A stretch of DNA of 44,178 nt from the NCBI GenBank assembly GCA_017936665.1, contig JAGBFB010000023.1:70457-114634 (forward strand). The letters run 5' to 3'. This document shows positions 1 to 44,178 of the stretch, one piece after another. The DNA is from Spirochaetaceae bacterium (GTDB lineage Bacteria; Spirochaetota; Spirochaetia; Treponematales; Treponemataceae). Positions within the stretch are counted from its first letter, which is position 1, and every line of letters begins with the position of its first letter. The translations under genes and the position numbers were made by a program. Below the pieces are notes generated by a model. The model was not told where the DNA came from and did no database searches. It saw nothing but the letters and a program-made list of their open reading frames with translations.

Positions 1-603
1 AGAGTAATTACTGATAAAGCAAAAATTTGTTTATTTTTTTACTACAATGGAAGAGGACTTTTTTTTGAAAGTGTAATTAGGCAAGTAAAAAATGGATTTG
101 CAATAGTAATTCCTGAATTCATATACAAACAAGATGATGTAGGAAACGGTGTTCTTCAAAATCTTCAATGCAATCTATATAATTCAACTGATGCTACTGA
201 AGGAAAAATATCTTGCGTAACAACTGATAAATTTAAACTTTTTTCTAAAATAGATGAAAATCAAATTCCAATAGAATTTTTTTCTGAAAATTTAACACCA
301 GAAACACCTCCTGTGGAGGGAAGAATTTTACCACCTTATGTATTGTATATTTCAGAATCTGAGTTGTACATAGGTTGCCTTACTTCTAAAACTAAATTTG
401 AGATTGATGATGAGTATGCTTTAGAACTTATTATTCCATTTGCTTTTATTTCTAGAACAATTTTTTGTACAGTGATTTTAAAAGAAAGATTTCAAAGTGA
501 ATCTTCAAAAGAAAAAACATGTTATAAATTTGAATTATCAAATTTAAAACAAGAAGATTATCGTTTTTTATATGAAAAAATGAATGATAAATCATTAAAC
601 TAA
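1..603 (+). CDS. 3' part of an unrecognised protein, possibly PilZ-like
   Basis: The frame is open from base 1 to the TAA at 601-603, so about 200 C-terminal residues are present and the start lies outside the window. An internal ATG-like start near 313 is not needed, because the upstream codons are open and have the same character. The translation alternates short beta-strand-like stretches with charged turns and has no transmembrane segment or signal. The general look recalls the two-part PilZ-like proteins common in treponemes, but I do not see a clear RxxxR or D/NxSxxG motif, so the family is only a guess. It converges on serS across a shared terminator. Confidence 0.6.
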   Translation, partial: RVITDKAKICLFFYYNGRGLFFESVIRQVKNGFAIVIPEFIYKQDDVGNGVLQNLQCNLYNSTDATEGKISCVTTDKFKLFSKIDENQIPIEFFSENLTPETPPVEGRILPPYVLYISESELYIGCLTSKTKFEIDDEYALELIIPFAFISRTIFCTVILKERFQSESSKEKTCYKFELSNLKQEDYRFLYEKMNDKSLN

Positions 604-641
604 AGGTGATGTCATAAATAAAAATTTTGACATCAGCCTTT
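602..641. terminator. Bidirectional intrinsic terminator
   Basis: The arms AAAGG-TGATGTCA and TGACATCAGCCTTT form a stem of about 13 pairs with one bulge around an AT-rich loop. It sits between the convergent partial gene and serS and is flanked by A and T runs, so it can serve both strands. Confidence 0.7.
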
Positions 642-655
642 AGTAATCAAATTTT

Positions 656-1930
656 TTATTTTTTTACGATTTTATCAAATCCACAAAGTGGAACTAGAAC
701 TTCTGGAATAGAAACTGTGCCATCTTCATTTTGGTAATTTTCTAAAATTGCCACCATAGCACGAGAAAGTGCAATAGCTGTTCCGTTTAACATGTGAACA
801 AATTTGTTTTTTCCATCATCATCCTTGTATTTTACATTTAAACGACGAGCTTGGAAATCTGTACAGTTTGAAGTTGATGTAACTTCTCCCCATTCACCGC
901 CGTTTCTTCCTGGCATCCAGGCTTCCAAGTCCCATTTTCTGTAAGCTGGAGCTCCTAAATCTCCTGTACAAGTATCTACAACTCTGAAAGGAATTCCTAA
1001 TCCAACAAAAATTTCTTCTTCAATTTCTCGTAATTTTGCGTGGATTTTGTCTGAATCTTCTGGCAAAGAATAAACAAACATTTCAACTTTGGAGAATTGA
1101 TGTACACGATACAATCCTTTTGAGAATTGACCAGCAGCTCCTGCTTCTCGACGGAAACAATGTGAAAGTCCACAGTAGAAAAGTGGTAATTTTTCTTTTG
1201 CAAGAATTTCGTTTGAGTGATATCCACCAAGAGTGATTTCTGCTGTTGCAACCAAGCAAGAATTTTCTCCTTCTAGCGAATAAACATTTGATTCGTTTCC
1301 TCTTGGATTAAAACCAATTCCTTGCAAAATTTCTTCACGAGCAATGTCAGGTGTGATAAAAGGTGTAAATCCGTGTTTTCTTAAAATATTCATTGCATAC
1401 ATAATAAGTGCTTGCTCTAAGAAAACTGCTTCATTTTTCAAGAAATAAAATTTTGGACCAGAAACTTTTGTTCCTGCATCAAAATCGATAATATCCAAAT
1501 CTTGACCAAGTTGAACATGATCTTTTGGTTGAAAACTAAATTCTCTAGGAGTTCCAACTCGTTTAACTTCAAGGTTTTCAGTATCTAAACTTCCTACAGG
1601 AGCTTCTGGATGAGCCATGTTAGGAATTTGACGAGCAGCTTCATCAAGTTTTGCTTCTGTTTCGTTTAATAATGCTTCTGCCTTAGAAATTTCTTCCTTG
1701 ATAGATTTTCCTTCTTCAATAAGGCGTTTTCTTTCATCATCAGGAAGTTTTCCTTTCATTGCTTTTGCATTGTCATTACGCTTTGTTTGTAATGCTTGCA
1801 ATGAAGTAACTAATTCTGTTCTTTTATCAAAAAGTTGTACAACTAAATCTGCATCACAATTCATATTGCGATCTACAATATTCTTTTTTACAGCTTCAAG
1901 ATTGTCTTTAATAAATCTAAAATCTAACAT
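656..1930 (-). CDS. serS: Seryl-tRNA synthetase
   Basis: Class II aminoacyl-tRNA synthetase that charges tRNA-Ser in the cytoplasm. The 424-residue product has the normal length. It starts with the long two-helix coiled-coil arm that contacts tRNA-Ser (about residues 30-100), followed by the class II catalytic core. The core includes the serine-binding TAEI stretch, motif 2 (CFRREAGAAG) and motif 3 near the C terminus (NGTAIALSRAMVAILE). It is monocistronic and divergent from smc. The ATG at 1930 has no Shine-Dalgarno. A sigma-70-type promoter lies so close that the predicted mRNA begins about 3 bases before the ATG. It ends at the terminator shared with the upstream partial gene. Identity is secure. 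Confidence 0.97.
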   Translation of the reverse strand: MLDFRFIKDNLEAVKKNIVDRNMNCDADLVVQLFDKRTELVTSLQALQTKRNDNAKAMKGKLPDDERKRLIEEGKSIKEEISKAEALLNETEAKLDEAARQIPNMAHPEAPVGSLDTENLEVKRVGTPREFSFQPKDHVQLGQDLDIIDFDAGTKVSGPKFYFLKNEAVFLEQALIMYAMNILRKHGFTPFITPDIAREEILQGIGFNPRGNESNVYSLEGENSCLVATAEITLGGYHSNEILAKEKLPLFYCGLSHCFRREAGAAGQFSKGLYRVHQFSKVEMFVYSLPEDSDKIHAKLREIEEEIFVGLGIPFRVVDTCTGDLGAPAYRKWDLEAWMPGRNGGEWGEVTSTSNCTDFQARRLNVKYKDDDGKNKFVHMLNGTAIALSRAMVAILENYQNEDGTVSIPEVLVPLCGFDKIVKK

Positions 1931-1939
1931 AATAAATCT

Positions 1940-1968
1940 ATTTTACTATTATGTAGAATGATTTTCAA
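1940..1968 (-). promoter_or_regulatory. serS promoter, near-leaderless
   Basis: On the minus strand there is a -35 TTGAAA (1963-1968), a 17-base spacer and a -10 TAAAAT (1940-1945). The expected start point is near 1933, only about 3 bases from the serS ATG. Confidence 0.65.
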
Positions 1969-2024
1969 GTGGTAATTTTTAGTGTTAAAATTTAATCAAA
2001 TAATTGACAAACGCTTCTAAATAA

Positions 2025-2052
2025 TTGACTTTACACTGTATTTCCGTATAAA
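2025..2052 (+). promoter_or_regulatory. smc promoter
   Basis: -35 TTGACT (2025-2030), 16-base spacer, -10 TATAAA (2047-2052). The expected start near 2059 gives a leader of about 30 bases that carries GAGG at 2081-2084. A second TTGACA lies 21 bases upstream at 2004-2009. Confidence 0.6.
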
Positions 2053-2089
2053 ATATAACATTATAATATAGAAATATTTAGAGGTTATT

Positions 2090-5023
2090 GTGTTTCTTAA
2101 AAGTCTAGAAGTTTTTGGTTTTAAATCATTTGCAGACCGTACTCATATAGAATTTGCCGACGGAGTTACAGCTTTACTTGGACCTAATGGTTGTGGAAAA
2201 AGTAATGTAGTTGATGCTGTAAAATGGGTTTTGGGTGAACAAGCTGCTAAAAATATGCGTGCCGAAAAGATGGAAGATGTTATCTTTAACGGTACAGAAA
2301 GCCGAAAACCTTTAAATGTTGCCGAAGTTTCGCTTACTATCGCAAATGAACAAGGTTTGCTTCCAATCGATTATAGTGAAATCACAATTAAACGTCGTTT
2401 ATATCGTTCTGGCGAAAGTGAATATTTTATAAATAATAATCTTGCAAAACTAAAAGATGTTCGTGAACTTTTCTGGGATACAGGTGTTGGAAAAGCAGCC
2501 TATTCTGTAATGGAACAGGGAAAAATCGACCAAATTCTTTCTAGTAAACCTGAAGATAGACGATACCTTTTTGAAGAAGCTGCTGGAATTACTCGTTTCA
2601 AGGTAAAAAGGGCAGAAGCAGAACGAAAACTTGAACGCACTGAAGAAAATATGCGTCAAGTTGAAGGAATTTTAGGAGAAGTAAAAAAATCCTATGATTC
2701 TTTGAAAGTTCAAGCTGAAAAAACAATTCAATATCGTGAATTAAAAGAGCAAATTTTCAATTTCGAACTCGATATTCAACTTTTACGATTAAAAGGTTTT
2801 ACCCAAGATAAAACTCGTAAAGAAAATGATATAAAAGAAATTTCTCAAAAACGAGATATAATTCGCAAGGAAATTGATGAAATAAATGCTACAATCGTAG
2901 AACATACAGATGAAGTTGATGCTATGCAAAAACAGGTTAATAGCATTCAAACTGAAATTTACGGATTAGCAATTGAACAAAAAGCAAAATCTGATAGTGC
3001 AAAAGAACTTGTTGAACGCCAAAAAGAAGCAAAATTAAAAGTTCAACAACTTGAAGGTAGAAAATCCAATATTGAAGAACAAATTGAGCAACTAAACGAA
3101 GATATTAGTGAACAAGAAAGTTCTCTTCATGAATTAAATAAACGCCTTGCTGAAATTGCAAAAAATATTTCTGACTTTAACGATAATATTTTACTTGCAG
3201 AAAATCAAATTACTGAAAATAAAAATACAACTTCTCAAATTAATGACCAAATTCAGCAAATAAATCAAAAAATTGCAGAATTGCAAGTTTCCCTTGAAGC
3301 TATTACAGAAGACATTGTAAAAGAACTTGATTCTAAATTAAAAGATGCTGGATATTCTTCTCAGGCAAGAGAAAAAGCTGAAGAAAATATAAATCATTTG
3401 TTAGCTCAAATTTCCATTCTTGCTTCTGGACGAAAAAATTTATTTTCTGATTTTATCAATGTTGGAAATTATTCTGAAGGTGAAGTTAAAAAGATTTCTG
3501 AAAACGCACTTTCTTCTTTTACAGAAATTGAAAATCAGTTGCAGGAAATAAAAAATGCTTTTGCTGAATATACAAAAATTACACCTGCGTTTATTGATGA
3601 ATTTTTGTCTCCAGAAGGTATTATTACAAAAAAACGTGTAATTGACCAACAAATTCAGGATAACAAAAATAATATAAACGAAAAACAAGAAAATATTTCT
3701 TCACTTAACGAAAAGAATTTTGAACTTTCTACAAAAATAAATGAATATCGTAATACTTTGAAAGACTTGGAACTTAACAAAGTAAAAATGGAAGGCCAAG
3801 TTGAAACAACTGAATCTGAAATTCGTGCTTTAAAACGCGAACTTGCAGGAAAAGAAAATTCTTTGCGAGAATTAGATAATGAAATTTATACAGAGTCTAA
3901 AAAATTAGAAGATATTACAGATCAAGTTCTAGAAATTGAAGGTGAAATTGCAAGTCTTGAACATAAAGGTCGTGCTTTAACAAAGCAAATTGAAGATTTA
4001 GAAAGAGATATTAACAGTAAAAGTAAAGATGTTTCAGGTAAACAAGAATCTGTTAAGAAAAAATCTGATGAGTTAGCAAAATATCAGGCACAATTAGAAA
4101 AATACAATATGGATTTAAATACTTCTGATATTGAAATCCGTAACTTAAAAGAAAATTTTAGAGATTCACATTCAAGAGATTTGATGGAATTTGAAGAAAG
4201 AATGTACACAATTACAGTGCAACCTGCTGAACTCAGAGAAAAATTAGCTTCTTCTCGCCAAAAAATTAAGGATTTAGGAAGTGTAAACTTCATGGCTCCT
4301 GAAGAATTTGCTGAAACTAAAGAACGCTATGATTTCTTATCCACACAAATTGCTGACCTTGTGAAAGCTCGTGATGACTTAAAACGCATTACTGAAGAAA
4401 TTAGAGCAGAATCTACAGAACTTTTCTTAGCAACATATAATAAAATTAAGAAAAATTTCCATAACATGTTCCGTCGATTGTTTGGTGGTGGTAGAGCCGA
4501 GCTTCGTCTTATTGACCCTCAAAATGTTTTGGAATCTGGGGTTGATATTTTTGCTCAGCCACCTGGAAAAAAACTTGAAAACATCGCATTGCTTTCTGGT
4601 GGTGAAAAAACAATGACTGCTGTTGCCTTGATGTTTGCAACTTACATGGTTAGACCATCTCCTTTCTGTTTGCTTGACGAGATTGATGCTGCTTTGGATG
4701 AACACAATGTTACTCGCTTTGTTCAAACTTTGCGTGATTTTGCAAATGTTAGTCAATACATTATTATTACTCACAACAAAAAAACAGTTACTGGCGCAAG
4801 TACAATGTTAGGTGTTACAATGGAAGAATCTGGTGTTAGTAAAGTAATTACAATTAAACTTGATAACGATAAAGGAAGTATTGTTTCAGTTCCTGAGGCA
4901 GAACCTTTTGAAGAAGAAGATGTTGAACCAGAAAAAGATGTTTATATTCCACCTCATCCGATAAGAAGAAATCGTAACAAGGAAGAAAATGCTGAATCTC
5001 AAAGCAATACAACAACAGAGTAA
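2090..5023 (+). CDS. smc: Chromosome segregation SMC ATPase
   Basis: Core subunit of the SMC condensin that compacts and segregates the chromosome. Residues 31-38 (GPNGCGKS) are the Walker A motif. The C-terminal head has the ABC signature LLSGGEK near 834 and a Walker B stretch ending LLDEIDAALDEHN. Two long coiled coils run about 170-400 and 520-760. The product is 977 residues, whereas family members are usually about 1,150-1,200. The stretch between the coils (about 405-520) does not show the glycine-rich pattern of a normal SMC hinge. It starts at a GTG preceded by GAGG. It overlaps the next gene, so smc heads a three-gene operon with two envelope proteins of unknown role. Family assignment is certain; hinge architecture is unusual. 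Confidence 0.95.
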   Translation: MFLKSLEVFGFKSFADRTHIEFADGVTALLGPNGCGKSNVVDAVKWVLGEQAAKNMRAEKMEDVIFNGTESRKPLNVAEVSLTIANEQGLLPIDYSEITIKRRLYRSGESEYFINNNLAKLKDVRELFWDTGVGKAAYSVMEQGKIDQILSSKPEDRRYLFEEAAGITRFKVKRAEAERKLERTEENMRQVEGILGEVKKSYDSLKVQAEKTIQYRELKEQIFNFELDIQLLRLKGFTQDKTRKENDIKEISQKRDIIRKEIDEINATIVEHTDEVDAMQKQVNSIQTEIYGLAIEQKAKSDSAKELVERQKEAKLKVQQLEGRKSNIEEQIEQLNEDISEQESSLHELNKRLAEIAKNISDFNDNILLAENQITENKNTTSQINDQIQQINQKIAELQVSLEAITEDIVKELDSKLKDAGYSSQAREKAEENINHLLAQISILASGRKNLFSDFINVGNYSEGEVKKISENALSSFTEIENQLQEIKNAFAEYTKITPAFIDEFLSPEGIITKKRVIDQQIQDNKNNINEKQENISSLNEKNFELSTKINEYRNTLKDLELNKVKMEGQVETTESEIRALKRELAGKENSLRELDNEIYTESKKLEDITDQVLEIEGEIASLEHKGRALTKQIEDLERDINSKSKDVSGKQESVKKKSDELAKYQAQLEKYNMDLNTSDIEIRNLKENFRDSHSRDLMEFEERMYTITVQPAELREKLASSRQKIKDLGSVNFMAPEEFAETKERYDFLSTQIADLVKARDDLKRITEEIRAESTELFLATYNKIKKNFHNMFRRLFGGGRAELRLIDPQNVLESGVDIFAQPPGKKLENIALLSGGEKTMTAVALMFATYMVRPSPFCLLDEIDAALDEHNVTRFVQTLRDFANVSQYIIITHNKKTVTGASTMLGVTMEESGVSKVITIKLDNDKGSIVSVPEAEPFEEEDVEPEKDVYIPPHPIRRNRNKEENAESQSNTTTE

Positions 5024-5369
5024 AGAAATTTTCTCAAAAATAAAAGAAATTATTCTTGAGCATAAAGTTCATTCATTAATAATTTTGTGTTTGCTTTGTT
5101 TGTTATTGCTTTTATGTGTAATAATGAGTTTTACAAAAAAAGATGATGATTTGCTAAACGAAGAAGTTTATCCTTATAAATTAATTAATTCCTATGAATT
5201 ACCCATAGATAAAGAAGTTGATTCTTATTATTTTTCAAGAGAAACAGATGAATCTTGGACGAATGAAGATGCTTTACAATGGTTTTCTGAACCAGATGGA
5301 GTTCTTTTAGATGAACTTGAAAAAGTAAATACAAAAAAAGTTTCTGATATTTTGGAGGCAGCCCCATGA
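4989..5369 (+). CDS. Small single-pass membrane protein
   Basis: Unrecognised 126-residue protein. Residues 1-28 are polar and basic, about 29-48 form one very hydrophobic Leu/Cys-rich transmembrane helix, and the remaining 78 residues are acidic. The basic N terminus suggests an N-in, C-out orientation with the acidic part in the periplasm. The start at 4989 lies inside the last 35 bases of smc and has AAGGAAG at 4979-4985 as ribosome binding site. The gene ends with an ATGA overlap into the lipoprotein gene, so the three are translationally coupled. Function unknown; pairing with the lipoprotein suggests that the two act together in the envelope. Confidence 0.8.
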   Translation: MLNLKAIQQQSKEIFSKIKEIILEHKVHSLIILCLLCLLLLLCVIMSFTKKDDDLLNEEVYPYKLINSYELPIDKEVDSYYFSRETDESWTNEDALQWFSEPDGVLLDELEKVNTKKVSDILEAAP

Positions 5370-7147
5370 AAAATATTTTTTTATATATCCTTTTGTTTAG
5401 TTTAATCCTTTTTGGATGTAAATCTACAGACAATGTAGAAACTTCAGAAAATGATGAAAAACAAGATACTGTTCAAGTTGATGAGGTTTTACCTATTGAG
5501 GAGGAAGCAGATTTACAAACTCAAGATTCTTCTGATAGTGCTGAAATTTTAGGTCAAGAAGATATAGAAAAAATTATTGCAGAACAAGGTGATTTGCCAT
5601 TACCTCTTTATGATGAATTTGTTCCTATAACTGAAAATTTAGACGAAATTGATAATACTGATGAATTTTTTTATGGAGATGAATTTGTTCCTCAAGATAT
5701 CGTACAAGAAGTACAACAAAATGAAAATTCAGTTATAAATTCTTTTGATAAAGAAAATTTAGATTCTGATGATATTTTAGTTAATGAACAAAATTCTGTT
5801 GCACAAACTTTTGAAGAAAATAAATCAATAAATAACAATGATGAATTTTTTTCACAAGATTTTGATGAAGTTTCTGATAGTAATAAATCGTTAAATTTTG
5901 CTGATGAAGTAGATTCTAAAAATAATTCTGTTTCAGAAAATTCAAATTTTCAAAATCAAATTGCAAAAAACAATGAAACTGTTGATAATGTTATTGAATC
6001 TATAAATCCTTTAGAAAATGAAAAATCTGTAATTATTGATGATATTTTACACAACAGAACAGATGAAAATTCTGAAAAAGTTGCTCCTGTAAAAAATTCA
6101 GAAAAAAAATATACAGAAAATAATAATGTTGTAAATAATAATTTAGAAAAAAATACTTCAGTTGAGCAAGAATTAATTGAAATAAATTCAAATGAAGAGG
6201 TAATTTTAGAAGATTTAGAAAAAGACATTAGTCCTTCAAGAACAGTTTATGCCTCGAAAAATCAAACGATTATTGCATCTTATCCTGGAAATGGTTGGGT
6301 ATATCTTGGTGAAATTGAATCAAAGGCTTTAGTTGGTTTTAAAGGGAAAACTTTTTCATCAAATAAAACAAATTTTAAACTACAACCTCAAAAAGAGGGG
6401 AATACAATTTTACATTTTTATAAACTTGACGCAATTAATGGTAATTATATTGATGATTATCTTGAAGTTGTTGTTACACCAACTTCAGATTATTCAGTAT
6501 CGACTACAGTTGCTGCACCTGAATTTAATTATGATTTTTATTTAATGAATGAATTTAATAAAAATTTTGCTAATGGAACTGATAACAAAAAAGAAGATGA
6601 AGTAGTACAGGATAATTTTGATGGCACTACTACTTCAAAATCTTCTGATGATACTGAAAAACAAGATGATTTGCAAGATAAAAAATTTATTGAACAGAAA
6701 GAATCCTCAATTGTAAAAGAACTAGCAGAGGTTGAAGTAGTTGAAGAAGAGCCTGAACTTTTATTTATGTCAGATATATTTGACGAAGATGAAAGTGTTA
6801 TTGCTGACTCTTTACAAGAAACTGAAAATTCAGATAATGTAAATTCTGATTTGGCTGTTTACGACGATACAGATTTATTAGAGCAAGCAAAAACAGCTTA
6901 TTCAGAAAAAGATTATTCAAAGTCTTTATCACTTGTGAATAAATTTTTAGAGACAAGTAGTTGTTCTGTAGATGAAGCTTTATATTTAAAAGGTCAAATT
7001 TTAGAAAAGCCTTTTGAGCAACGTAATATTAGAAATGCTCTAGAATGTTACAAACTAGTGATATCAACTTATCCTCAAAGTGATTTATGGGATAAATGTG
7101 ATGAAAGAATAAAATATATTCAAAGATTTTATTTTAATATTCGATAA
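5366..7147 (+). CDS. Large acidic lipoprotein with C-terminal TPR-like region
   Basis: 593 residues. The N terminus has a hydrophobic stretch ending in LILFGC, a spirochaetal lipobox with the lipidated Cys at about residue 18. Residues about 20-290 are low-complexity, rich in Asp, Glu, Asn and Ser, with repeats such as DEFVP. About 295-385 looks like a compact beta domain (YPGNGWVYLGEI and following), then a second acidic linker. The last 90 residues (DLLEQAKTAYSEKDYSKSL onward) resemble tetratricopeptide repeats of the YbgF/BamD kind. It is coupled by ATGA to the membrane protein upstream. A role in envelope organisation is an inference. Base composition is even more AT-rich than its neighbours, as expected for an Asn/Asp-rich linker. 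Confidence 0.85.
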   Translation: MKNIFLYILLFSLILFGCKSTDNVETSENDEKQDTVQVDEVLPIEEEADLQTQDSSDSAEILGQEDIEKIIAEQGDLPLPLYDEFVPITENLDEIDNTDEFFYGDEFVPQDIVQEVQQNENSVINSFDKENLDSDDILVNEQNSVAQTFEENKSINNNDEFFSQDFDEVSDSNKSLNFADEVDSKNNSVSENSNFQNQIAKNNETVDNVIESINPLENEKSVIIDDILHNRTDENSEKVAPVKNSEKKYTENNNVVNNNLEKNTSVEQELIEINSNEEVILEDLEKDISPSRTVYASKNQTIIASYPGNGWVYLGEIESKALVGFKGKTFSSNKTNFKLQPQKEGNTILHFYKLDAINGNYIDDYLEVVVTPTSDYSVSTTVAAPEFNYDFYLMNEFNKNFANGTDNKKEDEVVQDNFDGTTTSKSSDDTEKQDDLQDKKFIEQKESSIVKELAEVEVVEEEPELLFMSDIFDEDESVIADSLQETENSDNVNSDLAVYDDTDLLEQAKTAYSEKDYSKSLSLVNKFLETSSCSVDEALYLKGQILEKPFEQRNIRNALECYKLVISTYPQSDLWDKCDERIKYIQRFYFNIR

Positions 7148-7185
7148 TTTTTTTATTTTTTACATTTAAATTTCAATTTTTTCTC

Positions 7186-7191
7186 TATAAT
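7186..7191 (+). promoter_or_regulatory. -10 box of a leaderless comF promoter
   Basis: TATAAT ends 6 bases before the ATG at 7198, so transcription should begin at the A of the start codon. The -35 region is weak. No Shine-Dalgarno is present. Confidence 0.5.
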
Positions 7192-7197
7192 ATATTT

Positions 7198-7932
7198 ATG
7201 AAGTTTTTAGACAGAATTATGTATTTAAATTTTTCATTATTGGAAAAAATTTCAAAATTTATTCGAAATGATAAATGTGTCATTTGTTCTAAAAAAACAC
7301 ATATGCTTCCACTTTGCTCACATTGTAATAATACTTATTTGAATTTTAATTATTCAGCCAAACGTTGTTCAAATTGTGGTAAAATTCTAGTGAGTGAAGA
7401 AAATATCTGTACAGATTGTAGAGAAAATCCTGTAATAAATAATATTTACAAAATAATTCCAATGTTTTCATATAGATTATGGAATAAAGAATTATTATTT
7501 AAATGGAAAATTCAAGGTTATAGAAATTTTGCGTATATTTTTGCAAAAAAAATATTGGAAATATACAATGAATACTTTAAGGATTATGTAATTGTTCCTG
7601 TTCCACCTCGTCCTGGGAAAATAAAAAATCAAGGTTGGGATCAAATAAATGATTTAATGAATTTTTTAAGAAAAATTTCAAATATTAAAATTGTGAATTT
7701 ACTTGAAAGAACAGAATCAGTACAACAAAAAAAACTAAACAGAGAACAACGTCTCGCAAATAAAGATTCTTATATACTAAAGAAAAAATATTTAAATACA
7801 AAACTACCAAGTAAAATTGTCATTATCGATGATATTCTTACAACAGGCGTTACCTTAGAAAATTGTGCAATTACACTAAAAAATGCAGGAATAAATACTG
7901 TAGGTGCAATTACAGTATATATTGCAGATTAA
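7198..7932 (+). CDS. comF: ComF family phosphoribosyltransferase-like protein
   Basis: 244-residue ComF/GntX family member. The N terminus carries three Cys pairs (CVIC, CSHC, CSNC) plus CTDC, a double zinc-ribbon. The C-terminal half is a type I phosphoribosyltransferase fold with a PRPP loop, IVIIDDILTTG, and the conserved PVPPRPGKIKNQGWDQ and LNREQR stretches. In competent bacteria ComF assists DNA uptake; in others its substrate is unknown, and no other competence gene is visible here. The gene stands alone and ends one base from the convergent isomerase gene, with no hairpin terminator between them. The start has no Shine-Dalgarno and appears leaderless. Confidence 0.9.
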   Translation: MKFLDRIMYLNFSLLEKISKFIRNDKCVICSKKTHMLPLCSHCNNTYLNFNYSAKRCSNCGKILVSEENICTDCRENPVINNIYKIIPMFSYRLWNKELLFKWKIQGYRNFAYIFAKKILEIYNEYFKDYVIVPVPPRPGKIKNQGWDQINDLMNFLRKISNIKIVNLLERTESVQQKKLNREQRLANKDSYILKKKYLNTKLPSKIVIIDDILTTGVTLENCAITLKNAGINTVGAITVYIAD

Positions 7933-7933
7933 T

Positions 7934-8677
7934 TTATATCAAAGAATTATTTTCTAAATATTCAATACTTTTATTAAAATCGCTCCAATGTTCTATAATC
8001 AAATAAGGATTATGGTTGCAATTTTTTAATTCATTTATAAAAGAGATAAAATCAATTTTTCCTGTACCCAATGGATTATGAGAATCTGCGGTTCCGTCAT
8101 TATCATGTAAGTGAACTGTTGCAATTTCAATTTCATGTTTTGTTAATTCTTTTACATAAAAATCTGGTGAAATTCCATTAACAAAAGAATGACCTGTATC
8201 AATAGTTGCTGAAAAAGCATTTTTTGTTTCAGAATATTCTAAAACTTTTTTTGCTTCAATCATAAATCCTAAATAATCAATTCCGTAAATTTTATGTGTG
8301 TTTGGAATTGTATTTTCAACACTTAATATTGATTCATTTTCGTGAGCAACATTTACAAGCTCCTTTAATAAATCATAGGATAGGGTATTGAAATGGACTG
8401 TAATGGTTTTCGGCTTTAAATAATTTATAAAAGCATAAAATTCTTGCTGTTCTCCATGTGATAATTCAAAAAAATTAATTGGAAGATGTATTGTAAAAAT
8501 TAAATCATTATTATTTTTGATAGTGGACAATAAATTATACGTTTCTTCTGGAATGTCTGATGGAGACCAATTATCAAAAAATATATCAAATGTGTTAACT
8601 CTTTGATTTAATGTTGTGTAAATTTCATCTTTTAATTGAAGCCCATTATATATGGAACTTTGTAATCCTAAATTCAT
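7934..8677 (-). CDS. Sugar phosphate isomerase/epimerase family (TIM barrel)
   Basis: 247 residues with the xylose-isomerase-like (AP endonuclease 2) TIM barrel. Likely metal and substrate ligands are the Glu of SVENTI, the Asp and His of TIDTGHSF, the HLHDND cluster, and the Glu of IIEHWS, in the expected order. The short PLGTGKIDF loop is typical of sugar epimerases in this family. Substrate cannot be predicted. The gene is last in an apparent hflK-hflC-isomerase operon, 15 bases after hflC, with GAGG before its ATG. A link to HflKC function is not evident, so co-transcription may be incidental. Confidence 0.85.
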   Translation of the reverse strand: MNLGLQSSIYNGLQLKDEIYTTLNQRVNTFDIFFDNWSPSDIPEETYNLLSTIKNNNDLIFTIHLPINFFELSHGEQQEFYAFINYLKPKTITVHFNTLSYDLLKELVNVAHENESILSVENTIPNTHKIYGIDYLGFMIEAKKVLEYSETKNAFSATIDTGHSFVNGISPDFYVKELTKHEIEIATVHLHDNDGTADSHNPLGTGKIDFISFINELKNCNHNPYLIIEHWSDFNKSIEYLENNSLI

Positions 8678-8692
8678 ATTTCCTCTAACTTA

Positions 8693-9691
8693 TTATCTTT
8701 GTACTTTTGATGAATATAAATATTTGAAGTAATCCATATCAGTGCTGTATGTAACATCAAAGTCTGGAATTGTTTTTTTGTATGATTCTAAGCTTTGCCA
8801 AAAAGCATAAAATTCAGGATCAACAGAGTAGGCTTGTGCATAAATTTTTGAAGCTTCTGCATCTGCTTGTCCTTTTATTTCTTGTGCTTTTTTATAAGCT
8901 TCTGATTCAATTTCTAATTTGTCTTTTTCAAGTTTACCAAGCCAGTCTTTCTTTTTTCCTTCACCGATTGAACGATAACCTTTTGCAACTTGATTTCTAT
9001 CTTTAATCATTCTGTTGTAAACACTTTCTGTCATTTCATCAGAATATTTAATTTGACGAGGAACCACATCAATCAATTCAATCCCGTATTCTGGAATCAT
9101 TTTACGTGCTTCTTCAGCCATTTCTAGTGTTAATTGACGACGCCCTTTTGTTATTGATTCTGAATTTGTAGAAACATTTATGATTGAGTCAATTTGTGCT
9201 GCTGTATCATCTGTAGAATTTTCGTCTACAACAGAAGTTGTTAAGATTTTTTCATTTATCAAATTTGATGAACGAACAACTTCACTTAACTTATTTTGGG
9301 TTATAATTGTTCTTGTAGCTGAGTCTATAATATCACTTAATCTGATATTTGCTGCTTCAAGTGTTTTAAAAGATTGATAAAATTGTTCTGGATCAGAAAT
9401 TCGCCATCTACTTGTTGTATCAACGATAATAAACTGATTTTCTTTTGTAGGAATTCGTTGTGAATCTCCATCTAAAGATAAAACTAATTTTGGATATGTA
9501 ACAACAACATCAATAAATGGAACTTTAAAATATAGTCCTGCATTTGTGTGGGTGTTTACAATTTTTCCGAATCTAGTTACAACAACTTGAGAACCCTCAT
9601 TTATTACATAAAAAGGACCCATCATCATAAAAATTACAAGAGCAACAATAATTACAGCTAAAATAACATATCCTTTGTTAGATTTTTTCAT
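8693..9691 (-). CDS. hflC: HflC, SPFH-domain membrane protein
   Basis: 332 residues. One N-terminal transmembrane helix (about 8-28) is followed by an SPFH/Band 7 domain that opens with NEGSQVVVTRFGK, then a charged helical region rich in Ala, Glu and Lys (EIKGQADAEASKIYAQAY), typical of HflC. With HflK it builds the large periplasm-facing cage that encloses and modulates the FtsH protease. Its ATG overlaps the hflK stop by one base (TAATG), and AGGAGG lies 8 bases upstream, so it is translationally coupled. No ftsH is visible in the window. Confidence 0.92.
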   Translation of the reverse strand: MKKSNKGYVILAVIIVALVIFMMMGPFYVINEGSQVVVTRFGKIVNTHTNAGLYFKVPFIDVVVTYPKLVLSLDGDSQRIPTKENQFIIVDTTSRWRISDPEQFYQSFKTLEAANIRLSDIIDSATRTIITQNKLSEVVRSSNLINEKILTTSVVDENSTDDTAAQIDSIINVSTNSESITKGRRQLTLEMAEEARKMIPEYGIELIDVVPRQIKYSDEMTESVYNRMIKDRNQVAKGYRSIGEGKKKDWLGKLEKDKLEIESEAYKKAQEIKGQADAEASKIYAQAYSVDPEFYAFWQSLESYKKTIPDFDVTYSTDMDYFKYLYSSKVQR

Positions 9692-10680
9692 TATTGATTT
9701 CCTCCTGTAACAGTTTTTGTATTATCTAAATTTTTAATAGGTAATATACTTTCTAATTCTTTATCAATAAGAACTGAACCTTGTTTTGCTTTAAAAATTT
9801 CTTCCATCATTTCTAAGTATAATCGTTCTCTTGTGATAGATGGTGATTTTACATATTCTTTATAAATTGCAGAAAATCTTGCAACATCACCCTTTGCTCT
9901 GTTTACTCTATCTATTGCGTATCCTTCAGCAATTTGCACTTGTTGGTCTGCAATACCTCTTGAAAGTGGAATTTGAGCATTGTAAGCTTCTTTTCCTTCG
10001 TTGATGTATCTTTCCATGTCTTGACTTGCTTTGTTTACATCTTCAAATGCATCTTGAACACCTTTTGGAGGAACAACATTTTGAAGTTGAACAGCAATTA
10101 CATTTATTCCTAAACCAAGTTGTTCATAATTTTGATTCATAAGACGTTGGGCTTCAGTTTGAATAGCAGAACGTTCAAGTCCCATTACATCTAAAATTGC
10201 TCTATCTCCAACTAAAGTATTAACAACGGATTGTGAAATATCTCTAATAGTCTGTCTTTTTTCTTTTACATTGAAAAGCCAATCTGAAGGATTTACAATT
10301 CTGTATTGGATAATCCATTCAACATCAACAATATTTAAATCTCCTGTTAACATTGTAGATTCTTTTGATAAATTACTTATTTGTGATTTTGAAACATTTT
10401 TTTCTGTAGTAAAACCAAATTGTTCTGTTTGAACAACTTTTACTGGTACATTGTAATTTTTTTCAATTCCAAAAGGAAGTTTTAAATGTAAACCTGGTCC
10501 AACTGTTGTTTGATATTTTCCAAATCGTGTTATTACAGATTGTTCTGTCGCATCTACTTTAAAAAAACTAGAAAATAATATTACAGCAGATATTAATAAT
10601 ATTACAATAATAGCTATTGTTGTTCCTGTTATATTGTTTTTTTTCTTTTTTGGTGTTACGTTTTCAACGTTTTCGTCCAT
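9691..10680 (-). CDS. hflK: HflK, SPFH-domain membrane protein
   Basis: 329 residues. A short Lys-rich cytoplasmic N terminus precedes one transmembrane helix (about 20-43) and an SPFH domain (ATEQSVITRFGKYQTTVGPG). The coiled region contains the HflK-typical PPKGVQDAFEDVNKA stretch. Partner of HflC in the HflKC complex regulating FtsH at the inner membrane. First gene of the hflK-hflC-isomerase operon. GGAGG lies 12 bases before the ATG, which is wide but plausible. The upstream region (10681-10821) holds two TATAAT-like boxes near 10725-10745 on the minus strand, without a convincing -35. Confidence 0.92.
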   Translation of the reverse strand: MDENVENVTPKKKKNNITGTTIAIIVILLISAVILFSSFFKVDATEQSVITRFGKYQTTVGPGLHLKLPFGIEKNYNVPVKVVQTEQFGFTTEKNVSKSQISNLSKESTMLTGDLNIVDVEWIIQYRIVNPSDWLFNVKEKRQTIRDISQSVVNTLVGDRAILDVMGLERSAIQTEAQRLMNQNYEQLGLGINVIAVQLQNVVPPKGVQDAFEDVNKASQDMERYINEGKEAYNAQIPLSRGIADQQVQIAEGYAIDRVNRAKGDVARFSAIYKEYVKSPSITRERLYLEMMEEIFKAKQGSVLIDKELESILPIKNLDNTKTVTGGNQ

Positions 10681-10821
10681 AAAATATTAAATCCTCCAAA
10701 AGTACATGTAAAATTAAACATAGTTTATTATAACTTGTTATTATAAGGTACTAACTATATGAAAAAAAATCAATAAAAAAAGCAATAATATAGTAAAATT
10801 TATCCAATTAATTTTCTTTAA

Positions 10822-11991
10822 TTAAACATTCGTAATTAAATCCATAGGATTTATTACTTTTCCACTGTGTAAAGATTTTGGATAAACAATAATTTTTAAT
10901 TTTTTTTCTAAATTTGAATATTTTTTCATTTCGTATCCATCACCGATTACAATGTTTATTCCATTTTTACCTGCACGGCCTGTTCTTCCTGCTCGATGAA
11001 TAAAAAAGTCATCATTAGAAGGTAAATCCATTTGAATAATATGAGTAATTCCTTGAATATCCAATCCTCTTGCAGCTAAATCACTAGTTATAAGAATTTT
11101 ATTTTTTCCTGATTTAAATTTATCTATAATTGATTTACGTTGGATTTTATCTGTTTTAGAGTGTAAACCTTCACAATTTATTTTTTTGTATTGCAATTTC
11201 TGTGTGATATTTGCAACTTGATCTGTTTTAGATGTAAAAATTAGTAATTTATCAGGTTTTAATGCAGAAATTAGACTTCTTAATGTGTCAATTTTATCTC
11301 GTTGCTCAGCAAATATGGCCCAGTGTGTAATTTTTTTCTGTAAAATATCTTCAAGTGGTAGTTCAATAAATTCTACTGAAAAATCATCTCTCATTGAAGA
11401 AAGTGTCTTTTCAAAAATTTTAATCAAGTTTGGTTTTATTGTTGCGGAACATCCAATAAGTTGAACATTTTGAGGTAGTAATTTAAGTAATTCAATGCTT
11501 TCATCTCTTATTTCTGGTTCAACTAGACGATCAATTTCATCATAAATAATTGTTTTTATACTTTGTGTTTTTATTTTTTTTAAGTAAATTAATTCTTTTA
11601 TTCTAACAGGACTTCCTATAATAACTCTTGGTTTTTCTTTTAGAGTTTCCATTTGGCGTTTTAGGGGAGTGCCACCAATACATAAAATTGTTTTTATGTC
11701 AGAAATTTTTTTTATTTCACTTTTAATTTGTGATGATAATTCATGGGTTGGAGAAAGAATTATAACTTGTGGGTTTTTATCTGATTCATCAATTTTTTGC
11801 AAAATAGGAAGTAAAAAAGCCAATGTTTTTCCTGTTCCTGTTTCAGATTGAAAAAGTAAAGATTTGTTTTGTAAAATTTCTGGTATAACTTTTTTTTGCA
11901 CTGCTGTGGGCATTGTTATATCGTTTAAATTTAGTTTTTCGATTAATAATTCAGCGATTCCTAGGTTATTAAAGTTTGTTTGTTCTGTCAT
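10822..11991 (-). CDS. DEAD-box family RNA helicase (DEID variant)
   Basis: 389 residues, a minimal two-RecA-domain helicase. Visible motifs: Q motif (MPTAVQKK), motif I SETGTGKT, Ia as SPTHELS, motif II as DEID rather than DEAD, motif III SAT, motif V LAARGLDI and motif VI HRAGRTGRAG. It lacks long tails, so no RNA target can be assigned; roles in ribosome assembly or mRNA turnover are typical. Motifs Ia, Ib and II depart from consensus, so this is a divergent member. Single-gene unit, divergent from the glycosyltransferase across a 51-base gap. The start codon at 11991 has no Shine-Dalgarno and lies 8 bases after the -10 box. Confidence 0.92.
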   Translation of the reverse strand: MTEQTNFNNLGIAELLIEKLNLNDITMPTAVQKKVIPEILQNKSLLFQSETGTGKTLAFLLPILQKIDESDKNPQVIILSPTHELSSQIKSEIKKISDIKTILCIGGTPLKRQMETLKEKPRVIIGSPVRIKELIYLKKIKTQSIKTIIYDEIDRLVEPEIRDESIELLKLLPQNVQLIGCSATIKPNLIKIFEKTLSSMRDDFSVEFIELPLEDILQKKITHWAIFAEQRDKIDTLRSLISALKPDKLLIFTSKTDQVANITQKLQYKKINCEGLHSKTDKIQRKSIIDKFKSGKNKILITSDLAARGLDIQGITHIIQMDLPSNDDFFIHRAGRTGRAGKNGINIVIGDGYEMKKYSNLEKKLKIIVYPKSLHSGKVINPMDLITNV

Positions 11992-11999
11992 AATTAAAT

Positions 12000-12032
12000 A
12001 CTATAGCATATTTTGAAATCCTATGCTATAAT
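12000..12032. promoter_or_regulatory. Divergent palindromic promoters, helicase and glycosyltransferase
   Basis: TATAGCATA (12002-12010) and TATGCTATA (12022-12030) form a perfect 9-base inverted repeat with an 11-base centre. Each arm contributes an extended -10: TGCTATAAT for the + gene (-10 at 12027-12032) and TGCTATAGT for the - gene (-10 at 12000-12005). Both give near-leaderless transcripts. The symmetry could also be an operator. Confidence 0.6.
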
Positions 12033-12042
12033 CTTGTTGAAT

Positions 12043-13161
12043 ATGAAAATTGGTATTGATGTTTTTGGTGGAAATCATGGACGATCTGGAATTGGTTCTT
12101 ATCTTAATTCAATTGTAAGTAACATTCCAGAAGATATTTCTCATCAAGTTGAAATTTTTGGCTCTGAAATAGATAGGTACGATTTTAACAAAAATAATAA
12201 TTTTTCTTTTTATGGATTTTCTATGGAAGATGGCTCTCTTGCTGAAAAACTTTGGCATATTTTTACCTTACCATCTTTTGTAAGAAAAAGAGAATATGAT
12301 GTTGTTTTGTATAATGTTGGTTCAAATATTTCTCCCTTCGTTGGAAATGCAAAAGGTGTTGCTGTTGTACAAGAAGTTATTTCTAAATCAATAAAAAAAG
12401 TTGATAATATTTTCATAAAAAAATCTTTGATATCTAGCTTGAATAAAGCTACTAAAATCATTGCAGCAAGTCAGTTTATTCGTAAAGATTTAGTTTCTCT
12501 TGGAATTGATAACGAAAAAATTTCAGTTATTCATAATGGATTAAATCATAGTTATTTTTATCCTCATACTGAACTTGAAGGAGAAACTGTAAATATCAGT
12601 CCTTTTTCAATAAAACGTCCTTTTTTTATTTATGCTTCAAGGCTTTCTGGTCCTGAAAAAAAACATATTGAGTTAATAAAAGCATTTTCTATGTTTAAAA
12701 AAAAGACAGGATTACCTCATAGATTAGTTTTAGCAGGAAGTGAAGGTTCTTCTTCAAAAGAAATTCATAAGGTTATAGCACATTCTGAATATAGTTCAGA
12801 TATTCTTTTAGTTGGACACTTTCCTCATGTAAATTTACCTAAATTATATTCTTGTGCTGAAGCATGCATATTTCCTTCCGTTGCTGAAGGTGTAGGGCTT
12901 CCAGTAATTGAAGCCATGGCAACTGGGATACCTGTTTTGTGTGCAAAAGCAGGATCTTTACCAGAAATTGCAGGAGAATGTGCTGTATATTTTGACCCAG
13001 ATAATATTGATGAATTATCTAATTTAATGATTCAAATAACTGAAGATACAAAACTAAGAAAAAAAATTATTTCTTCTGGTTTAGATTGGGTAAAAAGATT
13101 CTCTTGGGAAAAAACTGCTACTAAAACTATTGAAGTATTAGAATCAGTTGTAAAATCATAA
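12043..13161 (+). CDS. Glycosyltransferase family 4
   Basis: 372 residues, GT-B fold. The N-terminal acceptor domain opens with MKIGIDVFGGNHGRSGIG, and the C-terminal nucleotide-sugar domain has the GT4 signature PSVAEGVGLPVIEAMATG with the E-x7-E pattern. It transfers a sugar from an activated donor to an unknown acceptor, probably a glycolipid or surface glycan. A longer reading from 12013 is possible, but the promoter -10 (12027-12032) lies inside that extension, so I start at 12043. There is no Shine-Dalgarno. It stands alone, with no sugar-nucleotide genes nearby, and ends at a strong hairpin terminator. Confidence 0.9.
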   Translation: MKIGIDVFGGNHGRSGIGSYLNSIVSNIPEDISHQVEIFGSEIDRYDFNKNNNFSFYGFSMEDGSLAEKLWHIFTLPSFVRKREYDVVLYNVGSNISPFVGNAKGVAVVQEVISKSIKKVDNIFIKKSLISSLNKATKIIAASQFIRKDLVSLGIDNEKISVIHNGLNHSYFYPHTELEGETVNISPFSIKRPFFIYASRLSGPEKKHIELIKAFSMFKKKTGLPHRLVLAGSEGSSSKEIHKVIAHSEYSSDILLVGHFPHVNLPKLYSCAEACIFPSVAEGVGLPVIEAMATGIPVLCAKAGSLPEIAGECAVYFDPDNIDELSNLMIQITEDTKLRKKIISSGLDWVKRFSWEKTATKTIEVLESVVKS

Positions 13162-13162
13162 A

Positions 13163-13197
13163 AAAAAAGGTCTTTACTTTTGGTAAAGACCTTTTTT
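13163..13197. terminator. Bidirectional intrinsic terminator
   Basis: GGTCTTTAC (13169-13177) pairs with GTAAAGACC (13183-13191) around TTTTG, flanked by six A on the left and six T on the right. It terminates both the glycosyltransferase and the convergent clpX. Confidence 0.9.
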
Positions 13198-13201
13198 CAC
13201 T

Positions 13202-14458
13202 TTAACATGCCTGTTTGTTATCATCTTCTAACAAATCTACAGTAAGTTCTATTTTATTTTCAACAATATCTTTTGTTATCAATAATTTTTTTCGTTCCTT
13301 AATTGATGGAACTTCAAACATAATATCTAGTAAAAGTTTTTCGACTATACTACGTAATCCACGAGCACCAGTTTTATGTTTTATTGCAATGTCTGCGATT
13401 GCTTCTATTGCATCTTCTGTAAATTGTAAATCAACATTATCCATTGCAAAGGATGCTTGAAATTGTTTTATGATAGAATTTTTTGGTTCTGTCAAAATTA
13501 CAACTAAATCATCTTTGTTCAATTCTTTTAAGGCACAAGAAATAGGTAATCGACCAATTAATTCAGGTATAAGTCCAAATTTAACCAAATCATCTGGATT
13601 TGTTTTGTTTAATAATTCAGTTTTTTCTTCATCTGTAAGAGAATTTACTGTTGCTCCAAAACCCATTGTTTGTTGATGTAGTCTTGATTCAACGATATTG
13701 TCTAAACCTACAAAGGCTCCACCACATATAAACAATATGTTTGTTGTATCTATGGAAAGCATTTCTTGATTTGGATGTTTTCTTCCACCTTGAGGAGGAA
13801 CACTTGCTTGAGTTCCTTCAATTATCTTTAATAAGGCTTGTTGTACACCTTCTCCAGAAACATCTCTTGTTATCGAAACATTTTCAGACTTTCTTGAAAT
13901 CTTGTCAATTTCATCAATAAAGATAATTCCTCTTTCAGCAGCAGCAATATTTCCATTTGCAGCTTGAATTAGTTTTAAAAGAACGTTTTCTACATCTTCT
14001 CCAACATAACCTGCTTCAGTTAACGTTGTTGCATCTGCAATTGCAAAAGGAACTCGTAATTTTTGTGCCAAAGTTTTTGCTAATAATGTTTTACCAGAAC
14101 CTGTTGGACCAATCAACAAAATGTTTGATTTTTCAATTTGTACATCTTGCTGAAAATCATTTTTCATGTTTGAAAGTCTTTTGTAGTGATTGTAAACTGC
14201 TACAGATAAAACTTTTTTTGCATGATCTTGACCTATAACATACTGATCCAAGAATTCTTTAAATTCTTTTGGGGATGGAATTGTTTGCATATCTAATGCT
14301 GGTAATTCACTTTCTTGTTCATCGAACAATGACTTACAAAGAGTTGTACATTGTTTACAAATATAAACAGAATTTGGTCCCTCTATAAGTCTTCTGTTGT
14401 GCATTTCTGGTTTATTACAAAATGAACAATTATTAGTTTTTTTATTATGATGCATCAT
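13202..14458 (-). CDS. clpX: ATP-dependent unfoldase ClpX
   Basis: AAA+ unfoldase that delivers substrates to ClpP. The N-terminal zinc domain has Cys pairs CSFC and CKQC. The AAA+ core has Walker A GPTGSGKT, Walker B IFIDEID, pore loop GYVGED, and the C-terminal GARGLRS stretch. The ClpP-docking loop reads MGF (in TMGFGAT) instead of the usual IGF. Last gene of tig-clpP-clpX, 9 bases after clpP. Two ATGs are adjacent (14458 and 14455); the GGAG is only 2 bases from the first and 5 from the second, so 14455 may be the true start. Length 418 is normal. Confidence 0.97.
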
Positions 14459-14467
14459 TTCTCCAAA

Positions 14468-15070
14468 CTACTTGTTTCTCTTTGGCATAATTTGATCAAC
14501 AATTCCATATTCCAAAGCTTCTTCAGCAGACATAAAAAAGTCTCTTTCTATATCTTTAGCAACTTGTTCTTCTGATTTTCCAGTATGTTCTGCTAAAAAT
14601 TTTATAGAAAGTTTTTTTAATCTTAGGAACTCTTTTGTATGAATTGAAACATCTGTTGTTTGTCCTTGAACTCCTCCCCAAGGTTGATGAATCATAACTC
14701 TAGAAGAGGGAAGTGCAAATCTTTTTCCTTTAGTACCTCCAGCCAATAAAATAGCTCCCATACTAGCGGCTTGTCCCATACAAATAGTCTGAATATCGCT
14801 TTTTACATACTGCATTGTGTCATAAATTGCTAACCCAGCAGTTACAGAGCCTCCAGGACTATTTATGTACATGCTAATATCTTTATCAGCATTTTGAGAT
14901 TCTAAAAAAAGAATTTGAGCAACAATTAAGTCAGCTGAATAATCGTTAATTTCTCCATCAACAAAGATAATTCTATCTTTTAATAATCTGGAGTAGATAT
15001 CATAACTTCTTTCACCATGACCAGTTTGTTCAATAACAACAGGTACATAAGTACTCATTTGTTCATTCAT
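14468..15070 (-). CDS. clpP: ATP-dependent protease ClpP
   Basis: Serine protease subunit forming the 14-mer chamber of ClpXP. The 200-residue product has the catalytic triad Ser103 (GQAASMGA), His128 ([10 protein letters not shown]) and Asp177 (DIERD). The N-terminal [20 protein letters not shown] stretch is typical of mature ClpP with almost no propeptide. It lies 37 bases after tig and just before clpX, the usual order. AAGGAA is placed well for the first ATG. A second Met at residue 5 also fits the family start but has no better site. Confidence 0.97.
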
Positions 15071-15107
15071 AAAAATAATTCCTTTTAATAATACTTACTA
15101 TTTAAGT

Positions 15108-16475
15108 TTAAGCGTTTTTAAAAAGATCTGCAAACTTCTTTTTTTCGCCTTTGGTAATTTTTACCTTAGCAAAAATTTCTGTATAAAGTTTTTGTTCTTT
15201 TATATCATCTATAAGATACTCTTTTCTTACTGCATCCGCATAGTGTTTTTTTACTTCTTCTACAGAAATTCCTGCACCTTCAGCAATCTTTGTGTATTCT
15301 TCTTCAACTTCTTCTGGAGTTACTTCGATTTTTGATTCTTTTAACAAAGATTCAACGATGATTCTTCCTTTTAGCATTTTGGCTGCATCATCTTCCCATT
15401 CTTTAAGCAAGTCTTCTTTTTTTTGACCTGAAGAAGCCATTAATTTATCAAGTTGTTCTACTGAACATTGGAATCTTTGAGCCATCATTCTCCAGCGTGA
15501 TTCAAGTTCAGCATTTAACATTGATTGTGGAATTTCAACTGGATATTTTTCTACAAGTTGTTCAATCAATGAGTTTGATTTAATTTCTTTAACACGATTG
15601 TCTTTTGCAGTTGTTAAATTCTTTTTGATGTCGGCTTTTAAATCATCAAGAGTTTTGTATTTTTCATTAACATCTTGTGCAAGTTCGTCATCAAGTGCTG
15701 GCAAATCTCTAATTTTAAGAGCTGTAACAGTTACTTTAATTTTTTTAGTTGTTCCAGCAAGGTCTTTATCTGCAAAATCTTCAGCATAAGTTTTTGTGAT
15801 TTCTTTTGTTTCATCTTTTTTCATACCAATGATTTCGTCGTCGATTTTGTAGATATTTTCACCTGTTCCAATTGTAAATACAAATCCTTCTCGTTTAGAA
15901 CCAGCAATTTCTTCGCCATTTTCGTCCAATTCTAAGTAATTAATTGTTACAATATCTCCATTTGCAGCTGGTTCTGAATCTTTTTTATCAAGAACCATTG
16001 CATTTCTTTCTTGAATTGCTTTCAATTCTTCGCTCATATCATCATCAGTAATTTCAACTTGTGGTTCTTCAATTTTGATTCCTGAGAAATCATCAATTTT
16101 TACAGTTGGCATAACATCGTAAATTACTGAGAAAACTAAATCTTTAGAAACATCTAATTGTGGTAAAGAATCAAGTTGTGGTTGAGAATATGCAAGTGGT
16201 CTGTTTTCTGATTTTTCTTTGTCAAATTCTCCAAAAACTTCTTCAAGGGCTTTTTCAATTAATTCACCAGCAACATCGTTTTTTAGAGCATCTCCATATT
16301 TTCTTTCTAGAACTGAAACAGGAACTTTTCCTTTTCTAAAACCAGGTAACTGTAAATTTTTTGAGTATTTTGTCAAAGTCTCATCATAACCAGCAGATAC
16401 ATCTTTTTTATCAATTGTGATTGTTAATTTTACTGCTGAATTTTCTAATTTTTCAATTTCTTTTGTAACTTTCAT
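15108..16475 (-). CDS. tig: Trigger factor chaperone
   Basis: Ribosome-bound chaperone and peptidyl-prolyl isomerase acting on nascent chains. 455 residues. The N-terminal ribosome-docking domain has the signature GFRKGKVP (45-52). The FKBP-like isomerase domain sits in the middle (about 155-245, GDIVTINYLELDENG), followed by the long helical C-terminal arms. First gene of tig-clpP-clpX, linking folding with proteolysis. AAGGAA lies about 8 bases before the ATG. The upstream tRNA unit ends at its own hairpin just before this gene, so tig probably has its own promoter in 16480-16540, although I see no convincing boxes. Confidence 0.96.
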   Translation of the reverse strand: MKVTKEIEKLENSAVKLTITIDKKDVSAGYDETLTKYSKNLQLPGFRKGKVPVSVLERKYGDALKNDVAGELIEKALEEVFGEFDKEKSENRPLAYSQPQLDSLPQLDVSKDLVFSVIYDVMPTVKIDDFSGIKIEEPQVEITDDDMSEELKAIQERNAMVLDKKDSEPAANGDIVTINYLELDENGEEIAGSKREGFVFTIGTGENIYKIDDEIIGMKKDETKEITKTYAEDFADKDLAGTTKKIKVTVTALKIRDLPALDDELAQDVNEKYKTLDDLKADIKKNLTTAKDNRVKEIKSNSLIEQLVEKYPVEIPQSMLNAELESRWRMMAQRFQCSVEQLDKLMASSGQKKEDLLKEWEDDAAKMLKGRIIVESLLKESKIEVTPEEVEEEYTKIAEGAGISVEEVKKHYADAVRKEYLIDDIKEQKLYTEIFAKVKITKGEKKKFADLFKNA

Positions 16476-16537
16476 ACAAAATTCCTTTCCTTTATTGGAG
16501 TGTGATAATGTTTTGAAGTTTATTTAATAAACTTTGC

Positions 16538-16574
16538 AAAAAAAAAAGCGATTCAGATTTTACCGAATCGCTTT
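16538..16574 (-). terminator. Terminator of the minus-strand tRNA unit
   Basis: AAAGCGATTC (16545-16554) pairs with GAATCGCTTT (16565-16574). On the minus strand the stem is followed by a run of about ten T, right after tRNA-Gly. Confidence 0.85.
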
Positions 16575-16581
16575 CGCTTAG

Positions 16582-16653
16582 AGCGGAAAACGGGAATTGA
16601 ACCCGCGACATCCACCTTGGCAAGGTGGCGCTCTACCCCTGAGCTATTTCCGC
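16582..16653 (-). tRNA. tRNA-Gly(GCC)
   Basis: 72-base cloverleaf with acceptor GCGGAAA/TTTCCGC, D arm GCTC/GAGC, and anticodon loop CTTGCCAAG reading GCC. T arm CGGGTTCAATTCCCG. Discriminator is T. CCA is not encoded. Last tRNA of the unit. Confidence 0.95.
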
Positions 16654-16718
16654 ATATTTAGCTACGAATACCAATCCGCATGCTTTATACACATTTTGTT
16701 AAACATCACAAAGATGTT

Positions 16719-16799
16719 TGCGAGAGGAGGGACTTGAACCCTCACGCCTAGGGCACTAGATCCTAAGTCTAGCGTGTCTGCCAATTTCACCACTCTCGC
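16719..16799 (-). tRNA. tRNA-Leu(UAG)
   Basis: Class II tRNA of 81 bases. Acceptor GCGAGAG/CTCTCGC; anticodon stem CTAGA/TCTAG with loop CTTAGGA, reading TAG. Long variable arm TGCCCTAGGCGT. CCA is not encoded. It starts a two-gene group with tRNA-Gly, separated by about 65 bases. Confidence 0.93.
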
Positions 16800-16848
16800 T
16801 TGTTACAGTCAAGAAGTAGTTTTATGACTTAACTATGCGAATAAATAT

Positions 16849-16877
16849 AAACTATATTAAACACAAAATTTTGTCAA
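16849..16877 (-). promoter_or_regulatory. Probable promoter of tRNA-Leu/tRNA-Gly
   Basis: In the 117-base gap between tRNA-Lys and tRNA-Leu, the minus strand has a perfect -35 TTGACA (16872-16877) and, 17 bases on, TAGTTT (16849-16854). A TATAGT lies two bases nearer. This suggests a separate start for the last two tRNAs. Confidence 0.5.
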
Positions 16878-16916
16878 GTATCTAATATAATTTTGAATTA
16901 AACTTTTATCAAATTT

Positions 16917-16989
16917 TGAGCCATGAAGGGTTCGAACCTTCGACCCACAGATTAAGAGTCTGTTGCTCTACCAACTGAGCTAATGGCCC
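16917..16989 (-). tRNA. tRNA-Lys(CUU)
   Basis: 73-base cloverleaf: acceptor GGGCCAT/ATGGCTC with one G-T pair, anticodon stem ACAGA/TCTGT with loop CTCTTAA reading CTT, T arm with GGTTCGAACC. Discriminator A; CCA is not encoded. Confidence 0.95.
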
Positions 16990-16994
16990 GTTCT

Positions 16995-17068
16995 TGCGTC
17001 TGACACGATTCGAACGTGCGACCTGCGGATTCGAAGTCCGACGCTCTATCCAGCTGAGCTACAAACGC
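16995..17068 (-). tRNA. tRNA-Arg(UCG)
   Basis: 74-base cloverleaf: acceptor GCGTTTG/CAGACGC, anticodon loop CTTCGAA reading TCG, T arm CACG-TTCGAAT-CGTG. The outermost anticodon-stem pair is T-C. Discriminator A; CCA is not encoded. It lies 5 bases before tRNA-Lys. Confidence 0.93.
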
Positions 17069-17101
17069 AAAATACACGCAAATCATATCAATTACGCGTA
17101 G

Positions 17102-17174
17102 GGTGCCTGACGGGATTTGAACCCGCGACAACAAGATCCACAATCTTGCGCTCTACCCCTGAACTACAGGCACC
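17102..17174 (-). tRNA. tRNA-His(GUG)
   Basis: Anticodon stem CAAGA/TCTTG with loop TTGTGGA reading GTG. The extra 5' G (17174) faces discriminator C (17102), the histidine identity pair. First gene of the five-tRNA run. Confidence 0.95.
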
Positions 17175-17198
17175 ATAAAACTTAATAAAAGCAATATG

Positions 17199-17227
17199 AT
17201 ACTACAAATTATTATTAAAAATGTCAA
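17199..17227 (-). promoter_or_regulatory. Promoter of the tRNA-His/Arg/Lys unit
   Basis: Minus strand: -35 TTGACA (17222-17227), 17-base spacer, -10 TAGTAT (17199-17204). It overlaps the ATG at 17221 of the longest possible flgN reading, which argues against that start. Confidence 0.7.
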
Positions 17228-17270
17228 GGTTAAAAAAAACATTTGTTAATTTAATTTATAATTTTTTTTC

Positions 17271-17297
17271 TAAAGTCAATTTTTTATTTTCCGATAT
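17271..17297 (+). promoter_or_regulatory. Sigma-28 (FliA) promoter of the flgN operon
   Basis: TAAA (17271-17274), 16 bases, then CCGATAT (17291-17297), matching the enterobacterial consensus spacing of TAAAGTTT-N11-GCCGATAA. Expected start near 17303, with GAGGTG following directly before the flgN ATG. Confidence 0.75.
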
Positions 17298-17313
17298 TAA
17301 AATGAGGTGTAAT

Positions 17314-17808
17314 ATGTTTAGAACAGATGTAGATTATTCAGAAAAACTAAAAACAGTTCTAAAAGAACAATATAGTGTTTTATCTGAAATTTACGATACT
17401 CAAAAAAAGATTCGTGAAAATGTAAATGAAAGAGATTGGAATGAATTACAAAATTTAATTTATTCTTTTAATTCTTTGTCAGAAAAATTTAATTTGTTAG
17501 AAATTGATCGCTTAGAATGTTTTGATTATTTTGGAATAAAAGATGGTGCAGGATTAAGTTCTACAAATAACAAATTTGCAAAAGAATCTGTTGGTGATAT
17601 TCAAGATTTATATATATCTGTTAAACAAAAATTACTTGCTTCAAAAATTGAAAATAAAGCCTTAAATGATTATATCAAAATTACAAGTGAATTTTTACAA
17701 GGTGTTTTTGATAAAGTAGTTCCAAATCCAAAAACTACTGTTTATTCAAGAACTGGATCTTTGGTTAAGAATCAACCAAAAAGCATGATATTAAATACTG
17801 TTTTATAG
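17314..17808 (+). CDS. flgN: FlgN-like flagellar export chaperone
   Basis: 164 residues, almost all helical, with alternating charged and hydrophobic residues and no membrane segment. Size, fold and position directly before flgK and flgL fit FlgN, the cytoplasmic chaperone that delivers the hook-filament junction proteins to the export gate. Sequence similarity within this family is low, so context carries much of the weight. An in-frame ATG at 17221 would add 31 residues, but the sigma-28 promoter (17271-17297) lies inside that extension. GAGGTG stands 4 bases before the ATG at 17314. First gene of flgN-flgK-flgL-fliW-csrA. Confidence 0.8.
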   Translation: MFRTDVDYSEKLKTVLKEQYSVLSEIYDTQKKIRENVNERDWNELQNLIYSFNSLSEKFNLLEIDRLECFDYFGIKDGAGLSSTNNKFAKESVGDIQDLYISVKQKLLASKIENKALNDYIKITSEFLQGVFDKVVPNPKTTVYSRTGSLVKNQPKSMILNTVL

Positions 17809-17818
17809 GAGTTGTTAT

Positions 17819-19693
17819 ATGTCTAATAGTTTTTCAGGAATAGAAATTGGAAAAAGAAGTCTTTTAGCTCAAAGTCAATCTATTACAACAGCAGGACATA
17901 ATATTTCTAATGCAGATACAGAAGGTTATTCTCGACAAAGAGTAAATGTTACAACTTTTAATCCTATTTACAGACCAGATTTATCAAGAGCAGAAACTCC
18001 AGGTCAAATTGGTCAAGGTGTTTCAGTTGAAAGTATAGAAAGAGTTAGAGATGAATTATTAGAAAAAAGAATTGTTGCTCAATCTAATCAAGAAAGTTAT
18101 TGGAAGACTAGAGAAAATTATTATGTAATGATTGAAGGTGTTTATAACGAACCAGCAGATATTTCAATTAGAACTAACATGGATAAATTTTGGCAATCAT
18201 GGCAAGAATTATCTCTTTATCCAGAATCTAAAGCTGCTAGACAAGCAATTATCAGCCGTGGAGAATCATTGGTTAATTCAATTCATCAAAGAAATAATGC
18301 TTTAGTTGGAATTGGAAATATTCTTAATGGTGATATAGAAGCAACTGTTGAACAAGTAAATTCTTACTCTAAACAAATTTCAGAATTAAATATTGAAATT
18401 GTAAAATCTAAAGCAATGGGTGATAATCCTAATGATTTGCTTGATAGAAGAGATTTATTAACAGAAAAACTTTCAAACCTTATAAATATAACAACTGATA
18501 ATCGTGATAGTGATGAATTTATGATTCATGTTGACGGAAAAATTCTTGTTCAAGGTGGAAAATATCGTTCATTTGATTTAGAAACTGTTACAGATGGAAC
18601 TGGTTATAGTAAAGTAGTATGGTCTGATACAAAAGAAGATGCAAGTTTTTCAGGTGGTTCTCTTGGTGCTTTGATTGGTTTACGAGATGAAGATTTACGT
18701 AATGAACTTCAATCTTTAAACACTATGACAATGAACTTTGTTGATTTAGTAAATGATGTGCATAGAAATGCAGTTGGAGCTAATAATACAACTGGTTTAG
18801 ATTTTTTTGTTGAACAACCTTACGTTACTAATGCTTTAGGAAATTACGACAGAAATGGTGATGGTGTAGAAGATACCTCAATGATTTTTAGTATGACAGG
18901 TTCTAATGAATTAAATCCACAAGATCAAGTTGGAATTGAAGGTGTAATTACATTATCAGGAAAAAATGGTAATGTTGAAATTCCTTATTTCCCAACAGAT
19001 ACAGTAGAAACTGTAATTAACAGAATTAACGATTCAACTTCTGAAGTAAAAGCATATTTAGATAGAAACAATGAATTAGTATTAAAATCAACTACATCTG
19101 AAGATTCTTCAAATCCAGATTTTGTTATTCGCTATGTAGAAGATTCTGGACATTTTTTAGCAGGATATGCTGGAATATTAAATGGAAGTGGTGAAGAAAA
19201 CGCATATACATTTGATGTTGCAAATGCAGTTGAAAACTTAACAAGAAATACACAATTTTCAGTGGCTCCAGTTTTGAATCCATCTGGATATCTTGCAATT
19301 AATCCTGCATTACAACTTGATGTTATGTCTGTTGCAGCAAGTTATCCTGATGTAGCAGGCTTTGCAGAAAGCGGAGATGGACGTGCTGCTAACGATATTG
19401 CTTCATTACGTAATTCATCTGTAATGATTGGTGAAAATAAAACATTTGATGATTATTTTGCAGAATCAGTTACTAATGTTGCATTGAAAGGAGAACAAGC
19501 TCAATTAAATTATGAAAGTCAAATTGCAATAATGAGTGATTTACGAGCAATGAGAGATTCTATTTCAGGTGTAAATATTGACGAAGAACTTGCTGATATT
19601 ATCAAGTTTCAGCATGGATATAATGCAGCAGCTAAGTTTATTACTGTAGTTGATGAATTGTTAGATACAGTAATAAATAGACTTGGCGTTTAA
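17819..19693 (+). CDS. flgK: Flagellar hook-associated protein 1 (FlgK)
   Basis: First hook-filament junction protein, exported through the flagellar type III system to the hook tip in the periplasm. 624 residues. The N-terminal D0 helix carries the rod/hook/HAP motif (SITTAGHNISNADTEGYSRQ). The central part is variable beta structure with a DRNGDGVEDT loop. The C-terminal helix (IDEELADIIKFQHGYNAAAK, then FITVVDELLDTVINRLGV) matches the FlgK end. AGGAG lies 7 bases before the ATG, and flgN ends 10 bases upstream. Identity secure. Confidence 0.97.
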   Translation: MSNSFSGIEIGKRSLLAQSQSITTAGHNISNADTEGYSRQRVNVTTFNPIYRPDLSRAETPGQIGQGVSVESIERVRDELLEKRIVAQSNQESYWKTRENYYVMIEGVYNEPADISIRTNMDKFWQSWQELSLYPESKAARQAIISRGESLVNSIHQRNNALVGIGNILNGDIEATVEQVNSYSKQISELNIEIVKSKAMGDNPNDLLDRRDLLTEKLSNLINITTDNRDSDEFMIHVDGKILVQGGKYRSFDLETVTDGTGYSKVVWSDTKEDASFSGGSLGALIGLRDEDLRNELQSLNTMTMNFVDLVNDVHRNAVGANNTTGLDFFVEQPYVTNALGNYDRNGDGVEDTSMIFSMTGSNELNPQDQVGIEGVITLSGKNGNVEIPYFPTDTVETVINRINDSTSEVKAYLDRNNELVLKSTTSEDSSNPDFVIRYVEDSGHFLAGYAGILNGSGEENAYTFDVANAVENLTRNTQFSVAPVLNPSGYLAINPALQLDVMSVAASYPDVAGFAESGDGRAANDIASLRNSSVMIGENKTFDDYFAESVTNVALKGEQAQLNYESQIAIMSDLRAMRDSISGVNIDEELADIIKFQHGYNAAAKFITVVDELLDTVINRLGV

Positions 19694-19717
19694 TTTAGGA
19701 TTTTTTAGGAGATTTTT

Positions 19718-20962
19718 ATGAGAAGAGTAAGTTCTGCAACAGCAAATAATGATATTCAATACAACTTAAGGTTACAAGAATCTAGAGTAAATAATTTAAA
19801 TAATCAACTAGGAAGTCAAAATAGATTACAACAATTAAGAGATGACCCATTAGCTGCAGGTCATTTAGTGCGTTATCAATCTTATGCTACTCGTGTAGAA
19901 CAATTTGAAAAAAATGCAAAAATTATTTCAGATGATTTTACAGTTGCAGAAGGGTATGTAAATCAATCTGTTCAGATTATGCAACGTGTTAGAGAATTGG
20001 CTGTAAATGGTGCAAATGGATATTATGAAAAAGAAGATTTACGCAATATGGCAGTTGAAGTTGATGAATTATTAAAAGAACTTATTCAAAATTCAAATGC
20101 GATTGGACCAGATGGAACAAGAATTTTTGCTGGAACTAGAACTTCTAATATTCCTTTTGAAGCAGAAACTGGTTATGTAAAAGGTTCTTCTGAACCACTT
20201 ATTACTTCTGTAAAATATCAAGGTTCTATTGGTACAAAAGAAATAGAAGTTGATGAACAAGCTCGTATTAGCATTGACAAAAGTGGAAATTCTATTTTCT
20301 GGGCAGAAAAACAACAGTTGATAAGTTCTGCTGATGCTACAAGTTATTCAGTACAGCAGGAAAGTAAAATTGCTATCAACGGACAAGAAATAAAACTTGA
20401 ACCAGGTGATAATGTTTATTCAATCATTTCTAAAATTAATGATTCGGGAACATCAGTAAAAGCAAGTCTTGATCCAATTACAAAAGGATTGAATTTAGAA
20501 ACAACTGATTCTAGACAACTTTGGCTTGAAGATATTTCTGGAACAACATTAACAGATTTAGCAATTATTAAAGATTCATCTCAGAGACCACCATATAATA
20601 TTTCTGATTCTGTGACAGTTTCTGGAGGCTCTTTATTTGATTCTGTAATTGCATTAAGAGATTCAATGCTTTCTGGTGATATAGAATCAATTGGTGGAAG
20701 AGTTTTAGGTTCAATAGATAATGGTATTGATAATTTATTAACAAGACAAGCTGAAATTGGTTCAAATTATGAAAGAGCTCAGCAATCTATTGCAAAAGCA
20801 CAGACAAATCAATTAGGTGTTACAAATATGATTGCTAGAGAAGGGGACTTAGATTTTACTAAAGCAATTACTGATATGAAGATGCTAGAAAATGTAAAAC
20901 AAGCAACTTTAAGTACAGCTGGTCGCCTTTATGAAAGCAGTTTATTAAATTATATGAGATAA
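19718..20962 (+). CDS. flgL: Flagellar hook-associated protein 3 (FlgL)
   Basis: Second junction protein between hook and filament. 414 residues with the flagellin-like N-terminal helix (MRRVSSATANNDIQYNLR) and the RDDPLAAG turn seen in FlgL. The middle is beta-rich. The C-terminal flagellin-like helix runs to the end (AQTNQLGVTNMIAREGDLD and following). AGGAG precedes the ATG by 8 bases. It follows flgK by 24 bases in the same operon. Exported in the same way as FlgK, probably by FlgN. Confidence 0.96.
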   Translation: MRRVSSATANNDIQYNLRLQESRVNNLNNQLGSQNRLQQLRDDPLAAGHLVRYQSYATRVEQFEKNAKIISDDFTVAEGYVNQSVQIMQRVRELAVNGANGYYEKEDLRNMAVEVDELLKELIQNSNAIGPDGTRIFAGTRTSNIPFEAETGYVKGSSEPLITSVKYQGSIGTKEIEVDEQARISIDKSGNSIFWAEKQQLISSADATSYSVQQESKIAINGQEIKLEPGDNVYSIISKINDSGTSVKASLDPITKGLNLETTDSRQLWLEDISGTTLTDLAIIKDSSQRPPYNISDSVTVSGGSLFDSVIALRDSMLSGDIESIGGRVLGSIDNGIDNLLTRQAEIGSNYERAQQSIAKAQTNQLGVTNMIAREGDLDFTKAITDMKMLENVKQATLSTAGRLYESSLLNYMR

Positions 20963-20976
20963 TTTTGGAGTGAGTG

Positions 20977-21396
20977 ATGAATAATTCTTTAGAAACAGTT
21001 AAAATTAATTTTCCACAAGGACTTTTTGGATTTGAAAATTGTACATTATTTTCACTTACAGAAGCTGAATATAATCCTTTTTATTGGTTACAATCAGAAC
21101 AAGATAAAACTCTTTCTTTTTTAGTTGTTGATCCTTTTATTTTCTTTAGTGATTATGAGTTGGATATTGATGATACATCCTTAGAGGCAATAAAAGTAGA
21201 TTCACCTTCTGATGTTGTGGTTTTAACAATTATTACAATTCCAGGAAATGGAAAAAATTTAACTGCAAACTTGCAAGGACCATTAGTTATAAATAAAACT
21301 AATAATATGGGAATGCAAGTAATTTTATCAGATTCAAAATGGACAACAAAACATTGTCTTATTGCAGAAACTAGCAAGGACGGTGATAAATGTTAA
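20977..21396 (+). CDS. fliW: Flagellar assembly factor FliW
   Basis: 139-residue beta-barrel protein of the FliW family ([26 protein letters not shown] near the C terminus). FliW binds free flagellin and also binds CsrA; when flagellin is exported, FliW is released and sequesters CsrA, so flagellin translation rises. A GTG at 20974 is also in frame, but GGAG at 20967-20970 is spaced better for the ATG at 20977. It overlaps csrA by 7 bases, which ties synthesis of the antagonist to its target. This adjacency is a known arrangement in Firmicutes and spirochaetes. Confidence 0.94.
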
Positions 21397-21617
21397 TATT
21401 GACTCGAAAAATAAACGAAAAAATAAAAATTGGTAATGAAATAACTCTTTCTATTATAGAAATAAAGGGCGAACAGGTTAAAATTGGCGTTGAAGCACCA
21501 AAAGAAGTGAAAGTTTTTAGACAAGAAGTTTTTAATGCTATTCAAAATGAAAACCGCGCCGCCGCAGTTTCTCCTGATACCATTTGTTCGTTGTCTAATT
21601 TATTTCAGAATAAATAA
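21390..21617 (+). CDS. csrA: Carbon storage / translational regulator CsrA
   Basis: 75-residue RNA-binding dimer. [18 protein letters not shown] and the [18 protein letters not shown] stretch are diagnostic; the Arg of VFRQE is the position that contacts GGA in RNA. The C-terminal tail (about 58-75) is longer than in E. coli CsrA, as is usual in FliW-containing organisms, where it contributes to FliW binding. AAGGA lies 9 bases upstream within fliW. Last gene of the operon. Likely targets in this window are the flagellin and flaG leaders. It ends 3 bases from the convergent tsaB with no hairpin. Confidence 0.97.
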
Positions 21618-21620
21618 TTG

Positions 21621-22310
21621 TTAAGAAGAAGTAGAATTATTTAATTTTGCTTCTTCAGCCTCGCTTGGTCTTATGTAAACTGGACCTTCAAAATCTTTTA
21701 TTCCTTCAAGTTTATTTTCAAAAGAAATTTTACCAAGTTTAATTAATTGAAATCCTGTATTTATATTTTTGCTTTCTTTTACAATAATTTTTTGTGTAGG
21801 ATTTATAAGTTTTAATTCCTCAGCAAAAAGTTCTGCATCAGGTCCTGTTATTAATAACTCTTCTTCTTCATCAATATATTTTTTTATTTTAGAAATTTCT
21901 TCATCGATTGGACCAATTGATAAAGTATCTTGTCTGTAAATTGAAGTGTAAAAGCGATTTTTTTTTGCATCAATGCAACTTAAAACTGATTTATTTAAAT
22001 TTAAAAACGGAAGAGCATATACTTCTAATGAATCAAAAGAATAAATTGGAAATTTATACGATAATTGAATTCCTTTTAATGCCGCATAGGCTAACCTTAA
22101 TCCTGTAAAAGTTCCAGGACCTTTACATAAACATGCAAACTGTAGTTCTTGTGGATTTAATTTAACATCTTGCAAAACATTTTGAATTTCTGGGATAATT
22201 CTTTCAGATTGATGCATTCCTATATCTAAAATTCTTGTAGAATTTAATCCATCATTTTCTGCCGAAATTGTCATACAAGGTGAGGCACAATCAATAGCTA
22301 TAACTTTCAT
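21621..22310 (-). CDS. tsaB: TsaB, tRNA threonylcarbamoyladenosine synthesis protein
   Basis: 229-residue ASKHA-fold protein with the TsaB signature KGPGTFTGLRLAYAALKG. It is the non-catalytic partner of TsaD in making t6A at position 37 of ANN-reading tRNAs. The order tsaE-tsaB with a 4-base overlap at 22307-22310 gives translational coupling. TsaD is not in this window. The first residues (MKVIAIDCASPCMTIS) are the usual nucleotide-binding beta hairpin, though TsaB itself does not need ATP. Last gene of the minus-strand group and convergent with csrA. Confidence 0.93.
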   Translation of the reverse strand: MKVIAIDCASPCMTISAENDGLNSTRILDIGMHQSERIIPEIQNVLQDVKLNPQELQFACLCKGPGTFTGLRLAYAALKGIQLSYKFPIYSFDSLEVYALPFLNLNKSVLSCIDAKKNRFYTSIYRQDTLSIGPIDEEISKIKKYIDEEEELLITGPDAELFAEELKLINPTQKIIVKESKNINTGFQLIKLGKISFENKLEGIKDFEGPVYIRPSEAEEAKLNNSTSS

Positions 22311-22759
22311 TTTGTATATTCCTTAAAAATATCAGTTTTGTAAGGCCAATTATTTATAATAATTTTTCTAGTTTCTGGTGTAAGAATTTCAATTTCAATA
22401 ATTATTGCATCCTTTGGGAGTGCGGATTCAATTTTTTCACTCCATTCAATAACACAAATTCCCTCACCATACATCATTTCTTCTGAACCTAAATTTAAAA
22501 AATCTTCTACAGTGTCTAAACGATAAACATCAAAATGATATAATGGTAATTTCCCTTCGTATTCCGAAACTAAAGTAAAAGTTGGACTTGTAATAACTTC
22601 GTCAATAGATAATGAAGTTGCTATACCTTTTGTTAAAGTTGTTTTTCCTGCGGCTAATGTACCTTTGAATGCAATAATATCACCTTTTTTTAAATTTGCA
22701 CCAATAATTTCGCCGATTTTTATAGTTGTTTCAGCGGAATTAGAAAATAATTCTAGCAT
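22307..22759 (-). CDS. tsaE: TsaE, tRNA threonylcarbamoyladenosine synthesis ATPase
   Basis: 150-residue P-loop ATPase. Walker A reads GTLAAGKT (33-40), followed by the family motifs SPTFTLVSEY and HFDVYRLD, and an acidic VIEWSEKI stretch as Walker B region. It drives turnover of the TsaB-TsaD complex during t6A synthesis. It overlaps the small upstream gene by 7 bases and tsaB by 4, so all three are coupled. The Walker A has Ala-Ala where many members have Gly-Ala, a mild change. Confidence 0.93.
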   Translation of the reverse strand: MLELFSNSAETTIKIGEIIGANLKKGDIIAFKGTLAAGKTTLTKGIATSLSIDEVITSPTFTLVSEYEGKLPLYHFDVYRLDTVEDFLNLGSEEMMYGEGICVIEWSEKIESALPKDAIIIEIEILTPETRKIIINNWPYKTDIFKEYTK

Positions 22760-23016
22760 GGAAGTTTTCCTGAATCAGATATTGATAAAATTGTTTTTTT
22801 TATTTCTCTTACAATTGGCAAAACTGGATATAAAATATCTTTTTTTAAATTTACTTCAATATTTTTCTTTCCTGTTGGTTCAGTTTCAATTAAAAATTTT
22901 ATAGGAATTTCAATCGCTTCTGACTGTAATTCTAAAACTGCGGTTCCAAAATAACTTTTGCGATAATAAATATAAGCGTCTTCAGTTGAAATGTCTTTTA
23001 TATCCAAAACTGTCAT
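22753..23016 (-). CDS. Small conserved-looking hypothetical protein
   Basis: 87 residues with no membrane segment or signal. It looks like a small beta-rich domain, ending in a helix and a C-terminal Pro-Cys. I do not recognise it. It overlaps tsaE by 7 bases, which supports real translation, and lies 40 bases after the PilZ gene. The opening region (MTVLDIKDISTEDAYIYYRK) does not match a Cys-rich or catalytic motif. Its position suggests an accessory role either for t6A synthesis or for the flagellar PilZ neighbour; the sequence cannot decide. Confidence 0.7.
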   Translation of the reverse strand: MTVLDIKDISTEDAYIYYRKSYFGTAVLELQSEAIEIPIKFLIETEPTGKKNIEVNLKKDILYPVLPIVREIKKTILSISDSGKLPC

Positions 23017-23056
23017 ATTATATGATAATACCTTAACATTTACTTCTGGTCAATAT

Positions 23057-24127
23057 TTATTTATAGTTATAAATAATTGAAAAAATTGTATTTTTTGTTT
23101 TTTTATCGATTTTAATAAATTTAATATGTAAAATATGCATATTATTTTTTTTATTAATTTCTGTAGCTACAATTTTTCCGATTATTTTAGAAACTAGATT
23201 GGCTTGAATTTGTATTTCAGCATAAATATATTGATTTGCTCTAATTGGAAGTTCTGTTTCTATACAACATCCATCAGCAGAAATATCTGTTAATTTTCCA
23301 GCATGTTTTTTTTCTAAAGGTCTATATTCAACTTCAACTTCTTTTTTTTCACCACCTGTTACAATTTGTACAGCACTAAAAATACATTCAGTATTAAAAG
23401 GTAAACGAGTAAAATTTCTTCTGTGTAATATAGAGATATCTTTTGAATGTGTCGTAATCATTTCTTTTATAACTCTTGTTTGATATCTAATAATTCTTGA
23501 AGTCATTTCGTATGCAACATTATTTGTTAAAGAAAAAATTAAATTTATTTTTGTTAATGCTGGAATATTTATTTCATTTCCTAAAATATCTTTTGGAGTT
23601 GAAAGAATTAGACCTTCTTTTGTGTTTTCAATTAGAGTAAGTTCGTATCTATCTTCATTTAAAAGTAAAGTCATGTTTTGATTTGTTGGAATAACTGTAC
23701 TTGAATTTAATTTCATTGTAGAACTTTTATGAAAATCAATTTTATTTCTTATAGAAAAGAGTAAATCTGTTTTATTTTCATCATCTTTGATTTGTTCATA
23801 TTCTTTTCTAAAAATAGAGTCAATAAATTCTTCGTTTTTTAATTCTACATAGAGGTTTTTTACAGAATTTTCTTCGCAGATTTTCCATAACAAATTTTTT
23901 TCATTTGGAGTTAATTTTAAAATATCGGAAATTAAAGAAATATCCTGCTTTGTTGTTTTTCTATTTGGGTTTTCAAAATTTTGCTTTTTTCTTTTTTCAA
24001 GAAATTTTACAAAGAAATTAGTAAAAAAAATTACCAGAGCTGCGATTATTACAATGAATAATGCAATGTAAACGATGGTGTAACGTAATGTTTCTATTTG
24101 TGGCGAAAATCGTATTTGTAAAAACAT
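23057..24127 (-). CDS. Membrane-anchored PilZ domain protein
   Basis: 356 residues. One N-terminal transmembrane helix (about 16-41) is followed by a charged linker, a middle beta domain like the YcgR N-terminal part, and a C-terminal PilZ domain. The c-di-GMP motifs are visible: RRNFTR near 236 (RxxxR) and TDISADGCCIE (DxSxxG). It probably binds c-di-GMP at the inner membrane and, by analogy with YcgR, may tune the flagellar motor; this is inferred from flagellar neighbours. It lies 31 bases downstream of the gene that follows fliD. An AGGAG-type site precedes the ATG. Confidence 0.88.
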   Translation of the reverse strand: MFLQIRFSPQIETLRYTIVYIALFIVIIAALVIFFTNFFVKFLEKRKKQNFENPNRKTTKQDISLISDILKLTPNEKNLLWKICEENSVKNLYVELKNEEFIDSIFRKEYEQIKDDENKTDLLFSIRNKIDFHKSSTMKLNSSTVIPTNQNMTLLLNEDRYELTLIENTKEGLILSTPKDILGNEINIPALTKINLIFSLTNNVAYEMTSRIIRYQTRVIKEMITTHSKDISILHRRNFTRLPFNTECIFSAVQIVTGGEKKEVEVEYRPLEKKHAGKLTDISADGCCIETELPIRANQYIYAEIQIQANLVSKIIGKIVATEINKKNNMHILHIKFIKIDKKTKNTIFSIIYNYK

Positions 24128-24158
24128 TTCTCCTCCATCTTTATTACAATTATAGTAC

Positions 24159-24755
24159 TTATTTTATGTATTCTGTACAAAATTCTTTCATTTTTACAAT
24201 TCTTGGTGCAATTTCGTATTCTGATAAGTCTCCAATTAAAACAGTATCTTTTTCTTTGAAAGCGTTTTCAAAATCAGTTAAAATAGGTGCAAAATCGGAT
24301 AAGAATTCTGAAATGTTTTCAGCTTTTTCTTTTGTATTTGCAAAATAATCAGCAAAGAGTGAAGATAAAGTAATTGCTTTACAAAAATTATCAAAAGTTT
24401 CTGCAAAATTTTTTACAATATCTGTTGATTCTTTTTCTTTTCCTGATTGTAAGTAAACTGGAATTTCTGTTAATTCTTTTTCAATAGATTCGAGATTTTC
24501 ATTTATAGATTTAAAATAAAAAACGATATCCTCTTTACAAATTGTTGTAATTGATAAAGTTTTTATATTTTCAATTAAATCAGAAAAACGATTTGATAAC
24601 TGTTCAGCATCAATTTCTTCATTATCAATGCTTACTCCAATTATCGTTGCATCAATTTTTTCACATTCAGTTTCAATTCCTTTTAAAACATCTTCAACTG
24701 TTTTTTCATCTTCTAAAGTGATATCTGCTTTTATATTATTGATAAAAATTTCCAT
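24159..24755 (-). CDS. Unrecognised cytoplasmic protein in the fliD operon
   Basis: 198 residues, acidic and mostly helical, without signal or membrane segments. The first 45 residues resemble a small beta-grasp-like unit (MEIFINNIKADITLEDEKT), and the rest looks like a helical bundle. The ATG follows fliD by 9 bases with AGGAG in front, so it is cotranscribed. In many bacteria the gene after fliD is fliS, the flagellin chaperone; this protein is longer than FliS (about 125-135) and I cannot match it with confidence. A chaperone role in filament assembly is a reasonable guess from size, helicity and place. Confidence 0.75.
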   Translation of the reverse strand: MEIFINNIKADITLEDEKTVEDVLKGIETECEKIDATIIGVSIDNEEIDAEQLSNRFSDLIENIKTLSITTICKEDIVFYFKSINENLESIEKELTEIPVYLQSGKEKESTDIVKNFAETFDNFCKAITLSSLFADYFANTKEKAENISEFLSDFAPILTDFENAFKEKDTVLIGDLSEYEIAPRIVKMKEFCTEYIK

Positions 24756-24764
24756 AATTTACTC

Positions 24765-26723
24765 CTATTGCTTGTTATATTGATTTGCAAAATTAGTTAT
24801 TGAATTTGATTGAGATTCTAAATTGTTCAAAGTTGATTCCATATTTCCGTATTTTCGTTTGAGTTCTGCTTCTTTATTTGCAACTTGTACTTCTAATCTT
24901 TCTATTTTAGTTTCTGTATTTGAAATATTTTTTTCTATTGCTGAATTTTTTAAGGCTAAAATCCCACCAGTTTGTACATAAGCAAGTAGAGTTTGATCCA
25001 TTTTGTAAGCAATTCCAGCGTCAATTATTTTGTCATCGTTTGTGTCATATCCAAAAAGATTTTTAATTTCGCTCATATTATTTTTAAGAACTTCATCTAA
25101 TTTTTTTTCGTCAATTTCCATATAACCACGCATTTGTGCTGCTGATGTTCCTGATGAAACTCCTGTTTTTGTGGCAATTCCAATTTGAGATAAAGTTTTT
25201 ATATCTACGTTGTCTTCTGGAAGATAAGAATTTGTCATAATTTGCTGTAAAGAACTTTTGCTACTTTTTAGAGTAAATTCTGACTGAAAAACTCCAAGCC
25301 TTTCCATTGCTTTTTCAGATTCTTCTTCTGTAAAATATTCAAGTTCATCTACGATTTCTGGTTTATTTTGAGTAACAATATTTAACTCTGCCATCAACTG
25401 ATTGTAGTTTCCTACAAAAGTAATTAAGGCGTCTTTTGCACTTTCTGTATCATTTTGTATCGAAATACTTGCAGTTCTATCAGTAGGAGAGTGTAGTTCA
25501 AGTTTAACATGCGGAACTACGTCGTCAATTTCATTTGTAGGACGATTCATAGGAATGCCTTCATAACGAAATTTTGCATTTTGTGCCACAGAGACTGGAT
25601 GTAATGGTTCATATCCTAAATTTGCTGCAATGTTATAAGCTGCAATTCCTTCTAAATTGATTTGTTTACCAGTATTTCTGTTATTCACAAGTATTGATTC
25701 TACATCTTGCATTTCATTTAAATTGATTGTATAGAGCTTGCTTTCATTGTCTTGAGGAATACTTTCTAATGGAATTATTGTTCCATCGGTTTTTTTTATG
25801 TAAATTGCACTACTGTCAGTTACAGGAAATCTTAATTCCTTTGGGGGTTCTGGCGGAAGTGTAGTTTCTGATTCTTCATTGTTAATTACTACATCTTGAA
25901 ATTGTATATTTCCAGGGAAAGGTAATTCTGGTCCTGTTGGTCTATTATTCCACGCAATTGTAATATCTTCCACTGGAATTGTGGTAACTGTAAATTCTAC
26001 TGCAAATCCTGTTTGATTTTTTATTGAAGCAGGCAGTGGAATTTCGATTTTATTTTCTGGAGCTACATTTTTATTTATATTTTGTGCAAATGGAGTTTTT
26101 TCACCTTGAATTTTTTGCACCATACCTAAATCTATTGCAAGGTTAAGGGAGTCGTTTTCTAAAATTAATTTATTTTCTTCACCAGTTTTTAATGATTCTA
26201 ATAGTAAAGCACTTTCATCTTTTGAAACACCAATGATGGATGATTTTATTATTCCGTTTCCTCTTTTATTTAAACCTTCAGAAAAATCAGAAATTTTTCC
26301 ACCTTTAAACCGATAAGTAATTGTTTTTTCACCAACTTTAAATTGATATGTTCCTTCTGGAATTTTTGTGTTTTTATCAATATTTCCAGATAAAAATCTA
26401 TCAGCTGTGGCAATTTGTTCTACATCAATTTTAAAAGTTTCTACCGTAGCTTCTCTTTCGGCAGTGGCTGTAATTGCTCTTTCATCAGAGGATTCAGCAA
26501 TTCTTTCGTTAAAGGGATTATTAAAAGAGTACAAAGACCTTGTTGATTCCCTTAAAGAACTCATGTATTGGTTCACTCTCCGCCAATTAGCTTGTTCTGC
26601 TTTATAAGTCTCAAGCTTTTCTTGTTCTCTTTTTAAGGGAAGTTTTTCAACTTCAACAAGACTGTTTACGAGATCATTTGTTTTATATTTGTCACTAACG
26701 CCAGGTATACTTATGCCAGACAT
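24765..26723 (-). CDS. fliD: Flagellar filament cap protein FliD
   Basis: 652-residue filament cap that folds flagellin subunits at the growing tip. The N-terminal region (SGISIPGVSDKYKTNDLVN) and the C-terminal coiled coil (about 600-650) are typical. It is longer than the roughly 470 residues of E. coli FliD because of an extended middle domain (about 200-370). In spirochaetes the cap works in the periplasm. It follows flaG by 25 bases. No Shine-Dalgarno is visible next to the ATG at 26723, so translation may depend on coupling to flaG. Confidence 0.95.
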   Translation of the reverse strand: MSGISIPGVSDKYKTNDLVNSLVEVEKLPLKREQEKLETYKAEQANWRRVNQYMSSLRESTRSLYSFNNPFNERIAESSDERAITATAEREATVETFKIDVEQIATADRFLSGNIDKNTKIPEGTYQFKVGEKTITYRFKGGKISDFSEGLNKRGNGIIKSSIIGVSKDESALLLESLKTGEENKLILENDSLNLAIDLGMVQKIQGEKTPFAQNINKNVAPENKIEIPLPASIKNQTGFAVEFTVTTIPVEDITIAWNNRPTGPELPFPGNIQFQDVVINNEESETTLPPEPPKELRFPVTDSSAIYIKKTDGTIIPLESIPQDNESKLYTINLNEMQDVESILVNNRNTGKQINLEGIAAYNIAANLGYEPLHPVSVAQNAKFRYEGIPMNRPTNEIDDVVPHVKLELHSPTDRTASISIQNDTESAKDALITFVGNYNQLMAELNIVTQNKPEIVDELEYFTEEESEKAMERLGVFQSEFTLKSSKSSLQQIMTNSYLPEDNVDIKTLSQIGIATKTGVSSGTSAAQMRGYMEIDEKKLDEVLKNNMSEIKNLFGYDTNDDKIIDAGIAYKMDQTLLAYVQTGGILALKNSAIEKNISNTETKIERLEVQVANKEAELKRKYGNMESTLNNLESQSNSITNFANQYNKQ

Positions 26724-26748
26724 CTATATAATAAAATTTCCATCAAAG

Positions 26749-27114
26749 CTAAATTTTTTCGTCGACTAAAAGTCCTAATGCTTCTTTTAGTCTTAACTGA
26801 AGCTTTTGTATGTCAGCAGAAGGAATTTCTTTAATAACCTGTTCGGTATTAGGATCTACAATTTTAACGATAACCTTGTTTAATTCCTTGTTTACGTTAA
26901 ATTGCAACTTTCTACCAATCATGTCAGAAATTCTTTGTAATTGAGAAACCTGATAATCAATGTCAGCAAAATCTTCTGCAACAGAGGCTGCTTCTTTATT
27001 TACATTTTCTGGTGGAGTATAACCAGTTGTAACGTGTTTTACCACGTCTGCATTTGTATTTATGCGGCCATCCATTGCCAAATTTTGCCCTAAACTGTTT
27101 ACTGTCAAACTCAT
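26749..27114 (-). CDS. flaG: FlaG family protein
   Basis: 121 residues. The C-terminal half (LQFNVNKELNKVIVKIVDPNT, then EVIKEIPS-type sequence ending DIQKLQLRLKEALGLLVD) is the FlaG domain. FlaG affects filament length in several bacteria and is regularly next to fliD. A longer frame to 27144 exists, but GGAGG 6 bases before the ATG at 27114 sets the start. Two hairpins in the leader, and a GGA in one loop, suggest post-transcriptional control. Likely cotranscribed with fliD. Confidence 0.9.
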   Translation of the reverse strand: MSLTVNSLGQNLAMDGRINTNADVVKHVTTGYTPPENVNKEAASVAEDFADIDYQVSQLQRISDMIGRKLQFNVNKELNKVIVKIVDPNTEQVIKEIPSADIQKLQLRLKEALGLLVDEKI

Positions 27115-27131
27115 TATGGGCCTCCATTTTA

Positions 27132-27195
27132 GGAAAACATCCAATATTTTCCTTTCAAAGCACCTCAGACGAAAGAGGGGCGCACCTCCTTCGTC
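27132..27195 (-). promoter_or_regulatory. flaG leader hairpins, possible CsrA site
   Basis: On the minus-strand RNA, GACGAAGGAGG pairs with CCTCTTTCGTC (11 pairs with one G-U, 27168-27195, loop TGCGCC). A second hairpin GGAAAA/TTTTCC (27132-27152) presents GGA in a 9-base loop. GGAGG of the flaG ribosome site follows about 15 bases later. Confidence 0.5.
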
Positions 27196-27207
27196 AATAT
27201 GCTTTTA

Positions 27208-27242
27208 CATTAAAAAGATGACATCCAGAAATCTCTTTAATG
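27208..27242 (-). terminator. Hairpin downstream of the first flagellin
   Basis: CATTAAA/TTTAATG arms plus three inner pairs beyond one mismatch, 12 bases after the flagellin stop. AT-rich stem without a clear U tract, so termination may be partial, letting transcription reach flaG. Confidence 0.4.
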
Positions 27243-27253
27243 TTTAATTCTTA

Positions 27254-28108
27254 CTAGCTAAGCAATCTCAAAACGTTTTGTGATTGAGAATTTGCTTGTA
27301 CGAGCATAGCTGTTCCAGATTGTGTGAGGATCTGGTTTTTTGTATACTCTACCATTTCGCTTGCCATATCAGAGTCACGAATACGTGATTCTGCAGCTTG
27401 TAGGTTTTCTGCAGCAACTGCAATTCCTTTAGCAGCAATTTCAAAACGATTTTGATATGCTCCTAAATCTGCTCTTTGTCTGTTTACAGACTTCATAGCA
27501 TTGTCTAATGTTGCAATAGACATATTTGCAGCATCTGGTGTAGCAATTGAAATTCTTTCATCAGAACCTTGAGTTCCTGTTAATCCAAGAGCTTGTGCTG
27601 TCATAGTTCCAATGAAAACTTGTTCATTTTGGTCAACATTTGCACCAATTTGGAACTGCATAATACGACCTGAAGCAGAATCTGTTGCAAAAGCACCTGT
27701 TAACATATTCATTCCGTTAAATTGTGCTTGTGAAGCAATTCTATCAACTTCTGCTACAAGTTGTGAAACTTCAACTTGAATTTGCATTCTATCTTCATCA
27801 GTATAAATACCGTTTGCAGATTGAACAGCTAATTCTCGGATTCTTTGTAAGATATCTGTTGTTTCAGACAAATATCCTTCAGTTGTTTGAATAAAAGAAA
27901 CACCATTTTGAATATTTCTTTCTGCTTGATTCAAACCTCTGATTTGTGAGCGCATTTTTTCTGATACTGCTAATCCAGAAGCATCGTCACCAGCTCTATT
28001 AATGCGCTGACCTGAACTGAGTTTTTCAATGTTGCCTGCAAGTTGAGAATTTGAAACTCCCAATGTGCGATTGGCATACATAGAACTCATATTATGATTG
28101 ATAATCAT
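27254..28108 (-). CDS. flaB: Flagellin, FlaB type (copy A)
   Basis: 284-residue filament core protein of the periplasmic flagellum. The N-terminal D0/D1 helices ([18 protein letters not shown], then [20 protein letters not shown]) and the C-terminal helix ending SQNVLRLLS match spirochaetal FlaB, which has a short central domain. It has no signal peptide, as export goes through the flagellar system. GGAGG lies 6 bases before the ATG. The 120-base leader has three hairpins and several GGA motifs. It lies 310 bases downstream of copy B, which is clearly a paralogue. Which FlaB number this corresponds to cannot be told. Confidence 0.96.
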
Positions 28109-28230
28109 AAATCGCCTCCATGTGATTTAGTTTTTTCAAACTATGACCTAAAAGCCATTCCGTGCTTTTAGCTATCCAAAAATATAAAACTGCGCCTTTT
28201 ATATTTTTATCCAGTATTGTCAAACAGTAT
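28109..28230 (-). promoter_or_regulatory. Structured leader of flagellin copy A, probable CsrA target
   Basis: Three hairpins in the minus-strand RNA: AAAAATATAAAA with its 12-base complement (28178-28208); CTAAAAGC/GCTTTTAG (28148-28171) with loop ACGGAATG that exposes GGA; and TAGTTT/AAACTA (28128-28143) with a GAAA tetraloop. Further GGAs lie at the first hairpin and in the GGAGG ribosome site. Confidence 0.6.
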
Positions 28231-28236
28231 TATACT

Positions 28237-28265
28237 ACTATAAGTCTAAAATCGTCCATAGTAAA
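28237..28265 (-). promoter_or_regulatory. Possible sigma-70-type promoter of flagellin copy A
   Basis: -35 TTTACT (28260-28265), 17-base spacer, -10 TATAGT (28237-28242), minus strand. No sigma-28 box (CCGATA) is found upstream of this copy. Confidence 0.4.
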
Positions 28266-28342
28266 ATACAAAAAAAATGGAGAATTTTTATGATTTTTTT
28301 TGCGGGATGTAGAATATTGAATGAAAAACCATCCGCTTGAGC

Positions 28343-28366
28343 AGGGTAGAGTAAAACTCATACCCC
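28343..28366 (-). terminator. Possible terminator of flagellin copy B
   Basis: GGGGTA/TACCCT plus GAG/CTC around TTTTA form a stable hairpin about 50 bases after the stop at 28419. Only a short T run follows about 14 bases later. The rest of 28266-28418 shows no gene. Confidence 0.4.
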
Positions 28367-28418
28367 GTTCAAACTTTGATAATGAAAAGACTTAATTTAT
28401 CTTTCCATAACCAGCACA

Positions 28419-29279
28419 CTATCTAAGCAAAGATAACACGTTCTGGCTTTGTGCGTTAGCCTGAGCCAACATAGCTGTACCAGATTGTGTAAGAACTTGA
28501 TTTTTAGTAAACTCAACCATTTGAGCAGCCATATCTGTATCACGGATGCGTGATTCAGCAGCTTGAAGGTTTTCAGCTCCAATATCAATTCCGTTTACAG
28601 TGTGTTCAAGACGGTTTTGGTAAGCACCAAGATCAGCTCTTTGTTTGTTAATCTTTTTCAATGCTTCATCAAGAGTACCGATGGCACGGTTGGCATCATC
28701 CGGAGCAGCAAGACTCATAATTGTTTCAGTTCCTAATTCTTTAAGACCAAGAGCAGTTGATGTCATTGTTCCGATGAAAACTTGTGTTCTTTGATCCATG
28801 TTAGAACCGATATGGAACCACATAGAAGCTGTAACTACGTTTTCACCTGTTGATTGTGCGAAACGACCTGTAAGCATATTCATACCATTGAATTGTGCTT
28901 GAGAAGCAATTCTATCAACTTCTGCTACTAATTGTGAAACTTCAACCTGAATCTGCATTCTGTCTTCATCAGTATAGATACCGTTTGAAGCTTGAATTGC
29001 TAATTCACGAATTCTTTGTACGATATCAGTTGTTGATTGTAAATATCCTTCTGTTATTTGGATAAAACTGATAGCGTTTGAAGCATTTTGTGAAGCTTGA
29101 TTCAAACCTCTAATTTGGCTTCGCATTTTTTCAGAAACTGCGAGTCCTGAAGCATCATCACCTGCGCGATTAATACGCATACCTGATGAAAGTTTTTCCA
29201 TATCTTTTTGGATAGAGTTGTTTGTAACTCCCAAAGTACGATTGGAATACATTGCTGACATGTTGTGGTTGATAACCAT
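28419..29279 (-). CDS. flaB: Flagellin, FlaB type (copy B)
   Basis: 286 residues, closely similar to copy A over its whole length ([39 protein letters not shown] terminus SQNVLSLLR). It differs mainly in the central part, for example an extra [20 protein letters not shown] stretch. An upstream in-frame ATG at 29372 would lie within the leader hairpin. GGAGG 7 bases before 29279 marks the real start. It is transcribed from a sigma-28 promoter about 160 bases upstream through a long GGA-rich leader. Its codon use includes more C and G third positions than copy A, consistent with high expression. Confidence 0.96.
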
Positions 29280-29373
29280 AATTTTTCCTCCATGGAAATT
29301 TAATTTTAAGACAGAATCCGTTCCGTCCTTTTGTTTAATGTTTGATACAAGCGTATAAAACGTTTGTATCAAA
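29280..29373 (-). promoter_or_regulatory. Structured GGA-rich leader of flagellin copy B
   Basis: The minus-strand RNA has a perfect 10-pair hairpin TTTGATACAA/TTGTATCAAA (29341-29373). Next come three closely spaced GGAs (29317-29328) and two more in the ribosome site GGAGGA (29286-29291). Such paired upstream and Shine-Dalgarno GGA clusters are the hallmark of CsrA-controlled flagellin leaders. Confidence 0.6.
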
Positions 29374-29437
29374 CCAGTAAATTGTATAATGCACGTTTAA
29401 AGGCTACATACGTGAAAAATACAGTTTTCTATATTTC

Positions 29438-29464
29438 TTATCGGTAAGTTGTCTAAAAAACTTA
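29438..29464 (-). promoter_or_regulatory. Sigma-28 (FliA) promoter of flagellin copy B
   Basis: Minus strand: TAAG (29461-29464), 16 bases, CCGATAA (29438-29444), the same spacing as the flgN promoter. Expected start near 29430, giving a leader of about 150 bases. Confidence 0.75.
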
Positions 29465-29490
29465 ACTTTTTTTTTAAAATTTTATATAAT
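29462..29490 (+). promoter_or_regulatory. Leaderless promoter of the methyltransferase gene
   Basis: -35 TTAACT (29462-29467), 17-base spacer, -10 TATAAT (29485-29490), then six T and the ATG at 29497. The -35 overlaps the -35 of the divergent sigma-28 promoter. Confidence 0.6.
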
Positions 29491-29496
29491 TTTTTT

Positions 29497-30180
29497 ATGA
29501 ATTTTGAAAAAAAATCCTGTAAATGCTGTAAATTTTCCTTGGAAACTAATTTTATCGTTAAAAATAAAATATATTTTTTTTGCAAAAATTGTAATTCAAT
29601 ATTTTTATGTGATGATTTTTTTTTATCACCTGAAAATCAAGTTAATCGATACTTATTACATAATAATACTTTAGAAGATATAAATTATAAAAGTTACTTA
29701 GAAAAATTTATAAATAGGGTATTAGAATTTGTAAATCTCGAAAAAATTGATTTTTTAGATTATGGATCTGGTCCAAATCCTTGTTTAGTAGAACTAATAA
29801 AAGAAAAATTTTTTAATTTTAATAAAATTGATGGTTGGGATTTATTTTTTACAAGAGATTTTTTTCCTAAAGAAAATTCTTATTCCTTAATTACATGTTT
29901 AGAAGTTGCTGAACATTTTGAAAATCCACAAGAAAGTTTTAGACATATTAGTTCTTTACTGAAAAAAGATGGTTTTTTGGCAATTCAAACTCAGTTTTTT
30001 GAATGTGAAGAAGATATTACAAATACTGAAAAAAAATTTGCTACATGGTGGTACAAAGAAGATACCACACATGTAACATTTTATTCTAAAGAAGGCTTAA
30101 TCAGTTGTTGTAAAAGTTTTGGCTTAAAATTTTTAACTCAATTAGATAAAAATTTAGTGATTTTTACAAAAATTGATTAG
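29497..30180 (+). CDS. Class I SAM-dependent methyltransferase with zinc-ribbon-like N terminus
   Basis: 227 residues. The first 40 carry two Cys pairs, CKCC and CKNC, like a small zinc ribbon. The methyltransferase core has motif I FLDYGSGPNP and the post-core CLEVAEHFENPQESFRHI, then LKKDGFLAIQTQ and THVTFYSKEGL, as in the Methyltransf_23 type. Substrate unknown; small molecule or cell-surface metabolite is typical. A longer frame from 29449 overlaps the promoter, so I use 29497. No Shine-Dalgarno. It ends 17 bases inside the 3' end of convergent rdgB. A nine-T tract lies at 29616-29624. Confidence 0.8.
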   Translation: MNFEKKSCKCCKFSLETNFIVKNKIYFFCKNCNSIFLCDDFFLSPENQVNRYLLHNNTLEDINYKSYLEKFINRVLEFVNLEKIDFLDYGSGPNPCLVELIKEKFFNFNKIDGWDLFFTRDFFPKENSYSLITCLEVAEHFENPQESFRHISSLLKKDGFLAIQTQFFECEEDITNTEKKFATWWYKEDTTHVTFYSKEGLISCCKSFGLKFLTQLDKNLVIFTKID

Positions 30181-30838
30181 AAATTTTTTCAAAAGCAGCC
30201 ATAACTTCTTTTACTGCTTTTCCTCTGTGGGAAATTTTATTTTTTTCTTCTTCAGAAAGTTCTGCAATGGTTTTATTGTATTCAGGTAAAAAAACTATTG
30301 GATCATATCCAAAGCCGTTTATTCCTTTTGATTCTTCGATATTTTTTAATAAAATACCTTCAAAAGTTTCTTGGGCACATAAAAATCTATCTTTTTCAAG
30401 ATAAAGAACGATTGTACAAACATATCTACATTTTCTGTTTTCTGGGTTGTTAACATCTAATCCTTTTTCCTGCAAAGTTAGATTTACATCTTCTATAAGA
30501 AGTGAGTTTTGCTCAAGTTGTGATAAGTTGTGTCCATCTGCATTTTCATTCTTTGATGAATTTAAAAATTTTCTTCCACAGTATCTTGCAGAATAAATTC
30601 CTGGTTTTCCATCTAGAGCATCAACACAAATTCCTGAATCGTCTGCAATAACTGGCTTTTTTACGATTCTCCAAAGACCTTCTGCTTTAATTAAAGAATT
30701 TTCAAAAAAAGTTGAACCAGTTTCATCTGGATCAAATTTAATTCCAATATCTTTAGGAATTGTGATAGTGTGGGGTGTACACAACATTTCCATTTCATGT
30801 TTTTTATGTAAATTTCCAGTTGCTAAAAATATTTCCAT
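30164..30838 (-). CDS. rdgB: RdgB/HAM1 family XTP/dITP pyrophosphatase
   Basis: 224-residue house-cleaning enzyme that hydrolyses XTP, ITP and their deoxy forms to monophosphates. Motifs: N-terminal FLATGN, then ADDSGICVDALDGKPGIYSARY, GFGYDPIV, and SHRGKAV near the end. The region about 95-125 (NADGHNLSQLEQNSLLI) is a slightly expanded loop. The ATG at 30838 has no Shine-Dalgarno and lies exactly at the predicted transcription start. Its -35 abuts the stop of the upstream sigma-like gene, so it has its own promoter although the genes point the same way. Confidence 0.95.
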   Translation of the reverse strand: MEIFLATGNLHKKHEMEMLCTPHTITIPKDIGIKFDPDETGSTFFENSLIKAEGLWRIVKKPVIADDSGICVDALDGKPGIYSARYCGRKFLNSSKNENADGHNLSQLEQNSLLIEDVNLTLQEKGLDVNNPENRKCRYVCTIVLYLEKDRFLCAQETFEGILLKNIEESKGINGFGYDPIVFLPEYNKTIAELSEEEKNKISHRGKAVKEVMAAFEKISNQFL

Positions 30839-30844
30839 AGTTTT

Positions 30845-30873
30845 ATTTTACCTTTTTACAGACTAAATGTCTA
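30845..30873 (-). promoter_or_regulatory. Leaderless promoter of rdgB
   Basis: Minus strand: -35 TAGACA (30868-30873), 17-base spacer, -10 TAAAAT (30845-30850), six bases to the ATG. The expected start is the A of the ATG at 30838. Confidence 0.65.
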
Positions 30874-31773
30874 TTAACTAATTTTTTCTTGCAAAACTTT
30901 TATATTATATACTCTGTAATTTTTTTTAAGTAAGTATCTGATTTTTGCTGTACTTATATTTAATAATTTTGAAATTTCTGTATCGCTTGGAATTATTTTA
31001 ATTTTTTTTAATCTTTCAATTCTTTGATTTCGCCTTTTTTTTAATACTTTATATTGATTTTTTAAGATTTGTTGTTTTGTAGAATTGTAATATGCATCAT
31101 TTATTTTATTCTTTAGTACTCTTAATTTTACATAATCTTGATTTACTAATTGAACTAATTTATTTTTTCTACAAATTTTATCAATCATTTTTTCATTTAA
31201 ATTTTTTATGTAATTTAATAATTGAAATTTACTTATAGAAACGTTATTTAATATTCTTTCAATATGTTCATTAGAAATGTAGTATGAAGATTTTAAAGTA
31301 ATAATCAAAATTTCTAATTCAGTTAATTCTGTTTGCTTTTGATTTTTTCTATATTGAGGATAATAAATTGGTTCTGTTTCAGAAATTGATGATTCTAAAT
31401 TATGCTCAGGAGAATATACATATTCATTATTAGATTCAAAAAAATCACAGTCAGGATCATTTGTAAAAAGTAAACTTTTTGTGTAATATTGTCCAAGATA
31501 TTTTCTCCAACTTTCTAAAGCGAATCTAATGTGGCTTTGAAAATAAGAACTAAATTTTGATTTTTCTGGATTAAAATTATTAAATACTTTATCAACCTTT
31601 TGTATAAAATAAAACAAAAAATCTTGCATATCTTCTTTGTTTAAATTTTCTAATCCAAAAAATTGTGGATTTTCTAATACTAATACAATCAATTTGTTAA
31701 TTGCATTTTCCTTTGTGATTTCTTTGTTTAATAAAGAAACATAAACTTTTGTAATTGAACTTGAGTCAATCAT
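30874..31773 (-). CDS. Divergent sigma-factor-like protein
   Basis: 299 residues, very Lys/Asn-rich and helical. About 55-105 (LNKEDMQDFLFYFIQKVDK, FNPEKSKFSSYFQSHIRFAL) resembles sigma-70 region 2, which begins in the same way and has the FStYl...Ir pattern. The C terminus (SDTEISKLLNISTAKIRYLL) resembles a region 4 helix-turn-helix. The middle is a coiled, basic linker. It could be a highly divergent sigma factor or a DNA-binding regulator; neither is proven. A longer frame reaches 31863, but AAGGGG 5 bases before the ATG at 31773 and a TAAAAT box at 31864-31869 favour the shorter start. Confidence 0.6.
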   Translation of the reverse strand: MIDSSSITKVYVSLLNKEITKENAINKLIVLVLENPQFFGLENLNKEDMQDFLFYFIQKVDKVFNNFNPEKSKFSSYFQSHIRFALESWRKYLGQYYTKSLLFTNDPDCDFFESNNEYVYSPEHNLESSISETEPIYYPQYRKNQKQTELTELEILIITLKSSYYISNEHIERILNNVSISKFQLLNYIKNLNEKMIDKICRKNKLVQLVNQDYVKLRVLKNKINDAYYNSTKQQILKNQYKVLKKRRNQRIERLKKIKIIPSDTEISKLLNISTAKIRYLLKKNYRVYNIKVLQEKIS

Positions 31774-31976
31774 ATAAACCCCTTTTTTGATGTTAAACAT
31801 CGTTTTATTTTCTAAAGGTATATATGCAAGTTTTGTGCCAACTTTTTTTTGTAGTTTTTTCATATTTTAGAGTGAAATATTAAAAATAAAGTGAAAAAAC
31901 ATAATTAAAATTAATGTTTTAGTGAATGTTACCAAATTGTGACATTTAGAAAAATTAAGAAAAGTTAAGAATTTTA

Positions 31977-32960
31977 TTAATTTAAAACTTTTTCAAATTC
32001 TTTAATTATTTGAGGTAATAAAGTGTCGATAGTACCTTCTGTACTTAGTCCAGCAGCATTTTTGTGTCCACCACCACCAAATTTTGCAGCAATGGTACTT
32101 ACATCAATAGCATCTTTTGAACGGAAACCTGCGGTACAAGTTTTGTCTGTATCCTGTCTTACAAAAAGTACTGCTTGAACTCCATCAACAGATAATAAGA
32201 GTTGATATAAACTATCTGAATCTCTACCATCTTTACCAAATTTTTTTGTATCATCAAGAGTTTCGTAAGTAACAATAAGTTTTCCATCAAAATATTGTTC
32301 TGAGTGAGTAAGCATTAAGCCAAGTAATTTTCGTGTTGAAAAAGGCTTTCCACTATTTATTTCTGAATATGTTTCCCGTGGATTGGCACCTTTAGAAACT
32401 AATCTTGAAATTGCATAAAACACATCACTAGAATCAGCATCTAAAAATCTAAAAAATCCGGTATCAGTACATATTCCAAAAAATAAAATTTTGCCTATTT
32501 CAGAATCTATTTTCTCAAAAAAAGATTCATAAATTAACTGAACTAAGTAAGCAGTTGCAGGAGCATAAGGATAAATAATTGAAAATTCATTATCAATATC
32601 AGATGTTTTATGATGGTCGATAATGAATTTATCATAATCTTTTATTATTGGTGCAATCTCTTCTCCGATTCGTTCTATTTCAGAACAATCTACAATAATT
32701 ACTGCTGAGTTTTCTTTGTTAAAATTTTTTTTAGGAAATTTAGTAAATTGTTTTTCAAATTGTTTTATTTCTGGGCGCTTAAAAGGACCAGCAGATAAAA
32801 GTTGATATTTTTTGTTAAATTTTTTTAGTATTTCTGCAATTCCTAAAGAACTAGAAATACAATCTCCATCTGGTTCCTTATGACCTATAATATAAAAGTT
32901 GTCATGAGAATCAATAAAATTTTTTAAGTTAGAAATTTTTTCTTCTGCAATTATAGACAT
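31977..32960 (-). CDS. DHH/DHHA1 phosphoesterase, NrnA-like
   Basis: 327 residues. The DHH domain has HKEPDGDC, IIVDCSE and IDHHKTSD; the C-terminal DHHA1 domain has FGGGGHKNAAGLS. This is the NrnA layout, enzymes that degrade short RNA oligonucleotides, dephosphorylate pAp, or hydrolyse pApA from c-di-AMP. The exact substrate cannot be told. It needs Mn2+ or similar metal, held by the His and Asp residues named. It follows the periplasmic protein gene by 15 bases. A weak AGG site precedes the ATG. Confidence 0.92.
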   Translation of the reverse strand: MSIIAEEKISNLKNFIDSHDNFYIIGHKEPDGDCISSSLGIAEILKKFNKKYQLLSAGPFKRPEIKQFEKQFTKFPKKNFNKENSAVIIVDCSEIERIGEEIAPIIKDYDKFIIDHHKTSDIDNEFSIIYPYAPATAYLVQLIYESFFEKIDSEIGKILFFGICTDTGFFRFLDADSSDVFYAISRLVSKGANPRETYSEINSGKPFSTRKLLGLMLTHSEQYFDGKLIVTYETLDDTKKFGKDGRDSDSLYQLLLSVDGVQAVLFVRQDTDKTCTAGFRSKDAIDVSTIAAKFGGGGHKNAAGLSTEGTIDTLLPQIIKEFEKVLN

Positions 32961-32975
32961 AGAAACCTAAAATTT

Positions 32976-33380
32976 TTAATATTCAATTTCTAATGTTTCT
33001 GTATTCATTCTTGAAGCTACATCTATGTTATGAGATAGAATTTTCCATGCTGAGTGACTTCTATTTGTAGGCATATTTAAAAATACCTTTTGAAATTCAC
33101 CATTTGCATAAATAACAGTCATGTATGGATTTAATCCTTTTGCTAAAGGACGAACACGGCTTTTATTAACTTCTCTTGTGTTAAACCATTCCTTCGGAAC
33201 AAAAACTTGACCAACTGCCATATTACCTTTTTGATAGTGTACAACATAAGCGTCGATGTGGTCATAAACTCGAACTATTGGTACGTTTATGTAGAATAAC
33301 TCTGCTTCATTTTCCATCTCTTGTGCATAAACACCTGTAAAAAGTGTTAGTACAAAAAGAACAAGAAAAAGTTTTTTCAT
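32976..33380 (-). CDS. Small secreted protein of unknown function
   Basis: 134 residues with a clear signal peptide (MKKLFLVLFVLTLFTGVYAQ), probably cleaved at VYA-Q. The mature part is about 115 residues of predicted beta structure with no Cys, so it is probably a soluble periplasmic protein. I recognise no family. AGGAG precedes the ATG by 7 bases. It lies between ornithine carbamoyltransferase (22 bases upstream) and the DHH gene (15 bases downstream), probably cotranscribed. Confidence 0.8.
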   Translation of the reverse strand: MKKLFLVLFVLTLFTGVYAQEMENEAELFYINVPIVRVYDHIDAYVVHYQKGNMAVGQVFVPKEWFNTREVNKSRVRPLAKGLNPYMTVIYANGEFQKVFLNMPTNRSHSAWKILSHNIDVASRMNTETLEIEY

Positions 33381-33402
33381 AAAATATCTCCTAAAAAAGT
33401 TA

Positions 33403-34353
33403 TTAAATCAATGCTAACATTATAGCTTTGATTGTGTGTTTTCTATTTTCAGCTTGATCCCAAACTTTACTTTGTTTACCTTCGATAACATCAGCTGTTA
33501 CTTCTTCGCCTTTTACTGCTGGTAAACAATGTAAAAATATTGCGTTAGGATTTTCGGTTTTATCCATAAGATTTTGATTTACTTGATAAGGTGCAAGAAG
33601 TTTAGTTCTTTCATCTTTTAAAGCTTCTTCTCCCATAGATATCCATACATCAGTATAAACTGCATTTGCTCCTTTTACAATAGAAATATCATCAGAAATT
33701 TCAATTTTTGCACCAGATTTTTCTGCAAATGGTTTACAAATGTCAATAATTTCTTGGTCAGGGAAAAGTTCTTTTGGACTGAAAATTCCAAAATCGATTC
33801 CAAGTTTTGAACAGATTATCATTGTTGAACGAGCAACATTGTTTCTTCCATCACCACAATAAACTAATTTTAAGCCTTTTAGAGTTCCAAATGTTTCTTT
33901 TAAAGTTAAAATATCTGCAAGAGCTTGAGTTGGATGAAATTCATCTGTTAAACCGTTGATAACTGGAATTCCTGAATATTTTGATAAAATTTCTACATGT
34001 TTTTGAGAAAAACCTCTAAATTCGATAGCAGAAAACATTCTACCTAAAACACGAGCTGTGTCTTCGATAGTTTCTTTTCCACCAAGTTGAATATCTTGTG
34101 TTGAAAGAAAAACAGGATGTCCGCCTTCTTCGCCAAAGGCTGTTTCAAAAGAACATCTTGTTCGAGTAGAACGTTTTTCAAAAATTAAAGCGATAGTTTT
34201 ACCTAAAAATCTAAGGTGAGTTTCATTATTTTTTGCTTGTGCTTTTACATTTTCTGCAATTTCTAAAAATTTAAGAATTTCTTCTGGAGTGTAATCTATC
34301 CAAGTAAGTAATGAGCGACCTTTAAATGGTGCGTTAAATTTTTCTAGTTCCAT
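33403..34353 (-). CDS. argF: Ornithine carbamoyltransferase
   Basis: 316 residues. Carbamoyl-phosphate site STRTR (62-66), the FHPTQALAD loop and the FLHCLP ornithine-binding motif identify it as ornithine rather than aspartate carbamoyltransferase. It converts ornithine and carbamoyl phosphate to citrulline for arginine synthesis, or runs in reverse in the arginine deiminase route (arcB); no neighbouring arg or arc gene decides this. AAGGA lies 8 bases before the ATG. Upstream, the minus strand has a TTGACA near 34420 with TATTAT-like boxes 15 bases on. Confidence 0.95.
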   Translation of the reverse strand: MELEKFNAPFKGRSLLTWIDYTPEEILKFLEIAENVKAQAKNNETHLRFLGKTIALIFEKRSTRTRCSFETAFGEEGGHPVFLSTQDIQLGGKETIEDTARVLGRMFSAIEFRGFSQKHVEILSKYSGIPVINGLTDEFHPTQALADILTLKETFGTLKGLKLVYCGDGRNNVARSTMIICSKLGIDFGIFSPKELFPDQEIIDICKPFAEKSGAKIEISDDISIVKGANAVYTDVWISMGEEALKDERTKLLAPYQVNQNLMDKTENPNAIFLHCLPAVKGEEVTADVIEGKQSKVWDQAENRKHTIKAIMLALI

Positions 34354-34554
34354 TTTTTTATCCTTAAAATAAAGAAATAAATATTGAAACTAAATGATAA
34401 TATAGAGGGGGTAGGTGTGTCAATTGACTCTTCAGTATTTTGCAAAATGAATAATTTGTACAAGAAAAAAAAATGGCTCTCGCCGAAAAATCTCCAAACT
34501 CGCTAGTGCTGTGCTACGCTTGCAAGGCTTCGTTTGGTTCTTTTTCGTCTACGA

Positions 34555-34658
34555 CAGTTTTCTTTTGCACTGATTGTGCATTTTGCAAAGTTCTTTCATT
34601 CGGGTAGGAGGTATGACAATCTTTGTAAATAGATGCTTAACCAAATTCAGCATGACAA
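34555..34658. repeat. Interspersed intergenic repeat, copy 1
   Basis: About 104 bases that align almost end to end with 43906-44008. Shared blocks include CAGTTTT, TTTGCACTG, TGCAAAGTTCTTT, and a terminal inverted pair ATGCTTAA/TTCAGCAT followed by GACAA. It lies in the 446-base gap between argF and tRNA-Met; no convincing gene is found in 34354-34799. Confidence 0.75.
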
Positions 34659-34759
34659 CAAGAAGTACAGCACTAACGAACAGGGACATTTTTCGTCGAA
34701 AGCGTTGGCTGAAAATTATTCATTTACAAAATTTCTTCTTGCTTTATTTCATAGCCTTA

Positions 34760-34788
34760 TTGACATTTTTTTTTCAATATGATATGTT
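34760..34788 (+). promoter_or_regulatory. Promoter of tRNA-Met(CAU)
   Basis: -35 TTGACA (34760-34765), 17-base spacer, -10 TATGTT (34783-34788), about 12 bases before the tRNA. Confidence 0.7.
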
Positions 34789-34799
34789 CTAAACATCAC

Positions 34800-34872
34800 G
34801 GCGGCTTAGCTCAGCAGGTAGAGCAAACGGCTCATATCCGTTAGGTCGTAGGTTCAAGCCCCACAGCCGCTA
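34800..34872 (+). tRNA. tRNA with CAU anticodon (elongator Met or Ile2)
   Basis: 73-base cloverleaf: acceptor GGCGGCT/AGCCGCT with a G1-T72 wobble, D stem GCTC/GAGC, anticodon stem AACGG/CCGTT with loop CTCATAT, T stem GTAGG/CCCAC with an A-C mismatch. The normal C11-G24 pair and lack of three G-C pairs by the anticodon exclude the initiator. Discriminator A; CCA is not encoded. Met versus lysidine-modified Ile2 cannot be decided. Confidence 0.85.
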
Positions 34873-34874
34873 TT

Positions 34875-34913
34875 AAAGGAAATCTTCTTTTGTTGAAGGT
34901 TTCCTTTTTTTTT
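34875..34913 (+). terminator. tRNA-Met terminator
   Basis: AAAGGAAA pairs with TTTCCTTT and inner CTTC with GAAG around TTTTGTT, followed by a run of nine T. Confidence 0.9.
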
Positions 34914-34934
34914 GTATTTTCTAGTTTTTTATAG

Positions 34935-34973
34935 TATAATTCTTGAAACTAAAATTAATTTTAACTGTTTCAA
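34935..34973 (+). promoter_or_regulatory. Promoter and inverted repeat upstream of the DUF4349 lipoprotein
   Basis: TATAAT (34935-34940) has a poor -35 (TTGTAT, 34912-34917). It is followed by TTGAAAC (34943-34949) and its complement GTTTCAA (34967-34973), which enclose the palindrome TAAAATTAATTTTA. The repeat would cover the transcription start, so it could be an operator or a leader hairpin. Confidence 0.4.
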
Positions 34974-35030
34974 ATATAACACAAGTTAAAGTTACTTTAA
35001 AACTTTATTTTTATGGAGGAATAAAATTTT

Positions 35031-35972
35031 ATGAAAAAAAATCTTAATTTTATCTTAATTTTTTCTTGTTTTATCTTAATGTTTTTTTCATGTGGTAAAA
35101 ATGTTACAGAAAATTCAGTTGCAACTTCAGGTCAACGATTGATGATGAAATCTGCACCTAAAATGGCAGTAACAAATTCATCTGCTGTTTTTTCTGATAC
35201 TGTCGTTGAAGAATCTGCTATGGATACAAGTTATGGTTATGCACCAGAAGGTATTTCTGCTGAATCTGGAAATGGTCAGATAAATCAAGAAGTAGAGAGA
35301 AAACTTATAAAACGTGGAAATGTTAATATCGAAGTTCAAAATCTTAAAAAAGCGCAAGAATCTGTTGAAAAATGGTGCCAAGATTTTGGTGGATATGTTG
35401 AATCATTTTCTGATAGTCCAACTTTTTCTCACTATAGTTTAAGAATCCCTGCAATAAAGTTTGATGAAGCTTTAAATTCTGTTGGTGATTTAGGTGTAAT
35501 AAAATCAAAAAATATTTCAACTCAAGATGTTTCTGAACAATTTTATGATTTGCAAACTCGTTTATCTACAAAAAAAATAATGAAAGAACGATTGCAAAAA
35601 TATCTTACGCAAGCAAAAGATGTTAAAGATATGCTTCAAATTGAAAAAGAACTAAATAACACAATTTCTGAAATTGAATCTATGGAAGGAAGAATGAAAC
35701 GGCTTTCTGGACAAATTGAATTTTCTTCTGTAAATATCTCATTAGAATTGCCTCATAGAACAACTGATGAAGGTTTTGTTTGGCCAGATTTCTTGCAAGG
35801 TTTTAGAGAATTTTTATCAAATTGTGTAGATTTCTTTGTAGTTTTATTTGGAATTATGATTTACGCAATTGTGTTTGGGGTTCCAATAATTGCAATTTTA
35901 GCTTTCTTATATTGGTTGTTAATTGGAAAAAAAGGATTGTTAATAAAACTTTTCAAAAAATTAAGTAAGTAG
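35031..35972 (+). CDS. DUF4349 lipoprotein
   Basis: 313 residues. Signal with lipobox LMFFSC gives a lipidated Cys at about residue 21. About 90-240 is the DUF4349 domain: a ferredoxin-like beta unit (LIKRGNVNIEVQNLKKAQES), the IPAIKFDEAL stretch, a coiled-coil hairpin with KERLQKYLTQAKDVKDML, and the closing SGQIEFSSVNISLEL strand. One transmembrane helix (about 275-300) lies near the C terminus, which ends in a basic tail. This layout suggests tethering in the inner membrane. Function is not established for the family. GGAGG is 12 bases before the ATG. Single-gene unit. Confidence 0.9.
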   Translation: MKKNLNFILIFSCFILMFFSCGKNVTENSVATSGQRLMMKSAPKMAVTNSSAVFSDTVVEESAMDTSYGYAPEGISAESGNGQINQEVERKLIKRGNVNIEVQNLKKAQESVEKWCQDFGGYVESFSDSPTFSHYSLRIPAIKFDEALNSVGDLGVIKSKNISTQDVSEQFYDLQTRLSTKKIMKERLQKYLTQAKDVKDMLQIEKELNNTISEIESMEGRMKRLSGQIEFSSVNISLELPHRTTDEGFVWPDFLQGFREFLSNCVDFFVVLFGIMIYAIVFGVPIIAILAFLYWLLIGKKGLLIKLFKKLSK

Positions 35973-35982
35973 AACAATTTTT

Positions 35983-36056
35983 AAGACAAAAAAAATGGAC
36001 TGACATATCGAAGTTTTGATAGAATTCTTCTAAAATGTCAGTCCTTTTTTTGTCTT
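35983..36056. terminator. Long bidirectional terminator
   Basis: AAGACAAAAAAA, then GGACTGACAT on the left, mirror ATGTCAGTCC and TTTTTTTGTCTT on the right: about 22 pairs broken by a two-base insertion, with a 28-base loop that has small palindromes of its own. It serves the convergent lipoprotein and outer-membrane protein genes. Confidence 0.85.
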
Positions 36057-36065
36057 ATATTTATT

Positions 36066-37082
36066 TTAGAATTTTACTCTTAAACTTAATCCACCTGCCC
36101 AAATTTGATTTACTAAATCATAAGAAACATTTAATGTTCCTTGAGCAATGAATAAAAAGTCAATTCCAATTCCTGCAAAAATTTGTGCTGTGTAATTTGG
36201 ATCTTCTTTATTAAATGCAAATCCTGACCAATCACCTGAATCAAAAGTTTTTGTTTCTTTTAGTAAGGCTTGTCCTTCTTCGCCTAAGGATTCAAGTGCT
36301 TTTGCATCAAGAACTTTTGTACCGTCGTAGTTCCAAGACCAATTTCGTTTATTGCTAGAAAGAGTTCCGCGTAGTCCAACAAAAGGTTCTACAATAAGAA
36401 TTTTTTTAGAAAGTTGAACAGTTGCTTGTAAAATCTGAGATTCATAACCTGCTGAAACACAAGCTGTTCCTTCTTTTACATTTATTCCTGCATTACCTTT
36501 GCTGTAAGCGTAACCTGCACCGATTGAAAGGTTAGGTAATGCACCTTCTTCCTTTATTAAAGGAATACGAATATCAGCACCTACAGTTCCGTAGTCGATT
36601 GAAAAAACTGTTTCTTGAATATTAAACTCAAGTGGATTTTTTATCATCATTCCATGAACACCTAAATCAAATGGAATTAATAATCCTCCAATACGTACAT
36701 CAAAAGTGAGCGTTGGCAAGAAAAGATTTTTAACATCGTAAGTTAATCCCATTTCTTTAAAAACAGTTGCAAGACCCTCAGTTTTTAATTGAGCCATTCC
36801 AAAAGAAACACCACCTCCTAAATGTGGTGGTAAATCAAGTAACTGTCCGATGTAACTAGATGCCCACATATTTTGGTGAGAAACCGTACTAGGTGCAGTT
36901 TTTATCAGTGAAAAAGTGAAGTCATCAAGACCTGTACTGATATTTTCTGTGTTAAAAGTTGCTGGATTTTTTGCATTTGTATCAGAAAGTAAATCTGTGA
37001 TATCTCCTAAATCTAATGCAAATGTAGAAAAACTAAATACGCTAACTAAAAGCATAAATGCTAAAAGTTTCTTTGAGTTCAT
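36066..37082 (-). CDS. Outer-membrane beta-barrel-like protein
   Basis: 338 residues with a signal peptide (MNSKKLLAFMLLVSVFSFSTFA) and a mature part made of alternating-hydrophobicity strands with turns rich in Gly and Asn. The last residues (GGLSLRVKF) end in Phe after a strand, the signal recognised by the BAM machinery. This suggests a small barrel of about 12-14 strands or a related transport protein. No conserved family is evident. A longer frame starts at 37094, but GGAGG 6 bases before 37082 fixes the start. It has its own promoter at 37104-37132. Confidence 0.8.
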   Translation of the reverse strand: MNSKKLLAFMLLVSVFSFSTFALDLGDITDLLSDTNAKNPATFNTENISTGLDDFTFSLIKTAPSTVSHQNMWASSYIGQLLDLPPHLGGGVSFGMAQLKTEGLATVFKEMGLTYDVKNLFLPTLTFDVRIGGLLIPFDLGVHGMMIKNPLEFNIQETVFSIDYGTVGADIRIPLIKEEGALPNLSIGAGYAYSKGNAGINVKEGTACVSAGYESQILQATVQLSKKILIVEPFVGLRGTLSSNKRNWSWNYDGTKVLDAKALESLGEEGQALLKETKTFDSGDWSGFAFNKEDPNYTAQIFAGIGIDFLFIAQGTLNVSYDLVNQIWAGGLSLRVKF

Positions 37083-37103
37083 ATAAACCTCCATGATATA
37101 TTA

Positions 37104-37132
37104 ACTATATACTTATAGTTTAACACTTTCAA
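37104..37132 (-). promoter_or_regulatory. Promoter of the outer-membrane protein gene
   Basis: Minus strand: -35 TTGAAA (37127-37132), 17-base spacer, -10 TATAGT (37104-37109). Expected start near 37097, leaving a 15-base leader with GGAGG. Confidence 0.65.
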
Positions 37133-37181
37133 GTTCTAAAAATGTTACTTTGATAATTTTTATAAAACTTTTTAAAAACTA

Positions 37182-37210
37182 TTGACATTTTTTGATAAAA
37201 TAGATATATT
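37182..37210 (+). promoter_or_regulatory. Promoter of tRNA-Phe
   Basis: -35 TTGACA (37182-37187), 17-base spacer, -10 TATATT (37205-37210). Confidence 0.75.
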
Positions 37211-37223
37211 CAAAACATAAGTT

Positions 37224-37296
37224 GCTGCTGTAGCTCAGTCGGTAGAGCAATGGACTGAAAATCCATGTGTCGACAGTTCGATTCTGTCCGGCGGCA
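37224..37296 (+). tRNA. tRNA-Phe(GAA)
   Basis: 73-base cloverleaf: acceptor GCTGCTG/CGGCGGC with two T-G wobbles, anticodon stem ATGGA/TCCAT with loop CTGAAAA reading GAA, T arm GACAGTTCGATTCTGTC. Discriminator A; CCA is not encoded. Confidence 0.95.
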
Positions 37297-37302
37297 AGTA
37301 AA

Positions 37303-37338
37303 AGCCCAATCTTCTTTTAGGTTGGGTCTTTTTTTTTA
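37303..37338 (+). terminator. tRNA-Phe terminator
   Basis: GCCCAATC pairs with GGTTGGGT (with wobbles), followed by CTTTTTTTTT. Confidence 0.8.
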
Positions 37339-37409
37339 TCAAATTTATTAAAAAATTAAATTGAGAATTTACTTTATCTTTTTTACTTGTGCTGTTTAAA
37401 AAGATGTTG

Positions 37410-37415
37410 TAAAAT
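37410..37415 (+). promoter_or_regulatory. -10 box of the ankyrin gene
   Basis: TAAAAT ends 7 bases before the ATG at 37423, predicting a near-leaderless mRNA. The -35 region (TTGTGC, 37387-37392) is weak. Confidence 0.4.
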
Positions 37416-37422
37416 CTATTTC

Positions 37423-38328
37423 ATGAATTGGTTACTTTTTTCATCACAGAAATTTGAGAAAATGGATAAAATTGAGGAATTGCTGTTAAGTAATGATGGT
37501 CGATGTACAATCATTAATATAGAAGATGTCGCAAGTGACACTGTAGATTCTTCTTTTTTCTATTCATTGACCCATACAAGTTATGCTATTTTTAATATTC
37601 CTTTGGAATTTATGAATCATAAAAGTTTCTTATTTGCTTTAGGATTTATCATCGGTAAAGAAATTCCTGTTTTCATTTCTAAAAGTATTATTAAATCAGA
37701 ATTTGTTCTTGATTTATTGAATGATGATTTTGTTACCGATTTTTCTGATTTACAAAACTTGTATAATTTATTAGAAAAAAATCTACCAAAATATGTTGAA
37801 CTTGAAGAAAAGAAAAATGCTCTCAAAGTTCTTTTTGAAAAAGGAATTCCATTCACACCTGATTGTTTTTCATTTCAAATTGCAAAAAATGATTTGGAAC
37901 TTTGTGAATTGTTTTTAAAAGCAGGAATGGATATTAACGAACGAGATTCATCAGGAACACCTTTTTTGTGTTATGCAGCTAGAAATGGAAAAATTGATAT
38001 GGTACAATGGCTTTTGGAAAATGGAGCTGATATTGATGCTGTGTCAAACGATAGAGGCTATTCTGCTGTAATGGATGCTGTTTGGAAATCAAATGTTCAA
38101 ATTGTTGAATTACTTGTAAATAAAGGTGCAAATTTGAATTTCGTTTCTAGGGATGGACAAACTGCTTTAATTTTAGCAACTGGAAGTGAAAATTTTCAGA
38201 TTTGTAGAATCCTTGCAGAAAATGGTGCAGATCCAACTATAAAAGATAGAATGGGAATGTCTAGTATCGATTATGCAACGCTTTTCAAAAAAGAAGAAAT
38301 TTTAAATTTATATAAAGAAAATTTATGA
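37423..38328 (+). CDS. Ankyrin-repeat protein with Rossmann/TIR-like N terminus
   Basis: 301 residues. The first 100 (MNWLLFSSQKFEKMDKIEEL onward) look like an alpha/beta domain: a beta-strand start, then YAIFNIPLEF and SFLFALGFIIGKEIPVFIS, which recall nucleoside deoxyribosyltransferase or TIR-like folds, where an acidic residue and the G-x-A/G-x-GK turn follow a strand. About 145-300 holds four ankyrin repeats (GTPFLCYAARNGKIDMVQWL and similar). No signal, so cytoplasmic. Catalytic residues are not evident. A longer frame exists from 37387, but no ribosome site supports it. Confidence 0.75.
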   Translation: MNWLLFSSQKFEKMDKIEELLLSNDGRCTIINIEDVASDTVDSSFFYSLTHTSYAIFNIPLEFMNHKSFLFALGFIIGKEIPVFISKSIIKSEFVLDLLNDDFVTDFSDLQNLYNLLEKNLPKYVELEEKKNALKVLFEKGIPFTPDCFSFQIAKNDLELCELFLKAGMDINERDSSGTPFLCYAARNGKIDMVQWLLENGADIDAVSNDRGYSAVMDAVWKSNVQIVELLVNKGANLNFVSRDGQTALILATGSENFQICRILAENGADPTIKDRMGMSSIDYATLFKKEEILNLYKENL

Positions 38329-38329
38329 A

Positions 38330-38349
38330 AAGTTTGCTAAATCAAACTT
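38330..38349 (+). terminator. Weak terminator after the ankyrin gene
   Basis: AAGTTTG pairs with CAAACTT around CTAAAT, followed by GTTTATTT. The stem is short, so confidence is low. Confidence 0.4.
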
Positions 38350-38360
38350 GTTTATTTACT

Positions 38361-38389
38361 GCAATTTCTCACTAGCGTTGCGAAATTGC
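38361..38389. repeat. Inverted repeat upstream of murG
   Basis: GCAATTTC (38361-38368) and GAAATTGC (38382-38389) form an 8-pair hairpin. The loop contains CACTAGCG, whose complement CGCTAGTG occurs upstream of the repeat at about 34501. Confidence 0.5.
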
Positions 38390-38409
38390 GTCTTCCAATA
38401 GGAGAATTT

Positions 38410-39570
38410 ATGAGTTGTATAGTTTTTACAGGTGGTGGAACTGGAGGGCATATTTATCCAGGGCTGGCTGTTGTAGACGAACTAAAAGAAAAGATAAATT
38501 CAACAAAAATTGATGGAACTTCTCTTGATGTCAATATTGTTTGGATTGGTTCATCAAAAGGGATGGATAAAAATCTTGTTGAAAAAAGTGGTAGCGTGGA
38601 TAAATTTATTGGTATTCCTTGTGGTAAATTACGACGCTATTTTTCTTTTCAGAATTTTATAGATTTATTCAAAATAGCTGCTGGATTTATTTGTGCTTTT
38701 TTTCACCTTGCAAAATTAAAACCTTTAGTTGTATTTTCTAAAGGTGGATTTGTAAGTGTGCCATCCTGTTATGCTGCAAAGTTGTTAAAAATTCCAGTTT
38801 TTACTCATGAATGTGATTTTTCAACTGGTTTAGCAACTCGACTTAATCTTAAAGTCGCTGAAAAACTTTTGGTTTCTTACGAAGAAACTAAAACAAAATT
38901 ACCTGTTGCTATCCAAGAAAAAACAATTGTAACAGGAAATCCTGTGCGACCTATTTTTTACACCGCTGATAAAAATAAGGGAATTGAATTTGTTTTATCT
39001 TCAAAAAATGAAACTTCAAAACAAATTACTAAACCGATTTTATTAGTTTTAGGAGGAAGTTTAGGTGCAAAGCAAATAAATCTTTTAGTTTGGAATAATC
39101 TTGAAAATTTATGTAAAAACTATATAGTTATACATCAGACGGGAAAAAAACAAGATTACTTTATGGAAGTTTCAAATAAAGATTATTATCCCTTTGAATT
39201 TATTTATTCACAAATGGCTGATGTTATGGCTTGTGCAGATGTGATACTTTCTCGTTCTGGTGCGAATTCACTTTGGGAATCTGTTGTACAATATAAACCC
39301 ATGGTTTTAATTCCACTATCTGTTGCAGGTTCTAGAGGTGACCAAGTTGAAAATGCAAAATTTTTTGAAGAAAAAGGTTGTGCAATAAATTTAAGTTCAA
39401 ATTCTTTATCTGATGAAGAATTTATGCAAGCTTTAAATGAACTTTTGTCTGAAGAAAAACGAAAAATAATGAGTGAATCTTGCAAATCACTTTGTGGAAG
39501 TTATAAACCTGCTGAAAAAATAGCTTCTTTAGTTTTTAATAAAATTTTAGAAAAGGAACATTTTGTATGA
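38410..39570 (+). CDS. murG: MurG, lipid II-forming glycosyltransferase
   Basis: 386-residue GT28 enzyme that adds GlcNAc from UDP-GlcNAc to lipid I on the inner face of the membrane. The N terminus has FTGGGTGGHIYPGLA, the glycine-rich loop of MurG. The C-terminal donor domain has VLGGSLGAKQIN and SRSGANSLWE, with the conserved Glu before the VLIPL-type strand. It has an insertion around residues 190-205. A longer frame starts at 38386, but AGGAG 6 bases before the ATG at 38410 marks the start. Its stop overlaps the cvpA ATG (ATGA), the head of murG-cvpA-holB-atoS-atoC. Confidence 0.95.
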   Translation: MSCIVFTGGGTGGHIYPGLAVVDELKEKINSTKIDGTSLDVNIVWIGSSKGMDKNLVEKSGSVDKFIGIPCGKLRRYFSFQNFIDLFKIAAGFICAFFHLAKLKPLVVFSKGGFVSVPSCYAAKLLKIPVFTHECDFSTGLATRLNLKVAEKLLVSYEETKTKLPVAIQEKTIVTGNPVRPIFYTADKNKGIEFVLSSKNETSKQITKPILLVLGGSLGAKQINLLVWNNLENLCKNYIVIHQTGKKQDYFMEVSNKDYYPFEFIYSQMADVMACADVILSRSGANSLWESVVQYKPMVLIPLSVAGSRGDQVENAKFFEEKGCAINLSSNSLSDEEFMQALNELLSEEKRKIMSESCKSLCGSYKPAEKIASLVFNKILEKEHFV

Positions 39571-40088
39571 CAATTTCATTCTTAGATTTGATTTTTATTT
39601 TAGTTATATTATGCTGTGTTTTAGTTTCTGTTATTAAAGGTTTTGTTGCAAGTTTTTTCGGAAAAGCATCATTCATAGTAGGAATTTTATTAGGTCTATT
39701 TTTTGCACCAAGATTTGATGTTTTTGTTGCAAAATATATTAATGTTCCATATTTAACTACAATAATTTCATTTTTAATAATTTTTATTTTTTCATACATA
39801 ATTTTACGATTATTACAACTTTTAATAAAAACAATTTTTTCTGGTGAAATTATGGGTGGCTTAGATAGAGCCTTAGGATTTTTCTGGGGATTAGCAGAAG
39901 GTTTGTTAATTGTAGGTGTGTTCTGTGTGATTTTAATTGTTCAACCTTTTTTTGATTTAACAGAATTTTTATCAAAAAGTTTTTTTGCAAGTAAAATTTT
40001 ACCGATTTTTGTAGATACAGAATCAATTAAGAATGCTGTAAATGTAACTTATAATTTTATAAACACTTTGGGAAAATTTAATGTTTGA
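39567..40088 (+). CDS. cvpA: CvpA family membrane protein
   Basis: 173 residues with four hydrophobic segments at about 7-28, 32-47, 64-90 and 101-126 (SFLDLIFILVILCCVLVSVI first). This matches the CvpA family, named for colicin V production but probably a general inner-membrane factor. The short IKGF-type turn after the first helix and GLDRALGFFWGLAEG are family features. Overlaps murG by 4 bases and holB by 8, so it is translationally coupled to both. Confidence 0.88.
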   Translation: MTISFLDLIFILVILCCVLVSVIKGFVASFFGKASFIVGILLGLFFAPRFDVFVAKYINVPYLTTIISFLIIFIFSYIILRLLQLLIKTIFSGEIMGGLDRALGFFWGLAEGLLIVGVFCVILIVQPFFDLTEFLSKSFFASKILPIFVDTESIKNAVNVTYNFINTLGKFNV

Positions 40089-41298
40089 GAATTTACTTTA
40101 TCAAAGTACATCTAAACTTCTAATTGAAGATATTAAAAAAAATATGCTTCCTAACTCAATTTTATTTTCTGGTCCAGTTGGAACTGGAAAGTTGACAGCT
40201 GCATTAGAGTTAGCTCGTGTGCTTTCTTGTAAATCTGAAGAAAGAAAAAAAGGAGAGTGGGCTTGTACTTGTAGTTCCTGTTTAAAACACAAGGCGCTTA
40301 CAAGTACTGATGTATTGATTACTGGACCAAGAGATTGTACTTTAGAAATTGCAGCTGCAAAAGATACTTATATCAGGGCCGTTGAATCAAATTCTCAGTT
40401 TAAAATTCCTACAAATTATCTTTTTGTAAGAAGTGTTAGAAAATTAACTTCTCGTTTTAATCCTGTTTTTTATGAAGGTGATGATAAGGCTTCAAAAATT
40501 TCACCATATATTCAAACTATTGATGAACTTTTAGAAGAATTTGACCCAATGCGACCTCAAGAAAATCTTGGAGATATCGAGAAAATCAAAAAAAACGCAC
40601 AAACTTTATTAACCCAATGTGAAAAACTTGAAAGTAGTTTTATGTATGATTCTATTCCTGTTTCACATATAAGAAATGTTTCAAGTTGGGCAAGATATAC
40701 AACAACAAGCGAAAAAAAAGTTTTAATCATTGAGAATGCAGACAGAATGTTAGATTCTGTTAGAAATGCTTTACTAAAAATTTTGGAAGAACCACCAGAA
40801 AACACTTTGTTCATATTAACAACATCTAAACGAGGTGCTGTTATGCCAACAATTCTATCTCGAGTAAGAACTTATCCTTTTATTGAACGGACTCAGGAAC
40901 AAAACAAAGATGTAATTTCTAGAGTTTTTCATGATGAAGGTACTAACATAAATGATTACTTGTGTAGTTTTTTACCAGTTTCTAAAGAAACTATCAGTAA
41001 TCATGCTGTAGAATTTATAAATTCGATAAATCAAGGTTATTTTCCTAAAATTGATGTTATTTCTAAAGAATTAAATCAATTTGAACCAAGAATAATTTTA
41101 TCAATTTTCTTAAATAGTTTTTTTACGCAAGGTAAAGAAAGAATTCGTACAGAAAATTTTACAGATAAACATATTTTATTTGCAGAAAAGCAACAATTTT
41201 TATTAAATTCTATTAAGAAGTGTTATGAAAATGTAACAATTTTTAATCAAAATCCTGTAGCAGCTTTAGAAAATCTTGCTGGAGAATTAATCGGTTGA
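40081..41298 (+). CDS. holB: DNA polymerase III delta-prime subunit-like protein
   Basis: 405 residues of the clamp-loader AAA+ family. Walker A reads GPVGTGKL (31-38), with Leu where Thr or Ser normally binds Mg. The zinc module is represented by CTCSSC (62-67). The sensor and helix region has LLKILEEPPENTLFILTT and LSRVRTYPF, with Val in place of the usual Cys. Between residues about 82 and 188 is an extra block not found in the standard delta-prime. The degenerate Walker A fits the ATP-inactive delta-prime. Overlaps cvpA by 8 bases, and the histidine kinase begins within its stop. Confidence 0.85.
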   Translation: MFENLLYQSTSKLLIEDIKKNMLPNSILFSGPVGTGKLTAALELARVLSCKSEERKKGEWACTCSSCLKHKALTSTDVLITGPRDCTLEIAAAKDTYIRAVESNSQFKIPTNYLFVRSVRKLTSRFNPVFYEGDDKASKISPYIQTIDELLEEFDPMRPQENLGDIEKIKKNAQTLLTQCEKLESSFMYDSIPVSHIRNVSSWARYTTTSEKKVLIIENADRMLDSVRNALLKILEEPPENTLFILTTSKRGAVMPTILSRVRTYPFIERTQEQNKDVISRVFHDEGTNINDYLCSFLPVSKETISNHAVEFINSINQGYFPKIDVISKELNQFEPRIILSIFLNSFFTQGKERIRTENFTDKHILFAEKQQFLLNSIKKCYENVTIFNQNPVAALENLAGELIG

Positions 41299-42497
41299 AC
41301 GCTTTTGTAAAAAGAATTAGTAAAAAAATCTCAAAATTATCTCCTGACCAAATACAGCAGTTGTTTAATCAACTTGTGGAAGAAAATGAATCTTTGTTTT
41401 CAGTTTTGGAAAGTATTAGTACAGGTCTTATCATTTGTGACGAAAAATGGAAAATTACTCAATCAAACAAAGTTGGAGATAGGCTTTTACCTCTTAAAGC
41501 AAGATATTATGAATCAAAACAAGCTGATTTACAGTGTGATGAAGAAATTTGGAATCTTGTTGATGATGAAGATATTGCTTCTTTTTTACAAAAAGCAAGT
41601 AACGAAAAAAAAATCAATATTAGCGAAGAATTTATTTTAAAAACTCCTGCTGGCGCTGCAAGATATTTAAATATCAGTTTGTTACCGTTAGTTCAAAATA
41701 AAAAACTTTGTGGAACTATCATAAAAATTGATGATATAACTGAAAAACGAAATCAAGAAACCTTGTTACATCGAATGGAAAATTTAGCAAGTTTAACAAA
41801 TTTAGCTGCAAGTGTGGCTCATGAAATTAAAAATCCTCTTGGTAGTATTAGTATTTATATTCAGTTATTGCAAAAATCAATTTCAAAAGCAAGAGCAACT
41901 GATGAAAAAATTCCAGATGAAAAATTTTTGGAAAAATATCTTGATATAATTAATCAAGAAATTGATAGATTGAATAATATTATTGTAGATTTTTTGTTTG
42001 CAGTAAGACCAATTTCGGCAGAATTATTACCTGAAAATCCTGTAAAAATTTTAGAATCTTATATTGATTTTTTTAAACCAGAACTAAATGAAAAAAATAT
42101 TATTCTAAAAACTGATTTTATAGAAAAATCACCAAAAATCTTACTTGATGAAAAGTTATTTAAACAAGTAATGATAAATTTAGTTCAAAATGCTATTGTA
42201 GCGATGCCAGAAGGTGGAACTTTAACTATTTCTGCAAAAATAAAAGATGATAAATACATAATTTCTGTAACAGATAACGGAATTGGTATGGATGAAAATA
42301 CAGTTTCTAGAGTTTTTGAACCTTATTTTACAACAAAAGTTACAGGAACTGGGCTTGGATTAACAATGGTTTATAAAGTTATTAAAGAATTTGGTGGCGA
42401 AATTGAAGTGGATTCAATCGTAGGTGAAGGAACTACTTTTAAAATAACTTTACCAATTCCACAAAGCGAAAAAAGACTTTTACCAGATATAATTTAA
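41295..42497 (+). CDS. atoS: Cytoplasmic sensor histidine kinase, AtoS/NtrB-like
   Basis: 400 residues without membrane segments. About 30-150 is a PAS domain (SVLESISTGLIICDEKWKIT). The HisKA dimerisation domain has phosphoacceptor His176 (SVAHEIKNPLGS), followed by an HATPase domain with N box NLVQNA, DNGIGMDE, FEPYFTTK and TGTGLGLTM. It phosphorylates the sigma-54 activator encoded 13 bases downstream. It starts at TTG, overlapping the holB stop as TTGA, with GGAG 10 bases upstream. The signal is unknown; the cytoplasmic PAS suggests an internal cue. Confidence 0.9.
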   Translation: MNAFVKRISKKISKLSPDQIQQLFNQLVEENESLFSVLESISTGLIICDEKWKITQSNKVGDRLLPLKARYYESKQADLQCDEEIWNLVDDEDIASFLQKASNEKKINISEEFILKTPAGAARYLNISLLPLVQNKKLCGTIIKIDDITEKRNQETLLHRMENLASLTNLAASVAHEIKNPLGSISIYIQLLQKSISKARATDEKIPDEKFLEKYLDIINQEIDRLNNIIVDFLFAVRPISAELLPENPVKILESYIDFFKPELNEKNIILKTDFIEKSPKILLDEKLFKQVMINLVQNAIVAMPEGGTLTISAKIKDDKYIISVTDNGIGMDENTVSRVFEPYFTTKVTGTGLGLTMVYKVIKEFGGEIEVDSIVGEGTTFKITLPIPQSEKRLLPDII

Positions 42498-42510
42498 TAC
42501 GAGGTTTTAT

Positions 42511-43854
42511 ATGAAGTTCAATATTTTAATTATAGATGACGAAAAAAATATCCGAGAAGGTCTTTCTGCTGCTCTTGAAATGGAAGGATATAATACTGTT
42601 CTTGCTGAAAACGGAAAACAGGGCTTAGAACTTTTTGCGAAAGGTGATATTGATCTTGTAATTACTGATTTGCGTATGCCAGAAGTAACTGGGGAACAAG
42701 TAATGCAAAAAATCCTTTCAGAAAATCCAGGAGTGCCTGTAATAGTTTTAACTGGTCATGGAAGTATTGATAGTGCAGTTGATGCTATGCGTCTTGGTGC
42801 TTATGATTTTTTAACAAAACCTCTTAATCTTGACAGACTTACTTTAATCGTAAAAAGAGCTTTGCAAGGAAGAGAACTTTCTTTACAACATAGACATTTG
42901 CAAGAAGAATTAAACGGAAAAAAAGTATTTGAATCAATTATTGGAAAAAGTAATCAGATGCAAAAAGTATTTGATATGATTCGTCGTGTGGCTGATACAA
43001 AAGCTTCTGTATTGATAACAGGAGAGAGTGGTGTAGGTAAAGAACTTATCGCTAATGCAATTCATAATCTTTCCTCAAGAAAAGATAAACCTATGATTAG
43101 AGTACATTGTGCCGCACTAACTGAAACTTTGCTAGAAAGTGAACTTTTTGGTCACGAAAAAGGCTCTTTTTCTGGTGCAGTTGCTCGTAAACGTGGTAGA
43201 TTTGAACTTGCTAACGGCGGAACAATTTTTTTAGATGAAATTGGTGAAATCAATCAGAATGTTCAGATAAAACTTCTTAGAGTTTTGCAGGATAAAAAAT
43301 TTGAACGAGTAGGTGGTGAAGAAACCATCGAAGTTGATGTGAGAGTTGTGGCTGCTACTAATAAAAATCTTTTGGAAGAAATCAAAAAAGGCAATTTTAG
43401 AGAAGATTTGTATTATCGCTTGAATGTTGTGCATATTGAAGTTCCACCTTTACGGGAACGAAAAGAAGATATTCCTTTACTTGTAGCTGACTTTATTAAA
43501 ACTTGTGCCAAAGAAAATGGAAAAAATATCGATGGAATTGATAATAAAACTCGTTCAATTTTGTATAACTACGATTGGCCAGGAAATATTCGTCAGCTAA
43601 AAAATTGTATAGAAAGTGCTGTTGTTATGTGCCAAGGAAATATTATTACTGTTGATGATTTGCCACCAGGAATTGCAACCGGAAGTGAGTCTGATAGTAT
43701 AAAAATTCCTCTTGGTATTACAATGGAAGAAGCTGAAAAAATCATCATTACCGAAAATCTAGCAGCAAACAACGGTAACAAAAGTAAAACTGCCGACATT
43801 TTGCAAATTGGTAGAAAAACTTTGCATAGGAAATTAGAAGAATATAATCTTTAG
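42511..43854 (+). CDS. atoC: Sigma-54-dependent response regulator, AtoC/NtrC type
   Basis: 447 residues. Receiver domain with acidic Asp9/Asp10, phosphoacceptor Asp53 (ITDLRMPE) and Lys103. AAA+ domain with Walker A GESGVGKE (171-178), Walker B TIFLDEIGE, and the sigma-54 contact loop as GSFSGA (218-223) in place of GAFTGA. The C-terminal Fis-type helix-turn-helix (NGNKSKTADILQIGRKTL) binds DNA. GAGG is 7 bases before the ATG. Partner of the kinase upstream. The targets are not visible in the window. Last gene of the murG operon; a repeat follows. Confidence 0.95.
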   Translation: MKFNILIIDDEKNIREGLSAALEMEGYNTVLAENGKQGLELFAKGDIDLVITDLRMPEVTGEQVMQKILSENPGVPVIVLTGHGSIDSAVDAMRLGAYDFLTKPLNLDRLTLIVKRALQGRELSLQHRHLQEELNGKKVFESIIGKSNQMQKVFDMIRRVADTKASVLITGESGVGKELIANAIHNLSSRKDKPMIRVHCAALTETLLESELFGHEKGSFSGAVARKRGRFELANGGTIFLDEIGEINQNVQIKLLRVLQDKKFERVGGEETIEVDVRVVAATNKNLLEEIKKGNFREDLYYRLNVVHIEVPPLRERKEDIPLLVADFIKTCAKENGKNIDGIDNKTRSILYNYDWPGNIRQLKNCIESAVVMCQGNIITVDDLPPGIATGSESDSIKIPLGITMEEAEKIIITENLAANNGNKSKTADILQIGRKTLHRKLEEYNL

Positions 43855-43905
43855 AATTTTTGCAAAGTTCTTTCGTTCTGGTAAAGCGAGCGAAATTGTG
43901 TACAC

Positions 43906-44008
43906 CAGTTTTTTTCTGCACTGGTTGTGGTTTTGCACAGTTCTTTTATTTAGGTAGATGTTGTGACACTTTTGCAATATAGATGCTGAATTAAGTTCAG
44001 CATGACAA
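43906..44008. repeat. Interspersed intergenic repeat, copy 2
   Basis: About 103 bases matching 34555-34658. The 3' end has a perfect 8-pair hairpin ATGCTGAA/TTCAGCAT (43983-44003) followed by GACAA. The preceding 43861-43905 contains a partial second unit (TGCAAAGTTCTTTCGTT). The region 43855-44178 holds no gene. Confidence 0.75.
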
Positions 44009-44103
44009 ATTTTTCGTATACCTTTATTATCAAGATAAAAATGAGTTTTAAATAAATTTTGACAAAAAAAATTTACAAAAATCTTGCAAAACTTAAAAAA
44101 TAC

Positions 44104-44132
44104 TTGTTAGTTGGATATTTCTATGATATAAT
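44104..44132 (+). promoter_or_regulatory. Strong promoter for a gene beyond the window
   Basis: -35 TTGTTA (44104-44109), 17-base spacer, -10 TATAAT (44127-44132). What it drives lies past base 44178; the 46 bases after the -10 give no clear start. Confidence 0.65.
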
Positions 44133-44178
44133 GAAAACGACAAGAAAAACATTGACAGAGAGATTTAGAGTGCGTAAC

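What the first reader, a model, noticed from the sequence alone, without database searches (positions are those of the whole stretch)
28109..28230. Flagellin copy A leader presents GGA in a hairpin loop
The leader folds into three successive hairpins. The middle one, CTAAAAGC/GCTTTTAG, has loop ACGGAATG, the kind of looped GGA that CsrA prefers, and a further GGA lies in the ribosome site. fliW and csrA are encoded 6 kb away. CsrA repression of flagellin through such paired sites, relieved by FliW, is established for B. subtilis hag, and CsrA repression through the flaB leader for Borrelia.
Basis: partly seen in the sequence, partly recalled or inferred. Interest (0 to 1): 0.6.

Follow-up and report, generated by a model that had tools for sequence, protein, structure and literature searches.

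The report
CsrA-type hairpin in Treponema flagellin leaders
The untranslated start of this spirochaete's flagellin messages carries a small RNA hairpin that matches the known docking site of the repressor protein CsrA, and the same hairpin is conserved at flagellin genes across the spirochaete phylum, so spirochaetes probably adjust flagellin translation the way Bacillus and Campylobacter do.

Summary
On the minus strand the copy A (FlaB3-like) leader folds as described, with loop ACGGAATG and a second GGA in the Shine-Dalgarno (SD) site; such a GGA hairpin arises in 0.2% of shuffles. It is not isolated. Copy B (FlaB1-like) has the better site (loop ACGGAT). In about 70 related flaB1 leaders the stem changes through compensatory mutations while the loop stays ANGGAN, the published CsrA consensus. 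A model of that hairpin plus SD hits 212 of 296 Spirochaetota genomes; all 49 hits checked lie at flagellin start codons. csrA and fliW are each found in 267 of 296. Copy A belongs to a more elaborate leader class: GGCGC-loop hairpin, GGA (or GA) hairpin, and a covarying SD/anti-SD helix. Rfam's orphan Termite-flg RNA is part of this class; the window is a divergent relative, below its cut-off. Best reading: CsrA represses both flagellins at hairpin plus SD, relieved by FliW. Binding is untested here; prior work predicted it (T. denticola) or showed it (Leptospira). Following the motif also exposed Rfam's orphan TD-2 RNA as carrying two CsrA-type hairpins, a candidate CsrA sponge in FliW-bearing bacteria.

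The parts
28148..28171 (-). GGA hairpin of copy A leader, CTAAAAGC-ACGGAATG-GCTTTTAG; GGA at 28161-28159; candidate CsrA site 1
   Evidence: Fold; 0.2% of shuffles; hairpin at orthologous place in most flaB3-type leaders with covarying stem
28115..28122 (-). Shine-Dalgarno CATGGAGG of copy A with second GGA; candidate CsrA site 2
   Evidence: Sequence; 39 nt between the two GGAs; CATGGAGG nearly invariant in flaB3-type leaders
28129..28142 (-). Third hairpin AGTTTGAAAAAACT between site 1 and SD; would shorten the path between them
   Evidence: Fold; not seen in relatives
28177..28209 (-). First hairpin, loop GGCGCAG; counterpart of the conserved GGCGC-loop hairpin of flaB3-type leaders and of Rfam Termite-flg
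   Evidence: Fold; GGCGC at -88, in relatives mostly -75 to -91; R2 model aligns here, weakly, 17.8 bits
28277..28283 (-). Anti-SD TCTCCAT, complementary to SD ATGGAGG (28121-28115)
   Evidence: At -175, inside the range (-160 to -200) of the covarying anti-SD in relatives; window alone p 0.17
27254..28108 (-). Flagellin copy A, FlaB3-like, 284 aa
   Evidence: Pfam Flagellin_N and Flagellin_C
29308..29329 (-). GGA hairpin of copy B leader, AGGACGGA-ACGGAT-TCTGTCTT; canonical ANGGAN hexaloop
   Evidence: R1 model 55.5 bits, window left out of the model; 0.05% of shuffles
29286..29299 (-). Copy B SD in a short self-hairpin, TTCC-ATGGA-GGAA, presenting a second GGA
   Evidence: Fold; pairing across relatives, outer pair covaries
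28419..29279 (-). Flagellin copy B, FlaB1-like, 286 aa
   Evidence: Pfam Flagellin_N and Flagellin_C
29438..29464 (-). sigma-28-like promoter of copy B, TAAG-N15-ACCGATAA
   Evidence: Read from sequence; same -10 element CCGATAA as mapped T. denticola flaB2 promoter (PMC9481697)
20974..21396 (+). fliW, CsrA antagonist
   Evidence: PF02623, E 1.9e-41
21390..21617 (+). csrA, with C-terminal extension like B. subtilis CsrA
   Evidence: PF02599, E 7.8e-23; best solved match 1t3o, E 2.8e-18; also 5dmb

Best explanation
Both flagellin messages of this Treponema are targets of CsrA. A CsrA dimer docks on the GGA in the hairpin loop and bridges to the GGA in the SD, blocking ribosomes; when flagellin is exported, FliW is freed, binds CsrA and lifts repression. 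Copy B (flaB1-like) has the phylum-wide form: ANGGAN hairpin directly upstream of an SD that is itself in a small GGA-loop hairpin. Copy A (flaB3-like) has the same two sites inside a longer leader related to the Termite-flg RNA, in which the SD can also be masked by an anti-SD about 160 nt upstream; CsrA is then one of at least two layers. Shown: the elements, their conservation and covariation, and the presence of csrA and fliW. Inferred: binding, bridging, repression and FliW relief.
For: Fold and shuffles. Covariation of the copy B-type stem: 127 cells changed on both sides against 47.8 +/- 5.4 in shuffles, 0 of 500, all slid controls far lower; the loop A and GGA are invariant although only GGA was required in choosing the windows. 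Model R1, built without the window, hits the copy B leader at 55.5 bits and 212 of 296 phylum genomes; 29 of 29 best and 20 of 20 spread hits sit at a flagellin start, including a 1.1 Mb genome of the same family and many distant families. csrA and fliW each in 267 of 296. CsrA resembles FliW-partnered CsrAs. Spacing 39 nt lies in the 10-63 nt bridging range (PMC7652899). CsrA binds flagellin leaders in Leptospira by EMSA (PMC8668096) and represses C. jejuni flaA via two GGA stem-loops (PMC4894983).
Against: Copy A has an 8-nt loop and is missed by R1. In 48 of 78 orthologous leaders the loop is ANGA, not GGA, with the stem conserved, so another binder or only a weak CsrA site is possible. The SD of copy A is predicted to be paired already. 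SELEX suggests very stable stems are disfavoured by CsrA, while these stems have 7-10 pairs. Co-occurrence with csrA/fliW is confounded with having flagella at all. No expression or binding data exist for this organism.
Confidence: 0.72

Rival explanations
1. The copy A leader is mainly a structured riboregulator that masks its own SD through a long-range anti-SD helix and responds to something other than CsrA (a ligand, temperature, ribosome transit from flaB1, or a boxA/Nus-type elongation complex); the GGA hairpin is a structural arm.
For: SD/anti-SD pairs covary: 53/68 and 52/68 paired against 43.2 and 32.2 for shuffled labels. GGCGC loop conserved in nearly all leaders. boxA-like GWTYTTTGAM in 70 of 78 leaders, 0.2 expected. 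The hairpin keeps its stem after losing a G in many species.
Against: The same hairpin with an intact ANGGAN loop stands alone in flaB1 leaders and phylum-wide without this structure. The window has no boxA, and its P1/P2 helices are degenerate.
Confidence: 0.2
2. The hairpins only stabilise the mRNA or set RNase cleavage and do not regulate translation.
For: Hairpins near 5' ends often stabilise mRNAs (general knowledge); the stems are long.
Against: A pure stability stem would not need an invariant ANGGAN loop amid a freely varying stem, nor a fixed place just upstream of the SD.
Confidence: 0.05
3. The resemblance is chance in an AT-rich intergenic stretch.
For: Hairpins are common at 32% G+C; the anti-SD match in the window alone has p 0.17.
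Against: Shuffle frequencies 0.002 and 0.0005 for the two copies; orthologous conservation and covariation.
Confidence: 0.03

Closest known systems
Bacillus subtilis hag leader (CsrA/FliW/Hag partner switch)
   Same: Flagellin mRNA, two CsrA sites, one over the SD; csrA and fliW next to each other near flagellar genes; CsrA with C-terminal extension
   Different: Two paralogous flagellins each with its own leader here; copy A adds a GGCGC hairpin and long-range anti-SD; no binding data
Campylobacter jejuni flaA leader
   Same: GGA in stem-loops of the flagellin leader, FliW as antagonist (PMC4894983)
   Different: Different sequence and arrangement; in C. jejuni csrA and fliW are unlinked
Spirochaete precedents: Borrelia flaB, Leptospira biflexa flaB3 / L. 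interrogans flaB4, T. denticola flaB1/flaB2 prediction
   Same: Same phylum, same regulator, GGA near the SD of flagellin; T. denticola has the same flgN-flgK-flgL-fliW-csrA cluster (PMC9481697)
   Different: The passages read treat sites near the SD; none describes the conserved upstream ANGGAN hairpin, its covariation, or its phylum-wide spread
Rfam RF01729 Termite-flg RNA
   Same: Upstream of the flaB3-type flagellin in termite treponemes; GGCGC loop and a 3' GGA hairpin
   Different: The window does not reach its cut-off; outer helix not recognisable; the Rfam model stops before the SD and lacks the anti-SD helix

Membership tests
CsrA-controlled flagellin leader (hag / flaA type) | GGA in a hairpin loop upstream of the SD | tested here: met
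   (copy A 8-nt loop; copy B ANGGAN hexaloop)
CsrA-controlled flagellin leader (hag / flaA type) | Second GGA overlapping the SD, within 10-63 nt | tested here: met
   39 nt in copy A; bridging range from PMC7652899
CsrA-controlled flagellin leader (hag / flaA type) | csrA and fliW present in the genome | tested here: met
CsrA-controlled flagellin leader (hag / flaA type) | Match to the conserved spirochaete hairpin+SD model R1 | tested here: inconclusive
   Copy B 55.5 bits; copy A no hit at E<=1
CsrA-controlled flagellin leader (hag / flaA type) | Direct CsrA binding, repression, relief by FliW | not testable with these tools
   Needs gel shift, reporter and mutants
Rfam RF01729 Termite-flg | Score at or above gathering cut-off | tested here: not met
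   No hit in window; hits at 53-62 bits in flaB3 leaders of five termite-type loci
Rfam RF01729 Termite-flg | Place upstream of flaB3-type flagellin, GGCGC-loop hairpin, 3' GGA hairpin | tested here: met
Rfam RF01729 Termite-flg | Outer P1 helix | tested here: inconclusive
   Degenerate in the window alignment; R2 hit only 17.8 bits, not above background
Rfam RF03162 TD-2 (L092, elsewhere in this genome) | Score at or above gathering cut-off | tested here: not met
   42.7 bits against 48.7

The most novel reading that the evidence does not exclude
Treponemes combine FliW with RNA antagonists of CsrA. The orphan TD-2 RNA (dozens of copies in several Treponema genomes, one divergent copy in this genome within a 215-nt stretch with five CANGGATG sites) is a CsrA sponge, and the orphan Termite-flg RNA is a CsrA-controlled flagellin leader with a second, SD-masking layer.
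Probability: 0.35. Interest if true: 0.8.

Novelty: new variant of a known kind. Interest (0 to 1): 0.6.

Why it matters
It replaces scattered single-species reports with one testable element at flagellin start codons across the spirochaetes, proposes a function for two orphan Rfam motifs, and offers systems to test an explicitly open question: whether FliW and sponge-like RNAs control CsrA together in one bacterium (stated as undetermined in PMC7652899).

Tried and rejected
A sigma-70-like site (TGGACG-18-TATAAT, 28258-28229) was considered as the copy A promoter; promoter-like sites were no more frequent than in shuffles, and alignment shows TATGGACGATT is a remnant of a conserved leader arm, so the start site is left open. 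A covariance model of the flaB3-type core (R2) was too weak to decide: window 17.8 bits, similar to SD-driven background, though it found several termite leaders at the exact place. csrA/fliW co-occurrence with the hairpin was counted but not used as independent proof, since they are lost together with flagella. A fixed-spacing search for CANGGATG arrays missed this genome's own copy because its spacings fall outside the pattern. In the ANGA hairpin set the invariant letters partly follow from how windows were picked; the unbiased count is the one to rely on. No named T. denticola genome could be searched. Terminator reading of hairpin 1 rejected: its stem is almost only A-U.

Full report
What is there. 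The features lie on the minus strand. The leader of flagellin copy A (start codon 28108-28106) folds into three hairpins, the middle one CTAAAAGC-ACGGAATG-GCTTTTAG (28171-28148), with SD ATGGAGG at 28121-28115. The fold is more stable than all 200 shuffles (z -2.9), and a GGA-loop hairpin as strong occurs in 0.2% of shuffled leaders. fliW and csrA lie 6.5 kb away. The window is from a Treponema-like genome of 2.58 Mb; copy A resembles FlaB3 and copy B FlaB1 of T. denticola by order and length, and a third flagellin lies on another contig with no such hairpin evident in its leader.

Copy B has the same thing in canonical form. Its leader holds AGGACGGA-ACGGAT-TCTGTCTT (29329-29308), a hexaloop ANGGAN, followed by an SD that is itself in a small hairpin TTCC-ATGGA-GGAA. 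A sigma-28-like promoter lies upstream.

Relatives. From 80 flagellin loci of named genomes I took the leaders of both paralogues. In flaB1-type leaders the best hairpin near the SD has an ANGGA loop in 62 of 70 without selecting for it. In 42 non-redundant examples all eight pairs show compensatory change: 127 double-change cells against 47.8 in shuffles, with A and GGA of the loop invariant. CANGGANG closed by C-G is the CsrA/RsmE consensus as I know it; the SELEX consensus RUACARGGAUGU with mostly six-nucleotide loops is documented in PMC7652899. A covariance model of hairpin plus SD built without the window (R1) scores the window's copy B at 55.5 bits and hits 212 of 296 Spirochaetota genomes. 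All 29 best hits and all 20 hits picked across distant genera start a flagellin gene. csrA and fliW are each in 267 of 296 genomes. The few complete genomes lacking both are mostly one family without strong R1 hits; this is consistent but confounded by loss of flagella.

Copy A's class. R1 does not see copy A. Its orthologous leaders form a larger structured class: GGCGC in a hairpin loop mostly 75-91 nt before the start (window -88), then a hairpin that has ANGGA in 20 and CANGANG in 48 of 78 leaders, with covarying stem in the ANGA form too. Five termite-type leaders match Rfam Termite-flg above cut-off and three more just below; its 3' hairpin is this GGA hairpin. Termite-flg was published as a probable cis-regulator, not judged a riboswitch, found only in termite gut (PMC2864571). 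The window does not reach its cut-off, so I call it a divergent relative, not a member. A further conserved piece, absent from the Rfam model, is an anti-SD 160-200 nt upstream that pairs with the SD; the two flanking positions covary (G-C, A-U, U-A). The window keeps TCTCCAT at -175. Most leaders also begin with a boxA-like GWTYTTTGAM (70 of 78, 0.2 expected); the window lacks it.

How it works. Most likely CsrA docks on the hairpin GGA and bridges to the SD GGA (39 nt apart; bridging range 10-63 nt), blocking ribosomes, and FliW, freed when flagellin is exported, lifts this. Each step after the sequence evidence is inference from B. subtilis, C. jejuni and Leptospira. For copy A the SD-masking helix is a second layer, and the loss of one G in many relatives suggests CsrA control there may be weak or replaced in some lineages.

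What is new. The T. denticola paper already notes CsrA sites near the SD of flaB1 and flaB2, and Leptospira CsrA binds flaB leaders. New here, as far as the papers held show: the conserved upstream hairpin, its covariation and phylum-wide reach; the link of Termite-flg to it; the SD/anti-SD helix.

A lead outside the window. R1's second hit in this genome (L092) is a 215-nt intergenic stretch after an HD-GYP gene with five CANGGATG sites; only five others were found in the whole 216 kb of strand sampled. It matches Rfam TD-2 at 42.7 bits (cut-off 48.7). The TD-2 consensus has two hairpins with GGAU loops of the CANGGAUG kind; TD-2 occurs in 41 of 80 Treponemataceae genomes, at 44 or more copies in several. 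TD-2 loci hold 35 ANGGAN hairpins against 2 for control loops (partly circular, since the loci were chosen by the model). This makes TD-2 a candidate CsrA-binding RNA. No paper held links them. Expression is unknown.

Noticed in passing
L092 1569-1341 minus (G000:C14, same genome): 215-nt intergenic stretch with five CANGGATG sites, most in hairpins; sub-threshold match to orphan Rfam TD-2; candidate CsrA sponge RNA. TD-2 itself carries two CsrA-type hairpins and is dispersed in up to 44+ copies per genome in several Treponema genomes.
   Followed up: partly
flaB3-type leaders of L013-L086, e.g. L017, L036, L054: The hairpin before the SD keeps a covarying stem but its loop is C-ANGAN-G, one G short of GGA, in 48 of 78 leaders; flaB1 leaders of the same genomes keep ANGGAN.
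   Followed up: partly
flaB3-type leaders, about -190 (not in the window): boxA-like GWTYTTTGAM in 70 of 78 leaders, 0.2 expected by shuffling; suggests Nus-factor involvement between flaB1 and flaB3.
   Followed up: partly
flaB3-type leaders, GGGCGC loop and following AGCCY: Loop GGGC looks complementary to GCCY just downstream of the hairpin in many leaders, a possible pseudoknot.
   Followed up: no
flaB1-type leaders; window about 29400-29430 minus: Second conserved element GAUGUAGCCUUGUAA inside a long stem near the 5' end; window has CGTATGTAGCCTTTAAACGTG.
   Followed up: no
G057, G071, G147, G158, G010 (other spirochaete families), e.g. L186, L174: Runs of CANGGATG sites several units long, hinting at further multi-site CsrA-binding RNAs.
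   Followed up: no
window 28339-28369 minus: Hairpin GGGTATGAGTTTTACTCTACCC just after the copy B stop codon, without a T run; possible processing site.
   Followed up: no
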